Positions 1 to 64,000 of a stretch of DNA of 64,000 bases are shown here, one piece after another. Position 1 is the stretch's first letter. Every line of letters starts with the position of its first letter. The stretch lies in contig NZ_JASEEQ010000001.1 in the NCBI RefSeq assembly GCF_030019515.1, positions 124,001-188,000 of the forward strand. The letters are read 5' to 3'. The notes beneath the pieces are model-generated. The model worked only from the letters and a program-made list of their open reading frames with translations. It had not been told where the DNA came from and did no database searches. This DNA is from Nocardioides sp. Its GTDB lineage: Bacteria > Actinomycetota > Actinomycetes > Propionibacteriales > Nocardioidaceae. The translations under genes and the position numbers were made by a program.

Positions 1-493
1 CGGCGCGGGCACCGACACCGGCCTCGACGCGGTCCAGGACTACACGCTCTCCTTCGTCGGTGAGCCGCACCCGCAGCAGGGCTACCACGTGCGGCTGACC
101 GTGGCGACGCCGCGCTCGCAGGGCAACGACACCAAGACGAAGGTCTTCTGGGTCGAGCCGTGTGCGGCGACGGCAACCGGCTCCGAGACCGGTGACGTCG
201 CACCGGGCGGGGGCCGCGGCACGCTGTCGAACGGGACCCGGGCCAACGGCGACCGGGGCACCGGCGCGAGTGTCGACCAAGGCGTCCTCGGCGAGATGTT
301 CACCGCCGGGAGCGCCGCGCCTGTCGCCGGAGCGGCCGCCGCGGACGAGTCGGCGGTCCCGACCGCCGTGGACGCCGGCGAGGACTCGATGCTCCCGGCG
401 TGGGCGCAGGACCCGCTCCCGCTGACGCTGGTCTCGTTCGCTCTCGTACTGGCGGGTGCCGGCATCGTGCTGCGGAACCGGTCCCGTGCCTGA
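1..493 (+). CDS. C-terminal part of a membrane-anchored surface protein (partial)
   Basis: The reading frame is open from the window edge (codons in phase with base 2) to a TGA at 491-493, so the start lies outside. The visible 163 residues look like an extracellular domain with one Cys, then a low-complexity Gly/Ala/Thr/Asn linker, then a hydrophobic segment (LTLVSFALVLAGAGIVL) and a short basic tail (RNRSRA). This is the layout of a C-terminally anchored surface protein. A sortase gene follows 32 bases downstream, which suggests sortase-linked anchoring, but no LPxTG-like motif is seen before the hydrophobic segment. The function of the domain is not recognised. Confidence 0.7.
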   Translation, partial: GAGTDTGLDAVQDYTLSFVGEPHPQQGYHVRLTVATPRSQGNDTKTKVFWVEPCAATATGSETGDVAPGGGRGTLSNGTRANGDRGTGASVDQGVLGEMFTAGSAAPVAGAAAADESAVPTAVDAGEDSMLPAWAQDPLPLTLVSFALVLAGAGIVLRNRSRA

Positions 494-525
494 CCCTGTC
501 CGGGTCGTGCCGACCATGTCTGGTC

Positions 526-1167
526 ATGCCTGAGGCCGGAACGCGGAGGGCGCCCACCCGCCGCCACCCCGGGTGGGTGGCGGCGGTCGGCCTCGCGCTG
601 GTAGCCGTCGGCGCCACCCTGTGGTGGGCGCAGTCGACGCGCACCCAGGCGTTGACCGCCGACCCGGGCGGTCGTGCCGCGGGCGCGCCCTCCGCCGGCT
701 CCCCGGCCGAGCCGGTGCTCGCGCGCCGGGAGCCCGGGGCGCCGCAGCGGGTCCGGATCCCGGCACTGCGGGTGGACGCGCCGGTGCTCCCGGTGCGGGC
801 ACCCGGGCGGACCCTGGTACCGCCCAGCGACCCGCAACGGCTCGGCTGGTGGGCGGACGGCGCGAAGCCGGGCGCGACCACCGGCAGTGCGCTGGTCGCG
901 GGCCACACCGTCCACGACGGCGGGGGCGCGCTCGACCACCTGGAGGACCTCGAGCGGGGCGACCGCGTCGTCGTCCGCACCGACAAGAGCACGATCCGGT
1001 ACGACGTGCGACGCGTCCACGTCTACAGCAAGGGGTCGCTCGCCGAGCACGCCACCACGCTGTTCAGCCAGCGGGTGCCGGGACGCCTGGTCCTGATCAC
1101 CTGCGAGGACTGGGACGGCGAGCGCTACCTGAGCAACGTCGTCGTCACCGCGACACCGGTGGCGTAG
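526..1167 (+). CDS. class F sortase
   Basis: This 213-residue transpeptidase should attach surface proteins or act on the cell envelope outside the membrane. There is one N-terminal membrane segment (residues 17-35), a Pro/Ala-rich linker, then the sortase domain. The catalytic residues are His127 (VAGHTVHDGG), Cys193 (LVLITCEDWDG) and Arg200. Length, topology and the ITC motif fit the actinobacterial class F type. I chose ATG 526 because it directly precedes the membrane segment; the frame is open further upstream. The gene upstream encodes a membrane-anchored protein that may be its substrate. The 3' end overlaps the convergent DUF2238-like gene by 23 bases. Confidence 0.85.
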   Translation: MPEAGTRRAPTRRHPGWVAAVGLALVAVGATLWWAQSTRTQALTADPGGRAAGAPSAGSPAEPVLARREPGAPQRVRIPALRVDAPVLPVRAPGRTLVPPSDPQRLGWWADGAKPGATTGSALVAGHTVHDGGGALDHLEDLERGDRVVVRTDKSTIRYDVRRVHVYSKGSLAEHATTLFSQRVPGRLVLITCEDWDGERYLSNVVVTATPVA

Positions 1168-1756
1168 CCGAGGCTCGCGACGCGCGGGCGACGACGAGAC
1201 CCGCGACCAGGGCGCCGAGGGTGCCGAGGGTCTCGTCGCCCAGGGTGTCCTCGTAGGCGGTGTCGATCTCGGTCCCGTGCCGGATGAACGTGTACCACTC
1301 GCCGAGCTCCCACCCGATGGCGAGGACGGCGCCGAGGCCGGTCACGAGCACCACCACCGCCCAGGCCGGCCGCACCCGCCGGCACAGGATCAGCCCGAGA
1401 CCCGTGAGCAGCAGCGCCCAGTTCGCGAAGTGGTTGAGGTCGTCCCACCACCCGATCGCGTCGTACAGGTCGAGGCTGTTGCCGGTGACGTCGACCAGGA
1501 ACGGGAGCATCACCAGCGTGAAGGCGCCGTACGGCGCATTCTCACGGGTCGACCCGCGGCGCCGCGCCACCAGGACCCAGAGGGCCGGCGTGAGCAGCAT
1601 CAGCAGGGGGTAGGCGACCAGCCGCGCCCCGAACGCCTTGTCGGCGAACCGGTCGATGCCCGGCACCCACTCGGCCACGGCGAGCTGGGCGACCGTCAGG
1701 ACCAGGACGAGCGCGGGCAGCCAGGACGGACAGCGACGGATCGGCACGGGGGCCAT
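1145..1756 (-). CDS. DUF2238/YjdF-like integral membrane protein
   Basis: A 203-residue protein with about five or six hydrophobic segments and a conserved polar core: WDDLNHFANW around residue 100, then WELGEWY and a GTEIDTAYEDTLGD stretch near residues 150-175. These acidic/His motifs match the YjdF/DUF2238 family of inner-membrane proteins, whose biochemical role is not established. It converges with the sortase gene, with 3' ends overlapping by 23 bases. The ATG at 1756 has no clear Shine-Dalgarno sequence. Confidence 0.7.
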   Translation of the reverse strand: MAPVPIRRCPSWLPALVLVLTVAQLAVAEWVPGIDRFADKAFGARLVAYPLLMLLTPALWVLVARRRGSTRENAPYGAFTLVMLPFLVDVTGNSLDLYDAIGWWDDLNHFANWALLLTGLGLILCRRVRPAWAVVVLVTGLGAVLAIGWELGEWYTFIRHGTEIDTAYEDTLGDETLGTLGALVAGLVVARASRASATPPVSR

Positions 1757-1841
1757 GGTGGCAGGGGATCCCGGAATACCCCGCGCGCCGGTCCGGTTGA
1801 GTACATAGTTCGACTTTCAACCACATGACCTGAGGAGTGAA

Positions 1842-2972
1842 GTGGCCATGCAGTTCGGGATCTTCTCCGTCGGCGACGTCACGGCGGACCCCACCACCGG
1901 ACGCACGCCGACCGAGCACGAGCGGATCAAGGCGCAGGTGGAGATCGCGAAGAAGGCCGAGGAGGTCGGCCTGGACGTGGTCGCGGTCGGCCAGCACCAC
2001 AACCCGCCGTTCGTCGCCTCCTCGCCGACCACGACGATGGCCTACATCGCCGCCCAGACCGAGCGGATCGTCCTCTCGACCTCGACGACGCTGATCACGA
2101 CCACGGACCCGGTGCGGATCGCCGAGGACTACGGCACCCTCCAGCACCTCACCGACGGCCGGATGGACCTGATGCTCGGTCGCGGCAACACCGGACCCGT
2201 CTACCCCTGGTTCGGCAAGGACATCCGCGAGGGCGTCAACCTGGCCATCGAGAACTACGCGCTGCTGCACCGGCTCTGGCACGAGGACGTCGTGAGCTGG
2301 GAGGGCCGGTTCCGCACACCGCTCCAGGGCTTCACCTCGACGCCACGGCCGCTCGACGGCGTAGCGCCGTTCGTCTGGCACGGCTCGATCCGCACCCCCG
2401 AGATCGCCGAGCAGGCGGCGTACTACGGCGACGGGTTCTTCTCCAACCACATCTTCTGGCCGGCCTCCCACACCAAGCAGATGGTCGCGCTCTACCGGCG
2501 CCGCTACGAGCACTACGGCCACGGCACCGCCGCGCAGGCGATCGTCGGCCTCGGCGGCCAGTTCTTCATGCGCCGGAACAGCCAGGACGCCGTGCGTGAG
2601 TTCCGTCCGTACTTCGACAACGCGCCCGTGTACGGCCACGGCCCGTCGCTGGAGGAGTTCACCGCGCAGACCCCGCTGACCGTCGGCTCCACCCAGCAGG
2701 TGCTCGAGCGCACGCTGGGCTTCCGCGAGTACGTCGGCGACTACCAGCGCCAGCTGTTCCTCCTCGACCACGCCGGCCTCCCGACGAAGATCGTCCTCGA
2801 GCAGCTCGACCTGCTCGGGGAGATCCTGCCGGACCTGCGGGCGGGCTTCGCGGAGGGCCGCCCGGCGGACGTTCCGGACGCGCCCAACCACGCCGCGCTG
2901 GTCGCCGCTGCCGGCGGGCCCCACGACTCGACGCTGCACGCGGTCGACGACGTCACCGGGATCTCGGTATGA
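1842..2972 (+). CDS. LLM-class flavin-dependent oxidoreductase (CE1758-like)
   Basis: A 376-residue luciferase-like monooxygenase. These enzymes use reduced FMN and oxygen on small organic substrates; the substrate here is unknown. The family TIM-barrel features are visible: MQFGIFSVGD at the N-terminus, a histidine-rich active-site loop (AVGQHHNPP), RIAEDYGTLQHLTDGR, and GRGNTGP. The next gene, a predicted FMN reductase, overlaps it by 4 bases, so the pair probably forms a two-component monooxygenase as in the corynebacterial CE1758/CE1759 pairs. The start is GTG 1842 or ATG 1848; the GAGGAG at 1832-1837 suits ATG 1848 slightly better. Upstream, GTTGA at 1796-1800 and TCAAC at 1817-1821 form a weak dyad that could be an operator. 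Confidence 0.88.
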   Translation: MAMQFGIFSVGDVTADPTTGRTPTEHERIKAQVEIAKKAEEVGLDVVAVGQHHNPPFVASSPTTTMAYIAAQTERIVLSTSTTLITTTDPVRIAEDYGTLQHLTDGRMDLMLGRGNTGPVYPWFGKDIREGVNLAIENYALLHRLWHEDVVSWEGRFRTPLQGFTSTPRPLDGVAPFVWHGSIRTPEIAEQAAYYGDGFFSNHIFWPASHTKQMVALYRRRYEHYGHGTAAQAIVGLGGQFFMRRNSQDAVREFRPYFDNAPVYGHGPSLEEFTAQTPLTVGSTQQVLERTLGFREYVGDYQRQLFLLDHAGLPTKIVLEQLDLLGEILPDLRAGFAEGRPADVPDAPNHAALVAAAGGPHDSTLHAVDDVTGISV

Positions 2973-3568
2973 GCACCCGACTGGTCGTCGTCAGCGCCGG
3001 ACTGAGCGTGCCGTCCTCCACCCGGCTCCTGGCCGACCGGCTCGCGTACGCGGCCGTGGCGGCCCTGCACGAGCCGGTCGAGGTGGACGCGATCGAGCTG
3101 CGCCCCCTGGCGCACGGACTGGCTGACAACCTGCTCACCGGCTTCGCGTCGGGCGAGCTGGCCGCGGCGATCGACACGGTCCGCCGCGCCGACGCCCTGA
3201 TCGTCGTGACGCCGGTGTTCTCCGCGTCGTACAGCGGCCTGTTCAAGACGTTCTTCGACGTGCTCGACAGCGACGTGCTGGACGGGATGCCGGTGCTGGT
3301 CGCGGCGACGGCGGGCACCGCCCGGCACTCGCTGGTGCTCGAGCACGCCCTCCGGCCGCTGTTCACCTACCTGCACGCCGTCGTCGTCCCGACCGCGGTC
3401 TTCGCCGCCAGCGAGGACTTCGGCGCGCCCGGGCTGGAGGCCCGGATCGAGCGCGCGGCCGGCGAGCTGGCCGCGCTCCTCACCGGTGCGCCGCGCCGGC
3501 GGGCACGCACGCTCGAAGAGGAGTTCGCGGACCCGACGCCGTTCGAGGAGCTGCTCCGCGGCGCCTGA
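2969..3568 (+). CDS. NADPH-dependent FMN reductase (CE1759-like)
   Basis: A 199-residue flavodoxin-fold protein. The N-terminal phosphate-binding loop (VVSAGLSVPSSTRLLADR) and the TPVFSASYSGLFKTFFD segment around residues 75-92 are typical of NADPH-dependent FMN reductases. Its job is most likely to supply reduced FMN to the preceding monooxygenase. The start overlaps the stop of that gene (ATGA, 2969-2972), implying translational coupling. The C-terminal 30 residues are a charged extension (RRRARTLEEEF). Confidence 0.88.
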   Translation: MSTRLVVVSAGLSVPSSTRLLADRLAYAAVAALHEPVEVDAIELRPLAHGLADNLLTGFASGELAAAIDTVRRADALIVVTPVFSASYSGLFKTFFDVLDSDVLDGMPVLVAATAGTARHSLVLEHALRPLFTYLHAVVVPTAVFAASEDFGAPGLEARIERAAGELAALLTGAPRRRARTLEEEFADPTPFEELLRGA

Positions 3569-3595
3569 GGGCGGCCGCGCCGGACGACCGGCCGG

Positions 3596-4123
3596 TCAGT
3601 GCTGGTAGGTGCCGTGCAGGATGGCCCGGCCCGCCGTCTTGAACGCGAGGTTGAACGACACGACCGCGGGTGAGGCGTCGGAGTCGACGCCCAGGGAGTC
3701 CTCCTGCACCGCGTGCACCACGAAGAAGTAGCGGTGCACCTGGTCGCCCTGCGGGGGAGCCGCCCCCATGAACGCCTTGGAGCCGCCGTCGTTGCGGCAC
3801 ATGAACGCACCACCCGGGAGGTCAGCCCCCTCCGCACCCGCCCCCGCGTCGAGGGACGTCACGTCGGCGGGCAGGTCGACGAGCACCCAGTGCCAGAAGC
3901 CGCTCGGCGTCGGCGCGTCGGGGTCGAAGCAGGTGACCGTGTAGCTCCTCGCGCCCTCCGGAGCACCCTCCCAGGAGAGCTGGGGCGAGGTGTTCCCGGC
4001 CGCCGCGACCTGGTCGTCCTTCAACGGCCGGCCGTCGGTGACGTCCGCGCTGGTCACCGTGAACGACGGGGCGGCGGGGAGCAGGTCGTACGGGTTCGGG
4101 CTGACGGGCCGGTCGAGGCTCAT
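3596..4123 (-). CDS. YbhB/YbcL-family PEBP-like protein
   Basis: A 175-residue member of the phosphatidylethanolamine-binding / Raf kinase inhibitor-like family. Diagnostic motifs are [17 protein letters not shown] (residues 65-81) and [10 protein letters not shown] near residue 130, which build the anion-binding pocket. Bacterial members are cytosolic proteins of unsettled function. There is no signal peptide. ATG 4123 is preceded by AGGAG on the minus strand. It converges with the FMN reductase gene, with 27 bases between the stops. Confidence 0.88.
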
Positions 4124-4224
4124 GACGCTCCTACTGATAGCTCAGGGTCCGGGACGCCCTCAACGTAGTCCGGTGGCTGAACGCGCGCCACGGCCGGCGG
4201 GGCCGGGGCGGCGATGATGTCCGG

Positions 4225-5448
4225 ATGGACGAGTACACGACGTACCCCTCGGGGTTGCGGCTGTCCGGACGCCGGGTCGTGGTGGTCGGCGGCGGGCAGG
4301 TCGCCCAGCGCCGGGTGCCGCACCTGATCGCCGCCGGTGCCGACGTGCACGTGGTGAGCCCCCAGGTGACCCCGGCGATCGAGGGCATGGTCGGCTCGGC
4401 CGAGGTGACCTGGCACCGGCGCGGCTTCGAGGAGACCGATCTCGACGAGGCGTGGTACGTCGTCGCCGCGACCGATGACCGCGCGGTCAACGAGCAGGTG
4501 TCGGACGCGGCCGAGGCGCGCCGGGTGTTCTGCGTGCGGTCCGACGACGCGACCCGCGCGACCGCCTGGACCCCGGCGGTCGGCCGGCACGCGGGCGTCA
4601 CCGTCGCCGTGCTCGGCCAGCGCGAGCCGCGACGCTCCGCCGCCGTGCGCGACGAGATCCTCGAGGGGCTGCGCGAGGGCACGATCGTGGCCCGGCACCA
4701 GCGGGACCGCAGCGCCGGTGTGGTGCTCGTCGGCGGCGGCCCGGGCGACCCGGAGCTGATGACGGTCGCCGGTCGCCGGGCGCTGGTCGAGGCGGACGTG
4801 GTCGTCGCGGACCGGCTGGCGCCGCGCGAGCTGCTCGGCGAGCTGCCCGCCGACGTCGAGCTGATCGACGTCGCGAAGCTGCCCCGCGGCCGGTCGGCCC
4901 GGCAGGAGGAGATCAACCGGGTCATCGTCGAGCGCGCCCTGGCGGGCAAGCGGGTGGTCCGCTTCAAGGGGGGCGACAGCTTCGTCTTCGGCCGCGGGTT
5001 CGAGGAGGTGATCGCGTGCCGCGAGGCGGGCGTGCCGGTGACGGTCGTGCCCGGACTGACCAGCTCGGTCGCCGTACCCGCCGTCGCCGGGATCCCGGTG
5101 ACGCACCGCGGCGTCGCGCACGAGCTCACCATCGTGTCCGGGCACCTGCCGCCCGGGCACGCGGAGTCGCAGGTCAACTGGGCCGCGATCGGCGCGCTGA
5201 GCGGGACCGTCGTGCTGATGATGGCGGTGGAGAACGCGCCCCGGATCGCAACGGCCCTGGTGGCCGGCGGGCGTGCGGGCTCGACGCCGGTGGCCGTCGT
5301 CTGCGAGGGGACGATGCCGGGGGAGCGCACCGTCCTCGCCACGCTCGACACCCTGCCCGCGCGACTCGAGGAGGAATCCGTGCGGCCGCCCGCGGTGATC
5401 GTGGTCGGCGAGGTGGTGCGGGTCGCCCATCCGCGACACTTTGCGTGA
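4225..5448 (+). CDS. cysG: siroheme synthase: uroporphyrinogen-III methyltransferase fused to precorrin-2 dehydrogenase
   Basis: A 407-residue fusion enzyme of siroheme biosynthesis. Residues 1-150 form an NAD-binding precorrin-2 dehydrogenase domain (VVVVGGGQVAQRRVPHLIAAG, with the GGGQVA nucleotide loop). Residues about 165-400 form the SAM-dependent uroporphyrinogen-III C-methyltransferase (VLVGGGPGDPELMTVAGRRA, then RFKGGDSFVFGRG and VVPGLTSSVAVPA). Siroheme serves sulfite and nitrite reductases. The length is shorter than the enterobacterial CysG, as in other actinobacteria, so chelatase activity is uncertain. The stop codon overlaps the next start by one base (TGATG), forming a two-gene operon with the RNA methyltransferase. 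Confidence 0.9.
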   Translation: MDEYTTYPSGLRLSGRRVVVVGGGQVAQRRVPHLIAAGADVHVVSPQVTPAIEGMVGSAEVTWHRRGFEETDLDEAWYVVAATDDRAVNEQVSDAAEARRVFCVRSDDATRATAWTPAVGRHAGVTVAVLGQREPRRSAAVRDEILEGLREGTIVARHQRDRSAGVVLVGGGPGDPELMTVAGRRALVEADVVVADRLAPRELLGELPADVELIDVAKLPRGRSARQEEINRVIVERALAGKRVVRFKGGDSFVFGRGFEEVIACREAGVPVTVVPGLTSSVAVPAVAGIPVTHRGVAHELTIVSGHLPPGHAESQVNWAAIGALSGTVVLMMAVENAPRIATALVAGGRAGSTPVAVVCEGTMPGERTVLATLDTLPARLEEESVRPPAVIVVGEVVRVAHPRHFA

Positions 5449-6251
5449 TGGCCACCCAGCTCGAGATCTCCGACCCGACCGACCCGCGCCTCGCCGACTA
5501 CCGCGACCTGCGCGACGTCGAGCTGCGCAAGCACCTCGAGGCCACCCACGGGCTGTTCCTCGCCGAGGGCGAGAAGGTGGTGCGACGCTCGGTCGAGGCG
5601 GGGTTCGCCCCGCGGTCCTTCCTGATGGCGCCGCGCTGGCTCGAGGGCCTCGCCGACGTCCTCGACCGCTCCGACGCGCCGTGCTACGTCGTCTCCGAGG
5701 CGCTCGCCGAGGAGGTGACCGGCTTCCACGTCCACCGCGGCGCGCTGGCCTCGCTCGAGCGCCGGCCGCTGCCGTCGGTCGACTCCGTGCTGGCCGGCGC
5801 CCGGTCGGTCCTGGTGCTGGAGGACGTCGTCGACCACACCAACGTGGGCGCGATCTTCCGCTCCGGCGCCGCCCTGGGGTTCGACGCCGTCCTGCTCGCG
5901 CCGCGGTGCGCCGACCCGCTGTACCGGCGGTCGATCAAGGTGGCGATGGGCGCGGTGTTCGCGGTGCCGTGGACCCGGCTGCCGGACTGGTACGACGCGC
6001 TCCCGTCCCTCTCCGGCGCGGGGTTCACCACCGTGGCGCTCACGCTCGCCCCCGACGCCGTGCCGATCGAGGCCGCCGTCAGCGGGCTGGACAAGGTCGC
6101 GCTGGTGCTCGGCTCGGAGGGCCACGGCCTCTCCGCGCGCTGGGAGGAGGCGGCGGACCGGCGGGGGATCATCCCGATGCGCGAAGGCATCGACTCGCTC
6201 AACGTCGCCGCCGCCACGGCCGTCGCCTGCTACATCGCCGCCCGGCGCTGA
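5448..6251 (+). CDS. TrmH/SpoU-family RNA 2'-O-methyltransferase
   Basis: A 267-residue SPOUT methyltransferase acting on rRNA or tRNA; the exact target nucleotide cannot be read from sequence. An N-terminal substrate-binding region (residues 1-105) precedes the knotted SAM domain, where all three SpoU motifs are present: NVGAIFRSGAALG, VALVLGSEGHGLS and MREGIDSLNVAAATAVACY. The reading frame is open far upstream but ATG 5448 overlaps the cysG stop and fits the family N-terminus. A 63-bp dispersed element starts 34 bases after the stop. Confidence 0.88.
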   Translation: MATQLEISDPTDPRLADYRDLRDVELRKHLEATHGLFLAEGEKVVRRSVEAGFAPRSFLMAPRWLEGLADVLDRSDAPCYVVSEALAEEVTGFHVHRGALASLERRPLPSVDSVLAGARSVLVLEDVVDHTNVGAIFRSGAALGFDAVLLAPRCADPLYRRSIKVAMGAVFAVPWTRLPDWYDALPSLSGAGFTTVALTLAPDAVPIEAAVSGLDKVALVLGSEGHGLSARWEEAADRRGIIPMREGIDSLNVAAATAVACYIAARR

Positions 6252-6284
6252 CCCGGCGCTGACCCGGCGCGCGCCGGAACGGCG

Positions 6285-6347
6285 TGCGGTTTGGTCACCA
6301 ACGACATCCTGGCGCGGCCCGGATCCGCCGTTGGTGACCAAACCGCA
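6285..6347. repeat. 63-bp bipartite inverted repeat, copy 1
   Basis: Left half 6285-6306, 19-bp spacer 6307-6325, right half 6326-6347. The two halves are inverted copies of each other, with 19 outer-to-inner bases pairing perfectly (6285-6303 against 6329-6347). Core GTTTGGTCACCAAC on the left, GTTGGTGACCAAAC on the right. It lies between two convergent genes, 34 bases after the methyltransferase stop and 40 bases from the def stop. Confidence 0.95.
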
Positions 6348-6386
6348 ACGCCCCCGCGCTGCCGGCGGGCGGCGCAGGGACCCGCC

Positions 6387-6986
6387 TCAGTCGGCCGGCC
6401 ACTCCGGCGGATAGTCCTCGACCGCGCGGTCGTGCTCCTTCTGCAGCCGCTTGCGCAGCTTGGTGGAGAGCCGGTCGCCGAAGACGGTGCCGCGGGTGTG
6501 GTCGGTCTCGTGCTGGAGGCAGCGCGCGAGCAGCCCGTCACCGGAGAAGGCGACCGGCTCGCCATCCAGGCCGGTCCCGATGACCGAGGCCTGGTCGGGC
6601 CGGGCGCACTCGACGTACGCACCGGGGAAGGACAGGCAGCCCTCCTCGGACTCGTCGAGCTGGCGCTCGCGGCCCTCGGGGAGGCCCAGCTGCGGGTTGC
6701 ACACGACGCCCACCGTGTGCCGACCGGAGTCGTCGGGGCAGTCGAAGACGAACATCGCCAGATCGACGCCGATCTGGCAGGCGGCCAGGCCCACCCCGTC
6801 AGCGGCGTACATGGTCGCGACCATGTCGGCCGCCAGGGCGCGCAGCCCCTCGTCGTACGTCGTGACCGGCTGCTGGGTCCGGTGCATCACCGGCGCGCCC
6901 CACCGGGTGATCGGCCGCACGGTGCCGCCCGCCGGCAACGTGCCGTGCGGGGCGCGCGGCGGTTCCTGGTCGTCTGGGGAAGGCAT
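6387..6986 (-). CDS. def: peptide deformylase
   Basis: A 199-residue metalloenzyme that removes the N-formyl group from nascent proteins in the cytoplasm. All three signature motifs are present: GVGLAACQIG (the GxGxAAxQ motif), EGCLSFP with the metal-binding Cys, and QHETDH with the two metal-binding His and the catalytic Glu. An N-terminal extension of about 20 residues and a charged C-terminal tail resemble other actinobacterial enzymes. The ATG at 6986 lies 7 bases from a TACGCT hexamer, which suggests a leaderless mRNA. Confidence 0.95.
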   Translation of the reverse strand: MPSPDDQEPPRAPHGTLPAGGTVRPITRWGAPVMHRTQQPVTTYDEGLRALAADMVATMYAADGVGLAACQIGVDLAMFVFDCPDDSGRHTVGVVCNPQLGLPEGRERQLDESEEGCLSFPGAYVECARPDQASVIGTGLDGEPVAFSGDGLLARCLQHETDHTRGTVFGDRLSTKLRKRLQKEHDRAVEDYPPEWPAD

Positions 6987-6993
6987 GGGGAGC

Positions 6994-6999
6994 AGCGTA
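6994..6999 (-). promoter_or_regulatory. leaderless-type -10 box for def
   Basis: TACGCT on the minus strand, 7 bases before the ATG. The spacing places transcription start at or beside the start codon. Confidence 0.55.
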
Positions 7000-7042
7000 G
7001 CCAGCGTGTGACCCGACGCACGCAGCCACCTGTAGCGTGAGG

Positions 7043-7059
7043 TGTAACTCCGAGTTACA
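7043..7059. promoter_or_regulatory. palindromic operator candidate over the acyl-CoA dehydrogenase promoter
   Basis: TGTAACT-CCG-AGTTACA, a perfect 7+3+7 dyad. It overlaps the -10 box at 7056-7061, so a bound protein would block transcription. The shape suits a TetR-type regulator, but no regulator gene is adjacent. Confidence 0.6.
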
Positions 7060-7061
7060 TT
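7056..7061 (+). promoter_or_regulatory. leaderless-type -10 box for the acyl-CoA dehydrogenase operon
   Basis: TACATT, six bases before ATG 7068. It overlaps the right arm of the 7043-7059 palindrome. Confidence 0.55.
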
Positions 7062-7067
7062 AACCGC

Positions 7068-8441
7068 ATGTCTCCATCATCCAAGGTCTGGAACCTCCGG
7101 CCCGGCGGCCGGCACGGGTTGTCCTCGAAGGAGACCCGCGACCCGATCGGGTACGCCGTCGCCGCCCTGAGCCGGCTCGCGCAGAGCGACGTGCTGGACC
7201 GGCTGGGACTGCGCAAGCAGGCCGAGCGTGGCGTCTTCACCGCGACCCGCACGGGCTTCCGCACCGCGACCGCCGCGAGCCGGCAGTTCGCCCGGGCCGG
7301 GACGTCCGGGGCAGCAGGCACCCGGCCGGCGCCCGCTGCGGGAGCTGGCGTCTTCGACCTGACTCCGACCGAGGACGAGCAGATGCTCGTCGACGTCGTC
7401 ACCGAGCTCGCCGACGAGGTGCTCCGGCCGGCGGCCGCCGAGGCGGACGAGACCTGCACCGCCCCCGAGGCGGTGCTCAAGGCGGGCCTCGAGGTGGGAC
7501 TGCCGATCCTCGGCGTGCCGGAGTCGCTCGGCGGGATCTCCGAGGAGCGCTCGGCGGTCGCCGGCACCCTGGTGGCCGAGGCGCTCGCGCGCGGCGACCT
7601 CGGCCTCGCCGTCGCGTCCCTCGCGCCCGGCTCGGTCGCCACCGCGCTGGGCCTGTGGGGCACCGACGCGCAGCAGCAGACCTACCTGCCCGCCTTCACC
7701 GGCGACGCGGTCCCCGCCGCGGCGATCGCACTGACCGAGCCGACCGTCCTCTTCGACCCCCTCGCGCCGACGACCACCGCCGAGCGGACCGACGACGGCT
7801 TCGTGCTCAACGGCGTGAAGTCCGCGGTGCCGCGCGGTGCCGACGCCGAGCTGTTCGTCGTCGGCGCCCGGCTCGACGGCGCACCCGTGCTGTTCCTCGT
7901 CGATTCGAGCACGCCCGGCCTCGAGGTGGTGGCCGACCCGGCGATGGGGGTGCGCGCCGCCGGGCTGACCCGGCTCGTCCTCACCGACGTGGCGCTGCCC
8001 TCCGACGCGGTGCTCGGGGCGTCCGACGGATCGACGTACGCCGAGTGCGTCCGCCTCGCCCGCCTCGCCTGGTGTGCCCTCGCGGTCGGCACCGGCCAGG
8101 CGGTGCTCGACTACGTCACGCCGTACGTCAAGGAGCGCCAGGCGTTCGGGGAACCCGTGGCGCACCGCCAGTCGGTCGCGTTCATGGTCGCCAACATCGC
8201 GATCGAGCTGCAGGCGATGCGGCTGCTGACCTGGAAGGCCGCCGCACGTGCCGCCGCCGGCAAGGACTTCGCGCGCGAGGTGGCCCTCGCCCGCCGGCTG
8301 TGCGCCGAGAAGGGCATGCAGATCGGCAACGACGGAGTCCAGCTGCTCGGCGGCCACGGCTACGTCAAGGAACACCCGGTGGAGCGCTGGTACCGCGACC
8401 TCCGGGCCATCGGTGTCATGGAAGGCGCGGTGCTCGTGTAA
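7068..8441 (+). CDS. acyl-CoA dehydrogenase with N-terminal extension
   Basis: A 457-residue flavoprotein of fatty acid or related acyl-CoA beta-oxidation. The catalytic core begins near residue 95 (FDLTPTEDEQMLVDVV) after an unusual basic extension (residues 1-90). The core has the usual middle-domain and C-terminal helical features, including RQAFGEPVAHRQSVAFMVA and LLGGHGYVKEHPVERWYRD near the end. The TEPT segment (ALTEPTVLFDPLAPTT) is the loosely conserved middle-domain signature. Its TAA overlaps the next ATG by one base, so it is coupled to a second dehydrogenase, and the two may form a heteromer as actinobacterial FadE pairs do. A palindrome overlaps the promoter. Confidence 0.88.
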   Translation: MSPSSKVWNLRPGGRHGLSSKETRDPIGYAVAALSRLAQSDVLDRLGLRKQAERGVFTATRTGFRTATAASRQFARAGTSGAAGTRPAPAAGAGVFDLTPTEDEQMLVDVVTELADEVLRPAAAEADETCTAPEAVLKAGLEVGLPILGVPESLGGISEERSAVAGTLVAEALARGDLGLAVASLAPGSVATALGLWGTDAQQQTYLPAFTGDAVPAAAIALTEPTVLFDPLAPTTTAERTDDGFVLNGVKSAVPRGADAELFVVGARLDGAPVLFLVDSSTPGLEVVADPAMGVRAAGLTRLVLTDVALPSDAVLGASDGSTYAECVRLARLAWCALAVGTGQAVLDYVTPYVKERQAFGEPVAHRQSVAFMVANIAIELQAMRLLTWKAAARAAAGKDFAREVALARRLCAEKGMQIGNDGVQLLGGHGYVKEHPVERWYRDLRAIGVMEGAVLV

Positions 8442-9658
8442 TGGCGATCAATCTGGACGACCCGAAGAAGTTCCGGCCTCTCGTCGGTCAGGCCCACCAG
8501 GTCGCGATGAACATGCTGCGGCCGATCTCGCGCAAGTACGACAAGGCCGAGCACGCCTACCCGCAGGAGCTCGACATGCTCGCCGCGATGATCGACGGGC
8601 TCTCCGAGTCCGGCGCGAGCGAGGGCGCGGGCGCGGCCGGAGTCCGGCGCGAGGAGTCGGCCGGCACCGACCAGCGGGTCGCGAACGGCGCCAACCTCGC
8701 CTCGGTGATGTCGATCGCCGAGATGTGCTGGGGCGACGTCGGCCTGCTGCTCTCCATGCCCCGCCAGGGGTTGGGCAACTCCGCGATCGCGTCCGTCGCG
8801 AACGAGGAGCAGGCCGCGCGATTCGCCGGGGTCTGGGCCGGCATGGCGATCACCGAGCCGGGCACCGGCTCGGACTCGGCGAACATCACGACCACCGCCG
8901 TCCTCGACGGCGACGAGTACGTCCTGAACGGCGAGAAGATCTTCGTCACCTCGGGCGACCGCTGTGACGCGGTCGTCGTGTGGGCGACGCTGGATCGCGA
9001 CCTCGGCCGGGCGGCGATCAAGTCCTTCGTCGTGCCGAAGGGCACCCCCGGCATGCGCGTGGAGCGTCTCGAGCACAAGCTCGGCATCAAGGCGTCCGAC
9101 ACGGCGACGATCATCTTCGACGACTGCCGCGTGCCCACCGAGAACCTCCTGGGCTCGCCCGAGATCGACGTCAAGCAGGGCTTCGCGGGGGCGATGGCCA
9201 CCTTCGACAACACCCGCCCCCTCGTGGCCTCGATGGCCGTCGGGTGCGCCAAGGCGGCCCTCGACCTCACCCGGGACCTGCTCGAGCAGGCCGGGGTCGA
9301 GATCGACTACGACCGGCCGGCGCTGACCCAGTCCGCCGCCGCCGCGAAGTTCCTCCAGATGGAGGCCGACTGGGAGGCCGCGTACCTGCTGATGCTCCAG
9401 GCCGCCTGGATGGCCGACAACCGGCAGCCCAACTCGCTCGAGGCGTCGATGGCCAAGGCGAAGGCGGGCCGGGTGGGCTCGGACATCACCTTGTCGTGCG
9501 TCGAGCTCGCCGGATCGGTCGGCTACAGCGAGGCCGAGCTGTTGGAGAAGTGGGCCCGCGACTCCAAGATCCTCGACATCTTCGAGGGCACCCAGCAGAT
9601 CCAGCAGCTCATCGTCGCCCGCCGGGTCCTGGGCCTGACCAGCACCGAGCTGAAGTAG
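8441..9658 (+). CDS. acyl-CoA dehydrogenase (second of a coupled pair)
   Basis: A 405-residue acyl-CoA dehydrogenase. The FAD/substrate signatures are clear: AITEPGTGSDSANITTTA, VLNGEKIFVTSGD, and a C-terminal YSEAELLEKWARDSKILDI segment with IFEGTQQIQQLIVARRVLG. It is complete and more canonical than its upstream partner. ATG 8441 overlaps the upstream stop (TAATG). Both probably act on the same acyl-CoA class; the chain length or sterol specificity cannot be inferred. A strong hairpin follows 27 bases after the stop. Confidence 0.92.
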   Translation: MAINLDDPKKFRPLVGQAHQVAMNMLRPISRKYDKAEHAYPQELDMLAAMIDGLSESGASEGAGAAGVRREESAGTDQRVANGANLASVMSIAEMCWGDVGLLLSMPRQGLGNSAIASVANEEQAARFAGVWAGMAITEPGTGSDSANITTTAVLDGDEYVLNGEKIFVTSGDRCDAVVVWATLDRDLGRAAIKSFVVPKGTPGMRVERLEHKLGIKASDTATIIFDDCRVPTENLLGSPEIDVKQGFAGAMATFDNTRPLVASMAVGCAKAALDLTRDLLEQAGVEIDYDRPALTQSAAAAKFLQMEADWEAAYLLMLQAAWMADNRQPNSLEASMAKAKAGRVGSDITLSCVELAGSVGYSEAELLEKWARDSKILDIFEGTQQIQQLIVARRVLGLTSTELK

Positions 9659-9685
9659 GCCCGGGCCGAGCGTGGGCTGAGGAGT

Positions 9686-9714
9686 GGGCCGAGCCTCTGC
9701 TCGAGGCTCGGCCC
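9686..9714. terminator. bidirectional hairpin terminator
   Basis: A perfect 12-bp stem (GGGCCGAGCCTC paired with GAGGCTCGGCCC) around a 5-base loop. It lies between the convergent acyl-CoA dehydrogenase and H1-like genes. No U-tract is present, as is common in high-GC actinobacteria. Confidence 0.75.
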
Positions 9715-9728
9715 GCCCGCGGCCGTCC

Positions 9729-10358
9729 TCAGCCCTGGTCGGCGTCCGGCGCCGGGACCCGCTTGCGGGCCGGCAGCCGGTCGCTCGGGGTCGCGGCAGT
9801 CTTCGCCGGGGTCCTCTTCGCCGGAGCCTTCTTCGCCGGAGCCTTCTTCGCCGCCGACTTGGTGCTCGTCCGCTTGGCGCTCGCCTTCTGCGCGGTGGTC
9901 GCCTTCTTGGCCAGGTCGGCAGGCGTCGCCTCGACGTGCGCGGCGTCGGCGGCTGCGTCGATGGGGCTGACCGGGGCCGGGGCCCGCTTCGCAGCCGGTC
10001 GGCTGGCCGCCTGCTGCTTGACCAGGTCCGTCACGACGTCCGTCACGGGCGGCTTGGTGGGGGTGGGCTGCCGGCCCGCGGGCGACGGGTCCGCCGGCGC
10101 CTCGGCACGGGACCGCGGCACGTCGACCTCGGGCGTCCGGCCCGGCGTACCGGTCGGGGAGCGGTGGCCCGGGAGTCGGCTGGCGACCACGCCGGCGGCG
10201 CTCCTGGTGACGTGTCCGGCCACCGCCTTGCCGAGGGACATCGTGCCCTTCGCCTGCTCGCCGGCCTTCGCGGCAGTGTCGCGCGGGTGCGTGATCGCGC
10301 CCTTCACGGTCTCGACGAGGGCGTCCTGGAGCTTCTGGAGCGGGCTCTTGCTGGCCAC
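9729..10358 (-). CDS. histone H1-like Ala/Lys/Pro-rich basic protein
   Basis: A 209-residue low-complexity protein. The C-terminal third is a run of KKAPAKKAPAKRTPAK-type repeats typical of H1-like tails that bind DNA non-specifically. The N-terminal 60 residues (KLQDALVETVKGAITHPRD, then AAKAGEQAKG) are less biased and may fold as helices. The middle is Pro/Thr/Ala rich. I chose GTG 10358, preceded by GAAGGGA on the minus strand, because it begins the conserved-looking segment; the open frame upstream is a GC artefact. It probably helps nucleoid organisation, but this rests on composition only. Confidence 0.75.
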   Translation of the reverse strand: MASKSPLQKLQDALVETVKGAITHPRDTAAKAGEQAKGTMSLGKAVAGHVTRSAAGVVASRLPGHRSPTGTPGRTPEVDVPRSRAEAPADPSPAGRQPTPTKPPVTDVVTDLVKQQAASRPAAKRAPAPVSPIDAAADAAHVEATPADLAKKATTAQKASAKRTSTKSAAKKAPAKKAPAKRTPAKTAATPSDRLPARKRVPAPDADQG

Positions 10359-10406
10359 GTGGCTTCCCTTCGATCGGGTTCTCTGGGTCGTGCTCTGGAT
10401 TGAAGC

Positions 10407-11753
10407 ATGTACCCAGTGAACCGGGGCATGCTGCGTGGCATGGCCCACTCCCGCGACGACCGCGCCCGCCTGATCGTGGACACCCTGGAGGACGCCTTCG
10501 CGCCGCTGATGGTCGCGGACCCGGTGGCGTTCCGCGGCAAGTACCGGACGATGGCGTCCGACCCGCACGCGTTCTTCCGCGGGACGGCCTGCCTGTTCTA
10601 CGCGGACGTGACGGCGACGGAGGACCCGTTCTGCGACGAGCGCAGCGGCCGGATCTGGATCCACGGGGACCTGCACGTGGAGAACTTCGGCACCTACCTC
10701 AACTCCGACGGCCGGCTGGTCTTCGACGTCAACGACTTCGACGAGGCCTACCTCGGGCGCTTCACCTGGGACCTGCAGCGGTTCGCGGCCTCGCTCGCGC
10801 TGGTCGGCTGGCAGAAGGCGCTGCCCGAGGACGACGTGCGCCGCCTGATCGGCCGCTACCTGCGGTGCTACCTGGCCCAGGTCGACGCCTACCGGCGCAG
10901 CGACGACGACGACTACGCGCTGCACCTGGACAACACCGACGGGCCGATCCGCGACGCGCTCGTCAGCGCCCGGCTGCGGCGCCGCGCGGACCTGCTCGAC
11001 GGCCTGACGCTGGTCGCCGGCGGCACCCGCGCGTTCCGCCAGGACGACTCGGTGCGCCGGCTCGGGAAGCGGGAGCGGGCCTCCGTGGTGGCCGCGTTCG
11101 AGCGCTACTTGGAGTCGATCCCCGACGAGAAGCGCTTCGACCGCGCGCTCTTCTACGACCTGCGCGACGTCGTCGGCAAGTCCGGGTTCGGCATCGGCAG
11201 CGCCGGCCTGCCGGCGTACAACCTGCTGGTCGAGGGCTACAGCCAGGCGCTGGACAACGACGTGGTGCTGTCCATGAAGCAGGCCAACGTCCCGGCGCTG
11301 AGCCGGTTCGTCGACTCCGCGGAGATGGAGCGCTACTTCGAGCACGAGGGACACCGGACGGTGGTCAGCCAGCGGGCGCTGCAGGTGCACACCGACCCGC
11401 TGCTCGGCTACACCGACCACGACGGCGTCGGCTACGTCGTCTCCGAGCTCTCGCCCTACGAGGTGGACCTGGACTGGTCCGTGCTCACCGAGCCCGACCA
11501 GATCCTCGGCGTGGTGGACCTCCTCGGCTGTGCCACCGCGAAGATCCACTGCGCCTCCGACGAGGACAGCGAGCAGGACCTGGTCGCCTTCCAGGTCGAG
11601 GAGGCGATCGCCGAGGTGCTGGAGGGGCGGCGCAAGGAGCTGGTCGCCTGGGTGACCGACTTCGCCCTCGGCTACGCCGACCGGGTCCGCGAGGACCACG
11701 CGCTGTTCGTCGCCGCCTTCCGCGAGGGCCGGATCGGCGTCTCCGCCACCTGA
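10407..11753 (+). CDS. DUF2252 family protein (kinase-like fold)
   Basis: A 448-residue protein matching the DUF2252 family. Recognisable blocks are FRGKYRTMASDPHAFFRG (residues 45-62), WIHGDLHVENFGTY near residue 88, and FDVNDFDEAYLGRFTWDLQR near residue 107. The HGDLHxEN and DFDE motifs resemble the catalytic and metal-binding loops of aminoglycoside/choline-kinase folds, so a small-molecule phosphotransfer role is plausible but unproven. Starts at 10407, 10428 and 10440 are possible. It is divergent from the H1-like gene, and a 63-bp element begins 18 bases after the stop. Confidence 0.8.
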   Translation: MYPVNRGMLRGMAHSRDDRARLIVDTLEDAFAPLMVADPVAFRGKYRTMASDPHAFFRGTACLFYADVTATEDPFCDERSGRIWIHGDLHVENFGTYLNSDGRLVFDVNDFDEAYLGRFTWDLQRFAASLALVGWQKALPEDDVRRLIGRYLRCYLAQVDAYRRSDDDDYALHLDNTDGPIRDALVSARLRRRADLLDGLTLVAGGTRAFRQDDSVRRLGKRERASVVAAFERYLESIPDEKRFDRALFYDLRDVVGKSGFGIGSAGLPAYNLLVEGYSQALDNDVVLSMKQANVPALSRFVDSAEMERYFEHEGHRTVVSQRALQVHTDPLLGYTDHDGVGYVVSELSPYEVDLDWSVLTEPDQILGVVDLLGCATAKIHCASDEDSEQDLVAFQVEEAIAEVLEGRRKELVAWVTDFALGYADRVREDHALFVAAFREGRIGVSAT

Positions 11754-11770
11754 CCGCTGCGGCAGGGCCT

Positions 11771-11833
11771 TGCGGTGTGGTCACCAACGACGGGCATCCT
11801 CCACTCCGGACTGTCGTTGGTGACCAAATGACA
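11771..11833. repeat. 63-bp bipartite inverted repeat, copy 2
   Basis: Left half 11771-11792, spacer 11793-11811 (19 bp), right half 11812-11833. The left half carries one change (TGTGGTCACC instead of TTTGGTCACC). It lies between the convergent DUF2252 and galK genes, 18 bases from the first stop and 37 from the second. Confidence 0.93.
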
Positions 11834-11869
11834 TGACCGGCACGCGGAGCAGCCGGGGTCAGGACGAGG

Positions 11870-13072
11870 TCAGACCTCGGCCGCGTCCACCAGGTCGGCG
11901 GCGGCCGACGGCACGGCGCGCAGGTGCTGGGGTGCGCCGAAGCCGGCGGCGACGAACGCGGCGTCGATCGCGCGGGCCACGGCCTCCAGGCGCTCGACCG
12001 GGACGAGCGCGATCGACGAGCCGCCGAAGCCTCCGCCCGTCATCCGGGCGCCGACCGCCCCCGCCTCGACCGCCGTGGTGACGGCCACGTCCAGCTCCGG
12101 GCAGGAGATCTCGAAGTCGTCGCGCATCGACACGTGCGAGTCGCGGAAGGCGCTGCCGATCGCCTGCCAGTCGCCCTCGTCCAGGGCGGCGACGGTGTCG
12201 CGGACCCGGTCGATCTCGGTGACGATGTGCCGGGCCCGCCGGCGCACCCGGTCGTTCTCGAGTCCCTCGACCGCGGCGAGTGAGGCCTGTCGCAGCGACG
12301 GCACTCCCAGGGCCGCCGCGGCGGCCTCGCAGTCGGCCCGGCGCGCGGCGTACCTACCGTCGACAAGGGCGTGGGAGACCCGCGTGTCGGTCACCAGCAG
12401 CGCGAGGCCGGCCGGGTCCAGCCCGAGCGCGACGTCCCGGGCCGCGCCGTCGCGGCCCGCCGCGACGTCGAAGTCGATGAGCAGGGCGGATCCCGCGGAC
12501 GCCAACAGCGACACGGTCTGGTCCATGCCGCCGGTCGGGGCGCCCGCCATCTCGGTCTCGGCGCGGATGCAGGCGGCGGCGAGACGACGGCGTACGGCGG
12601 CGTCCGGGTCGACCCCGAGGACGCCGCAGGCGGCGAGTGCGACCGAGCACTCCAGCGCCGCCGAGCTGGAGAGGCCCGCCCCCAGCGGGACCGTGCCGTG
12701 CACGAGCAGGTCCACGCCCGGGACGTCGTACCCGTCCTCCCGCATCGCCCACAGCACGCCGGCGGCGTACGCCGCCCAGCCGTCGACGGTCCCCGGAGCA
12801 AGGTCGTCGACCGAGCCGGTCCACGGGTCGGCCTGCTCGAGGCTGCCGATGCGGATCCGGCCGTCGACGCGCGGCGCCGCCGCGGCGTAGGTGGCGTGGG
12901 GGAGTGAGACCGGCAGCACCAGCCCGCGGTTGTAGTCGGTGTGCTCGCCGATCAGGTTGACCCGCCCGGGCGCGCGGCCGACGGCGGTCGGAGCACCGCC
13001 GTACGCCTCGGCGAACGCGGTGCGGACGGCGTCCGCGAGCTCTGCGGGGTCACCAGCTTCGACGAAGGCCAT
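11870..13072 (-). CDS. galK: galactokinase
   Basis: A 400-residue GHMP kinase that phosphorylates galactose at C1 in the Leloir pathway. The galactokinase signature GRVNLIGEHTDYNRGLVLP is near residue 35, the ATP-binding motif PLGAGLSSSAALE near residue 130, and the C-terminal GHMP motif MTGGGFGGSSIALV near residue 340. No galT or galE is nearby. ATG 13072 lies six bases from a TAGGGT box. It is divergent from guaB1, and the two -10 boxes sit only 16 bases apart, so the two genes share one short control region. Confidence 0.95.
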   Translation of the reverse strand: MAFVEAGDPAELADAVRTAFAEAYGGAPTAVGRAPGRVNLIGEHTDYNRGLVLPVSLPHATYAAAAPRVDGRIRIGSLEQADPWTGSVDDLAPGTVDGWAAYAAGVLWAMREDGYDVPGVDLLVHGTVPLGAGLSSSAALECSVALAACGVLGVDPDAAVRRRLAAACIRAETEMAGAPTGGMDQTVSLLASAGSALLIDFDVAAGRDGAARDVALGLDPAGLALLVTDTRVSHALVDGRYAARRADCEAAAAALGVPSLRQASLAAVEGLENDRVRRRARHIVTEIDRVRDTVAALDEGDWQAIGSAFRDSHVSMRDDFEISCPELDVAVTTAVEAGAVGARMTGGGFGGSSIALVPVERLEAVARAIDAAFVAAGFGAPQHLRAVPSAAADLVDAAEV

Positions 13073-13078
13073 GGGATC

Positions 13079-13084
13079 ACCCTA
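13079..13084 (-). promoter_or_regulatory. leaderless-type -10 box for galK
   Basis: TAGGGT on the minus strand, six bases before ATG 13072. Confidence 0.6.
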
Positions 13085-13100
13085 AGGAGCGGCTGCGACG

Positions 13101-13106
13101 TAGAGT
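13101..13106 (+). promoter_or_regulatory. leaderless-type -10 box for guaB1
   Basis: TAGAGT, eight bases before GTG 13115; back to back with the galK box at 13079-13084. Confidence 0.5.
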
Positions 13107-13108
13107 GA

Positions 13109-14551
<1,443 letters not shown>

Positions 14552-14596
14552 CGGGGCCGGCCCGCGGGTCGTGACGGGCGGATCGAGGGCGTGCCT

Positions 14597-16366
14597 CTAG
14601 CCGTCGCCGTGGTCGCGCGACACGCTGTCGTCGCGCACCGTGCCCGGGTCGCGGTCGACGGCGAGCACGAAGTCGTCGCCGTGCTCGGTGACACCGGCGA
14701 TCACGGCCTGCTCGACCGCCTCGGCGGCGTACTGCCTGCGCACCATCAGCGGATCGGTGCGCAGGTCCTTGACCAGCGAGACCGCCAGGCCCACCATCAC
14801 CACGACGAACGGCAGCGCCGCGACGATGGTGATGGTCTGCAGCCCGGTGAGCGCCTCGTTGCCACCGACCAGCAGCATCACGGCGGCGACCGCGCCGGTC
14901 GCGACGCCCCAGAAGACCACGGTCGCGCGGCTCGGCTCCTGGGTGCCGCGCTCGGAGAGCGTGCCCATCACGATCGAGGCCGCGTCCGCCCCCGAGACGA
15001 AGAAGATCGCGACCAGCGCGATGACGACGACGCTGGCGAGGGTGGCGAGCGGGTAGGCGTCGAGGGTGCCGAACAGCTGCGACTCGACGCCGCTGGCGCC
15101 GGCGAGGTCGGTGCCGGACCTCTGCAGGTCGATGGCCGCGCCGCCGAAGATGCAGAACCACACCAGGCTGACCAGGCTCGGGACCAGCAGCACGCCCGTG
15201 ACGAACTGGCGGATCGTGCGGCCGCGGGAGATGCGTGCGATGAACATGCCGACGAACGGGGTCCAGGAGAGCCACCACGCCCAGTAGAAGACCGTCCACG
15301 ACTGCAGCCAGGTGCTGGTCTCCGAGCCCTCCGCGCTGGTGCGCGCGGCCATCATCGGCAGGTCCTGCACGAAGCTACCGATCGAGGTCGGCACCAGGTT
15401 CAGGATGAAGACGGTCGGGCCGAGCACGAAGACGAACGCGGCGAGGGCGATCGCGAGCACCATGTTGATGTTCGAGAGCCACTGGATGCCCTTGGCGACC
15501 CCGGAGACCGCGGAGAGCACGAAGGCGACGGTCAGCACCGCGATGATGCCGACCAGGATGCCGTTTCCGACCGCACCGATCCCGGCGACGATCTCGAGCC
15601 CGCTCCGGATCTGCAGCGCACCCAGACCGAGCGAGGCGGCGGACCCGAACAGCGTGGCGAAGATCGCGAGCATGTCGATCACCCGTCCCCAGCCGCCCTT
15701 CGCGTGCCGGCCGAGGAGGGGCTCGAAGGCCGACGAGATCAGCTGGAGCCGGCCCTTGCGGTACACGCCGTACGCGATGGCGAGGCCGACGACCGCGTAG
15801 ATCGCCCACGGGTGGAACGTCCAGTGGAACAGGGTCGTGGCCATCGCGTGCTGGACCGCCTGCGGGTTGCCCTCGGCGCCGGTGCCGGGGGGCGGTGTGA
15901 CGTAGTGCGTCAGCGGCTCGCTGACGCCGTAGAACATCAGACCGATGCCCATGCCCGCGCTGAACATCATCGCGACCCAGGAGACGGTACGGAACTCCGG
16001 CTCCTCGTCGTCGCGGCCCAGGGGGATGTTGCCGAACCGGCTCAGCGCCAGCCACAGCACGAACACGACGAAGCCGCTCGCGGTGAGGACGAACAGCCAG
16101 CCGGTGTTGGTCATCGTCCAGCCGAGCGCCTCGGACGACGCCGACGCCAGGGTGGCCGTGCTCACGAAGCCCCACACCAGGAACGCCACCGCGATCGCCG
16201 CGGTCACCCCGAAGACGACCTTGTCCAGGCCGGCCCGGTCGGGCGCGGCGGCCTCGAACGGCTGGTCGAGAGCTGGGTGCGGGACGACGTCGGCGGCGGG
16301 CGTGCGTACGGCGTCCGCCACACGGCTGGCACGAGGATGGTCGTGGTCGTGGCGAGTGGTCATCAC
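14597..16366 (-). CDS. BCCT family betaine/choline/carnitine transporter
   Basis: A 589-residue, roughly 12-segment secondary transporter for quaternary ammonium osmolytes. The family signature is in GMGIGLMFYGVSEPLTHYV (residues 120-138), and the substrate Trp cluster appears as TVFYWAWWLSWTPFVGMFIARISRG near residue 360. The N-terminal 45 residues are charged and cytosolic. The C-terminal tail is acidic and short. It begins at GTG 16366 or ATG 16363. The adjacent gene on the same strand encodes a LysR effector domain that could sense a related ligand. Confidence 0.93.
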   Translation of the reverse strand: MMTTRHDHDHPRASRVADAVRTPAADVVPHPALDQPFEAAAPDRAGLDKVVFGVTAAIAVAFLVWGFVSTATLASASSEALGWTMTNTGWLFVLTASGFVVFVLWLALSRFGNIPLGRDDEEPEFRTVSWVAMMFSAGMGIGLMFYGVSEPLTHYVTPPPGTGAEGNPQAVQHAMATTLFHWTFHPWAIYAVVGLAIAYGVYRKGRLQLISSAFEPLLGRHAKGGWGRVIDMLAIFATLFGSAASLGLGALQIRSGLEIVAGIGAVGNGILVGIIAVLTVAFVLSAVSGVAKGIQWLSNINMVLAIALAAFVFVLGPTVFILNLVPTSIGSFVQDLPMMAARTSAEGSETSTWLQSWTVFYWAWWLSWTPFVGMFIARISRGRTIRQFVTGVLLVPSLVSLVWFCIFGGAAIDLQRSGTDLAGASGVESQLFGTLDAYPLATLASVVVIALVAIFFVSGADAASIVMGTLSERGTQEPSRATVVFWGVATGAVAAVMLLVGGNEALTGLQTITIVAALPFVVVMVGLAVSLVKDLRTDPLMVRRQYAAEAVEQAVIAGVTEHGDDFVLAVDRDPGTVRDDSVSRDHGDG

Positions 16367-16409
16367 AGTCGGGTACCACTGCCGCGCGGTGATGAAACGG
16401 TGAGCCCGC

Positions 16410-17003
16410 TCACCCTCGGGAGCTGCGCTCCGTCCGGCCGCGCACGATCCCGATGAAGCGTTGCACCCACGGGTCCTCGTTCTCGATCAGCCAGGCCAGC
16501 CCCACGGTCGTCGACGGCAGGTCGGTGACGACCCGGTAGGTGGCGTCCTTGCGGTGGTGCAACCGCGCGATCGACATCGGCACGATCGCCACCCCGGTGC
16601 CGGAGGCGACGACCTCGACGGCGTCCTTGACGGTCATCGGCGGCCACCCCAGCTGCTCGGCCCGGGGGGTCCAGCCCGACGCATGGGGCAGCACCAGCTG
16701 CTCGTCGACCAGGTCGGCGGTGGTGACCTCCTCGGCGAGCGTGAGGACGTGCTCGGCGCCCATCACCGCGACCGGGAGCTCGTCGTACAAGGGGATGCAG
16801 TGCAGCCCGTCGCGATCGATCGGCAGCCGCACGATCGCCATGTCGAGGGTGCCCTCGCGCACCCGGGCCTCCTGCTCCTCCTCATCGAGTGGCACCAGCT
16901 CCAGGGGGTCGCGGGAGTACCGCGCGCGCCAGGTGCGGGCCCACTTGTCCGGGGTCGCGCCGGTCACGAAACCCACCCGGAAGTGTCCGAACGCCTCGCT
17001 CAC
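16410..17003 (-). CDS. LysR-type effector-binding domain protein without a DNA-binding domain
   Basis: A 197-residue protein that corresponds only to the substrate-binding half of LysR-type regulators: FRVGFVTGATPDKWARTWRARY, then the hinge-like LDMAIVRLPIDRDGLHCIPLYDELPVAVMG and VVASGTGVAIVPMSIARLHHR. The winged-helix N-terminus is absent, and the 40 bases upstream cannot encode one. A TAGGGT box six bases from GTG 17003 suggests that this is the true start and not a truncation. It might buffer a ligand or pair with another regulator. It lies downstream of the flavin reductase gene and upstream of the BCCT transporter on the same strand. Confidence 0.85.
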   Translation of the reverse strand: MSEAFGHFRVGFVTGATPDKWARTWRARYSRDPLELVPLDEEEQEARVREGTLDMAIVRLPIDRDGLHCIPLYDELPVAVMGAEHVLTLAEEVTTADLVDEQLVLPHASGWTPRAEQLGWPPMTVKDAVEVVASGTGVAIVPMSIARLHHRKDATYRVVTDLPSTTVGLAWLIENEDPWVQRFIGIVRGRTERSSRG

Positions 17004-17009
17004 CCGCCC

Positions 17010-17015
17010 ACCCTA
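17010..17015 (-). promoter_or_regulatory. leaderless-type -10 box for the LysR-domain gene
   Basis: TAGGGT on the minus strand, six bases before GTG 17003. Confidence 0.6.
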
Positions 17016-17043
17016 CGGTCGGTCACCCTCCGCCGGGTCCGCG

Positions 17044-17106
17044 TGTCGTTTGGTCACCAACCGCAGACCGGGGGCGCTCCGGGCTGTCGTTGGTGACCAA
17101 ACGACA
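17044..17106. repeat. 63-bp bipartite inverted repeat, copy 3
   Basis: Left half 17044-17065, spacer 17066-17084, right half 17085-17106. Bases 17044-17061 pair perfectly with 17089-17106. It lies 23 bases after the stop of the flavin reductase gene on the minus strand and before the LysR-domain gene promoter. Confidence 0.95.
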
Positions 17107-17129
17107 GGACGGCCGGACGCGGGGACGCC

Positions 17130-17831
17130 TCAGCCGGTCTCGCCGAACTGCTCCACGCGGATCGTGTCGGTGGCGACGCCGACCTCCTCGAACAGGCGAG
17201 TGGCGTACGTCGCGAACCCGACCGAGCCGCACACGTAGGCCCGCCCGGCGCCGGCGACGTACGCCGCCAGCTCGGAGGGGTACGGCGGGGCCGCGACCCG
17301 CTCGCCCAGGTTCTCGCGGGTCAAGGCCACGAAGGCGCCGTACCGGCTCAGCTCGGCGGCGTAGGGGAGCTGCTCCCAGGTGCGGGCGACCACCACGACC
17401 CGGAGCCGGTCCTCGATCCCGAGTCGTCGGGCGTAGCGGGTCATCGCGACGACCGGCACCACGCCGGACCCGCCGGCGAGGCACACCGCGGGCACGTCGC
17501 CCTCCCAGACGAACCAGCCGCCGATCGGCCCGCGCAACTCGAGCACGTCGCCGACCTCGGCGACGTCGTGCAGGAACCCGGACACCTCGCCGCCTGGCAG
17601 GCACTCGACCATGAGCTCCAGGAGCGGGTCGTCGGGGTCGGAGGCGACCGAGTACGACCGCTGGGCGGTGTAGCCGTCCGGCGCCCGCAGCCGCACCACG
17701 TAGTGCTGGCCGGGCAGGTGGTCCACGCGGTCGTCGACATGCAGCCGCAGCCGGACCAGGCGGTCGGTCGGGTGGTCGATCTCGACGATCCTGCCCACCG
17801 TCCAGCCGCCGGCCGGGGCCGGTCCCGTCAC
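17130..17831 (-). CDS. FAD-binding ferredoxin-NADP reductase-like oxidoreductase
   Basis: A 233-residue flavoprotein. The FAD-binding barrel carries LPGQHYVVRLRAP and RSYSVASDPDD (the RxYS motif), followed by the NAD(P) domain with LAGGSGVVPVVAMTRYA and the C-terminal AYVCGSVGFATYATRLF (the CGS/P pyridine-nucleotide motif) and EQFGETG. There is no iron-sulfur domain. Its GTG start overlaps the stop of the upstream molybdopterin oxidoreductase gene (GTGA), so the pair is co-translated. It most likely passes electrons between NAD(P)H and that enzyme. Confidence 0.88.
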   Translation of the reverse strand: MTGPAPAGGWTVGRIVEIDHPTDRLVRLRLHVDDRVDHLPGQHYVVRLRAPDGYTAQRSYSVASDPDDPLLELMVECLPGGEVSGFLHDVAEVGDVLELRGPIGGWFVWEGDVPAVCLAGGSGVVPVVAMTRYARRLGIEDRLRVVVVARTWEQLPYAAELSRYGAFVALTRENLGERVAAPPYPSELAAYVAGAGRAYVCGSVGFATYATRLFEEVGVATDTIRVEQFGETG

Positions 17832-18451
17832 GGGTCGCCCTGGTAGCGCTGCTCGAGCCAGGGGTCGCCGCGGTCGTGGTAGCCGTTCTGCTCCCAGAAG
17901 CCGGGCTGGTCGCGAGCGAGGAGCTCGAGGCGCGTGATCCACTTCGCGGACTTCCAGAAGTACAGGTGCGGGACGATCAGCCGGACCGGGCCGCCGTGGC
18001 CGCGGGGGAGCGGCTCGCCGTCGACCTCCCAGGCCACCCAGGCCCGGCCGCCGGTGACGTCCTCGAGCGGCAGGTTGGTCGTGTAGCCGGTCGTGGAGTG
18101 GGCGAGCACGAATCTCGCCTCGGGCTGCGGGCGCGCGGCCTCGAGCAGCGTGTCGACGCTGACGCCGGTGAACGTCATGCCGAACTTCGACCAGGTCGTC
18201 ACGCAGTGGATGTCCCCGGCGTACGACGAGCGCGGCAGCGCGTGGACGCCGGCCCAGGACCACTCCTGGGGACTCTCCACCAGCCCGTCCACGCGCAGCC
18301 GCCACCGCTCGGTCCACTGCTCCAGGGACCCGCTGGGGGTGGCCTCCGCGGTCAGGGTCGGCCAGGAGCTGCCGGTGTCGTACTGCCCGGGAGGCAGCCG
18401 GTCGGGGCGTTCGCGGCGGCGGTTGCCGGTGAAGCCTCGGGTGATCGGCAC
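17828..18451 (-). CDS. sulfite oxidase-like molybdopterin oxidoreductase
   Basis: A 207-residue protein with only the molybdopterin-binding fold of sulfite oxidases; no dimerisation or heme domain and no Tat signal are seen, so it should be cytosolic. The presumed molybdenum-ligating Cys is in DIHCVTTWSKFGMTFTGV, and GGPVRLIVPHLYFWKSAKWI is the family cofactor-binding block. The natural substrate of these short actinobacterial enzymes is not known. GTG 18451 lies six bases after a CATACT hexamer, consistent with a leaderless start. The gene is coupled to the flavin reductase downstream. Confidence 0.88.
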   Translation of the reverse strand: MPITRGFTGNRRRERPDRLPPGQYDTGSSWPTLTAEATPSGSLEQWTERWRLRVDGLVESPQEWSWAGVHALPRSSYAGDIHCVTTWSKFGMTFTGVSVDTLLEAARPQPEARFVLAHSTTGYTTNLPLEDVTGGRAWVAWEVDGEPLPRGHGGPVRLIVPHLYFWKSAKWITRLELLARDQPGFWEQNGYHDRGDPWLEQRYQGDP

Positions 18452-18457
18452 CCCTCC

Positions 18458-18463
18458 AGTATG
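18458..18463 (-). promoter_or_regulatory. leaderless-type -10 box for the molybdopterin oxidoreductase operon
   Basis: CATACT on the minus strand, six bases before GTG 18451. Confidence 0.45.
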
Positions 18464-18489
18464 GTCCCCGGCCCAATCGGTCGGATGCC

Positions 18490-19701
18490 CTAGACCGGCG
18501 TGATGGGCAGGGACCGCCGTGGCTCGAACGCGAACGACGCGCCCGTGCTGAACCGGGTGACGGCGACCTCCTCGAGCTCCGGGGCCGGCGCCGTCCGGCG
18601 GGCCAGGCGGACCGTCCACCGCTCCGCGGTCCCCTCCACCGCGACGTCGAGCAGGGGGTCGAGCGTCTGCACGACCGCCTGCAGCGGCCGCACCCGGCCG
18701 GGTCCGCACAGGGCGATCCACGCGCCGTCGGCGGCGGCGGGGGACGGCTCGACGAGCACCGCCTCGTCGGTGACCGTGGCGGCGACGTACGCCGCCGGGT
18801 TGAGCAGCGGGTGCAGCTCGAGCACCCGCAGCGGGTCGTCGAGGTGGAGGGCGCGGGCGATCCGCTCGGCGGCCACCCCGGCGATGCCGACCAGCTGCTT
18901 GGTGGCGACGTCCAGGGCCTGGTCGGCGTCCGCGGCCCGGCGGCGCACCGCGAGCCCGAAGGAGAGGTTCAGCAGGTGCATCTGCAGGCACACCTCGTCG
19001 GCGATCCGGACCAGGGCGGAGTGCGAGAACGCGGCGAAGTCGACGTCGCCGAGCAACGGGCCGGCGTAGTCGGGCGCGCCCTCGTCAGCGGCGTCGATCG
19101 GGTCCAGCTCGACCGCCGCCGCCCGGGTCCGCTCGATCGTGAAGTACGGCGCCAGCGGCTCGACGGGTGGGTGGGACTCGTCGATCGTCACGGTCCAGGC
19201 GCAGTGCGGATGCCGGTCGGCCGGGATGCGCGGCGGACGGTGCACCGGCCGGACCCGGGCCCGAGGGTTGGTGGCCACGGCGGTGGCGTCGAAGGTCGGG
19301 TCCTCGATGTCGTGGCACATCGAGACCACGTACTCCTCGCCCATCGGCTCCACGTCCATGAGCGCACCGCAGTGGTCGAGCCGGAAGGTGCCGTGCCACC
19401 GGTCGTGCACCTCGTAGCGGAAGTCCATGAACTGCGGCGGCGCCCCGATGTCGAGCTGGAGGCCCTTGAAGATCGTGACGACGTCCGTGCCCTCGTACCG
19501 CAGCGCCCGCTGCATCCGCCGCGTGTAGATCGGGCTGGCCCCGGCCCACTCCTCGATCGCGATCCGCGCCATCTCCTCGCGGCCCCACGCGGAGATGCAC
19601 CACGCCATGCCCGAGCGGTCGATCAGCTGCCCGATCAGCAGCAGCTCCGGGACGAGGGTGGCGAGCTCGGCCCGGGAGAGGCCGGCGTAGCGGCTGGGCA
19701 T
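18490..19701 (-). CDS. conserved-looking protein of unknown function beside a FadD17-like gene
   Basis: A 403-residue cytosolic protein that I do not recognise. The N-terminal half is rich in aromatic and Cys/His residues (MAWCISAWGREEMARIAIEEW, residues 29-49; RYEVHDRWHGTFRLDHCGALMD, about 97-118; VSMCHDIEDPTFD), which could form a metal or substrate site. The C-terminal half has helical Ala/Leu-rich segments. ATG 19701 is preceded by GGAGG on the minus strand. It is divergent from the acyl-CoA synthetase gene, and a KstR-type operator match lies over both promoters, so a role in the same lipid pathway is inferred. Confidence 0.75.
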   Translation of the reverse strand: MPSRYAGLSRAELATLVPELLLIGQLIDRSGMAWCISAWGREEMARIAIEEWAGASPIYTRRMQRALRYEGTDVVTIFKGLQLDIGAPPQFMDFRYEVHDRWHGTFRLDHCGALMDVEPMGEEYVVSMCHDIEDPTFDATAVATNPRARVRPVHRPPRIPADRHPHCAWTVTIDESHPPVEPLAPYFTIERTRAAAVELDPIDAADEGAPDYAGPLLGDVDFAAFSHSALVRIADEVCLQMHLLNLSFGLAVRRRAADADQALDVATKQLVGIAGVAAERIARALHLDDPLRVLELHPLLNPAAYVAATVTDEAVLVEPSPAAADGAWIALCGPGRVRPLQAVVQTLDPLLDVAVEGTAERWTVRLARRTAPAPELEEVAVTRFSTGASFAFEPRRSLPITPV

Positions 19702-19725
19702 CGAGCCTCCAGGAACCCTCGAAAC

Positions 19726-19739
19726 TAGAACGTGTTGCA
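19726..19739. promoter_or_regulatory. KstR-type operator match
   Basis: TAGAACGTGTTGCA fits the published KstR consensus T-N2-AAC-N2-GTT-N2-A at every fixed position. It overlaps the -35 box of the acyl-CoA synthetase (19735-19740) and a TAGTTT -10 candidate for the divergent gene on the minus strand (19722-19727). KstR represses sterol catabolism genes, including the fadD17 region, in mycobacteria. Confidence 0.6.
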
Positions 19740-19763
19740 GAATAGCCGATCCTCGCCTAGTTT
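19735..19763 (+). promoter_or_regulatory. promoter of the FadD17-like gene
   Basis: TTGCAG at 19735-19740 and TAGTTT at 19758-19763, separated by 17 bases. This is the best sigma-70-type promoter I see in the window. Confidence 0.6.
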
Positions 19764-19774
19764 GACGCGCGTCA
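19763..19774. promoter_or_regulatory. 12-bp perfect palindrome at the predicted transcription start
   Basis: TGACGCGCGTCA, abutting the -10 box and covering the expected start site near 19770. It could be a second operator besides the KstR-type box. Confidence 0.4.
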
Positions 19775-19802
19775 GACGATGCCAGGCGATGAGGGAGGCG
19801 AC

Positions 19803-21395
19803 GTGGCGGAGACCGTCCAGCAGCTGTTGAGGGAGCGGGCCGAGGACGACCACCCCGGCGTCCGGTACGGCGACGAGAGCTGGTCCTGGCGCGAGCACGT
19901 GGCCGAGTCCGAGGCGGTGGCGTCCGCACTGATCGGCATCGCCGACCCGGACCGGCCGCTGCACGTCGGCACCCTGCTCGCCAACACCCCGGACATGCTG
20001 CGCGCGATGGCCGGCGCGGCGCTCGGCGGCTACGTGCTCTGCGGGATCAACAACACCCGCCGCGGGGAGGGGCTGCTCGCGGACATCCGTCGCGCGGAGT
20101 GCCAGCTGCTGGTGACCGACGCCGAGCACCGGCCGCTCCTCGAGGGCCTGGACCTCGGCGGGGTGCGCGTGCTCGACACCTCCACCGACGAGTGGGCCGA
20201 CCTCGTCGCCGGGGCGGCCGGCCTGACGCCGTACCGCGAGGTCGGGGCGATGGACACGTTCATGATGATCTTCACCTCGGGCACCAGCGGCGAGCCCAAG
20301 GCCGTCCAGGTCAACCACCTGATGGTGCTCTTCGCCGGCCTCAACCTGCAGGGCCGCTTCGGGCTCGGCCCGGACGACGTCTGCTACGTCTCGATGCCGC
20401 TGTTCCACTCGAACGCCGTCGTCGCCGGCTGGAGCGTGGCCGCCTGCGGCGGGTCGACGATCGTCCCGGCGCGGTTCAGCGCGTCGGGGTTCCTCGGCGA
20501 CGTCCGTCGGTACGGGGTCACCTACCTGAACTACGTCGGCAAGCCGCTCGCGTACGTGCTCGCCACCCCGGAGCGGCCCGACGACGCGGACAACCCGCTG
20601 CGGATCGCGTTCGGCAACGAGGCCAGCGACCGTGACATCGAGGAGTTCGGCCGCCGGTTCGGGTGCGAGGTCTGGGACGGCTTCGGCTCGACCGAGCTCG
20701 CCGTCATCATCACCCGCGAGCCCGGCACCCCGCGCGGCTCCATCGGCCGCGGCGCCGACGGCGTCGCGATCTACGACCCCGACACGGTCACCGAGTGCGC
20801 CGTCGCCGAGTTCGACGCGACCGGCGCCCTCGTGAACGCCGACCGCGCGGTGGGGGAGCTGGTCAACACCCAGGGCGCCGGCTACTTCAGCGGCTACTAC
20901 AACGACAGCGCGGCCGACGAGGAGCGGATGCGGCACGGCATGTACTGGTCGGGCGACCTGGCCTACCGCGACGCCGACGGCTGGATCTACCTCGCCGGAC
21001 GCACCGCCGACTGGATGCGGGTCGACGGTGAGAACCTCGCGGCCGCGCCGATCGAGCGGATCCTGCAGCGGCTCCCGGTCGTCAACCGGGTCGCGGTGTA
21101 CGCCGTACCGGACCCGAACGTCGGCGACCAGGTGATGGCCGCGCTCGTCCTCCAGGACGGCGCGCAGCTCGAGCCCACCGAGCTGCAGCGGCTCCTGGCC
21201 GACCAGCCGGACCTCTCGGCGAAGGCCTGGCCGCGGTTCGTCCGGATCGCCCCGGACCTGCCGAGCACCGCCACCAACAAGGTGCTCAAGCGCGAGCTCG
21301 CCGCCCAGGGACCGACCGCCGGCGACGGCGTGCTGTGGACCCGCCACGAGCGCGGGACGGCGTACGTCGCCGCCGGCGCGGAGGTCCCTGCCTGA
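19803..21395 (+). CDS. FadD17-like acyl-CoA synthetase
   Basis: A 530-residue AMP-forming acyl-CoA ligase. The ATP-binding loop is IFTSGTSGEPKAVQVNH (residues about 160-176), followed by VWDGFGSTELAVIITREPG and the hinge MYWSGDLAYRDADGWIYLAGRTADWMR. The short N-terminal domain and the FATP-like motifs resemble FadD17 of mycobacteria, which belongs to the sterol regulon; orthology is not proven. GTG 19803 is chosen because GGGAGG (19793-19798) lies four bases upstream; ATG 19779 is an alternative. The upstream promoter overlaps a KstR-type site. It would activate a steroid side-chain or other acyl acid. Confidence 0.83.
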   Translation: MAETVQQLLRERAEDDHPGVRYGDESWSWREHVAESEAVASALIGIADPDRPLHVGTLLANTPDMLRAMAGAALGGYVLCGINNTRRGEGLLADIRRAECQLLVTDAEHRPLLEGLDLGGVRVLDTSTDEWADLVAGAAGLTPYREVGAMDTFMMIFTSGTSGEPKAVQVNHLMVLFAGLNLQGRFGLGPDDVCYVSMPLFHSNAVVAGWSVAACGGSTIVPARFSASGFLGDVRRYGVTYLNYVGKPLAYVLATPERPDDADNPLRIAFGNEASDRDIEEFGRRFGCEVWDGFGSTELAVIITREPGTPRGSIGRGADGVAIYDPDTVTECAVAEFDATGALVNADRAVGELVNTQGAGYFSGYYNDSAADEERMRHGMYWSGDLAYRDADGWIYLAGRTADWMRVDGENLAAAPIERILQRLPVVNRVAVYAVPDPNVGDQVMAALVLQDGAQLEPTELQRLLADQPDLSAKAWPRFVRIAPDLPSTATNKVLKRELAAQGPTAGDGVLWTRHERGTAYVAAGAEVPA

Positions 21396-21445
21396 GCCCG
21401 GTCGGCCAGGGGTTTGCGCCGCCGTCGACGGGGCACCGGGCGGGC

Positions 21446-21823
21446 ATGGGTGGTGGCCTGACCGGACTCGTGATCGCGTTCGCCCTGCTGGTCGTGCTGG
21501 CAGCGGTCGCGCTCATCGTCGTCCCGCTCGCGCGCCGGCGCCAGCACACCGCGGACGAGATCAACGCGCCCGGGACGCCCACCCTCGACTACCGGGTGCC
21601 GGAGGGCCAGGACCCGGCCACCGTGCTCGCCGCGCTCGCCGGCGACGGGTACGCCGCGGCGGTGTCGCCGACCGACACGCAGCTGGTCCGCGTGTACTGC
21701 CCGGGCGGCACGGATCGCGAGCGTCCGCGGGTCCGCGCGACCATCGAGCACGTCCCGAGCAGCACCATCGACGCCGGCGCCCCGGCCCCGTCCACCTCGG
21801 TCGCCTTCGAGGACGAGCGGTGA
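21446..21823 (+). CDS. small single-pass membrane protein, unknown function
   Basis: A 125-residue protein with one N-terminal membrane helix (GLVIAFALLVVLAAVALIVVPLA, residues 6-28), a basic stop-transfer stretch (RRRQ) and a cytosolic soluble tail of about 95 residues with a plausible fold (DYRVPEGQDPATVLAALAGDGYAA). No family is recognised. ATG 21446 is the first Met before the helix; the Shine-Dalgarno sequence is weak. It lies 50 bases after the acyl-CoA synthetase on the same strand. Confidence 0.65.
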   Translation: MGGGLTGLVIAFALLVVLAAVALIVVPLARRRQHTADEINAPGTPTLDYRVPEGQDPATVLAALAGDGYAAAVSPTDTQLVRVYCPGGTDRERPRVRATIEHVPSSTIDAGAPAPSTSVAFEDER

Positions 21824-21910
21824 CCTGAGCCGCGCGCTCGCGCCGGCACGGACCCGACCGGCCCGCTCGGGTAGCCTCGTCCCGGATTTCGAGGCGCCGG
21901 GAGGGTGCAG

Positions 21911-23431
21911 ATGGCGGGTCCGGGCGGCACGGTCGCGCCCGAGGCGCGCCCGGAGGTGCCCGCACCCCCGCCCGTGCGCGCCCGGTCCGCCCGGTCCCAG
22001 GGTCGGCACGCGGCCCGGCACCGCGCGCGGCGCCACCCGCGGGTGTTCCGCCGGGCCCGCACCCTCGCCGGCGCCCTCGGCGTGACCATCCTCGGCGCCG
22101 CCGTGCCGGGCTCCGGCTACCTGTGGACCCGCCGCCGGCTCGGGTACGTCGTGCTGCTGCCCTTCCTCGCCGGCCTGGCCCTCGTCGGCCTGTACGCACG
22201 CGACCTGCACCGGCTCGTCGACTTCGCCTTCGATCCCGCCCGCCTGCGGGCGGCTGCGGTCGTGCTCGCGCTCGCGTTCCTGGTCTGGGCCTTCGTCGTG
22301 GTCACGACCTACGCGATGGCCCGGCCACGGGGGATGAGCCGCCTCGAGGGCGGGCTCGGGGCCCTCGTCGTGTCACTGCTCTGCGTCCTGGTCGCGCTGC
22401 CGGCGTTCCAGACGGTGCGGATCGCGATGACCCAGGCGCACTTCGTCGCCACCGTCTTCGACGACGAGCAGACCCAGACCACCCCCGAGGGGGTGACCGA
22501 GGAGGACCCCTGGGCCGGGCGGGACCAGGTGAACGTGCTGCTGCTCGGCGGCGACGGCGGTGTCGGCCGCACCGGTATCCGCACCGACTCGGTGATCCTG
22601 CTCAGCATGGACACCCACACCGGCAGGTCGGTGATGTTCAGCCTGCCCCGCAACATGATGAACGCGCAGTTCCCCCCGGACAGCCCGCTGCACGACGCCT
22701 TCCCTGAGGGCTTCCGCGGCGCGGGCGACCCCGGCAGCTGGATGCTGAACGCGATCTACGGCCAGGTGCCCGCGCTCTACCCGCACATCCTCGGCGACTC
22801 CGAGAACGAGGGTGCCGACGCGGTCAAGCAGGCGGTCGCCGGCAGCCTGGGCACGCACGTCGACTACTACGTGCTGATCAACCTGCTCGGCTTCCAGCAG
22901 CTCGTCGACGCGATCGGCGGCGTGACGGTCAACATCAACGAGCCGATCGCGATCAACGGCAACACCGACCTCAACATCCCGCCGACCGGCTACCTGCAGC
23001 CCGGGCCCGACCAGCATCTCGACGGCTTCCACGCGCTCTGGTACTCCCGCGGGCGCTGGGGGTCCGACGACTACGACCGGATGCTGCGCCAGCGCTGCAT
23101 GGTGAGCGCGATCATCGACGAGGCCGACCCGCTCAACGTGCTGCGCCGCTACCAGGACCTCGCGAAGGCAGGCGAGGAGATCCTGCGCACCGACGTGCCC
23201 CGCCGGCTGATGCCGGCGTTCGTCGACCTGGCGCTGAAGGTCCAGGAGAAGAAGACCCGGTCGGTGGCCTTCGTCAGCTCGGAGCAGTTCTTCTCCGGCG
23301 ATCCCGACTACACCTGGATGCAGTCGGTGGTCGCCAAGGCGCTCGGGCCCCGCTCGGGCGGCGGCGCCAAGGACGACCCGGATCGGGCGGTGCGGACCGA
23401 CGACGCCTGCGGCTACCACCCCGAGGGCTGA
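21911..23431 (+). CDS. LytR-CpsA-Psr (LCP) family protein
   Basis: A 506-residue membrane protein that should attach teichoic acid, arabinogalactan-like or other anionic glycopolymers to peptidoglycan. The N-terminus is basic, then about four membrane segments (residues about 55-180) lead to an extracellular LCP domain: NVLLLGGDGGVGRTGIRTDS, SVMFSLPRNMM with the phosphate-binding Arg, and FHALWYSRGRWGSDDYDRMLRQR. Four helices rather than one is unusual for the family. ATG 21911 follows GGGAGG with six bases between; a GTG at 21905 is less likely. A TAGCCT box lies at 21872-21877. Confidence 0.92.
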   Translation: MAGPGGTVAPEARPEVPAPPPVRARSARSQGRHAARHRARRHPRVFRRARTLAGALGVTILGAAVPGSGYLWTRRRLGYVVLLPFLAGLALVGLYARDLHRLVDFAFDPARLRAAAVVLALAFLVWAFVVVTTYAMARPRGMSRLEGGLGALVVSLLCVLVALPAFQTVRIAMTQAHFVATVFDDEQTQTTPEGVTEEDPWAGRDQVNVLLLGGDGGVGRTGIRTDSVILLSMDTHTGRSVMFSLPRNMMNAQFPPDSPLHDAFPEGFRGAGDPGSWMLNAIYGQVPALYPHILGDSENEGADAVKQAVAGSLGTHVDYYVLINLLGFQQLVDAIGGVTVNINEPIAINGNTDLNIPPTGYLQPGPDQHLDGFHALWYSRGRWGSDDYDRMLRQRCMVSAIIDEADPLNVLRRYQDLAKAGEEILRTDVPRRLMPAFVDLALKVQEKKTRSVAFVSSEQFFSGDPDYTWMQSVVAKALGPRSGGGAKDDPDRAVRTDDACGYHPEG

Positions 23432-23437
23432 CCGCGA

Positions 23438-23453
23438 CCGGGCGCCGGCCCGG
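23438..23453. terminator. short hairpin between convergent genes
   Basis: CCGGGC and GCCCGG form a 6-bp stem with a GCCG loop, seven bases after the LCP gene stop and before the stop of the CHAP gene. Confidence 0.45.
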
Positions 23454-23471
23454 ACGTCTCACCCGGGCCGC

Positions 23472-25160
23472 TCAGCCGACCCGCACCGTCCGCGTGGTGA
23501 CCAGGCGCTTGACCAACTCGCTGCCGGCGTACCGCACCGTCATCGTGCGCTTGCCCGCCGGCAGGCCCTTGAAGGTCACCCTCGCCGAGCCGTGGCGCAG
23601 CGTGACCTCCTGGGAGATCCCGGCCAGGCGGACCACGACCGGCCCGGTGACCTCGCTGACGCCCGGTGCGGTCACCGTGACGGTGACCCGGACCCGGCGG
23701 GCGCTGCGGTCGACGGCCACCCGGATCCGCGGGTCGCTCTTCACTCGTGCGGACCGCGGGGTGTCCAGGGTGGTGGTCGTGTAGCCCGCGCTGGTCAGCG
23801 TGATCCGGGCGGAGAGCCGAGTGCCGAGGTCGAGGTTGGAGATCTGGTACGTCGTGCCGGTCGCGTCGGGGACCGGCTCGCCGTCGCGCAGCCACTGCAC
23901 CTGCACCTCGGCGTCCGCGGGGCGGAACAGGCCCGGGTCGACGGTGAGCGTCTCACCGAGGCGTGCGGTGCCGTCCAGGCTCGGCGCGGTCGTGACGGTG
24001 AACGTGCCGGGGGCGACCGGCACGGTCGGGGCGGCCGCGGCGGTGACGGCCTCGTACCCCTCGCGGGTCGCGGTCACCTGGGCGGTGATGACCCGGCCGA
24101 CCAGCTCCGGCCCGAGGTCGAGGGTGGTGCCGGTGGCCCCGACGATCGGCTGCCCGTCGGCGAGCCACTGGAAGGCGAGCGCGGGCTCCGGGTTCCAGGT
24201 GCCGGGCGAGAGCGTCAGCGAGGAGTCCACCTTCGCCTCGCCGCTGATCGTGGGCGCGGAGAGGTTCCGCAGCTGTCCGGGCTGCACGGGCGCGGTGGGC
24301 GTGGAGGTGGCCGACGCGGTGGGGTAGCCGAGCTGGGAGCCGGTCGCGCGGACCGTGATGACCTGGTCGAGGCGGGCCCGGGTCAGCTTGAGGCTGGCGC
24401 CGACGGCGTCCTTGATCGGCCGGCCGTCGGCGAGCCACTGGTAGGCGACGGTGGCCGACGCGGGTCGCCACGTGCCCGCGGTCGAGCTGAGGACCGCGCC
24501 GACCTTGGCGGTCCCGGTCACGACGGGGGCGGCGGTGTTGAGCAGCGCCTTGTCGTTGAAGTGCACGAACCCGCTCGGCCAGTTGCCGCTGCCGCGGGTG
24601 ACGACCGCCCAGGAGAAGTCGCCGCCCCAGCTGTCCTGCGAGATCACGATCTCGTCGGCGGAGACGACCCGCTCCACGTACGCGACGTGTCCCGAGGACC
24701 CGGCCGGCCCGGTGTTCGCGCGCCACCACGCCACCGCGCCGACCCGCGGGGTGCCGTCGGTGACCCTCGACATCGAGCTGCCCCAGAACGTCGCGTTGCC
24801 GCCGCCGGACCACGGGCGCTCGTTCGGCAGCCCACTCTTGACCATCCGGTAGGCCGCGTAGTTGGTGCAGTTGTGACCCGAGTACATCCGCCAGTACATG
24901 GTCCGGTTGTTGGAGGCGTAGCCGCCATTGCCCATCCCGGCGTCGCGGCAGGCCTGGTAGCCCATGCACAGGTAGGCGCTGCGCTTGAAGACGGCCGAGG
25001 GCGCCCGGCCGTCGGGATCGAGGGCCCCAGCCTTGCCCGTCGGCGGCCGGCTGGGCGCTGCCGCACCGGCGGGTGCCGGCGCGAGCACCAGCAGCCCGGT
25101 GACCAGGGCTGCGACGAGGGCAGCGGTCAGGGGCGCGAGCAGTCGGGAGCGCAGCGGCAC
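23472..25160 (-). CDS. secreted CHAP-domain protein with three Ig-like repeats
   Basis: A 562-residue exported protein. A signal peptide (residues 1-36, ending APAGAAA) precedes a CHAP amidase/endopeptidase domain (about 65-205) with catalytic Cys98 in HNCTNYAAYR and His158 in SSGHVAYVERV. Three repeats follow, each with a YQWLADGxPIxxAxG-type motif (about 210-295, 296-385, 386-475), then a final beta-rich domain. Such repeats often bind wall glycans. It probably remodels peptidoglycan. GTG 25160 is chosen because it starts the signal peptide and lies seven bases after a TAGACT box; the longer open frame lacks a good start. Confidence 0.85.
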   Translation of the reverse strand: MPLRSRLLAPLTAALVAALVTGLLVLAPAPAGAAAPSRPPTGKAGALDPDGRAPSAVFKRSAYLCMGYQACRDAGMGNGGYASNNRTMYWRMYSGHNCTNYAAYRMVKSGLPNERPWSGGGNATFWGSSMSRVTDGTPRVGAVAWWRANTGPAGSSGHVAYVERVVSADEIVISQDSWGGDFSWAVVTRGSGNWPSGFVHFNDKALLNTAAPVVTGTAKVGAVLSSTAGTWRPASATVAYQWLADGRPIKDAVGASLKLTRARLDQVITVRATGSQLGYPTASATSTPTAPVQPGQLRNLSAPTISGEAKVDSSLTLSPGTWNPEPALAFQWLADGQPIVGATGTTLDLGPELVGRVITAQVTATREGYEAVTAAAAPTVPVAPGTFTVTTAPSLDGTARLGETLTVDPGLFRPADAEVQVQWLRDGEPVPDATGTTYQISNLDLGTRLSARITLTSAGYTTTTLDTPRSARVKSDPRIRVAVDRSARRVRVTVTVTAPGVSEVTGPVVVRLAGISQEVTLRHGSARVTFKGLPAGKRTMTVRYAGSELVKRLVTTRTVRVG

Positions 25161-25167
25161 GGATGGG

Positions 25168-25173
25168 AGTCTA
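25168..25173 (-). promoter_or_regulatory. leaderless-type -10 box for the CHAP gene
   Basis: TAGACT on the minus strand, seven bases before GTG 25160. Confidence 0.5.
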
Positions 25174-25245
25174 GGGACATTTGAGTCCTCGTGGGAACGA
25201 AGTGACGAAAATGTCAAGGAGACACGCCGAGAACGAAGGTTAAAC

Positions 25246-25259
25246 TTACACCGGTGTAA
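25246..25259. promoter_or_regulatory. 14-bp perfect palindrome, operator candidate
   Basis: TTACACC-GGTGTAA, in the divergent control region between the CHAP gene and an acyl-CoA synthetase. It sits about 45-60 bases upstream of the expected start site of the synthetase (TAGGCT -10 box at 25293-25298). Confidence 0.5.
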
Positions 25260-25312
25260 TTCTCCCGTGGTCTCACTCCTCTGATCGGCCATTAGGCTGC
25301 GAACGAGAGGAA

Positions 25313-27028
25313 ATGAGGCCGATGCGACCCGACGACCGTCCCTGGGCGGACAGCTACGCCCCCGGTGTGCCGCTGGACATCGAGGTCCCCGAGGAGTCCC
25401 TGGTCGACCTGCTGGAGGCGTCCGCGGCCCGGTTCGCCCCGCTCGTCGCCCTCGACTTCTTCGGCGCGACCACGACGTACGCCGAGCTGGGCGAACTGGT
25501 CGACCGCGCGGCGGAGGGCCTGCGTCGGCTGGGCGTCGCGCCGGGCGACCGGGTCGCGCTGGTGCTGCCGAACTGCCCCCAGCACGTGGTCGCGTTCTAC
25601 GCCACGCTGCGGCTGCGCGCGGTCGTCGTGGAGCACAACCCGCTCTATACCGAGGAGGAGATGGCCTTCCAGCTGGCCGACCACCGGCCCACGGTCGTCA
25701 TCGCCTGGGACAAGGTGGCGCCGATGGTGCGCCGGATCGCCGAGCCGCTCGGCGTCCGGGCCTTGCTGGCGGTCGACCTCACGTCCGCGCTGCCCCGGCT
25801 CAAGCGGCTCGCGCTGCGGCTGCCGGTCCCGCGGGCCGCGCGCACCCGGGCCGCGATGACCGGTCCGGCCCGCGGCATCCGGCGCTGGGAGCGCATCGTG
25901 CGCGGACCGGCGCTGGCAGCGGACCACCCGCGGCCGACGAGCGCCGACGTCGCACTGCTCCAGTACACCGGTGGCACGACCGGGCGGCCCAAGGCCGCCG
26001 TACTCACTCACCGCAACCTGCGCGCGAACGCCGCCCAGGGCCGGGCCTGGATGCCCGGGCTCGCGGACGGGGAGGAGGTCGTCTATGCGGTGCTGCCGCT
26101 GTTCCACGCCTACGGCCTGACCCTGTGCCTGACCTTCTCGATGAGCATCGGCGCGACCCTGGTGCTGATGCCGCGCTTCGACGTGGACCTGGTGCTCGAG
26201 GCGATGCGGCGGCGCCCGGCGACCTTCCTGCCCGCGGTGCCGCCGGTCTACGAGCGGCTCGCCGCGGGCGCCGTCGAGCACGGCGTCGACCTCTCGTCGA
26301 TCCGGTACGCCATCTCCGGCGCGATGTCACTGCCGGCCGAGACGGCCGCGCTGTGGGAGTCGACGACCGGCGGGCTGCTCGTCGAGGGCTACGGCATGAC
26401 CGAGACCTCGCCGGTCGCGCTCGGGAACCCCGCCGGTGACGCCCGGCGGATCGGCGCGATCGGGGTGCCGTTCCCGTCGACGCAGGTGCGCGTGGTGGAC
26501 CGCCACGACCCGTCCCAGGACCTGCCGGCCGGCCAGGCCGGCGAGCTGCTCCTGCGCGGGCCACAGGTCTTCGCCGGCTACTGGGAGCGCCCCGCCGAGA
26601 CCGCGGAGGTGGTGCTCGCGGACGGCTGGATCCGCACCGGCGACGTGGTGGTGATGTCCGAGGACGGGTTCTTCACCATCGTCGACCGGATCAAGGAGCT
26701 GATCATCACCGGCGGCTTCAACGTCTACCCGAGCGAGGTCGAGCACGCCCTGCGGCAGCTGCCGGGGGTCGCCGACGCCGCGGTCGTCGGGCTGCCCTCC
26801 GGGCGCGGGGACGAGGACGTCGTCGCCGTCGTGGTCCTCGAGCCGGGCACGTCGCTCGACGAGGACGCGGTGCGGGCCCGGTGCCGCGAGCACGTCGCGG
26901 CGTACAAGGTGCCGCGCCGGGTGTACGCCGTCGACGCACTCCCGGTCTCGGTCATCGGCAAGGTGCTGCGCCGGCAGGTGCGCGACGACCTCCAGGCCCG
27001 GCTGGACCAGACCGCGTCGCCGACGTGA
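25313..27028 (+). CDS. long-chain fatty acid-CoA ligase
   Basis: A 571-residue AMP-forming acyl-CoA synthetase. The ATP loop is LQYTGGTTGRPKAAVLTHRN (residues about 218-237); GYGMTETSPVALGNP and the C-terminal TGDVVVMSEDGFFTIVDRIKELII and GKVLRRQ motifs complete the adenylate-forming fold. It activates fatty acids for beta-oxidation or lipid synthesis. ATG 25313 sits only two bases after GAGAGG, so ATG 25322 may be the real start. A 14-bp palindrome lies upstream, suggesting regulation. Confidence 0.92.
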   Translation: MRPMRPDDRPWADSYAPGVPLDIEVPEESLVDLLEASAARFAPLVALDFFGATTTYAELGELVDRAAEGLRRLGVAPGDRVALVLPNCPQHVVAFYATLRLRAVVVEHNPLYTEEEMAFQLADHRPTVVIAWDKVAPMVRRIAEPLGVRALLAVDLTSALPRLKRLALRLPVPRAARTRAAMTGPARGIRRWERIVRGPALAADHPRPTSADVALLQYTGGTTGRPKAAVLTHRNLRANAAQGRAWMPGLADGEEVVYAVLPLFHAYGLTLCLTFSMSIGATLVLMPRFDVDLVLEAMRRRPATFLPAVPPVYERLAAGAVEHGVDLSSIRYAISGAMSLPAETAALWESTTGGLLVEGYGMTETSPVALGNPAGDARRIGAIGVPFPSTQVRVVDRHDPSQDLPAGQAGELLLRGPQVFAGYWERPAETAEVVLADGWIRTGDVVVMSEDGFFTIVDRIKELIITGGFNVYPSEVEHALRQLPGVADAAVVGLPSGRGDEDVVAVVVLEPGTSLDEDAVRARCREHVAAYKVPRRVYAVDALPVSVIGKVLRRQVRDDLQARLDQTASPT

Positions 27029-27090
27029 CGGGCGTCCCAAACCCGCCCGGGGACCCGTGACTCGCGTAGGTTGAGCGGGGAGGTGGGGGC

Positions 27091-27681
27091 GTGTTCGCGG
27101 AGGCGCGGCTCAACGACGGCACTCGTGCGCTGATCTGGGACCTGCGCCCCGGTGACCGCGAGGCCGTGCGCGAGGGCTTCGAGCAGCTCTCCGAGGAGAC
27201 CCGGTTCCACCGGTTCCTCGCCGCGGTGCCGCACCTGACCGACACCATGCTCGACCACCTCGTCGACGAGGTCGACGGCGTCGACCACGTCGCGATCGCC
27301 CTCGTGGTCCTCGACGCGGACGGCACCGGGGTGCCGGCCGGGGTCGCCCGGATGATCCGGTACTCCGAGCAGCGCGACGCCGCCGATGTCGCGGTCACGG
27401 TGATCGACCAGTTCCAGCGACGTGGGGTCGCGACCGCGCTGCTCGGCGAGCTGATGCGCCGCCGACCGGTCGGCATCAGGCGGCTCGTCACCACGGTCAC
27501 CGCCGACAACGCCGCCTCCCTCGCGATGCTCCGGCGGCTCGGTCCGACCGTCGCCGAGCCGGCCGGGCCGAACCGGCTCGACGTCGTGGTCGAGCTGCCG
27601 TCCGACGGTGGGCCGGGCGGCGAGCCGGGCGCGGGATCCCAGGTCGAGGCGCGCGCCGCAGCGGAGGACGAAATCCTCTAG
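27091..27681 (+). CDS. GNAT family N-acetyltransferase
   Basis: A 196-residue acetyl-CoA-dependent acetyltransferase. Motif A with the acetyl-CoA pyrophosphate loop is VTVIDQFQRRGVATALLGELMRR (residues about 101-123, QRRGVA loop), followed by VTADNAASLAMLRRLG. The N-terminal RPGDREAVREGFEQLSEETRFHRFL resembles the protein-lysine acetyltransferase group often found beside acyl-CoA synthetases, which in other actinobacteria can acetylate such enzymes; this target is inferred. GTG 27091 follows GGGGAGG with seven or eight bases between. It sits between two acyl-CoA synthetase genes on the same strand. Confidence 0.85.
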   Translation: MFAEARLNDGTRALIWDLRPGDREAVREGFEQLSEETRFHRFLAAVPHLTDTMLDHLVDEVDGVDHVAIALVVLDADGTGVPAGVARMIRYSEQRDAADVAVTVIDQFQRRGVATALLGELMRRRPVGIRRLVTTVTADNAASLAMLRRLGPTVAEPAGPNRLDVVVELPSDGGPGGEPGAGSQVEARAAAEDEIL

Positions 27682-27686
27682 CGCGG

Positions 27687-27701
27687 CCCCGGTGGCCGGG
27701 G
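27687..27701 (+). terminator. hairpin after the acetyltransferase gene
   Basis: CCCCGG and CCGGGG around a TGG loop, six bases after the stop. Short stem, no U-tract. Confidence 0.4.
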
Positions 27702-27733
27702 AAGGGTGATCGTGTCCGGAAGAGGGTGGCACC

Positions 27734-29566
27734 GTGGCCTCGACGACCCCAACGTACGACGACACGCGTCCGGAGCCGGCGGTCTCGCTGGCGCGGATGT
27801 TCTACGACCGCGTCGCTGCGACGCCTGACCGCGAGGCCTTCCGCTTCCCCGACGGCTCCGGTTGGCGCTCGGTCACCTGGCGACAGACCGGCGAGACGGT
27901 CCGCACCGTCGCCGCCGGGCTGCTGGCCCTCGGCATCCGGCCCGAGGAACGGGTCGCGATCCTCAGCAACACCCGGGTCGAGTGGCTCGAGGCCGACCTC
28001 GCGATCATGTGCGCGGGTGCGGCGACCACCACCGTCTACCCGACGACCACGGCCGACGACGTCGCGTTCATCCTCGCCGACAGCGGGTCGCGGATCGCGT
28101 TCGCCGAGGACGACACGCAGATCGCCAAGCTGCGCTCCCGGCGCGACCACCTGCCCGACCTGGTCCGCGTCATCACGTTCGACGGGCAGGCGGACGGGGA
28201 GTGGGTGCTCAGCCTGCACGACCTCCTGGCGCTCGGGGCGCGGCGCCTCGTCGAGGACCCCGGTGCCGTCGACCGGGCCGTCGCCGCGATCGGGCCGGAG
28301 CACCTGGCCACCCTCATCTACACCTCGGGGACGACCGGCCAGCCCAAGGGCGTCGAGCTGCCGCACCGGTGCTGGACCTACATCGGCGCCGCCGCCGACA
28401 ACCTCGGCATCCTCTCCGCCGCGGACCTGCAGTTCCTGTGGCTGCCGCTGTCGCACTCCTTCGGGAAGATGCTCGAGGCCGTCCAGCTCCAGATCGGGTT
28501 CCCCACCGCCGTCGACGGACGGCTGGACCGGATCGTGGAGAACCTGGCCGAGGTGCGCCCCACGTTCATGGCCGGACCGCCGCGGATCTTCGAGAAGGTG
28601 CACGCCAAGGTCGTGCAGACCGTCCAGGAGGAGGGCGGCCTGAAGCGCCGCCTCTTCACCTGGGCCTTCCGGGTGGGCGAGGAGGTGGCAGGGAGCCGGG
28701 TCGAGGGGCGCCGGCCCTCGCCGTACGTCAGGGCGCAGCACACCGTGGCGGACCGGTTGGTGCTCACCAGGATCCGGGACCGGCTCGGCGGGCGGATCCG
28801 GTTCCTGGTCTCCGGCAGCGCCGCGCTCTCACCCGACGTCGCGCGGTGGTTCCACGCGGCCGGCCTGCTGGTGCTCGAGGGCTACGGGCTCACCGAGACC
28901 AGTGCCGGCACCTGCATGGTGCTCCCGGACGACGTCGCGTTCGGGGCCGTCGGGAGGCCGCTGGACCGGACCGAGGTGCGGATCGCCTCCGACGGCGAGA
29001 TCTTCGTGCGCGGGCCCGGCGTGATGCGCGGCTACCACCACCTGCCCGACGCGACCGCCGAGGTGCTCAGCGCCGACGGGTGGCTCGCGACCGGTGACGT
29101 CGGCGAGCTCGACCAGCGCGGCCACCTGCGGATCACCGACCGTAAGAAGGACCTGATCAAGACCTCCGGCGGGAAGTACATCGCGCCGCAGGCGATCGAG
29201 ATCATCTTCAAGGCGGTCTGCCCGCTCGCCAGCCAGATGCTCGTCCACGCCGACGGGCGCAGCTACGCCACGGCCCTGATCACCCTGGACCCCGAGGCGC
29301 TGACCCAGTGGAGCCGGGCCGAGGGCCTGCCGGTCACCGACTACTCGGCGCTCGCCGCGAGCCCCGCGGTCCACGAGTACGTCGCGGCCTGCGTGGCGGA
29401 GCTGAACAGCCGGCTCAACCGGTGGGAGACGATCAAGCAGTTCCGGATCCTCGACCACGACCTGAGCGTCGAGAACGGGGAGCTCACCCCGAGCATGAAG
29501 GTGCGCCGGAAGGTGATCGAGACGGCCTACCACGACCTGCTCGACTCGATGTACGTGCCCGCCTGA
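27734..29566 (+). CDS. long-chain acyl-CoA synthetase, FAA1/FadD15-like
   Basis: A 610-residue AMP-forming ligase of the large long-chain (FAA1) group. Motifs: LIYTSGTTGQPKGVELPHRC (residues about 196-215), the gate region LWLPLSHSFGKMLEAVQLQIG, GYGLTETSAGTCMV, and the C-terminal DLIKTSGGKYIAPQAIE with the catalytic-Lys tail NGELTPSMKVRRKVI. It should activate long-chain fatty acids at the membrane. GTG 27734 follows a GAAGAGGG sequence. It forms a same-strand run with the acetyltransferase and the preceding synthetase. Confidence 0.92.
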   Translation: MASTTPTYDDTRPEPAVSLARMFYDRVAATPDREAFRFPDGSGWRSVTWRQTGETVRTVAAGLLALGIRPEERVAILSNTRVEWLEADLAIMCAGAATTTVYPTTTADDVAFILADSGSRIAFAEDDTQIAKLRSRRDHLPDLVRVITFDGQADGEWVLSLHDLLALGARRLVEDPGAVDRAVAAIGPEHLATLIYTSGTTGQPKGVELPHRCWTYIGAAADNLGILSAADLQFLWLPLSHSFGKMLEAVQLQIGFPTAVDGRLDRIVENLAEVRPTFMAGPPRIFEKVHAKVVQTVQEEGGLKRRLFTWAFRVGEEVAGSRVEGRRPSPYVRAQHTVADRLVLTRIRDRLGGRIRFLVSGSAALSPDVARWFHAAGLLVLEGYGLTETSAGTCMVLPDDVAFGAVGRPLDRTEVRIASDGEIFVRGPGVMRGYHHLPDATAEVLSADGWLATGDVGELDQRGHLRITDRKKDLIKTSGGKYIAPQAIEIIFKAVCPLASQMLVHADGRSYATALITLDPEALTQWSRAEGLPVTDYSALAASPAVHEYVAACVAELNSRLNRWETIKQFRILDHDLSVENGELTPSMKVRRKVIETAYHDLLDSMYVPA

Positions 29567-29699
29567 GAGCCGCCCGCCGGGTTGGCTGCCTGGCTGCTGC
29601 GGAGCGCGATCGGGCGCGGCAGCCGCGGGCGGCGTCGACCGTGCCGCTGCCGCTGCCGGAGAGGGTGTTGGCATCGGGTCCGAGGGCCGCCACGCAGAA

Positions 29700-29731
29700 G
29701 CCCCCGCCCCGGCGAGAGCCGGGACAGGGGC
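29700..29731. terminator. GC-rich hairpin shared by tRNA-Leu and the acyl-CoA synthetase
   Basis: CCCGGC and GCCGGG around a GAGA loop, with outer CCCC and GGGG arms. It lies 9 bases beyond the 3' end of the minus-strand tRNA and after the plus-strand synthetase. The remaining sequence from 29567 to 29699 shows nothing recognisable. Confidence 0.65.
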
Positions 29732-29740
29732 CTTGATCGG

Positions 29741-29826
29741 TGTCCGAGGGGGGACTTGAACCCCCACGCCCTAATACGGGCACTAGCACCTCAAGCTAGC
29801 GCGTCTGCCAATTCCGCCACCCGGAC
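29741..29826 (-). tRNA. tRNA-Leu (anticodon GAG)
   Basis: An 86-base class II tRNA. The acceptor GTCCGGG pairs with CTCGGAC (one G-U), followed by discriminator A; CCA is not encoded. The anticodon stem CTAGC/GCTAG holds the loop TTGAGGT, with anticodon GAG at 29792-29790, reading CUC and CUU codons. A long variable arm and the T-loop GTTCAAG are present. Confidence 0.95.
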
Positions 29827-29905
29827 GAGTGCGGGTGGAACTGTAGCAAAGGGGACGGGCATTCCTCGCATCGGCATCGGCACCCCTGGGTGTCATGCTG
29901 GGGCC

Positions 29906-31240
29906 ATGGCCCAGCACCCCCGCAACGACCCCGCGCAGGCCGCTCACGACCCTGCCGCGGAGGTCGTCGACGTGTGCCGCGACCTGATCCGGATGGACAC
30001 CTCCAACTACGGCGACCAGGAGGGTCCGGGGGAGCGCAAGGCCGCCGAGTACGTCGCCGCGCTGCTCGACGAGGTGGGCATCGAGGCGCGGCTGCACGAG
30101 TCCGAGCCGGGGCGCACCTCGGTGCTGGCCCGGTGGGGCGGGTCCGCGGCGGAGCAGGGCGGGCTGCTGCTGCACGGCCACCTCGACGTCGTACCCGCCG
30201 CCGTCGACGACTGGCAGGTCCATCCCTTCTCCGGCGAGATCCAGGACGGCTACCTCTGGGGCCGCGGGGCGGTCGACATGAAGGACTTCGACGCGATGCT
30301 GCTGTCCGTGGTGCGGGCCCGGCAGCGGGCCGGGCGGGTGCCGGAGCGGCCGATCACGCTGTGCTTCACCGCGGACGAGGAGGCGGGCGGCCACCGTGGC
30401 GCCCAGGTCCTGGTCGACGAGCGGGCCGAGGAGCTCGAGGGCTGCACCGACGCCGTCGGCGAGGTCGGTGGCTTCAGCGCCACGGTGCGCGGTCGACGGG
30501 TCTACCTGATCGAGGCCGCCGAGAAGGGGATGGCCTGGATGCGGCTGACGGCTCGGGGCCGCGCCGGTCACGGGTCGATGATGAACCCCGACAACGCCGT
30601 CACGAGACTCAGCGCAGCGGTCGCGCGGATCGGCACGCACGACTGGCCGGTGCGGCTCACCCCCACGATGCGCACGCTGCTCGCCGCGGTGGCCGAGCTG
30701 GCCGGCACGGAGGCGACCCCGGAGAACGCCGCCGCGCTGGTCGAGGAGTTCGGCGGCGCCGCCCGGATGCTCGGTGCGGTGATCCGCAACACCGCCAACC
30801 CGACGATGCTCGGCGCGGGCTACAAGGTGAACGTCATCCCCACCGAGGCGACGGCGCACGTGGACGGACGCTTCCTGCCGGGCTTCGAGGACGAGTTCTT
30901 CGCGACCCTGGCCGAGCTGGTCGGCGAGGGGATCGAGGTCGAGCACCTGAGCCACCAGCAGCCCTGGGAGACGCCGTACGACGGCGACCTGGTGGACGCG
31001 ATGACCCGCTCGCTCCTGGCCGAGGACGGGGAGGCCGTGGTCGCGCCGTACCTGATGAGCGGCGGCACCGACGCCAAGCACTTCCGCCGGCTCGGGCTGC
31101 GCTCCTACGGCTTCGCGCCGCTGCGGCTCCCCGCGGACCTGGACTTCACCGCGCTGTTCCACGGCGTCGACGAGCGGGTGCCGGTCGACGCGCTGGAGTT
31201 CGGCGCGCGGGTCCTCGACCGGTTCCTCGACGAGGTCTGA
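29906..31240 (+). CDS. M20-family metallopeptidase
   Basis: A 444-residue cytosolic peptidase or deacylase of the ArgE/DapE/CPG2 family. The metal ligands are visible in LLLHGHLDVVPA (His and Asp), GAVDMKDFDAML (bridging Asp), TADEEAGGHRGAQV (catalytic Glu and metal Glu) and SGGTDAKHF near the C-terminus. The lid domain lies at about residues 200-330. The substrate is not predictable. ATG 29906 is the first Met of the conserved protein. Its 3' end is three or four bases from the convergent SGNH esterase gene. Confidence 0.9.
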   Translation: MAQHPRNDPAQAAHDPAAEVVDVCRDLIRMDTSNYGDQEGPGERKAAEYVAALLDEVGIEARLHESEPGRTSVLARWGGSAAEQGGLLLHGHLDVVPAAVDDWQVHPFSGEIQDGYLWGRGAVDMKDFDAMLLSVVRARQRAGRVPERPITLCFTADEEAGGHRGAQVLVDERAEELEGCTDAVGEVGGFSATVRGRRVYLIEAAEKGMAWMRLTARGRAGHGSMMNPDNAVTRLSAAVARIGTHDWPVRLTPTMRTLLAAVAELAGTEATPENAAALVEEFGGAARMLGAVIRNTANPTMLGAGYKVNVIPTEATAHVDGRFLPGFEDEFFATLAELVGEGIEVEHLSHQQPWETPYDGDLVDAMTRSLLAEDGEAVVAPYLMSGGTDAKHFRRLGLRSYGFAPLRLPADLDFTALFHGVDERVPVDALEFGARVLDRFLDEV

Positions 31241-31244
31241 GCGC

Positions 31245-32405
31245 CTAGCCGCAGGCGAAGGCGCCGCCGGGCCCGAACTCGATCCGGCCGAAGCGCTCGC
31301 CGATCAGCCGGTGGGTCGCGGCGTCGGGGTGCAGCTGGTCGGGCAGCGGCAGCCGGTCGTGGTCGGCCGGACCGTACAGCTCCAGACCGTCGAGGTGGTG
31401 CAGGTGTGGATCGAGGGCCGCCCGCGCCGCCACGATCGCGGCGAGCTCGTCGCGGATCACGCGTAGGGTGAGCTTGCCGACCGCGCGCTCGGCGGGGTCG
31501 CCGAGGGCGACGAAGCGCACCCCCTCGGAGAGGTCCGGGGCGCTCGGCCCCGGCGTCTGCTCGTGGATCGGGCAGTAGATGGGGGAGACCACCAGCAGCG
31601 GGGTCTCCGGGTGGCCCTCGCGCACGGTGTCCAGGAAGCCGTGTACCGCGGGTCCGAACGCGCGCAGCCGCATCAGGTCCAGGTTGACCAGGTTGATGCC
31701 GATCTTCACGCTCAGCAGGTCCGCGGGCGCATCGCGCATCGTGCGCGCTGTGAACGGGTCGAGCAGCGCGCTGCCGCCGAGGCCGAGGTTCACCAGCTCC
31801 ACCCCGCCCGCGGCGGCCGCCAGCGCCGGCCAGGTGGTCGACGCGCTCTCGGCGTTCGACCCGTGGCTGATCGAGCTGCCGTGGTGCAGCCACACCCGTC
31901 GGTCGTCGGTGCCGACCGGCTGCACGGGGGCGTCGGTGCGCAACGCCACGATCTCGGTGACCTCGGAGTACGGCAACCAGAGCTCGACGTGCTTGGCCCC
32001 CGGCAGGAGCCCGTGGAAGGCGACGGTGCCGACCGGCCCGGGCTCGAGCGCGGACCCGCCGGTCGCGAGGTCGACCGTCAGCAGGTGCCCGCGCGGTGCG
32101 GTCGCCCGGGCCGCGAGCCGGCCGTCGACGACGAGGTCGTACTGCCCGTCCGGCCGGGGCGGCAGGCCGGGGTACGTCATCTTGGTGGCGAGCACGTCCA
32201 GCTCGATCGTCGTGGCCTCCGTGCGGAACACCAGCCGCACCCCGGACGGCTGTGCCTCCGCCATCGCCAGCTGGCCGTCGGCACACTGCCCGCGTGCCCA
32301 GGCGGGCAGCCGGTGCGGCCGGAGGCCGTGCTCGGTCGGCTCGAGCTCGATCGCGCCGTGCACCAGCTCGGAGGTGACGGGGATGGTGATCAGCGGCGCG
32401 GCCAT
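31245..32405 (-). CDS. SGNH/GDSL-type esterase with N-terminal beta domain
   Basis: A 386-residue protein. Residues 1-165 form a jelly-roll-like N-terminal domain; the SGNH hydrolase domain follows with the nucleophile Ser in WLHHGSSISHGSNAES, the Gly block VNLGLGGSALLD, the Asn block KIGINLVNLD, and the catalytic Asp/His in PDQLHPDAATH. No signal peptide is present, so it is probably cytosolic. This two-domain layout is common in actinobacterial lipases/esterases of unknown substrate. ATG 32405 is taken as start; the frame is open further upstream through the repeat element, which is not coding. Confidence 0.85.
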   Translation of the reverse strand: MAAPLITIPVTSELVHGAIELEPTEHGLRPHRLPAWARGQCADGQLAMAEAQPSGVRLVFRTEATTIELDVLATKMTYPGLPPRPDGQYDLVVDGRLAARATAPRGHLLTVDLATGGSALEPGPVGTVAFHGLLPGAKHVELWLPYSEVTEIVALRTDAPVQPVGTDDRRVWLHHGSSISHGSNAESASTTWPALAAAAGGVELVNLGLGGSALLDPFTARTMRDAPADLLSVKIGINLVNLDLMRLRAFGPAVHGFLDTVREGHPETPLLVVSPIYCPIHEQTPGPSAPDLSEGVRFVALGDPAERAVGKLTLRVIRDELAAIVAARAALDPHLHHLDGLELYGPADHDRLPLPDQLHPDAATHRLIGERFGRIEFGPGGAFACG

Positions 32406-32472
32406 GGAGGCAGCGTGCCAACTCCGGACCGCCCGGACCAACCCGGCGCCCGGATCCGCGTCGCCCACCTGT

Positions 32473-32535
32473 TGTCGTTTGGTCACCAACGACACATCTG
32501 ACCTGCTGGGATCTGCCGTTGGTGACCAAACGGCA
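32473..32535. repeat. 63-bp bipartite inverted repeat, copy 4
   Basis: Left half 32473-32494, spacer 32495-32513, right half 32514-32535. It lies 33 bases after the stop of the DUF5703 gene on the minus strand and 67 bases upstream of the esterase start. Confidence 0.95.
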
Positions 32536-32568
32536 TGACCCCCGCGCGCCGGAGCGCCGAGCCACGGC

Positions 32569-32787
32569 TCAGGCGGTGCGGACGGCTCGGATGATCTTGC
32601 GCCGGAGCACGACCCGGCGGGTGCCGTCGGCGGTGATGCGCACCCGGTCCAGCTCCCAGCCGCCGTGCTCGGCACGCTCGACGAGCAGCCTGGTGACCAC
32701 GTTGCGGGGGTACTCCCGCGAGAACGTCACCTTGTCGAACTCCCATTCGACACCACGAGCGGGGGGCCGGCGCAGCTCTGTGCTCAT
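32569..32787 (-). CDS. DUF5703 family small protein
   Basis: A 72-residue protein with the DUF5703 pattern: EWEFDKVTFSREYPRNVVTRLL and HGGWELDRVRITADGTRRV, ending in a basic tail (RRKIIRAVRT). It is actinobacterial, small and of unknown function; the fold is probably an alpha/beta sandwich. ATG 32787 follows GGAGACC on the minus strand. The aldo/keto reductase gene ends 24 bases upstream on the same strand. Confidence 0.8.
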   Translation of the reverse strand: MSTELRRPPARGVEWEFDKVTFSREYPRNVVTRLLVERAEHGGWELDRVRITADGTRRVVLRRKIIRAVRTA

Positions 32788-32811
32788 CTGGTCTCCGTCT
32801 CGGTCAGCGGG

Positions 32812-33759
32812 TCAATCGGCGGACACGTCGTCCAGGGCGGCGGTGATCTCGGCTGGCAGGCTCAGCTCCTCGACGCCGAGGGCGCCGCGCAGCTGGGCCG
32901 CGGTGCGGGCACCGACGACGGGCGCGGTGACGCCCGGCCGGTCGCGCACCCAGACCAGCGCGACCTCGAGCGGCGTCCAGCCCAGGCCGTCCGCGGCCCG
33001 GGCGACGGCCTCGACGATGCCGCCGGAGCGCTCGTCGAGGTAGGGGTTGACGAAGTTCGCGAAGTGCGAGGACGCCGCCCGCGAGTCGGACGGGGTCCCG
33101 GTGCGGTACTTGCCGGTCAGCACACCCCGGCCCAGCGGCGACCACGGCAGCACCCCGAGCCCGAGCGCCGCGGCGGCCGGGAGCACCTCGTGCTCGACGC
33201 CGCGGTTCAGCAGGGAGTACTCCACCTGGGTGCTGGCCAGCGGTGTCCGGCCGGGCACCGCCCGCTGCCAGGTCGCGGCCTGGGCGGTCTGCCAGCCCGC
33301 ATAGTTCGAGACGCCGACGTACGACGCCCGCCCGCTCTGGACCGCGGTGTCGAGCGCGCCGAGGGTCTCCTCGAGCGGCGAGTCGTCGGACCAGATGTGC
33401 ACCTGCCACAGGTCCACGTGGGCGACGCCGAGCCGGCGGAGCGAGGCGTCGAGCGTGGCGAGCAGATGCCCGCGGGACGTGTTGTACTCGCGCCCGCCGC
33501 GCCGGGCGGTGATCCCGGCCTTGGTGGCGAGCACCACCTCGTCGCGGGCGACGACATCGCCGACGAGGGAGCCGATCAGCTCCTCGGAGGCGCCGTTGCC
33601 GTAGCCGGCCGCGGTGTCGACGAGCGTGCCGCCGGCCTCGGTGAACGCGACCAGCTGGTCGCGCGCCTCGTGCTCGTCGGTGTCGCGCCCCCACGTCATC
33701 GTGCCGAGCGCCAGACGGGACACGGTGAGGCCGGTCGAGCCGACGCGCCGCTGCTGCAT
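32812..33759 (-). CDS. aldo/keto reductase
   Basis: A 315-residue NADPH-dependent carbonyl reductase with a TIM barrel. The catalytic tetrad is visible: Asp and Tyr in LVDTAAGYGNGASE, Lys in VLATKAG, and His in LWQVHIWSDD. The C-terminal NADPH-binding region is APVVGARTAAQL. The substrate is unknown. ATG 33759 lies six bases after a TACCTT box, so the longer open frame is not used. It is divergent from uppP. Confidence 0.92.
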   Translation of the reverse strand: MQQRRVGSTGLTVSRLALGTMTWGRDTDEHEARDQLVAFTEAGGTLVDTAAGYGNGASEELIGSLVGDVVARDEVVLATKAGITARRGGREYNTSRGHLLATLDASLRRLGVAHVDLWQVHIWSDDSPLEETLGALDTAVQSGRASYVGVSNYAGWQTAQAATWQRAVPGRTPLASTQVEYSLLNRGVEHEVLPAAAALGLGVLPWSPLGRGVLTGKYRTGTPSDSRAASSHFANFVNPYLDERSGGIVEAVARAADGLGWTPLEVALVWVRDRPGVTAPVVGARTAAQLRGALGVEELSLPAEITAALDDVSAD

Positions 33760-33765
33760 GGCGCC

Positions 33766-33771
33766 AAGGTA
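33766..33771 (-). promoter_or_regulatory. leaderless-type -10 box for the aldo/keto reductase
   Basis: TACCTT on the minus strand, six bases before ATG 33759. Confidence 0.5.
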
Positions 33772-33819
33772 GTAGGCGACACCACGCGGGCCCACAACGG
33801 CACGCCCGGCGGCCGCCCG

Positions 33820-33825
33820 TAGAGT
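33820..33825 (+). promoter_or_regulatory. leaderless-type -10 box for uppP
   Basis: TAGAGT, seven bases before GTG 33833. Confidence 0.6.
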
Positions 33826-33832
33826 TCCGGCC

Positions 33833-34657
33833 GTGGTGGACTTCCTCCAGGCTGTGGTGCTCGGGCTCATCCAGGGACTCACGGAGTTCCTCCCGATCTC
33901 CAGCAGCGCGCACCTGCGGATCTACCCCGAGCTGTTCGGCTGGGGCGACCCCGGTGCCGCCTTCACGGCTGTCATCCAGATCGGCACCGAGGTCGCGGTG
34001 CTGATGTTCTTCCGCAAGGACATCTGGCGGATCGGTCGGGCCTGGCTGCTGTCGTTGTTCAAGCCGGAGTACCGCGGTCACCTCGACGCCCGGATGGGCT
34101 GGTTCATCATCTTCGGCTCGGTGCCGATCGTGGTGCTCGGCGTCGCGCTCAAGGACGTCATCGAGGAGGACTTCCGCAGTCTCTGGCTGATCGGCACCAC
34201 CCTCATCGTCCTCGGCGTGGTCCTCGGCGTCGCCGACCGCCTCGGCGGCACCGACCGGACGATCAAGCAGATCTCGCTGCGCGACGCGATCCTGATGGGC
34301 CTGGCCCAGGCCCTCGCGCTGATCCCCGGCGTGTCCCGCTCCGGCGCGACCCTGTCCATGGGCCGGCTGCTCGGCTACGAGCGCGAGGCCGCCACCCGCT
34401 ACGCGTTCCTGCTCGCCATCCCCGCCGTGATCGGGGCCGGGATCTTCGAGCTCAAGGACATCCCGAACGGCGACAACCTCTACGGCTGGGGCCCCACGAT
34501 CGTCGCGACCATCGTGTCCTTCGTGGTCGGGTACGCCGCGATCGCGTGGCTGCTGCGCTACGTCACCACCCGGTCCTACGCCCCGTTCGTCCTCTACCGG
34601 GTGCTGCTCGGCGCCGCGACCCTGGTCCTCGTCGCGACCGGCGTGATTGCGGCGTAG
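33833..34657 (+). CDS. uppP: undecaprenyl-diphosphate phosphatase (BacA type)
   Basis: A 274-residue integral membrane enzyme that converts undecaprenyl diphosphate to the monophosphate, recycling the carrier for peptidoglycan synthesis and giving bacitracin tolerance. The two hallmark motifs are GLIQGLTEFLPISSSAHLRI (residues 10-29) and PGVSRSGATLSMGRLLG near residue 165, with about seven or eight membrane segments. GTG 33833 (or the adjacent GTG 33836) follows a leaderless-type box. The stop codon abuts the stop of the convergent corA gene with no base between them. Confidence 0.95.
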   Translation: MVDFLQAVVLGLIQGLTEFLPISSSAHLRIYPELFGWGDPGAAFTAVIQIGTEVAVLMFFRKDIWRIGRAWLLSLFKPEYRGHLDARMGWFIIFGSVPIVVLGVALKDVIEEDFRSLWLIGTTLIVLGVVLGVADRLGGTDRTIKQISLRDAILMGLAQALALIPGVSRSGATLSMGRLLGYEREAATRYAFLLAIPAVIGAGIFELKDIPNGDNLYGWGPTIVATIVSFVVGYAAIAWLLRYVTTRSYAPFVLYRVLLGAATLVLVATGVIAA

Positions 34658-35629
34658 CTACAGCCACCCGGACCTCTTGAACAACACCCACAGTCCGAGG
34701 GCGACCACTGCCATCAGGCCGATGGCGAACGGGTAGCCGTAGGTCCAGTCGAGCTCGGGCATGTGCCGGAAGTTCATGCCGTAGATACCGGCGATCAGCG
34801 TCGGGACGACCACGAGCGCTGCTCCGGCCGAGATCTTGCGCATGTCGTTGTTCTGCTGCACCGAGATCTGAGCGAGGTGGGCGTCGAAGGCCGTCGAGAG
34901 CAGGGTGTCGAGGCTGTCCACGGTCTCCGCCGCGCGTGCCAGGTGGTCACCGACGTCGCGGAAGAACGGCGCCGTCTCCCTCGGGATGCCCTCGCTCGTG
35001 CCGGCGGCCAGCCGCGCCATCGGGTCCCGCAACGGCAGCACGGCCCGGCGCACCTCCGCGAGCTCCCTCTTGAGCACGTAGATCCGAGCAGCGTCGTCGG
35101 TGCGCTCATCGGAGAACACCGATGTCTCGATCTCGTCCACGTCGACGACCAGCTCGTCGACGACGGCGACGTGCCCGTCGACGACGTGGTCGCAGACGGC
35201 GTAGAGCACGGCCGGGGGTCCGTGGACGAGCAGGTCCCGACTGCACTCGAGGAACTCTCGCGACGAGTGCAGCGCACTGCCCTCCCCGTGGCGCACGCTG
35301 ACCACGAAGTCGCGGCCGACGAACAGCGCGATCTCACCGGTCTCGACGGCGTCATCGGCGTCGACGTACCAGAGCGTCTTCAAGATCACGAAGAGCGTGT
35401 CGTCGTAGCGCTCCAGCTTCGGCCGCTGGTGCGCCTTCACGGTGTCCTCGACCGCGAGCGGGTGCAGCCCGAAGACCTCGGCGACCTCGGCGATCTCCTC
35501 GGCGCTCGGGTCGTGCATGCCCACCCACACGAAGTCGCCGTCGCGGTCGGCCCGCGCTCGTAGGGCCCGGACGTCACCGCCGCCCTCGACGCGGACACCC
35601 TGGCGGTACAGGGCGCAGTCGACGATCAC
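34658..35629 (-). CDS. corA: CorA-family magnesium/cobalt transporter
   Basis: A 323-residue divalent-cation channel. A large N-terminal cytosolic domain (residues 1-255) leads into two C-terminal membrane helices; the selectivity motif YGMN is at the end of the first (IAGIYGMNFRHMPELDW), and the protein ends in a basic Trp-containing tail. Features such as HPLAVEDTVKAHQRPKLERYDD near residue 55 match the family. GTG 35629 lies six bases from a TACCGT box. The gene is divergent from the phosphatase gene, only 32 bases away. Confidence 0.93.
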   Translation of the reverse strand: MIVDCALYRQGVRVEGGGDVRALRARADRDGDFVWVGMHDPSAEEIAEVAEVFGLHPLAVEDTVKAHQRPKLERYDDTLFVILKTLWYVDADDAVETGEIALFVGRDFVVSVRHGEGSALHSSREFLECSRDLLVHGPPAVLYAVCDHVVDGHVAVVDELVVDVDEIETSVFSDERTDDAARIYVLKRELAEVRRAVLPLRDPMARLAAGTSEGIPRETAPFFRDVGDHLARAAETVDSLDTLLSTAFDAHLAQISVQQNNDMRKISAGAALVVVPTLIAGIYGMNFRHMPELDWTYGYPFAIGLMAVVALGLWVLFKRSGWL

Positions 35630-35635
35630 GGGCCC

Positions 35636-35641
35636 ACGGTA
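35636..35641 (-). promoter_or_regulatory. leaderless-type -10 box for corA
   Basis: TACCGT on the minus strand, six bases before GTG 35629. The opposing box at 35649-35654 is seven bases away. Confidence 0.6.
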
Positions 35642-35648
35642 GCCCCAC

Positions 35649-35654
35649 TACAGT
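35649..35654 (+). promoter_or_regulatory. leaderless-type -10 box for the histidine phosphatase gene
   Basis: TACAGT, seven bases before ATG 35662. Confidence 0.6.
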
Positions 35655-35661
35655 CCACCGC

Positions 35662-36390
35662 ATGGCAACCGTGATCCTCGTCCGGCACGGCCGGACGACG
35701 GCGAACGCCGCGGGCACGCTCACCGGCCGGCTCCCCGGGGTGCGGCTCGACGGCACCGGCGCGGAGCAGGCCGTGCGAGCCGCCGAGCGGCTCAGCAGCG
35801 TGCCGCTCGCCGCGATCATCAGCAGCCCGCTCGAGCGGTGCCGGCAGACCGCCAAGGCGATCGCCGGCGCCCGGACCGACCCGATCCGCGTCACCACCGA
35901 CCGCGGGATCACCGAGTGCGACTACGGCGCCTGGCAGGGCCGGCCGCTCAAGGAGCTCGCCAAGGAGAAGCTCTGGTCCACCGTCCAGACCCAGCCCTCG
36001 GCGGTCGTCTTCCCCGAGGGCGAGTCGATGTCGGCGATGCAGGCGCGCGCCGTGGCCGCCGTACGCCGCCAGGACGCCGCCGTCGACGCCGAGCACGGCC
36101 CCGGTGCCGTGTGGGTCGCGGTCAGCCACGGCGACGTCATCAAGTCCGTCCTGGCCGACGCGCTCGGCATGCACCTCGACCTGTTCCAGCGGCTCCACGT
36201 CGACCCGGCGTCGATCTCGGTCATCCGCTACACCGCCACGCGCCCCTATGTGCTCGCGACCAACACGCACGCGGGCGACCTGTCCTGGCTCGCCCCGGCC
36301 CGCCCTCGCGGCCAGCGGCGGCGGTCCCGCACCCAGCGCTCCGACGACGCGGTCGTCGGCGGGGGAGCCGGGCCTTCGACAGGGTCCTAG
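35662..36390 (+). CDS. histidine phosphatase family protein (MSMEG_4193 type)
   Basis: A 242-residue phosphoglycerate-mutase-like phosphatase. The catalytic His lies in VILVRHGRTTANAAGT at the N-terminus, the second phosphate-pocket His in VWVAVSHGDVIKSVLAD, and the acid residue in TECDYGAWQGRPLKEL. Members of this subgroup sit immediately upstream of DUF3090 and mshC in actinobacteria; the substrate is not established. The C-terminal 30 residues are basic and disordered. Confidence 0.88.
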   Translation: MATVILVRHGRTTANAAGTLTGRLPGVRLDGTGAEQAVRAAERLSSVPLAAIISSPLERCRQTAKAIAGARTDPIRVTTDRGITECDYGAWQGRPLKELAKEKLWSTVQTQPSAVVFPEGESMSAMQARAVAAVRRQDAAVDAEHGPGAVWVAVSHGDVIKSVLADALGMHLDLFQRLHVDPASISVIRYTATRPYVLATNTHAGDLSWLAPARPRGQRRRSRTQRSDDAVVGGGAGPSTGS

Positions 36391-36393
36391 GGT
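36388..36393 (+). promoter_or_regulatory. leaderless-type -10 box for the DUF3090 gene
   Basis: TAGGGT, six bases before ATG 36400; its first three bases are the stop codon of the phosphatase gene. Confidence 0.55.
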
Positions 36394-36399
36394 GGGCGC

Positions 36400-36975
36400 A
36401 TGCCTGTCGTCCATGGATTCGACCCGCCGGAGCGGTTCGTCGCCGGCACCGTCGGCCCCCCAGGGGAGCGGACCTTCTTCCTCCAGGCCCGCTCCGGCAG
36501 CCGCGTGGTCAGCGTCGCGCTCGAGAAGCAGCAGGTCCAAGCGCTGGCCGAGCGGGTGGACGAGCTGCTCGACGAGGTGATGGCCGGCGAGCCGGGCGAC
36601 ACGATCGTCCCGGCGGTGGCCCCGCTCGGGCTCGAGGACTCCGAGCCGCTGGACCAGCCGATCGAGGAGGAGTTCCGCGCCGGCACCATGACACTGTCGT
36701 GGGACCCGGCCGACGAGCGGGTCGTGATCGAGGTCTTCCCGTTCACCGAGGCGGCAGTGGTCACCCCGGACCAGCTCGACGAGGACTTCGAGGAGCCCGA
36801 GCCCGACGAGGTGTTCCTGGTCCGGCTCGCCGCGGGCCCGGCCCGGGCCTTCGTCAAGCGGGCCGAGCAGGTACTCGAGGCGGGCCGCCCGACCTGCCCC
36901 TTCTGCGGCAACCCGATCGACCCGGACGGGCACCTGTGCGTCCGCGCCAACGGCTTCCGGCGCCGCGATCCGTGA
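36400..36975 (+). CDS. DUF3090 family protein
   Basis: A 191-residue actinobacterial protein of unknown function. The N-terminus (FDPPERFVAGTVGPPGERTFFLQA) and the C-terminal zinc-knuckle-like CPFCGNPIDPDGHLC are characteristic. One Cys pair plus the final Cys/His could bind zinc. It is embedded in the conserved block between the phosphatase and the SCO1664-type gene and overlaps the latter by four bases (GTGA), so they are co-translated. A link to mycothiol metabolism is suggested only by position. Confidence 0.88.
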   Translation: MPVVHGFDPPERFVAGTVGPPGERTFFLQARSGSRVVSVALEKQQVQALAERVDELLDEVMAGEPGDTIVPAVAPLGLEDSEPLDQPIEEEFRAGTMTLSWDPADERVVIEVFPFTEAAVVTPDQLDEDFEEPEPDEVFLVRLAAGPARAFVKRAEQVLEAGRPTCPFCGNPIDPDGHLCVRANGFRRRDP

Positions 36976-37745
36976 CCACCGACGCAGGGCGCGACCTGCT
37001 CGAGGGTGACCTCGTGCTGCACGGCCGCGTGATGCCGGCCTCGAACGCGACCTTCGTCGGCGAGATCGGCGGGGTGAAGGTCGTCTACAAGCCGGTCGCC
37101 GGCGAGCGCCCGCTGTGGGACTTCCCGGACGGCACCCTGGCCGGCCGGGAGCGTGCGGCGTACCTCGTCTCGGAGGCGACCGGCTGGAACGTCGTCCCCG
37201 AGACCTGGCTGCGGGACGGCCCGCACGGTCCGGGCATGGTGCAACGCTGGCAGGAGCCCGACGACGAGCAGGTCGCGGTCACGCTGGTGCCGGAGGGGCA
37301 GGTGCCCGCAGGCTGGCGACACGTCTTCGACGGCCTCGACGGCCACGACCGGCCGGTGTCGCTGATCCACGAGGACTCGGCGCCGCTGCGCCGGATGGCG
37401 ATCTTCGACATCCTCGTCAACAACGCCGACCGCAAGGGCGGACACGTGCTCGCGATGACCGACGGGCACCGGTACGGCGTCGACCACGGCGTCACCTTCC
37501 ACACCGAGCACAAGCACCGCACCGTGCTGTGGGGGTGGCTGGGCGAGGAGCTCACCGCCGACGAGGTGACCGCAGTGCGCCGGCTCGGGGTCGAGGCCGG
37601 CGCGGCGCTCGGCGACGCTCTCGCGCCCCACCTCAGCGACCCCGAGATCGAGGCCCTGGTGCGGCGCTGCGCGCGGCTCGCGGACCGGGCCGTGATGCCC
37701 TCGCCGCACGGCGAGTGGCCCGCGATCCCGTGGCCGCCGTTCTGA
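36972..37745 (+). CDS. SCO1664 family protein (PI3/4-kinase-like fold)
   Basis: A 257-residue protein with a phosphatidylinositol-kinase-like core: [20 protein letters not shown] for nucleotide binding, [19 protein letters not shown] as the catalytic loop and [14 protein letters not shown] as the metal-binding segment. It may phosphorylate a protein or small molecule. GTG 36972 overlaps the DUF3090 stop. It precedes mshC, as in Streptomyces. Confidence 0.85.
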
Positions 37746-37755
37746 GATCGGCGGA

Positions 37756-37761
37756 TAGGCT
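37756..37761 (+). promoter_or_regulatory. leaderless-type -10 box for mshC
   Basis: TAGGCT, seven bases before ATG 37769. Confidence 0.6.
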
Positions 37762-37768
37762 TCGCCGC

Positions 37769-39016
37769 ATGCGAGCCTGGCCCACCCCGGAGATCCCGAC
37801 GCTGCCGGTCCCGGGACCGCCCGTGGCGCTGCACGACACGCCGTCGGGTCACAAGGTCACGACGACCCCGGACGGGCCCGCTCGCCTGTACGTCTGCGGG
37901 ATCACGCCGTACGACGCCACGCACCTGGGGCACGCCGCGACGTACGTCGCCTTCGACCTGCTCAACCGCGCCTGGCGCAACGCCGGGCACGAGGTCACCT
38001 ACGTGCAGAACGTGACCGACGTGGACGACCCCCTCCTCGAGCGTGCCGAGAAGGTGCGCGTCGACTGGGTGGAGCTCGCCGAGCGCGAGACCGAGCTGTT
38101 CCGGCAGGACATGGCCGCGCTGCGGGTGATCCCCCCGGACCACTACGTCGGTGCCGTGGAGTCGATTCCGCTGGTCATCGACCTGATCGGGCGCCTCGAG
38201 GCCGCGGGGGCGATCTACCGGGTCGAGGACGACCTCTACTTCTCCGTGACCGCCGACCCGGCCTTCGGCGCGGAGTCCGGCTGGGACCGCGAGCGGATGC
38301 TCGCGATCTACCCCGAGCGCGGCGGCGACCCCGACCGGCCCGGCAAGAAGGACCCGCTCGACTGCGTCGTGTGGCGCGGCCGTCGCGAGGGTGAGCCGTC
38401 GTGGGAGAGCCCGTGGGGTCCGGGGCGCCCGGGCTGGCACGTGGAGTGCACCGCGATCGCGCAGCGTCACCTCGGCTCGAGCTTCGACGTCCAGGGCGGC
38501 GGCAGCGACCTGGTGTTCCCGCACCACGAGATGTGCGCCGGTCACGCCCAGGTCGCGGTCCCCGGCACGCCGTTCGCGCAGGTCTACAGCCACGGCGGCA
38601 TGGTCGGCTACGACGGCGAGAAGATGTCGAAGTCCCGCGGCAACCTGGTCTTCGTCTCGGCGCTGCGCAACAGCGACGTCGACCCGATGGCGATCCGGCT
38701 CGCGCTGTTGCGCCACCACTTCCGCGCCGACTGGGAGTGGACCGACGACCAGCTGTGGACCGCTGTCGACGATGTCGCCCGCTGGCGCAAGGCCCTCTCG
38801 CTGGGCGCCGGCGCCCCCGCCGGCCCGGTGATCGACGAGATGCTCACCGCCCTCGCCGACGACCTGGACGCCCCGCGGGCGACCGCGGCGGTGGACCGGT
38901 GGGTCGCGGCCACCCTGGGCACCGACGACCTCGCCGACACCAGCGACCCCGACGCGGGCAGCCGGCTGCTCGCCGCCCTCGACGCCGCCCTCGGCCTGGC
39001 TCTCTGGCTCAGCTGA
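37769..39016 (+). CDS. mshC: L-cysteine:1D-myo-inositol 2-amino-2-deoxy-glucopyranoside ligase
   Basis: A 415-residue homologue of cysteinyl-tRNA synthetase that joins cysteine to GlcN-inositol in mycothiol biosynthesis. Class I synthetase motifs are present: [20 protein letters not shown] (zinc Cys and HIGH-like HLGH) and [11 protein letters not shown] (KMSKS). It lacks the anticodon-binding C-terminus of true CysS, and [10 protein letters not shown]-type zinc ligands occur near residue 225 ([10 protein letters not shown]). The length and the upstream DUF3090/SCO1664 genes support MshC over CysS. The presence of mycothiol synthesis supports an actinobacterial host. Confidence 0.93.
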
Positions 39017-39049
39017 CCCTCGCTCTCACCTGGCGCGGGCCCCGACTGT

Positions 39050-39112
39050 CGTGGTTTGGTCACCAACGACAGAACGGGAGCGCTCCCAATCGCGGTTGGT
39101 GACCAAACGACG
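39050..39112. repeat. 63-bp bipartite inverted repeat, copy 5
   Basis: Left half 39050-39071, spacer 39072-39090, right half 39091-39112. The spacer itself contains the 12-bp palindrome GGGAGCGCTCCC. The element is centred between convergent mshC and PAC2 genes, with 33 bases to each stop. Confidence 0.95.
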
Positions 39113-39145
39113 GGCGCCGCCGGCGCCCCTGACCCGCCCCGGCGC

Positions 39146-39994
39146 CTACTCGTCGCCCTGACGGCGCTTGAGGTACCGCTCGAACTCGCGCGCGATCGCC
39201 TCGCCGGAGGCCTCGGGCAGCTCGGTGGTGTCGCGGGTCTCCTCGAGCGCACGCACGTAGTCGGCGATGTCCTCGTCCTCCTCCGCGAGCTCATCGACGC
39301 CGCGCTCCCAGGCACGGGCGTCCTCGGGCAGGTCGCCGAGGGGGATGCTGACCTCGAGCAGGTCCTCGAGCTGCCCGATCAGCGCCAGCGTCGCCTTCGG
39401 GCACGGCGGCTGCGCGACGTAGTGGGGCACGGCTGCCCAGTACGACACCGCCGGCACGTCCACCCGCATGCACGCGTCCTGGAACACCCCGACGATGCCG
39501 GTCGGCCCCTCGTACGTCGACTGCACGAGCTTGAGCCGGTCGACGAGCTCGGGCTCGGTCGCGGTGCCGCTCACCGGGATCGGGCGGGTGTGGGGGGTGT
39601 CGGCGAGCAGCGCGCCGAGTGTCACCACGAGCTGGCCGTCGAGCTCGTCGCAGGCGGCGAGCAGCTCGGCGCAGAACTGGCGCCACCGCATGTTCGGCTC
39701 GATGCCCCGGATCAGGATCACGTCCCGGTCGAGGTCCGGGGGAGAGGCGATCGCGATCTCGGTGCTCGGCCAGGTGAGCCGGCGATGACCGAACTCGTCG
39801 GTCCCGACCACCGGACGGTTGACCTGGAAGTCGTAGAAGTCCTCCGGGTCCACGGCGCCGACGGTCCGGGCGCCCCACACCTGGATCAGGTGGTCGACCA
39901 CCGAGGACGCCGCGTCCGCGGCGTCGTTCCAGCCCTCGAAGGCGGCGATGACGACGGGGTCCACCAGGTCCGGCACGTCCTCGAGCTCGATCAC
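39146..39994 (-). CDS. PAC2 family protein
   Basis: A 282-residue protein of the PAC2 (proteasome assembly chaperone 2-like) family: [26 protein letters not shown] at the N-terminus and [20 protein letters not shown] near residue 95. In bacteria this family is not shown to assist proteasomes, and this gene lies 8 kb before arc. The C-terminal 50 residues are acidic ([16 protein letters not shown]). GTG 39994 lies six bases after a TACGCT box. It is divergent from metH. Confidence 0.88.
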
Positions 39995-40000
39995 CCCACA

Positions 40001-40006
40001 AGCGTA
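40001..40006 (-). promoter_or_regulatory. leaderless-type -10 box for the PAC2 gene
   Basis: TACGCT on the minus strand, six bases before GTG 39994. Confidence 0.6.
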
Positions 40007-40061
40007 GTCGCCGTGAGGATTTCTCCCCGGCGGATGCGCGATGTCACGATCTGGATGGCGG

Positions 40062-40076
40062 GTCCACGTCGTGGAC
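40062..40076. promoter_or_regulatory. 15-bp palindrome at the -35 region of metH
   Basis: GTCCACG-T-CGTGGAC, perfect 7+1+7. It sits just upstream of the TACGCT/TATAGA -10 candidates (40085-40095), so it could be an operator. Confidence 0.4.
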
Positions 40077-40084
40077 ACGGTTCC

Positions 40085-40095
40085 TACGCTATAGA
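40085..40095 (+). promoter_or_regulatory. -10 region of metH
   Basis: Overlapping TACGCT (40085-40090) and TATAGA (40090-40095). The resulting leader of about 30 bases contains GAGAGGAG. No cobalamin riboswitch fits in this short leader. Confidence 0.45.
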
Positions 40096-40128
40096 CGTCG
40101 TCCCTCCGGGCGGCAGAGAGGAGTCCCG

Positions 40129-43852
<3,724 letters not shown>

Positions 43853-43860
<8 letters not shown>

Positions 43861-44536
43861 CCTTCCCGGTGGGCCCCGGCGGCTGCCGGCGGCCGTCCTC
43901 TGGGACATGGACGGCACCCTGGTCGACACCGAGCCCTACTGGATCGAGGCCGAGTACGAGCTGGCCGAGCGGTACGGCGGCCGCTGGAGCGACGCCGATG
44001 CGCTGAACCTGGTCGGCAACGACCTGCTCTCCTCGGGCCACTACATCCGCGAGCACATGGGGATCGACGTCAGTGCCGAGCAGATCGTCGAGGAGCTCCT
44101 CGACGGCGTGGTGGGCCGGGTCGAGCGCCAGGTCCCGTGGCGGCCCGGGGCCGTCGACCTCCTGGACCGGATCCGCGGCGCCGGCATCCCGTGCGCGCTC
44201 GTCACCATGTCCTACGAGCGGTTCGTGGCTCCGATCCTGGCGCGGCTGCCCGCCGAGACGTTCCGCGTGGTCGTGACCGGCGACCGGGTCGAGCGGGGCA
44301 AGCCCCACCCCGAGCCGTACCTGACCGCCGCCGCCGCGCTGGGGCTCGCACCGGACCAGTGCCTGGCGATCGAGGACTCCAACACCGGCGCGAAGTCGGC
44401 GGAGGCCGCCGGGTGCCTGGTGCTGGTCGTGGAGAACCACGTCCCGGTCCTGGCCGGTCCGCGGCGGGTCTTCGCCGACACCCTCGACGGGCTCGACATC
44501 GGCGAGGTGTGGTCACGGGACGCACGAGGTGACTAG
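43853..44536 (+). CDS. HAD-family phosphatase (beta-phosphoglucomutase-like)
   Basis: A 227-residue haloacid dehalogenase-type phosphohydrolase. Motif I is [15 protein letters not shown] with the nucleophile Asp, motif II is [10 protein letters not shown], motif III is [10 protein letters not shown] with the Lys, and motif IV is [18 protein letters not shown]. An alpha-helical cap lies between motifs I and II. The substrate is probably a sugar phosphate but is not assigned. It overlaps metH by eight bases, an arrangement common in actinobacteria, so it is co-transcribed with metH. Confidence 0.9.
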
Positions 44537-44551
44537 TCGATGACTAGTCAC
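44529..44551. promoter_or_regulatory. 23-bp perfect inverted repeat, operator candidate
   Basis: GTGACTAGTC-GAT-GACTAGTCAC, a 10+3+10 dyad overlapping the stop codon of the HAD gene. Each arm contains ACTAGT, so it also reads as two direct copies. It lies 114 bases before the secreted-protein gene that leads a two-component operon. It could instead terminate metH-HAD transcription. Confidence 0.55.
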
Positions 44552-44665
44552 CCGGCCGCAAGGTCCTAGTACCACCGGACAATGGCGCACCGCCCTCGCG
44601 GCGTCGGAGGATGAGGACATCTCGGGGGGAGCTGTTCCACCTGGATAGGTCCGAAAAGGTTGAAG

Positions 44666-45088
44666 ATGTTCGTCCGACGCGTTCCCGCCATCGTGCTCAG
44701 CCTCGCGCTGGGTGCAGCGGCCCTCGTGAGTGCTCCTATCGCATTCGCGGGTGATGGCGGGAACGCAACGGACGTGCAGAAGGACCGGGACTCCTGCGGC
44801 GAGGGCACCGCGACCCGAGCCAAGCTCAGGGTCAGCACCGTCGAGGGCAACAACGCCCGGCTTCTTGTGGTCGGCACCGTCTGGAGCAACGACAGCGACA
44901 GCTGGGATTGGAAGCTCAAGCACAACGGCGACGTCTCCGACGAGGGGCGCGCTCGCGGGAGTGAGGACGCTGACCTCAGCTTCCGGATCTCCCGGACCAT
45001 GTTCAACGGCTACGGCGTGGACGACGTCGTGTTCCGCGCCGAGAACATCCGCACCGGTGAGGTCTGCCGCACCTTCGTGGACTACTAG
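44666..45088 (+). CDS. small secreted protein upstream of a two-component system
   Basis: A 140-residue ORF counting an upstream TTG, 138-140 residues depending on start, with a clear signal peptide (MFVRRVPAIVLSLALGAAAL, cleavage after AFA near residue 28). The mature part of about 112 residues has two Cys (DSCGEG and VCRTF) that could form a disulfide, and Trp/Asp-rich beta strands (VWSNDSDSWDWKLKHNG). No family is recognised. ATG 44666 follows AAAAGG by six bases. The sensor kinase gene begins 43-52 bases downstream, so this protein could be its ligand, co-sensor or target. Confidence 0.75.
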   Translation: MFVRRVPAIVLSLALGAAALVSAPIAFAGDGGNATDVQKDRDSCGEGTATRAKLRVSTVEGNNARLLVVGTVWSNDSDSWDWKLKHNGDVSDEGRARGSEDADLSFRISRTMFNGYGVDDVVFRAENIRTGEVCRTFVDY

Positions 45089-45130
45089 GCGCGCCGGGCA
45101 GGACCTATCCTGAGCAGGCCCCGTCGAAAG

Positions 45131-46444
45131 GTGTCCCGCTTGCGCGTCGTCCGCAGCCCCGTCGCGCTCTTCTTGCTGATCGGCACCCTCACCGTCACCG
45201 CGATCTTCCTGGGCACCAACAAGCTCGCCGACCGCGCGGCACGCCAGGAGGCGATCGCCGAGGCACAGGGGACGACCGAGGTCGTGGCCAGGTCCGTGGT
45301 CGAGCCCGACGTCCCGGAGGGACTGGTGCGGACAACCCGGCGCAAGCTGGCCGCTGCCGATCAGATGGACCGCGCGATCACACCCCGGCTGCTCGACGTC
45401 GAGACGGCTGATCGCGTGAACATCTGGACCAAGGACGGCCGGAACGTGTACTCGAGCGCGGGCAGTGCGCTGCTCGGCCGGAAGTTCCCGCTGACCGACG
45501 ATCAGCTCGACGTCATCGTCAATGGCGGCAGCGGCTCGGTCATCGCGGACCCCCATAGCCCGGAGAACCGCGAGATCGCCGCTGAGGAGGGGGCCAGCGG
45601 GTTGGTCCAGACCTACACCCGGATCACCTCGCCAGAAGGTCAGCCGCTCCTGGTGGAGGCCTACTACACCCTCGACGAGATCGAACAGAGACGCAGCGAG
45701 ATCTACTCGTCGTTCCGGTGGATCACGCTCGCGCCGCTGCTCCTGCTCATCCTGGTCGCCACCGCGATCCTGGTGACACTGACCCGCGAGCTGCGCAAGG
45801 CGGCTGCCGAGCGTGAGCGCCTGCTGCGCTCGGCGATGGAGGCCTCCGACGCGGAGCGCCGCCGGATCGCGCGGGACCTGCACGACACTGTGGTCCAGGA
45901 CCTGGCGGGCACGGCGTTCGCGATCGGCGCCCTGTCGCGCAGTCCCGAGACCCCCGCCGACGCTCGCGACACCCTCGAAGGAGCGGGATCATCGCTGCGC
46001 GACGGCCTGAAGTCCCTGCGGTCACTGCTCGTCGAGATCCATCCGCCCGACCTGCGCGCGGACGGTCTCGCCGCTGCGCTGGCCGACCTGATCGCCCCCG
46101 CGGGCACCACCGACGTCCAGGCGTCGGTGAGCGTCGAGGGGGCGGAGACGGCCTCGGACGAGAAGGCGGCCCTGGTCTGGAGGGTCGCGCAGGAGGCCGT
46201 CCGCAACGCGCTGCGGCACGCGAGCGCATCCACCCTGGCAGTCACCGTCCGCGGCGATGGTCGGCTACTGACACTCGAGGTGGTCGACGACGGGATCGGG
46301 TTCGACCCGAGCTCGATGCGCGATCCCGACCGTTACGGTCTGCGAGGCTTGCGCAGCCTGGTCGCCGACAGTGGCGGCGTGCTGGACGTCCGGTCGGCCC
46401 CGGGAGAGGGGACCACCGTGCGCATGGAGGTGGAAACCCAGTGA
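45131..46444 (+). CDS. NarL-type sensor histidine kinase
   Basis: A 437-residue membrane kinase. An N-terminal helix (VALFLLIGTLTVTAIFLG), an extracytoplasmic sensing domain of about 165 residues (Cache-like, with VNIWTKDGRNVYSS), and a second helix (FRWITLAPLLLLILVATAIL) precede the HisKA_3 domain with phosphoacceptor His251 (RRRIARDLHDTVVQDLAG) and the ATPase domain (EAVRNALRHA, VVDDGIGFD, YGLRGLRSLV). GTG 45131 overlaps the GAAAGG sequence, so TTG 45140 may be the true start. A TATCCT box at 45106-45111 may give a separate promoter. The response regulator overlaps its stop (GTGA). Confidence 0.92.
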   Translation: MSRLRVVRSPVALFLLIGTLTVTAIFLGTNKLADRAARQEAIAEAQGTTEVVARSVVEPDVPEGLVRTTRRKLAAADQMDRAITPRLLDVETADRVNIWTKDGRNVYSSAGSALLGRKFPLTDDQLDVIVNGGSGSVIADPHSPENREIAAEEGASGLVQTYTRITSPEGQPLLVEAYYTLDEIEQRRSEIYSSFRWITLAPLLLLILVATAILVTLTRELRKAAAERERLLRSAMEASDAERRRIARDLHDTVVQDLAGTAFAIGALSRSPETPADARDTLEGAGSSLRDGLKSLRSLLVEIHPPDLRADGLAAALADLIAPAGTTDVQASVSVEGAETASDEKAALVWRVAQEAVRNALRHASASTLAVTVRGDGRLLTLEVVDDGIGFDPSSMRDPDRYGLRGLRSLVADSGGVLDVRSAPGEGTTVRMEVETQ

Positions 46445-47088
46445 CGACACCCACAACACCGACGACGCCCCGGCCGATCCGGGTCGTCCTGGTCGACGAC
46501 CACGCCGTGATCCGGGCCGGGCTCGAGCAGCTCCTGGCCGGGACCGACGACATCGAGGTGGTCGGCACCGCCGCAGACGGAGCCGAGGCTCTCGACGTCG
46601 TCCGCCGGATCCGGCCGGACGTTGTGCTGATGGACCTGCAGATGCCGAAGGTCGACGGCGTCGCCGCCACTCGCTCGATCATGGCCGCGAAGCTGGGCGT
46701 CGATGTGCTCGTGCTGACGTCGTTCTCCGACAGCGAGCGGATCATCGCGGCCCTCGACGCCGGCGCGGTCGGCTACCTGCTCAAGGACGCCGACCCCGAG
46801 GACGTGCTCCAGGGCATCAGGGCCGTCAGCCGCGGCGAGTCGCCGATCCACCCCAAGGCCGCCCGCGCCCTCCTCGGCGTGCGCGCGGGCTCCCCCCAGG
46901 TGCAGCTGACCAGCCGCGAGACCGAGGTGCTGACCCTGGTCCGGGAGGGGCTGGCCAACAAGCAGATCGCCCGTCGCCTGGACATCAGCGAGCGCACCGT
47001 CAAGGCCCACCTCACCTCGGCGTTCGCCCGGATCGGCGTCGTCGACCGCACCCAGGCCGCCCTCTGGGCCGAGCGCAACGGCCTCTAG
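46441..47088 (+). CDS. LuxR/NarL-type response regulator
   Basis: A 215-residue transcription factor. The receiver domain has acidic Asp19/Asp20 (LVDDHAVIRAG), phosphoacceptor Asp65 (VLMDLQMPK), Thr/Ser switch in VLTSFSD and Lys in LLKDADPED. The HTH_LuxR domain is LTSRETEVLTLVREGLANKQ through ISERTVKAHLTSAF. It is coupled to the kinase gene. The inverted repeat at 44529-44551 is a candidate target because NarL-family regulators such as VraR bind ACT-AGT dyads. A 63-bp element starts 19 bases after the stop. Confidence 0.93.
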   Translation: MTTPTTPTTPRPIRVVLVDDHAVIRAGLEQLLAGTDDIEVVGTAADGAEALDVVRRIRPDVVLMDLQMPKVDGVAATRSIMAAKLGVDVLVLTSFSDSERIIAALDAGAVGYLLKDADPEDVLQGIRAVSRGESPIHPKAARALLGVRAGSPQVQLTSRETEVLTLVREGLANKQIARRLDISERTVKAHLTSAFARIGVVDRTQAALWAERNGL

Positions 47089-47106
47089 CCCGCAGCGCCG
47101 CCGCCG

Positions 47107-47169
47107 TGCGGTTTGGTCACCAACGACAGATTTTGGGCGGGTCGGGTTGCCGTTGGTGACCAAACGACA
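47107..47169. repeat. 63-bp bipartite inverted repeat, copy 6
   Basis: Left half 47107-47128, spacer 47129-47147, right half 47148-47169. It lies between the convergent response regulator and nuclease genes, 18 and 16 bases from their stops. Confidence 0.95.
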
Positions 47170-47185
47170 GGAGCCGGCGGCAGCC

Positions 47186-48109
47186 TCACACCGCGTCGAC
47201 CGATGCGTCGACCGATGCGTCGACCGATGCGTCGACGGAGCGGTCCGCCGACGCCTCGCGGGCCGGGATCGGCGGGGGAGTGCCGCCCCAGGCGGGACAG
47301 ATCGCCCGGTGCGCGCACCAGTCGCAGAGCCGGCCGGGGCTGGGCCGCCAGTCGCCGGACTCCTCGGCCCGCCGGATCGCCTGCCAGATCGCCTCCACCT
47401 TGCGTTCGGTGGCCAGGAGGTCGGGCTCGTCGGGGACGTAGCGCAGCAGCTCGCCGTTGCCCAGGTAGATCAGCTGGAGCATGGCGGGGACGACGCCACG
47501 GGTGCGCCAGATGACCAGGGCGTAGAACCGCATCTGGAACAGCGCCTTGGCCTCGAACATCTCCGAGGGCGAGCGTCCCGACTTGTAGTCGACGACCCGG
47601 ATCGCGCCGTCGGGCGCCACGTCGATGCGGTCGACGAAGCCACGCAGCAGCAGCCGCGAGTCCAGCAGCGCCTCGACGTACAGCTCGCGCTCGGCGGGCT
47701 CGAGCCGCCGCGGGTCCTCGAGGGTGAAGTACCGCTCGAGGACCGCCCGGCACGATGCCAGCCACCCAGCGGCCTGGGCGCCCTCGCCGTCGGCGGGGAA
47801 CATCTGGCTCAGCTCGGGCTCCGCCTCGACCAGTCGCTCCCACGCCGGCTCGAGCATCGCCTGGGCCCGGTCGGGGGTGCGCTCGACAGCCGGCAGGTCG
47901 AAGAGGTCCTCGAGCACCTTGTGTACGACGGTGCCGCGCACGGCGTCCGGGGAGGGCCGCTCCGGCAGCCGGTCGATGGTCCGGAACCGGTAGAGCAGCG
48001 GACAGCTCATGAAGTCGCCCGCCCGGCTCGGGGAGAGCGCCCCCAGCACGTTGACTCCGTCCACCGGGGTCGACACTCGGGTCGCCGGCGACTCCGACTG
48101 CGTGCTCAT
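47186..48109 (-). CDS. RecB-family PD-(D/E)XK nuclease
   Basis: A 307-residue exonuclease-like protein related to the RecB C-terminal nuclease (PDDEXK_1/Cas4-like). LSPSRAGDFMSCPLLYRFRT carries the first conserved Cys, GTVVHKVLEDLFD the His, LRGFVDRIDVAPDGAIRVVDYKSGRSP the catalytic D-EXK variant (D...D-Y-K), and LCDWCAHRAICPAWGG a C-terminal Cys cluster that with the first Cys can bind an iron-sulfur cluster. The C-terminus ends in a tandem DASV repeat. ATG 48109 follows a TAGGGT box by seven bases. It is a regular upstream neighbour of the proteasome region in actinobacteria. Confidence 0.88.
   Translation of the reverse strand: MSTQSESPATRVSTPVDGVNVLGALSPSRAGDFMSCPLLYRFRTIDRLPERPSPDAVRGTVVHKVLEDLFDLPAVERTPDRAQAMLEPAWERLVEAEPELSQMFPADGEGAQAAGWLASCRAVLERYFTLEDPRRLEPAERELYVEALLDSRLLLRGFVDRIDVAPDGAIRVVDYKSGRSPSEMFEAKALFQMRFYALVIWRTRGVVPAMLQLIYLGNGELLRYVPDEPDLLATERKVEAIWQAIRRAEESGDWRPSPGRLCDWCAHRAICPAWGGTPPPIPAREASADRSVDASVDASVDASVDAV
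47193..47236. repeat. 12-bp tandem repeat at the 3' end of the nuclease gene
   Basis: Three exact copies of GCGTCGACCGAT (47193-47228) and a partial fourth. They encode repeated Asp-Ala-Ser-Val at the protein C-terminus. The unit is a multiple of three, so copy-number change keeps the frame. Confidence 0.9.
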
Positions 48110-48116
48110 GGCCCTC

Positions 48117-48122
48117 ACCCTA
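48117..48122 (-). promoter_or_regulatory. leaderless-type -10 box for the RecB-like nuclease
   Basis: TAGGGT on the minus strand, seven bases before ATG 48109. Confidence 0.6.
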
Positions 48123-48176
48123 GGTGAGGCCACCGACGTCTCGATGGCGGCTCCGAGCGCGTCGGACCCCGTCGGA

Positions 48177-48182
48177 TAGCCT
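48177..48182 (+). promoter_or_regulatory. leaderless-type -10 box for the site-2 protease
   Basis: TAGCCT, six bases before GTG 48189. Confidence 0.6.
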
Positions 48183-48188
48183 CGTCAG

Positions 48189-49325
48189 GTGCCCGACTCC
48201 ACGCCCCGGACCCGCCCGCCGGGCATGCTCAAGGTCGGCACCATCGCAGGCAGTGACGTGCTGGTCTCCTCGTCCTGGTTCCTCGTCGCCGGGCTGATCG
48301 CGGTCATCGTGGCGCCGGTGGTCGACGAGGCCCAGCCGGGCCTCGGGGGGTGGAAGTACGTCGCGGGCCTGGCGTTCGCGGTGATCCTCTACCTCTCGGT
48401 GCTGCTGCACGAGGCGTCGCACGCCCTCGCCGCCCGCCACTTCGGCTTCCCGGTGTCCTCGATCACGCTGCACTTCCTGGGCGGCATGACGGCCATCGAG
48501 GGTGAGGCCCGCAAGCCTCGGCAGGAGTTCTTCATCGCGGTGGTCGGCCCGCTGACGTCGATCCTGGTGGGTGCGGTCGCGCTCGGTCTGCGCCCGGTGA
48601 CGCCCGAGGGCCTGCTGCTGATGGCCGTCGAGGGACTGGCCGGGGCGAACCTGCTCGTCGGCGTGCTCAACCTGGTTCCCGGACTCCCGCTCGACGGTGG
48701 CCGCGTGCTCAAGGCACTGGTCTGGCGGCTGACCGGCAACGCCCACCGAGGCACGATCGTGGCCGGCTGGGGCGGGCGCCTCACGGCGGCCGCGGTGCTG
48801 TTCTGGCCGGCCGTCCAGGAGCCGGTGCTCGGCACCGAGCCGGACATCCTCGACTTCGTGCTCGCGTTCGTGATCGCCGCGTTCCTCTGGTCGGGCTCGA
48901 GCGCCGCCATGGCGTCGGCGCGGCTGCGCAGCCGGCTCCCGCACCTGGTGGCCCGCCAGCTGGCCCGCCGTACCCTCGCGGTGCCCAGCGACCTCCCCCT
49001 GGCCGAGGCGGTACGCCGGGCCCACGACGCCCGGGCCGGCAGCATCGTGACCGTCACGGCCAGCGGCATGCCCGAGGGGATCGTCAGCGAGGCGGCCGTC
49101 CAGGCGACCCCGGAGGAGCGCCGCCCGTGGGTGGCGGTCTCCGCCGTGTCGCGGTCCCTCCAGGACGGGCTGCGGCTGCCCGCCGACCTCGCCGGCGAGG
49201 AGCTGGTGATGGCGATCAGCCGCACTCCGGCGGCGGAGTACCTCCTCGTCGAGCCCGACGGGTCGGTCGTCGGGGTGCTCGCCACCGCCGACGTGGATAG
49301 GGCGTTCCGCGACTCGGCCCACTAG
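48189..49325 (+). CDS. M50 site-2 protease with CBS domains (Rip3-like)
   Basis: A 378-residue intramembrane zinc protease. The active site HEASH is at residues 74-78 in the second hydrophobic segment, and the third zinc ligand Asp is in NLVPGLPLDGGRVL near residue 165. About six membrane segments precede a C-terminal pair of CBS domains (residues about 250-378), which may sense adenosine nucleotides. It probably cleaves anti-sigma factors or other membrane proteins. Leaderless GTG start. It lies immediately upstream of trmI, 10 bases away. Confidence 0.9.
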   Translation: MPDSTPRTRPPGMLKVGTIAGSDVLVSSSWFLVAGLIAVIVAPVVDEAQPGLGGWKYVAGLAFAVILYLSVLLHEASHALAARHFGFPVSSITLHFLGGMTAIEGEARKPRQEFFIAVVGPLTSILVGAVALGLRPVTPEGLLLMAVEGLAGANLLVGVLNLVPGLPLDGGRVLKALVWRLTGNAHRGTIVAGWGGRLTAAAVLFWPAVQEPVLGTEPDILDFVLAFVIAAFLWSGSSAAMASARLRSRLPHLVARQLARRTLAVPSDLPLAEAVRRAHDARAGSIVTVTASGMPEGIVSEAAVQATPEERRPWVAVSAVSRSLQDGLRLPADLAGEELVMAISRTPAAEYLLVEPDGSVVGVLATADVDRAFRDSAH

Positions 49326-49328
49326 GGT
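49323..49328 (+). promoter_or_regulatory. leaderless-type -10 box for trmI
   Basis: TAGGGT, seven bases before GTG 49336; its TAG is the stop codon of the protease gene. Confidence 0.6.
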
Positions 49329-49335
49329 TCCGCCC

Positions 49336-50286
49336 GTGTCCGAGCATCCCGACGTCCCCACCGAGGCGTGGTCCGGCGTCCACCGCGGACCGCTCCGTGC
49401 GGGTGAGTGGGTGCGCCTCACCGACAGCAAGGGCCGCCGGCACAACATCTGCCTCGAGCCCGGGAAGCGGTTCTTCTCCAACCGCGGGCACTTCGACCAT
49501 GACGAGCTGATCGGCCGCGAGGAGGGGTTCACGGTCACCTCGTCGGCCGGCGGTGAGTACCTCGTCTTCCGCCCGCTGCTCTCGGAGTTCGTGGTCTCCA
49601 TGCCGCGGGGCGCGGCCGTGGTCTACCCGAAGGACGCCGCCCAGATCGTCGCGTTGGTCGACATCTTCCCGGGCGCGCATGTCGTCGAGGCCGGCGTCGG
49701 CTCCGGCGCCCTCACCTGCTCGCTGCTGCGTGCCGTCGGCCCGTTCGGTCGGGTGTCGTCCTACGAGCGCCGCGAGGAGTTCGCCGAGGTCGCGCGACGC
49801 AACGTCACGCAGTTCTTCGGCGCCCCCGACGGCGCCACCCACCCCGCGTGGCGGCTCACCGTCGGCGACCTGGCCGAGGCGCTGCCCGCGTCCGGGGAGC
49901 GCGCCGACCGGGTGGTGTTGGACATGCTGGCCCCCTGGGAGTGCCTCGACGCCACGGCCGACGCCCTGCGTCCGGGCGGCATCGTCTGCGCGTACGTCGC
50001 GACCACCACGCAGCTGTCCCGGTTCGTAGAGACGGTCCGGGTGCACGGCGGCTTCACCGACCCGCAGGCCTGGGAGTCCCTAGTGCGCGACTGGCACGTC
50101 GAGGGCCTCGCCGTGCGCCCCGGCCACAAGATGATCGGCCACACCGCGTTCCTGGTCACCGCCCGCCGGATGGCCCCCGGCGAGCGGCCGCCGCTCAAGC
50201 GCCGCCGTCCCGCACCCGGCGCCTACGGCCCCGACTACACGGGCCCCCGCCCACCCGGCACCCCCGTCGACGACCCCACCGACTGA
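49336..50286 (+). CDS. trmI: tRNA (adenine-N1)-methyltransferase, TrmI type
   Basis: A 316-residue SAM-dependent enzyme that methylates A58 in the tRNA T-loop. An N-terminal beta domain (residues 1-80, GEWVRLTDSKGRRHNICLEPG) precedes the Rossmann fold with SAM loop HVVEAGVGSGALTCSLLRAVG and the VVLDMLAPWECLD catalytic motif. A basic Pro-rich tail follows. The gene is a standard neighbour of arc/mpa in actinobacteria. A 63-bp element begins 24 bases after the stop. Confidence 0.92.
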   Translation: MSEHPDVPTEAWSGVHRGPLRAGEWVRLTDSKGRRHNICLEPGKRFFSNRGHFDHDELIGREEGFTVTSSAGGEYLVFRPLLSEFVVSMPRGAAVVYPKDAAQIVALVDIFPGAHVVEAGVGSGALTCSLLRAVGPFGRVSSYERREEFAEVARRNVTQFFGAPDGATHPAWRLTVGDLAEALPASGERADRVVLDMLAPWECLDATADALRPGGIVCAYVATTTQLSRFVETVRVHGGFTDPQAWESLVRDWHVEGLAVRPGHKMIGHTAFLVTARRMAPGERPPLKRRRPAPGAYGPDYTGPRPPGTPVDDPTD

Positions 50287-50309
50287 CCCACCCGCCGGCC
50301 GAAATGCCT

Positions 50310-50372
50310 CGTCGTTTGGTCACCAACCACGACCTGGCGGTGCCGGTTCCTGCGGTTGGTGACCAAACGGCA
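50310..50372. repeat. 63-bp bipartite inverted repeat, copy 7
   Basis: Left half 50310-50331, spacer 50332-50350, right half 50351-50372. It lies between trmI and arc on the same strand, 23 bases after the trmI stop and about 70 before the arc -10 box. Confidence 0.94.
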
Positions 50373-50411
50373 GCGGACCCGTCGCGTCCAAATCGTGATC
50401 AACACCGCGAA

Positions 50412-50428
50412 ATGAGGTCTTTCCTCAT
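50412..50428. promoter_or_regulatory. inverted repeat at the -35 region of arc
   Basis: ATGAGG and CCTCAT separated by five bases, ending 13 bases before the -10 box at 50442. Possible operator for the proteasome ATPase gene. Confidence 0.35.
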
Positions 50429-50441
50429 CACCGCTCGCGGG

Positions 50442-50447
50442 TAGGGT
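50442..50447 (+). promoter_or_regulatory. -10 box for arc
   Basis: TAGGGT; the predicted start near 50454 gives a short leader containing AGGAGG at 50457-50462, so this is not a leaderless gene. Confidence 0.5.
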
Positions 50448-50470
50448 CAATCGCACAGGAGGTGGCGCTG

Positions 50471-52225
50471 ATGTCGACATCGGATGGCGTTCCCAGCACG
50501 GGCGGTCGCAGCCCCGAAGAGCTCGTGAGCCAGGTCCGGCTCCTGGAGGCCGAGGTCTCCGACCTGCGCCGACGGCTGAGCGAGAGCCCCGGCGGCTCGC
50601 ACGGCCTCGAGTTGCGGCTCGCGGACGCCCAGCGCTCGCTCGCAGGCCTGACCTCGCAGAACGAGCGGCTCGCGCAGACGCTGCGCGAGGCCCGCGAGCA
50701 GATCATGAAGCTCAAGGAGGAAGTCGACCGGCTGGCCCAGCCGCCGGCCGGCTTCGGCACCTTCCTGGCGCGCAACGAGGACGACTCGATCGACGTGTTC
50801 ACCGGCGGCCGCAAACTGCGCGTGAACGTCAGCCCGAGCGTGGACCTCGAGACCTTGCAGCGGGGCCAGGAGGTCATGCTCAACGAGGCCCTCAACGTCG
50901 TCGCCGCCCTCGACTTCGAGGAGGTCGGCGAAGTCGTCATGTTCAAGGAGCTGCTAGCCGACGGTGACCGCGTGCTGGTGATCGCCAATGCCGACGAGGA
51001 GCGCGTCGTGCGCCTGGCGGAGCCGCTGCGCGGCGACACCATCCGGGCCGGCGACTCGCTGCTGCTCGACTCCCGCGCGGGCTACGTCTACGAGAAGGTG
51101 CCGAAGTCCGAGGTCGAGGAGCTCGTCCTCGAGGAGGTCCCGGACATCGCCTACGAGTCGATCGGCGGCCTGGCCGGCCAGATCGAGCAGATCCGCGACG
51201 CCGTCGAGCTGCCCTACCTGCACCCCGAGCTGTTCAAGGAGCACGAGCTCAAGCCGCCGAAGGGCGTGCTGCTCTACGGACCCCCGGGCTGTGGGAAGAC
51301 CCTGATCGCCAAGGCCGTGGCCAACTCGCTGGCCAAGAAGGTCGCGGCCAAGACCGGCCAGGAGGGGAAGTCCTACTTCCTGAACATCAAGGGCCCCGAG
51401 CTCCTCAACAAGTACGTCGGGGAGACCGAGCGGCACATCCGGCTGGTCTTCCAGCGGGCCCGGGAGAAGGCCAGTGGCGGCACCCCAGTCATCGTGTTCT
51501 TCGACGAGATGGACTCGCTGTTCCGCACCCGCGGCTCGGGGGTGTCCTCAGACGTCGAGAACACCATCGTCCCGCAGCTGCTCAGCGAGATCGACGGTGT
51601 CGAGGCGCTGGAGAACGTCCTGGTCATCGGCGCCTCCAACCGCGAGGACATGATCGATCCGGCGATCCTGCGTCCCGGCCGCCTCGACGTGAAGATCAAG
51701 ATCGAGCGGCCCGACGCCGAGTCTGCGCGCGACATCTTCAGCAAGTACCTCACCACCACGCTGCCCCTGCACGCCGACGACCTCGCCGAGTTCGGCGGGG
51801 ATCGGGAGGCCTGCGTGGGTGGGATGATCCAGGCCACGGTCGAGCGGATGTACACCGAGACCGAGGAGAACCGGTTCCTCGAGGTCACCTATGCAAACGG
51901 CGACAAGGAGGTCCTGTACTTCAAGGACTTCAACTCCGGCGCGATGATCCAGAACATCGTCGACCGGGCGAAGAAGATGGCGATCAAGGACTTCCTCGAC
52001 CACGACCAGCGCGGCCTGCGGGTCTCCCATCTGCTCCAGGCGTGTGTGGACGAGTTCAAGGAGAACGAGGACCTCCCGACCACCACGAACCCCGACGACT
52101 GGGCCCGCATCTCCGGCAAGAAGGGCGAGCGGATCGTGTTCATCCGCACGCTGATCACCGGCAAGCAGGGCACCGAGCCGGGCCGCTCCATCGACACCGT
52201 CGCCAACACCGGCCAGTACCTCTGA
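50471..52225 (+). CDS. arc: proteasome-associated ATPase ARC/Mpa
   Basis: A 584-residue AAA ATPase that captures pupylated proteins, unfolds them and feeds them into the 20S proteasome. An N-terminal coiled coil (residues about 15-85) binds Pup, two OB domains follow (95-230), then the AAA module with Walker A GPPGCGKT near residue 270, Walker [10 protein letters not shown], and arginine finger region ILRPGRLD. The C-terminus ends GQYL, the penultimate-Tyr docking motif that opens the proteasome gate. ATG 50471 follows AGGAGG by eight bases; the upstream GTG is unlikely. Confidence 0.97.
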
Positions 52226-52240
52226 TCCGGTAGGTCTGCT

Positions 52241-52274
52241 CCGGGCACCGCCGGCTACTGCCCGGGGTGCCCGG
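52241..52274 (+). terminator. hairpin terminator after arc
   Basis: CCGGGCACC pairs perfectly with GGTGCCCGG around a 16-base loop, 16 bases after the arc stop. A 63-bp element follows 14 bases later. Confidence 0.6.
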
Positions 52275-52287
52275 GCCGGCCGAGGCA

Positions 52288-52350
52288 CGTCGTTTGGTCA
52301 CCAACCACAGATCGTGAGCGATCGCATCTGTGGTTGGTGACCAAACGACG
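52288..52350. repeat. 63-bp bipartite inverted repeat, copy 8
   Basis: Left half 52288-52309, spacer 52310-52328, right half 52329-52350. It lies 62 bases after the arc stop, with a separate hairpin in between. Bases 52288-52309 pair with 52329-52350 at every position. Confidence 0.95.
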
Positions 52351-52441
52351 TCAGGTCGGCACTAGCGCAGGAGCGCGGAACCAGGAGTACCGTCGAGCCA
52401 ACGGCGGGCGTCACCCGCCCGAGCTCGGGGGAGTCGCCACG

Positions 52442-52624
52442 ATGTTCTGGCTCAGCGTTCTCGTCGTCGCGGCCGTGCTGTTCGCACTGGCCTGGTGGAG
52501 CAGCGGCCGCACCAGGAGGATCGCCCCCCGGCCCGACGCCGGGGCCGAGATCGACCGCGGCCGGGCCCTCAACCAGAACCGGATCCACAACGACGGCATC
52601 CACGGCAGCCCCGGGATCGGCTGA
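52442..52624 (+). CDS. small single-pass membrane protein
   Basis: A 60-residue protein: one membrane helix (residues 2-20, WLSVLVVAAVLFALAWW), a basic cytosolic segment (SSGRTRRIAPRP) and a hydrophilic tail with Asn/His. No family is recognised. GGGGGAG lies about nine bases before ATG 52442. Small membrane proteins often sit near this locus, but no role is known. Its stop is three bases from the stop of the convergent YbaK-like gene. Confidence 0.6.
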   Translation: MFWLSVLVVAAVLFALAWWSSGRTRRIAPRPDAGAEIDRGRALNQNRIHNDGIHGSPGIG

Positions 52625-52627
52625 CTC

Positions 52628-53143
52628 TCACCGGGGCTCGGTAACGTCGGCGACCGTCGCCCCCAGGGCGGCGACCAGCTCGGCCGCGTCGACCGTGAGC
52701 GCCACCCCGTGGGCGCCGCCGCCGATGCTGACCGTGTCGGTCATCGAGCTGTCCGCGATCACCGGCAGCGCCGTCCACGCCCCGAGCGGCGTGATGGTCC
52801 CGCGTTCGTAGCCGGTCACCTCGAACGCCGCGTCCGCACTCGGCATCGACAGCCGGTTGACTCCGAGCAGCGCGCGCAGCTTCGGCCAGGCGATCTCGCG
52901 GTCGCCCGGGACCAGCACGAACCGATGGTCCTGTGCGCTGACCCGCACGACCATGGTCTTGACGATCTGGTGCGGCACGAGGCCGCGAGCCGCGGCCGCC
53001 TCGTCGAGCGACCGCACCGGTCCGTGCCGGGTCACCGTGGGGGCCAGCCCGAGGGCCTCGGCGGCGGCGAGCGCCCGGGCCGCGCCGTCGCCGTCCATGT
53101 CGCCGTCCGTGTCGCCGTCGGCCTGACCCGCACCCTCGGTCAC
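52628..53143 (-). CDS. YbaK/EbsC-family aminoacyl-tRNA deacylase
   Basis: A 171-residue trans-editing-type protein related to the prolyl-tRNA synthetase editing domain. It should hydrolyse mischarged tRNA. Family features: VPHQIVKTMVVRVSAQDHRFVLVPGDREI with the conserved Lys, LLGVNRLSMPSADAAFEVTGYERGTITPLG, and VSIGGGAHGVALTVD. The N-terminus contains a DGDTDGDMDGDG stretch encoded by short tandem repeats, absent from typical members. The GTG start overlaps the stop of the upstream methyltransferase gene (GTGA), implying co-translation. Confidence 0.88.
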   Translation of the reverse strand: MTEGAGQADGDTDGDMDGDGAARALAAAEALGLAPTVTRHGPVRSLDEAAAARGLVPHQIVKTMVVRVSAQDHRFVLVPGDREIAWPKLRALLGVNRLSMPSADAAFEVTGYERGTITPLGAWTALPVIADSSMTDTVSIGGGAHGVALTVDAAELVAALGATVADVTEPR

Positions 53144-53766
53144 GACGGGCGCCGGGCGGACCCGACGAAGCCGTGCGTCCAGGGGCGGCTGACCGCCGGG
53201 CCGGGCAGGTACGACGCAGTCACGTCGACGACGTCCAGCCCGGCGTCGGCGACCAGCCCGGGGATGTCGCGGCTCAGATGGCAGCCCCCGGCCAGCCGGC
53301 GCTGCAGCGGCTCGAGTCGGTGCTGCCACCGCTCGACGCCGCGGTCGGGGGCGAGCCCGTGCTCGAGGAACCAGAAGGTGCCCCCGGGGCGCAGCACCCG
53401 ACGTACCTCGCGCAGCGCCTGCTCCGCGTCCGGGATCGTGCACAGCGTGAAGGTCGACAGCACCGCGTCGTACTGCCGATCCGCCGCCGCGAGCCGCTGC
53501 GCGTCCGCGCCGGTCCGCTCCACCGGGACCCTCGATCCGGCACGCCGCCGCGCGGACATCTCCCACGCGAGCTCCGACGGCTCCACCGCGTCGACCTGGG
53601 TCACCCGCGCGGGGTACAGCGGGACGTTCAGGCCGCTGCCGAACCCGATCTCGAGCACCCGCCCGTCCAGGCCGGCGCACGCGACCGATCGCCAGCGCCC
53701 GACCTCCGGTGTGGACAGCGATCGGTCGGCGATCCGGGGTACGACGTGATCAGTCCAGTAGCCCAT
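53140..53766 (-). CDS. class I SAM-dependent methyltransferase
   Basis: A 208-residue methyltransferase of the UbiE/COQ5-like group. SAM motifs: VLEIGFGSGLNVPLYP (motif I), VDAVEPSELAW, DAVLSTFTLCTIPD, and VRRVLRPGGTFWFLEHG. The substrate is unknown; similarity to phospholipid or quinone methyltransferases is only at the fold level. ATG 53766 lies six bases from a TACCCT box. It is divergent from dop. Confidence 0.88.
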   Translation of the reverse strand: MGYWTDHVVPRIADRSLSTPEVGRWRSVACAGLDGRVLEIGFGSGLNVPLYPARVTQVDAVEPSELAWEMSARRRAGSRVPVERTGADAQRLAAADRQYDAVLSTFTLCTIPDAEQALREVRRVLRPGGTFWFLEHGLAPDRGVERWQHRLEPLQRRLAGGCHLSRDIPGLVADAGLDVVDVTASYLPGPAVSRPWTHGFVGSARRPS

Positions 53767-53772
53767 GCCACG

Positions 53773-53778
53773 AGGGTA
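53773..53778 (-). promoter_or_regulatory. leaderless-type -10 box for the methyltransferase
   Basis: TACCCT on the minus strand, six bases before ATG 53766. Confidence 0.55.
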
Positions 53779-53795
53779 GGACGTGTCGCCTCGCG

Positions 53796-53801
53796 TAGGC
53801 T
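53796..53801 (+). promoter_or_regulatory. leaderless-type -10 box for dop
   Basis: TAGGCT, six bases before ATG 53808. Confidence 0.6.
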
Positions 53802-53807
53802 CGGCCC

Positions 53808-55316
53808 ATGAGCGTGCGCCGGGTCATGGGGACCGAGGTGGAGTTCGGCATCGCCGTGCAGGGACAGCCCCTGGCCAACCCGATGGTCGCCTCCTCCCAG
53901 GTCGTCAACGCCTACGCGTCGGCCACCGCCAAGGCCCGCCGGGCGCGATGGGACTTCGAGGAGGAGTCGCCGCTGCGCGACGCCCGCGGCTTCGACATGT
54001 CCCGCCAGGTCGCGGACCCGACCCAGCTCACCGACGAGGACATGGGCCTGGCCAACGTGATCCTCACCAACGGCGCCCGTCTCTACGTCGACCACGCACA
54101 CCCCGAGTACTCCACGCCCGAGGTCACCACCCCGCTCGACATCGTCCGCTGGGACAAGGCGGGGGAGCAGGTGATGCTCGACGCCGCGCGGCGCGCCGGC
54201 CAGCTGCCGGGCGGACCGCAGATCGTGCTCTACAAGAACAACACCGACAACAAGGGCGCGTCGTACGGCGCCCACGAGAACTACCTGATGCGGCGCTCGA
54301 CGCCGTTCGGCGACATCGTCCGGCACCTGACACCGTTCTTCGTGAGCCGGCAGGTCTTCTGCGGCGCGGGGCGGGTCGGGATCGGGCAGGACGGCCGGGA
54401 GGACGGCTTCCAGATCAGCCAGCGGGCCGACTTCTTCGAGGTGGAGGTCGGGCTCGAGACCACCCTCAAGCGTCCGATCATCAACACCCGCGACGAGCCG
54501 CACGCCGACCCGGAGAAGTACCGTCGGCTGCACGTCATCCTCGGTGACGCGAACCTCTCGGAGATCTCGACGTACCTCAAGGTCGGCACCACCTCGTTGG
54601 TGCTGGCCATGATCGAGGAGCGGTTCATCACCGCCGACCTGACCGTCGACGGCTCGGTCACCGGACTGCGGGCGATCTCCCACGACCCGACGCTGCGGAC
54701 CACGGTCACGCTCACCGACGGCCGCCGGCTGACCGGGATCCAGCTCCAGCTCGAGTACCTCGACCTGGCCCGCAAGTTCGTCGAGGACCGCTACGGCGCG
54801 GACGCCGACCCGCAGACCGTGGACGTCCTGGCGCGGTGGGAGTCGGTCCTGGATCGGCTGGAGCGCGACCCGATGCTGTGCGCCCGCGAGCTCGACTGGG
54901 TCGCCAAGCTCAAGCTCCTCGAGCAGTACCGCCAGCGCGACGGTCTGGCCTGGGACGACGCCAAGCTGCAGCTGATCGACCTCCAGTACTCCGACATCAG
55001 GCCCGAGAAGGGGCTGTACCACCGGCTGGCCGCCGGCGGCCGCATCGACCGGCTGCTCGACGACGCCGCCGTCGACGCCGCGATGCACGACCCGCCCGAG
55101 GACACCCGGGCCTACTTCCGCGGCCGGTGCCTCGAAAAGTACGCCGCGCACGTCGCGGCCGCCTCCTGGGACTCGGTGATCTTCGACCTGCCCGGCCGCG
55201 AGTCGCTGCAGCGGGTCCCGACCATCGACCCGCTGCGCGGCAGCAGGGCCCACGTGGGCGACCTGCTCGATCGCTGTGAGACGGCCGAGGAGTTGTTCAC
55301 CGCTCTCACCCGCTGA
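53808..55316 (+). CDS. dop: depupylase / Pup deamidase
   Basis: A 502-residue glutamine-synthetase-fold enzyme that removes Pup from substrates and, where needed, deamidates the Pup C-terminus. The N-terminal Mg-ATP strand is [10 protein letters not shown] (Glu10/Glu12), and the catalytic Asp95 is in [17 protein letters not shown]. The Dop-specific loop after strand one (residues about 38-80) is present, separating it from PafA. The downstream Pup ends in Glu rather than Gln, so only depupylase activity should be needed here. Confidence 0.96.
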
Positions 55317-55321
55317 GTGGT

Positions 55322-55327
55322 TAGGTT
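55322..55327 (+). promoter_or_regulatory. leaderless-type -10 box for pup
   Basis: TAGGTT, six bases before ATG 55334 and five bases after the dop stop. Confidence 0.55.
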
Positions 55328-55333
55328 GTGGGT

Positions 55334-55531
55334 ATGGCACAGGAGCAGAAGCAACCGCGGAAGTCGTCGGAGGCCGAGGAGTCCGTCGAGACCGTCCCCG
55401 AGACCGACGTCAGCGAGCGCAAGGAGGCGCTCGACAGCGACGTGGACGACATCCTCGACGAGATCGACGACGTGCTCGAGACCAACGCCGAGGACTTCGT
55501 GAAGTCCTTCATCCAGAAGGGCGGGGAGTAG
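55334..55531 (+). CDS. pup: prokaryotic ubiquitin-like protein Pup
   Basis: A 65-residue intrinsically disordered tag. The C-terminal half ([20 protein letters not shown], then [10 protein letters not shown]) forms the helix that binds ARC and carries the terminal Gly-Gly-Glu that PafA links to lysines. The genome encodes Glu (GAG before TAG) rather than the Gln found in mycobacteria, so no deamidation is needed. The N-terminal half is charged and disordered, needed to start unfolding. ATG 55334 is chosen over GTG 55328 because of the TAGGTT box. prcB follows after five bases. Confidence 0.97.
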
Positions 55532-55536
55532 CCCGG

Positions 55537-56400
55537 ATGAGCGACCCCCGTCTGCCGGCTGCGTTCCTGCAGCCGGGCTCCTCGTCGTTCAGCGACTTCC
55601 TCGCCGTCCAGGCCCCGGACCTGCTGCCCGGCCGCCGGGCGGTGCCGCAGGGCCACGCCGGCGAGCTCGCCCCGCACGGCACCACGATCGTGGCCGCGGC
55701 GTTCCCCGGCGGGGTGGTGATGGCCGGTGACCGGCGCGCCACGATGGGCAACATCATCGCCCAGCGCGACATCGAGAAGGTCTTCCCGGCCGACGAGTTC
55801 TCCGCGGTCGGCATCGCCGGCTCGGCGGGCCTCGCGGTGGAGATGGTGCGGCTGTTCCAGACCGAGCTCGAGCACTACGAGAAGATCGAGGGCAGCACGC
55901 TCTCGATGGACGGCAAGGCCAACCGCCTGGCGGCGCTGATCCGGTCCAACCTGGGGATGGCGATGCAGGGGCTCGCCGTCGTCCCCCTCTTCGCCGGCTT
56001 CGACCTCGTCGCCGACCAGGGCCGGATCTTCAGCTACGACGTCACCGGCGGCCGCTACGAGGAGACCGCGTTCCACTCGGTCGGCTCCGGCTCGCTGTTC
56101 GCCCGCGGCTCGCTGAAGAAGCTCTACCGCGCCGACCTCACCGCGGAGCAGACCGTCCAGGCCGTCGTCGAGGCGCTGTACGACGCCGCCGACGACGACT
56201 CGGCCACCGGGGGACCCGATGTGACCCGCCGTATCTTCCCCGTCGTCCAGGTGATGACCGCCGACGGGGGCCGCCGGATGCCCGACGCCGAGGTCGCCGC
56301 GATCGCCGACCGGGTGATCGCCGGCCGGATGAGCAACCCCGACGGCCCCAACGCCCCCCTGACGGCCCGACCCCCGGCGCAGACCACGGAAGGTGCGTGA
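55537..56400 (+). CDS. prcB: 20S proteasome beta subunit
   Basis: A 287-residue precursor of the catalytic subunit. A 48-residue propeptide is removed before Thr49 ([10 protein letters not shown]), which becomes the N-terminal nucleophile. [20 protein letters not shown] and [14 protein letters not shown] match other actinobacterial beta subunits. Four-layer Ntn hydrolase fold. The stop overlaps the prcA GTG by three bases, so the two subunits are made together. Confidence 0.97.
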
Positions 56401-57197
56401 CCCCGATGAGCATGCCCTTCTACGTCTCGCCCGAGCAGCTGATGAAGGACCGCGCTGACTTCGCCCGCAAGGGCATCGCCCGCGGCCGGTCGGTGGTGGC
56501 CGTGCAGTACGCCGACGGCATCCTGTTCGTCTCCGAGAACCCCTCCCAGGCGCTGCACAAGGTCTCGGAGATCTACGACCGGATCGCGTTCGCCGCAGTC
56601 GGTCGCTACAACGAGTTCGAGAACCTGCGGATCGCCGGCGTCCGGCTCGCGGACATGCGTGGCTACGCCTACGACCGCCGCGACGTCACCGGCCGCGCCC
56701 TGGCCAACGCCTACGCCCAGACCCTGGGCACCATCTTCTCCAGCGGCGGTGAGAAGCCCTACGAGGTGGAGCTGTTCGTCGCCGAGATCGGCGACTCGGC
56801 CGCCGACGACCAGCTGTACCGGCTCACCTACGACGGCCAGGTCGCCGACGAGCACGGCTTCGCCGTGATGGGCGGCGCCGCGGACACGGTGGCGTCGTAC
56901 CTCAAGGAGCGGTACGCCGAGGGCGCCTCGCTCGCGGACGCCATCCGGCTCGCCGTCGGCTCGCTCGGTCACACCGCCAGCGAGGACCGGGTCGTTCCCA
57001 TCGACGACCTCGAGGTCGCCATCCTCGATCGCACCCGCGCCCAGCCGCGCAAGTTCGCCCGGCTGCGGCCCGCGCGGCTCGAGGAGCTCCTCGGCGAGCG
57101 CGGACCCGCCGAGCACGCGCCCGCCGAGCAGCCGCCCGAAGACCCGGCCGCCGACGACACCGGCGACGACGAGCCACCGGTCGCGCCGCCGGGCTGA
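56397..57197 (+). CDS. prcA: 20S proteasome alpha subunit
   Basis: A 266-residue subunit forming the outer gate rings. The N-terminus [20 protein letters not shown] includes the gating segment; [20 protein letters not shown] and [24 protein letters not shown] fit the family. The C-terminal 40 residues are Pro/Glu/Asp rich and disordered. The start is GTG 56397 (GGAAGG three bases upstream, overlapping prcB) or ATG 56406, which matches the usual alpha-subunit N-terminus. A 63-bp element starts 16 bases after the stop. Confidence 0.96.
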
Positions 57198-57212
57198 TCG
57201 GTCTTCGACCTC

Positions 57213-57275
57213 CGCGGTTTGGTCACCAACGACATCTTTGGAGCGCCACTCTCTGTCGTTGGTGACTAAACCACG
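57213..57275. repeat. 63-bp bipartite inverted repeat, copy 9
   Basis: Left half 57213-57234, spacer 57235-57253, right half 57254-57275. The right core has one substitution (GGTGACTAAA instead of GGTGACCAAA). It lies 15 bases after prcA and 80 bases before the nuclease-like gene. Confidence 0.93.
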
Positions 57276-57355
57276 ACCATCGGTGACCCGCGGCGTCATC
57301 CACAGGCCCGGGGGAGCCCGGTTTGTGGTGGCCTGGGAGCGCGCAGCCTGAGGCC

Positions 57356-58339
57356 ATGGGGACGACGACGAAGAAGCGGGCCGCCGGCGACGAGCCGATC
57401 CGGGGGCAGGTCAGGCTGGCGAGCTACCGGCGCGTCAGCCACGGGCTGTACGTCCTGCAGCGCGATGGGCTGACCGAGGACGAGGAGTTCGTCCGGGAGC
57501 TCGAGGCCTATCGGCTGGTGCTTCCGAAGTCAGCCGTCTTCACGCACTTCACGGGTGCGCGTCTGCGCGGGTGGCGGCTGCCGAAGCTGCCCGAGCAGGT
57601 GCCGGTGTTCGTGGCGGTGCGGCTCAAGGATCCGCGGCCCCGACGGCACGGCCTGATCTGCTCGAGGCTGACCTCCGACCGTCAGCCCACCGAGCGGTTC
57701 GGCCTGCCGGTCGAGGAGGCCGAGGAGATCCTGCTGAGACTGTCGCGGGACCTGGGCGTCCTCGACATGGTCATCGTGATCGACTCCGCCCTCCGCATGG
57801 GTGACCTGGACCCGGTTCGGATGGAACGGCTGCTCCAGTCCAGGCGACCGGGGGTGCGGATGCTGCGGATCGCATACCGGCTGGCGAACCCCCTGAGCGA
57901 GTCCGAGGGAGAGACGATTCTGCGGATCTTCGACGAGGCGATCGACGTGCCCGTGCAGCCGCAGGTCGAGCTGTTCGACGATCGCGGGAACCTGATCGGC
58001 CGCGTCGACCTGCTGGTCACGGGGACCACGGACATCCACGAGTACGACGGCGAGCACCATCGCGACAAGGACCAGCACCGGGTCGACATGCGGCGGGAGC
58101 GGGGGTGGGCGGGCTCGCCGTACACCCGCAGCGGCTTCGCGCTCGACGACCTGCTGAACCACCCCGCGGTCGTGATGCACGAGATCGACCGGGCCCTCGA
58201 CCGTCCCCACCGAGCGCGTCGGCTGCGTCGCTGGCGCGCGATCGTGAAGAACTCGCTGTACTCCGAGGCCGGCCGCGAACGACTCATGAACCGGTGGCGG
58301 CGCCAGAGCGCCATCATGGACTGGTCACGGGCCTCCTGA
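57356..58339 (+). CDS. AbiEi/DUF559-like protein with restriction-endonuclease-like domain
   Basis: A 327-residue protein inserted between prcA and pafA. Residues 15-90 resemble a winged-helix segment of AbiEi-like antitoxins (YRRVSHGLYVLQRDGL). The C-terminal half has a PD-(D/E)XK-like pattern: SESEGETILRIFDEA, then GNLIGRVDLLVTGTTDIHEYDG, with Glu, Asp and E-Y-D in the right order, followed by HHRDKDQHRVDMRRERGW. Such proteins are frequent in actinobacteria, function unknown; a Vsr/DUF559-type nuclease is the best guess. ATG 57356 or GTG 57323 may start it. No toxin partner is adjacent. Confidence 0.7.
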   Translation: MGTTTKKRAAGDEPIRGQVRLASYRRVSHGLYVLQRDGLTEDEEFVRELEAYRLVLPKSAVFTHFTGARLRGWRLPKLPEQVPVFVAVRLKDPRPRRHGLICSRLTSDRQPTERFGLPVEEAEEILLRLSRDLGVLDMVIVIDSALRMGDLDPVRMERLLQSRRPGVRMLRIAYRLANPLSESEGETILRIFDEAIDVPVQPQVELFDDRGNLIGRVDLLVTGTTDIHEYDGEHHRDKDQHRVDMRRERGWAGSPYTRSGFALDDLLNHPAVVMHEIDRALDRPHRARRLRRWRAIVKNSLYSEAGRERLMNRWRRQSAIMDWSRAS

Positions 58340-58431
58340 CCGGGCAACGTTCTGCGCCGTCAGGGCCGGCTGCGCCATCCCGGCGTGCCGCCACGCGACG
58401 GACTTGCCGCCCCAGCCGACCAGGCTGCGCC

Positions 58432-58437
58432 TAGGCT
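58432..58437 (+). promoter_or_regulatory. leaderless-type -10 box for pafA
   Basis: TAGGCT, six bases before GTG 58444, so pafA can be transcribed separately from prcBA. Confidence 0.6.
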
Positions 58438-58443
58438 GACCTC

Positions 58444-59805
58444 GTGGACCGGCGGATCTTCGGGATCGAGAACGAGTACGGCGTGACGTGCACGTTCAAG
58501 GGTCAGCGCCGTCTCAGCCCGGACGAGGTGGCGCGCTACCTGTTCCGGAAGGTCGTCAGCTGGGGACGCAGCAGCAACGTCTTCCTGCGCAACGGCGCCC
58601 GGCTCTACCTCGACGTCGGGAGCCATCCCGAGTACGCCACCCCCGAGTGCGACGACGTGATCGAGCTGGTCACCCACGACAAGGCGGGGGAGCGGGTCCT
58701 GGAGGGTCTGCTCCTCGACGCGGAGCAGCGGCTCCACGACGAGGGCATCGCCGGCGAGATCTACCTGTTCAAGAACAACACCGACTCCGCGGGGAACTCC
58801 TACGGCTGCCACGAGAACTACCTGGTCAGCCGGGCGGGCGAGTTCTCCCGGCTCGCCGACGTGCTGATCCCGTTCCTGGTGACCCGGCAGATCGTGGTCG
58901 GGGCGGGCAAGATCACCCAGACGCCGCGCGGTGCCAGCTACAGCGTGTCCCAGCGTGCCGAGCACATCTGGGAGGGCGTCTCCAGCGCGACCACCCGCAG
59001 CCGCCCGATCATCAACACCCGCGACGAGCCGCACGCCGACGCCGAGAAGTACCGCCGGCTGCACGTCATCGTCGGCGACTCCAACATGAGCGAGACCACG
59101 ACGATGCTCAAGGTCGCCAGCTGCGATCTGGTACTCCGGATGATCGAGGAGGGCGTGGTGATGCGCGACCTCACGATGGAGAACCCGATCCGGGCGATCC
59201 GGGAGATCTCCCACGACGTCACCGGTCGCCGCAAGATCCGGCTGGCCAACGGCCGCGAGGCCAGCGCGCTGGACATCCAGCAGGAGTACCTCACGAAGGC
59301 CCGCGACTTCGTCGACCGCCGCGAGATCAGCACGCCGCTGATCGAGCGGGCGCTCGACCTCTGGGAGCGCGGCCTGAAGGCGGTCGAGTCCGACGACCTC
59401 GGCCTGGTCGACCGCGAGATCGACTGGGTGATCAAGTGGAAGCTCATCGACCGCTACCGGGCCAAGCACGGCCTGCCCCTGGGCCATCCCCGGATCGCCC
59501 AGCTCGATCTGGCCTACCACGACATCCACCGTGGCCGCGGGCTCTACTACCTGCTGGAGAAGCGGGGCGCGGTCGCCCGGGTGACCACCGACCTGAAGGT
59601 CTTCGAGGCCAAGTCGGTGCCGCCGCAGACCACCCGGGCCCGGCTGCGCGGCGAGTTCATCCGCCGCGCCCAGGAGCGCCGCCGCGACTTCACGGTCGAC
59701 TGGGTCCACCTCAAGCTCAACGACCAGGCCCAGCGCACCGTTTTGTGCAAGGACCCGTTCCGAGCCCACGACGAGCGGGTCCAGCGGCTCATCGACGGCA
59801 TGTGA
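58444..59805 (+). CDS. pafA: Pup-protein ligase
   Basis: A 453-residue ligase that uses ATP to join the Pup C-terminal Glu side chain to substrate lysines. The glutamine-synthetase-like fold shows [13 protein letters not shown] (Mg-binding Glu9/Glu11), catalytic base Asp57 in [19 protein letters not shown], and [20 protein letters not shown]. It lacks the Dop-specific loop. A small C-terminal domain (residues about 385-453) is present. Separated from prcA by the nuclease-like gene and a 63-bp element; another element follows 11 bases after the stop. Confidence 0.97.
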
Positions 59806-59816
59806 GGCTCGTTCGT

Positions 59817-59879
59817 TGCGGTTTGGTCACCAACTGCAACCGGATGAGCCCCAGGAGTGTCGTTGGTGACCAAACCACA
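59817..59879. repeat. 63-bp bipartite inverted repeat, copy 10
   Basis: Left half 59817-59838, spacer 59839-59857, right half 59858-59879. The left half ends in CTGCA rather than CGACA. It lies 11 bases after the pafA stop and ahead of the FKBP gene promoter. Confidence 0.93.
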
Positions 59880-59934
59880 GTCCCCAGCGACCACCGGGCG
59901 GACCCGCGATCAGACTCCGCTCAGGGTTGGCGGC

Positions 59935-59940
59935 TAGTCT
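59935..59940 (+). promoter_or_regulatory. -10 box for the FKBP lipoprotein gene
   Basis: TAGTCT; predicted start near 59947, leaving a short leader with GAAGG before GTG 59983. Confidence 0.45.
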
Positions 59941-59982
59941 GAGCGCCGCTGTCCCAGCACCCAACTGCGAAGGTTGAACTCA

Positions 59983-60936
59983 GTGTTTCGACGTCCCCGC
60001 CGTCTCTCGGCCGTCCTGCTCCCGCTGGTCCTGGCCACCATGCTGGCCACCACGCTGGTCGCGTGCGGCTCCGACTCCTCCGACGGCGACTCCTCGTCGT
60101 CGTCCGACAGCCTGCACGGGATCACCGTGACCGGTGACCTCGGCAGCGGGCCGGAGGTGAAGTGGGACGGCAAGCTCGACGTCGACAAGACCGAGACCAC
60201 GGTGCTCACCGAGGGCGACGGAGACGTGGTCAAGGACGGCGACAAGGTCCAGGTCAACCTCTGGATCGGCAACGGCTTCACCCAGGAGGAGGCCTACAGC
60301 AGCTACGCCGAGGGCGGCCAGGAGGAGACCGTGACGGCCAGCGACCAGCTGGCGCCGGTGTTCAAGGACGCCGTGCTCGGCCAGAAGCTCGGCTCCCGGG
60401 TCGCCGTCACCGCGACCGGCGCGGACGCGTTCGGCGAGGCGGGCAACACCTCGATCGGGATCGCTCCCACCGACACGGTGCTGATCATCGTGGACCTGAT
60501 GGAGATGTACCAGCCGCCGACGCCGAAGGACGTGCCGTCGGCCCAGCTGCCGGGGATCGTGGAGAAGAAGGGCGAGCCGGTCGCGCTCGACTTCAAGGGC
60601 ATCGACGAGCCGAAGGCCGACGGCGACCTGCTGCGCAGCGTCGTCAAGGAGGGCAAGGGAACGACGGTCACCACCGACATGACCGTGACGGCCAACTACC
60701 TCGGCATGGTGTACGGCGCCAAGAAGCCCTTCGACGAGAGCTACTCCAAGGACCCGGTGCCGTTCGCGCTCTCGCAGGTCGTGCAGGGCTGGACCTACGG
60801 CCTCGAGGGCCTCAAGGTCGGCAGCCGGGTACTCCTCCAGATCCCGCCGGCCCTCGGGTACGGCGCATCCGAGCAGAGCGGCATCCCGGCGAACAGCACG
60901 CTGTACTTCGTCGTCGACATCATCGACGCCAAGTAG
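59983..60936 (+). CDS. FKBP-type peptidyl-prolyl isomerase lipoprotein
   Basis: A 317-residue exported protein. The signal peptide ends in the lipobox LVAC with Cys28, followed by a Ser/Asp linker. Residues about 60-170 form a degenerate FKBP-like domain, and residues 215-317 a canonical one (VTANYLGMVYGAKKPFDESY, then VVQGWTYGLEGLKVGSRVLL and YGASEQSGIPANSTLYFVV). It catalyses proline isomerisation outside the membrane, helping exported proteins fold. GTG 59983 follows GCGAAGG by nine bases; the TTG at 59974 is less likely. It precedes pafBC as in other actinobacteria. Confidence 0.9.
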   Translation: MFRRPRRLSAVLLPLVLATMLATTLVACGSDSSDGDSSSSSDSLHGITVTGDLGSGPEVKWDGKLDVDKTETTVLTEGDGDVVKDGDKVQVNLWIGNGFTQEEAYSSYAEGGQEETVTASDQLAPVFKDAVLGQKLGSRVAVTATGADAFGEAGNTSIGIAPTDTVLIIVDLMEMYQPPTPKDVPSAQLPGIVEKKGEPVALDFKGIDEPKADGDLLRSVVKEGKGTTVTTDMTVTANYLGMVYGAKKPFDESYSKDPVPFALSQVVQGWTYGLEGLKVGSRVLLQIPPALGYGASEQSGIPANSTLYFVVDIIDAK

Positions 60937-60969
60937 CGCCCGACACCCGGACGCGCGAGGATCAGCAGC

Positions 60970-61941
60970 ATGGCGGTGGCGAAGAGCGAACGACTGCTCA
61001 ACCTGCTCATCATGCTGCTGGTCCAGCGCCACTACGTCCCCAAGGACCGGATCCGGGCGATCCTCTACCCGGACTCCAGCACCGAGGCGTTCGAGAAGAT
61101 GTTCGAGCGTGACAAGGAGGAGCTGCGCAGCCTGGGGGTCCCGATCGAGGTCGGCAACATGGACGCCTACTTCGACGACGAGCCGGGCTACCGGATCCGC
61201 CCCGACGAGTTCGCGCTGCCCGACATCTCGCTGACCGCCGACGAGGCCGCCGTCATCGGCCTGGCGACCCGGGTCTGGGAGCACGCCCGGCTGGCCGAGG
61301 CGACCACCGAGGCGGTCCGCAAGCTGACCGCCCTGGGCCTGCCGCTCGACGTGAGCGCGCTGGACATCGCCCAGCCGCGCCTGAGCGCGGACGAGCCCTC
61401 CTTCGACCTCTTCTGGGAGGCGATCCAGGAGCGGATCCCGGTCGAGTTCGAGTACCGCCGCCCGGGCGCCACCGCCGCGACCACCCGGCACCTCCAGCCG
61501 TGGGGCGTCGTGCGCTACTCCGGCCGCTGGTACGTCGTCGGCCTGGACACCGACCGCGACGAGGAGCGGGTCTTCCGTCTCTCACGGGTGCAGGGCGAGG
61601 CCCGCAGGGCCGGGCAGCCCGGCTCGTACGACGTCCCGCCGGGCACCGACGTCCGCGCCACGACCATGCGGCTGGCCCCCGAGCCGACCACCGGCCGTGC
61701 CGTGCTGCTCGTGCGCGAGGGCTCCGGGCTCGCGCTGCGCCGCGACGCCGAGTCCGTGGAGCCGGGCGTCGCCGGGCCGGACGAGCGCACCGGCTGGGAC
61801 CGGGTCGTGACCAGCAGGGGCGGCACCGGTGCCGCCGACGAGGTGCTCGGCTACGGCCCCGACGTGTACGTCGAGGAGCCGGAGGCGCTGCGCGAGGCGG
61901 TCGTGCACCGGCTGCGCGCGATCGTGGGGGAGGCGTCGTGA
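60970..61941 (+). CDS. pafB: WYL-domain regulator PafB
   Basis: A 323-residue transcription regulator. An N-terminal winged helix (ERLLNLLIMLLVQRHYVPKD, residues 7-26) precedes the WYL domain, whose core is IPVEFEYRRPGA and WGVVRYSGRWYVVGLDTDRD (residues about 178-200), and a C-terminal extension. With PafC it forms the activator of the RecA-independent DNA damage response in mycobacteria, probably sensing single-stranded DNA. The stop overlaps pafC by four bases (GTGA), which suits heterodimer formation. Confidence 0.94.
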   Translation: MAVAKSERLLNLLIMLLVQRHYVPKDRIRAILYPDSSTEAFEKMFERDKEELRSLGVPIEVGNMDAYFDDEPGYRIRPDEFALPDISLTADEAAVIGLATRVWEHARLAEATTEAVRKLTALGLPLDVSALDIAQPRLSADEPSFDLFWEAIQERIPVEFEYRRPGATAATTRHLQPWGVVRYSGRWYVVGLDTDRDEERVFRLSRVQGEARRAGQPGSYDVPPGTDVRATTMRLAPEPTTGRAVLLVREGSGLALRRDAESVEPGVAGPDERTGWDRVVTSRGGTGAADEVLGYGPDVYVEEPEALREAVVHRLRAIVGEAS

Positions 61942-62930
61942 GCACCCCGTCCGCCAGCGGCGCCAAGGACCAGGTCGCCCGGCTGCTCACCCTGGTCCCG
62001 TTCCTCCACTCCCACGACGGGGTCCGCCTCGACGACGCGGCCGCGGCGCTGGGCGTCGCACCGGGGCAGCTGCTCAGCGACCTCAAGGTGCTGCTCATGT
62101 GTGGGCTGCCCGGGGGTTACCCCGACGACCTGATCGACGTCGATCTGGACGCGCTGGAGGGCCCTGAGGCCGACGGCGTGATCCGGGTGTCGAACGCCGA
62201 CTACCTGTCCCGGCCGCTGCGGCTGACCCCCACCGAGGCGACCGCGATCATCGTCGCGCTGCGCGCCCTGCGCTCGGGCGCCCGCGAGGAGACCCGCGAG
62301 GTCGTCGACCGGGCGCTCACCAAGCTCGAGGCGGCCGCCACTGAGGGCTCGGCGGCCCGCCAGATCGACCCGGGGGAGGTGGATCTCGAGCGCCTCGACC
62401 AGGTCCGCCTGGAGGCCGACCTGCACGACGCGGTCGCCCGGCAGCGCCAGGTCCGGCTCATCTACTTCGTCCCCTCTCGCGATGAGCAGTCCGAGCGCAC
62501 CGTCGACCCGCGGGGCATCGTCTCTGCGCACGGGTTCACCTACCTCGATGCCTGGTGCCACAGCGCCCGGGCGCCGCGGCTGTTCCGGCTCGACCGGATC
62601 CGCGAGGCCGCGGTGCTCGACACGCCTGTCAGCACCGCGCCGGAGCCGCCGCGCGACCTCTCCGAGGGCCTGTTCAAGAGGGCCGAGGACACCACGCTGG
62701 TCACCCTCCGCGTGGAGCCTCCGGCCCGCTGGATCGTCGAGTACTACCCGGTCGAGGCGGTGCGACCCGGCCCGGGTGCGGCACTCGACGTCGACCTGCT
62801 CATCGCCGACGAGCGCTGGCTCCAGCGACTGTTGCTCCGCCTGGCACCCCACGCCCGGGTGCTGAGCCCCACCGAGCTCGACCAGGCGTTCACCCGCCGG
62901 GCGCGCGCCACCCTCAGCCTTTACGCCTGA
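61938..62930 (+). CDS. pafC: WYL-domain regulator PafC
   Basis: A 330-residue partner of PafB. Winged helix at residues 10-55 (QVARLLTLVPFLHSHDGVRL), WYL core at QRQVRLIYFVPSRDEQSERT and PRGIVSAHGFTYLDAWCHSA (residues about 175-205), and a C-terminal WCX-type domain. GTG 61938 overlaps the pafB stop. No further regulatory site is evident. Confidence 0.94.
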   Translation: MSTPSASGAKDQVARLLTLVPFLHSHDGVRLDDAAAALGVAPGQLLSDLKVLLMCGLPGGYPDDLIDVDLDALEGPEADGVIRVSNADYLSRPLRLTPTEATAIIVALRALRSGAREETREVVDRALTKLEAAATEGSAARQIDPGEVDLERLDQVRLEADLHDAVARQRQVRLIYFVPSRDEQSERTVDPRGIVSAHGFTYLDAWCHSARAPRLFRLDRIREAAVLDTPVSTAPEPPRDLSEGLFKRAEDTTLVTLRVEPPARWIVEYYPVEAVRPGPGAALDVDLLIADERWLQRLLLRLAPHARVLSPTELDQAFTRRARATLSLYA

Positions 62931-62937
62931 CCCGGCG

Positions 62938-62943
62938 TACCAT
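62938..62943 (+). promoter_or_regulatory. -10 box candidate for tatA
   Basis: TACCAT, eight bases after the pafC stop; the predicted start near 62950 leaves about 27 bases before ATG 62977. Confidence 0.4.
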
Positions 62944-62976
62944 GAGAACGTCACCATCCAGCCCGTGAGGACACAC

Positions 62977-63264
62977 ATGCTTCCGCTCGCCATCGGCGGC
63001 CTCGGCACGACCGAGCTGCTCATCATCCTGGCTGTCATCATCCTGCTCTTCGGCGCCGCGAAGCTCCCCGAGCTGGCCCGCGGCAGCGGGCGGGCGCTGC
63101 GGATCTTCAAGGCCGAGACCAAGGGCCTGATGGACGACGACCAGGACGACGTCACCAAGACCCCCGAGCAGCGCGAGCTCGAGTCCCGGCAGGCCGAGCT
63201 GGACCGCCGCCAGGCGGACCTGGACGCGGAGCGGGACCGCCTGCAGCGTCCCGACGGCGCCTGA
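62977..63264 (+). CDS. tatA: Sec-independent (Tat) translocase subunit TatA
   Basis: A 95-residue pore subunit of twin-arginine export. One membrane helix (ELLIILAVIILL, residues 12-24), the hinge FGAAKLPELARGSGRALRIF with its conserved Phe-Gly, an amphipathic helix and a charged coiled tail (ESRQAELDRRQADLDAERDRL). ATG 62977 is preferred over GTG 62965 because GAGG lies six bases upstream. tatC follows after 13 bases. Confidence 0.95.
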   Translation: MLPLAIGGLGTTELLIILAVIILLFGAAKLPELARGSGRALRIFKAETKGLMDDDQDDVTKTPEQRELESRQAELDRRQADLDAERDRLQRPDGA

Positions 63265-63277
63265 GCGCACCCGCCCG

Positions 63278-64000
63278 TTGTCCCTCAGCGGCGTCTTCGA
63301 CTACTTCTCCGGCCGACCCCGCCACCCGGTGGGTGCCGACGGCCGGATGGCCCTCTCGGACCACCTGCGCGAGTTGCGCGCCCGGCTGCTCAAGTCGGTG
63401 CTCTTCCTCGTCCTGACGTTCGCGATCGCGCTCTTCTTCTTCGACCGTCCCCACGACGGTCTGCTCGGGCTCGTGCTCGGGCCCTACAACGACGCGCGTG
63501 CGATGCTCGGCGAGAAGGTCCAGACGAAGGCGTACGTCGCGGGCGCCACCGGCCCGCTGATGCTGCAGCTCAAGCTGTGCGGCGTCGCCGCGATCGTCGC
63601 CTCCAGCCCCTACTGGCTCTACCAGATCTGGGCCTTCGTCGTGCCCGGCCTGCACGACCAGGAGCGGAAGTGGACCCGGATCTTCGCCGCCATCGCCGGC
63701 CCGCTCTTCATCGTCGGCGTCGGCACCGGCTACTACGTGCTGCCGCGCGGCCTGGAGGTCCTGATCGGGTTCACCCCCGCAGGCCTGGACAACCTGGTGG
63801 AGTTCGGCGACTACTTCTCCTTCCTGACCCGGATGCTGCTGGTCTTCGGCATCGCCTTCGAGATCCCACTGTTCGTGGTCATGCTCAACCTCGCCGGGGT
63901 CGTCTCCGGCAAGGCACTCGGCCGGTACCGGCCCTGGATCATCCTCGGTACCTTCGTGTTCGCCGCCGTCGCGACCCCGTCCACCGACCCCTTCTCGATG
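63278..64000 (+). CDS. tatC: Sec-independent (Tat) translocase subunit TatC (partial, 3' end cut off)
   Basis: The first 241 residues of the Tat receptor that recognises twin-arginine signal peptides. MALSDHLRELRARLLKSVLF is the N-terminal signature, FFFDRP lies after helix one, PLMLQLKL precedes helix two, and GIAFEIPLFVVMLNLAGVVS with RYRPWIILGTFVFAAVATPSTDPFS is diagnostic. Five of six helices are visible. The start appears to be TTG 63278; ATG 63347 would drop 23 residues before the conserved helix. The reading frame runs off the window. Confidence 0.93.
   Translation, partial: MSLSGVFDYFSGRPRHPVGADGRMALSDHLRELRARLLKSVLFLVLTFAIALFFFDRPHDGLLGLVLGPYNDARAMLGEKVQTKAYVAGATGPLMLQLKLCGVAAIVASSPYWLYQIWAFVVPGLHDQERKWTRIFAAIAGPLFIVGVGTGYYVLPRGLEVLIGFTPAGLDNLVEFGDYFSFLTRMLLVFGIAFEIPLFVVMLNLAGVVSGKALGRYRPWIILGTFVFAAVATPSTDPFSM

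Follow-up and report, generated by a model that had tools for sequence, protein, structure and literature searches.

Paired palindromic elements with a rigid 41-bp spacing in Nocardioides, and a candidate partner protein combining AbiEi-like and Vsr-like halves

A 63-bp sequence at positions 17044-17106 of a Nocardioides chromosome segment (the 64,000-nucleotide stretch analysed here, referred to as the window) consists of two 22-bp half-sites separated by a spacer. What is this element, and what might recognise it? An initial annotation, made from the letters of the DNA, had placed two dyads at these coordinates; the coordinates are correct and both dyads are real. The right half reads TGTCG-TTGGT-G-ACCAA-A-CGACA and is exactly the bulged dyad quoted in that annotation, on the opposite strand. 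The left half reads TGTCG-T-TTGGT-C-ACCAA-C-CGCA: its core is perfect but, with an outer right arm CCGCA, it is only partly self-complementary, and the quoted structure applies to it only in part. The core centres (17055 and 17095) lie 40 bp apart, as had been claimed. The outer 22-bp dyads are centred on 17054.5 and 17095.5, and it is this 41-bp distance that holds from copy to copy, whatever the orientation.

The whole unit is present in ten copies in the window, all of them inverted pairs (Table 1), and 17 elements were found within the stretches taken from the genome to which the window belongs (G000). When any base is allowed at both bulges, the quoted half has three matches in the window, with three mismatches each, compared with none in 100 shuffled sequences. 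Together with the ten copies of the full unit, this indicates that the pattern is not due to chance.

Table 1. Position of the half-sites, element copies and proposed cognate protein gene in the window
Feature	Position	Strand
Element copy, inverted pair, between convergent genes	6285..6347	
Element copy, one mismatch per half	11771..11833	
Left half-site (imperfect 22-bp dyad, core TTGGTCACCAA)	17044..17065	+
Spacer, sequence free, length fixed	17066..17084	n/a
Right half-site (complete bulged dyad)	17085..17106	-
Element copy	32473..32535	
Element copy between convergent genes	39050..39112	
Element copy between convergent genes	47107..47169	
Element copy 3' of preceding gene, 152 bp ahead of proteasome ATPase gene	50310..50372	
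Element copy 3' of proteasome ATPase gene	52288..52350	
Element copy 3' of proteasome alpha-subunit gene (prcA), upstream of P0001	57213..57275	
P0001, 327 aa, AbiEi-like half (~6-179) and Vsr/EDxHD-like nuclease half (~181-284); proposed cognate protein	57356..58339	+
Element copy 3' of pafA	59817..59879	

To describe the geometry we used stretches of 14 Nocardioides genomes. A half-site was defined by allowing one mismatch to any of five 12-mers, and halves no more than 60 bp apart were grouped. This gave 174 elements with at least two halves in 13 genomes; the stretches taken from the fourteenth (G002) contained no elements of this type. Among the 193 adjacent half-pairs, 173 are spaced by 41 bp, nine by 42 bp, four by 40 bp and seven by other distances. 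The spacer sequence is free, with a weakly GC-rich centre. The proposal of a strict spacer length with free sequence is thus borne out, and elements with widely varying spacers were sought in the 13 genomes and not found. Measured by the outer dyad, exactly 41 bp separates 140 of 150 inverted (+-) pairs, 32 of 38 direct (++ or --) pairs and one of five divergent pairs. Halves also occur in runs of up to eight. In one such locus (L074; G087 C1:703372-703688), eight direct half-sites follow each other, six of the intervals being 41 bp and one 48 bp. The half-sites are genome-specific (TTTGGTCACCAAC, TTTGGTCCCCAAC, TTTGGTCCCAAAC and others) and some genomes contain a mixture. The same pattern is found in named sequence records: among the 80 matches listed of a total of 116, 78 are from Nocardioides and two from Pimelobacter (a single record). 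The element is real and constrained, and its geometry is of the type expected for protein binding.

A candidate for the protein is encoded within the element cluster itself. This gene, P0001, is flanked by prcA and pafA (neighbours identified by NCBIfam). The strict inverted motif is present in 51 of 215 genomes of the genus and P0001 orthologues (at least 250 bits) in 62, with both together in 46. This gives a Fisher p of 2e-27 over all 215 genomes, a value which ignores phylogeny, and the co-occurrence could be the effect of one clade. For motif genomes of good quality (at least 90% complete and at most 5% contaminated) an orthologue is found in 43 of 44. G077 (100% complete) has two strict copies and no P0001 orthologue, and in G188 four strict copies lie far from the orthologue. 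Sixteen genomes carry the gene without the strict motif. Judged by eye in the stretch of up to 20 kb taken around the gene, ten of these have variant paired repeats nearby, mostly 41-bp (G010, G082, G109, G120, G122, G205, G206 and G208, and less clearly G221 and G229); no variant pair was found in this stretch in the other six (G026, G111, G157, G167, G168 and G210).

Of 43 orthologue loci, 31 have an exact 11-mer pair no more than 350 bp upstream of the gene, 12 lack one there and none has one downstream; L247, L286 and L297 were left out of this count and several genomes are represented twice. The copy in the gap upstream of P0001 in the window is found in all 12 genomes where this gap is comparable. 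The P0001 frame is interrupted by a stop codon in G082, G212 and G229 and is matched as two pieces in G223. When residues were compared with site type, the best alignment column reached an accuracy of 0.92, a figure obtained with many residue classes and ignoring phylogeny. Two further observations concern variant sites. In three genomes (G036 C1:2000267, G103 C14:321586 and G139 C1:2432822) the P0001 frame runs at its 3' end into a variant half-site, TTGGTCACGAAC, whose partner half lies some 40 bp away. G002, which has no P0001 orthologue, carries two inverted pairs of AGTCCCTGACGAAAAG (C1:1986684 and 2021722), 41 bp apart start-to-start.

Distant relatives of P0001 (about 32-42% identity) are accompanied by repeats of their own. 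Of 20 loci, 17 have paired 11-mer repeats no further than 350 bp from the gene, compared with four of 28 control genes in the relatives' loci (L285 was included, with gene coordinates set by hand). For example, the repeat of the relative in G013, AGTGGTCACGAACGACAG, is similar to TTTGGTCACCAACGACAG of the window's genome, and in G023 the gene has one such pair on each side. The half-site of one relative, TGGCGGCRNACGACA, was searched for in 12 genomes. It has between 8 and 81 copies in seven of these (G096, G150, G012, G134, G061, G022 and G143), none in G000 and one or two in the other four. The two matches in G013 are no better than chance since the reversed control matched once there. Among the places listed, tandem steps of about 31 bp and inverted steps of about 34 bp recur. 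The sites are spread over many contigs, and in G096 and G134 copies flank the relative's gene on both sides. Arrays with steps of about 31 bp and up to 12 halves are present at G096 C3:427377-427737 and on other contigs.

Our initial reading was that of a matS-like terminus-organising site, by which a chromosome-architecture protein would shape the region around dif. Symmetric intergenic sites would fit this, each of the 11 genomes in which cluster and dif-like site could both be located has the two close together, and in G118 the cluster lies near the antipode of dnaA. The distances, however, point to the gene: 112 of 143 elements are closer to P0001 than to dif and, in each of the 11 genomes that have both, the median distance to P0001 is the shorter (barely so in G140, 27.9 kb versus 28.8 kb), as measured in stretches chosen around the clusters. 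In addition, none of the 39 genomes searched has a match to the MatP family (PF06303), with a positive E. coli control, and the dispersal of the TGGCGGCRNACGACA sites over many contigs argues against a terminus function. We consider this reading unlikely and dropped it after the distance comparison and the MatP search. The dif-like site is itself a single copy in each of the 85 genomes (of 147) in which it was found; in G000 (GCCGATAANTGACATTATGTCA, C11:216057-216078) it is outside the window, about 34 kb from P0001.

The elements are not distributed at random with respect to genes. Using a simple purpose-made gene caller, we found 74 of the 174 in convergent gaps, 87 in co-directional gaps, 5 in divergent gaps and 8 overlapping genes, against a background (gaps of at least 65 bp) of 147 convergent, 478 co-directional and 262 divergent (chi-square p 2e-25). 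In co-directional gaps the median element is 22 bp past the stop codon and 98 bp before the next start, and 77 of 87 are nearer the stop. This location, together with the enrichment between convergent genes and the capacity of inverted pairs to base-pair as RNA, would suit RNA hairpins that terminate transcription or stabilise the mRNA at gene 3' ends. Direct pairs, however, cannot form the long hairpin and yet retain both the 41-bp spacing and the same gene context. Of the two explanations that the initial annotation had offered for a fixed spacer, protein binding and an RNA loop, the first is therefore to be preferred. Complementarity of flank and spacer shows no consistent excess over shuffled sequences in eight genomes (z from -3.0 to 2.0, with the exception of the spacer centre in G087, z = -6.0). 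This comparison used only exact-core +- pairs at 41 bp, in the eight genomes with at least eight of them, and revealed no consistent compensatory changes across copies. Rfam gives no match at the elements, and an RNA function would leave both the clustering and the link with the gene unexplained. We regard it as quite unlikely and abandoned it in view of the covariation and Rfam results, the sole Rfam match in the window being a tRNA gene (29741-29826, minus strand).

It is very unlikely that an ordinary transcription regulator simply uses the elements as its operators. The copy upstream of P0001 does occupy an operator position in many genomes, but only 5 of the 174 elements lie between divergent genes, and in G000 and G032 the genes next to scattered copies look unrelated (from reading their translations by eye).

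Comparison between genomes indicates how the elements evolve. They are found at orthologous gaps in several species but have been gained or lost, and gaps that carry one look longer (by eye). In the close pair G000 and G032 the arms and total length are conserved and the spacers have diverged. The retention of arms and spacing at shared sites although spacers diverge supports constraint on the elements. Shared gaps carry each genome's own version of the half-site, in line with what a trans-acting factor that specifies the site would produce. For two G032 copies missing from G000, comparison of the two genomes revealed no clean insertion boundary or empty site. Viral contigs searched with one exact inverted pattern gave no matches, nor did plasmids searched with a 71-bp query (E 0.01), and a phage or plasmid origin was dropped. 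The earlier view that the elements are not the simple decay of a mobile element is supported to the extent that arms and spacing are conserved despite diverging spacers; a mobile origin without decay is possible for such a REP-like, nuclease-tied family. It is most improbable that the elements are REP/RAYT-type palindromes mobilised by a Y1 transposase, or passive repeat debris of another kind. REPs do have the same location habit (PMC3733652), copies flank some P0001 relatives on both sides and elements are present or absent at orthologous gaps. However, Y1_Tnp (PF01797) is found in none of 16 motif genomes (5 of 14 control genomes are positive), and the strict spacing and the retained arms are both at variance with such an origin.

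What kind of protein is P0001? An AlphaFold model built from 11 sequences (pLDDT 84.7) was compared with known structures. Using VIA-align, residues 6-178 match AbiEi (6y8q; Z 9.6 over 154 residues, rmsd 5.8) and residues 8-179 match Rv2827c (1zel; Z 7.6), with a Foldseek E of 0.0042 for the AbiEi-like fold. Residues 181-284 match I-Bth0305I (3r3p; Z 9.7 over 92 residues, rmsd 2.9; Foldseek E 0.04), NGO0050 (3hrl; Z 9.1) and Vsr (1cw0; Z 8.2). Since Foldseek alone gives no match to the model at E of 0.001 or below, the fold is probable rather than proved, and P0001 is, as modelled, probably an AbiEi-antitoxin-like half joined to a Vsr/I-Bth0305I-like nuclease half. Sequence searches give a fainter signal. 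Pfam matches among the 11 orthologues are weak (DUF559 in three, AbiEi_1 in one with E 6e-4), a PDB sequence search with the orthologue profile returns a single weak match (7mwq, E 0.33), PADLOC finds no match and the only NCBIfam match is far under the cut-off. In the nuclease half, the acidic and histidine residues E186, D218, E229, D231, H235 and D244 are invariant in the 11 orthologues and largely common to 20 relatives. The gene is under purifying selection (dN/dS of 0.25 relative to G032). Its dN is the seventh highest of the 155 genes compared, with the N-terminal half changing about twice as fast as the C-terminal half. Among genes of the region, that for an FKBP-type protein after pafA (59983-60936) diverges faster than its neighbours (36-92% identity).

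The explanation that we favour, with moderate confidence, is that the elements are dispersed paired targets of P0001 acting as an AbiEi-like/EDxHD-type nuclease. Each half of about 22 bp would be bound by one AbiEi-like N-terminal half, and two molecules would occupy the same face of the DNA, with 41 bp, or about four turns, between them. Phased in this way, they would make the length of the spacer matter but not its sequence. AbiEi monomers bind paired 23-bp inverted repeats, with gaps of 3 and 13 bp (PMC7319586), and I-Bth0305I acts as a dimer on nearly 60 bp (PMC3943268); a 63-bp element composed of two 22-bp halves would fit a pair of P0001 molecules. The near-palindromic outer half-site could allow a monomer to bind either way round, which would explain the direct pairs. 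The copy just upstream of P0001 probably doubles as the operator of the gene, while the remaining copies, in which the half-site type is mostly that of the genome itself, would form a REP-like dispersed family around it, tolerated 3' of stop codons. These copies have probably been spread or maintained via cleavage and repair by the nuclease half, and spread of the site from the gene in this way is the most likely source of the clustering. The geometry, gene context, co-occurrence and clustering of the elements, the sites of related genes and a probable fold are observed in this scheme, whose further steps of binding, autoregulation, cleavage and spread by P0001 we infer.

A more general statement, which we put forward tentatively, is that AbiEi-like/Vsr-type nucleases of several lineages within one genus may each seed and maintain their own helically phased paired palindromes around their gene, with site and protein changing together between species. 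Among the papers listed by literature searches, titles and abstract openings contain nothing describing such elements; the element 14-mer was not found in any paper in this search, nor was a paper combining DUF559 and AbiEi. The system would tie palindromic repeats of a dispersed, recognisable class to a candidate protein from an enzyme class other than that of the RAYTs, and it provides a testable role for AbiEi-like and DUF559-like proteins in site-specific binding and, perhaps, cleavage. If the sites owe their spread to the nuclease, this would be a new route by which short repeats enter bacterial genomes; if the sites have been recruited for host use, it would be a new chromosome-patterning system. 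Because site and protein vary between species, the change in specificity is open to direct study.

How do these elements compare with known systems? Like those of REP/BIME-RAYT systems, they are dispersed intergenic palindromes, often paired, 3' of genes, species-specific and with copies beside the partner gene. Unlike these, they have a rigid 41-bp spacing in both inverted and direct pairs, and the 16 genomes examined contain no Y1 (HUH) transposase, the proposed partner being AbiEi-like/Vsr-like instead. With matS/MatP they share repeated palindromic sites near dif, but the sites are centred closer to P0001 than to dif, and no MatP homologue was matched in 39 genomes. By the tests made, the elements fall outside both REP/RAYT and matS/MatP. 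The N-terminal fold of the P0001 model is that of the AbiEi family (AbiEi and Rv2827c; 6y8q and 1zel), whose operators, in the AbiEi case, are also pairs of inverted repeats of about 23 bp upstream of the gene (PMC7319586). P0001 differs from AbiEi in its C-terminal nuclease-like half, and the elements differ from the operators (gaps of 3 or 13 bp) in their 19-bp gap and their dispersal over the chromosome. The C-terminal half of the model has the EDxHD catalytic-domain fold of I-Bth0305I and Vsr (3r3p and 1cw0), and the elements resemble the I-Bth0305I target in length, near 60 bp (PMC3943268). Unlike EDxHD homing endonucleases, P0001 is encoded by a syntenic chromosomal gene between prcA and pafA and has many candidate sites per genome. 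The elements are, then, probably targets of an AbiEi-like/EDxHD-type protein.
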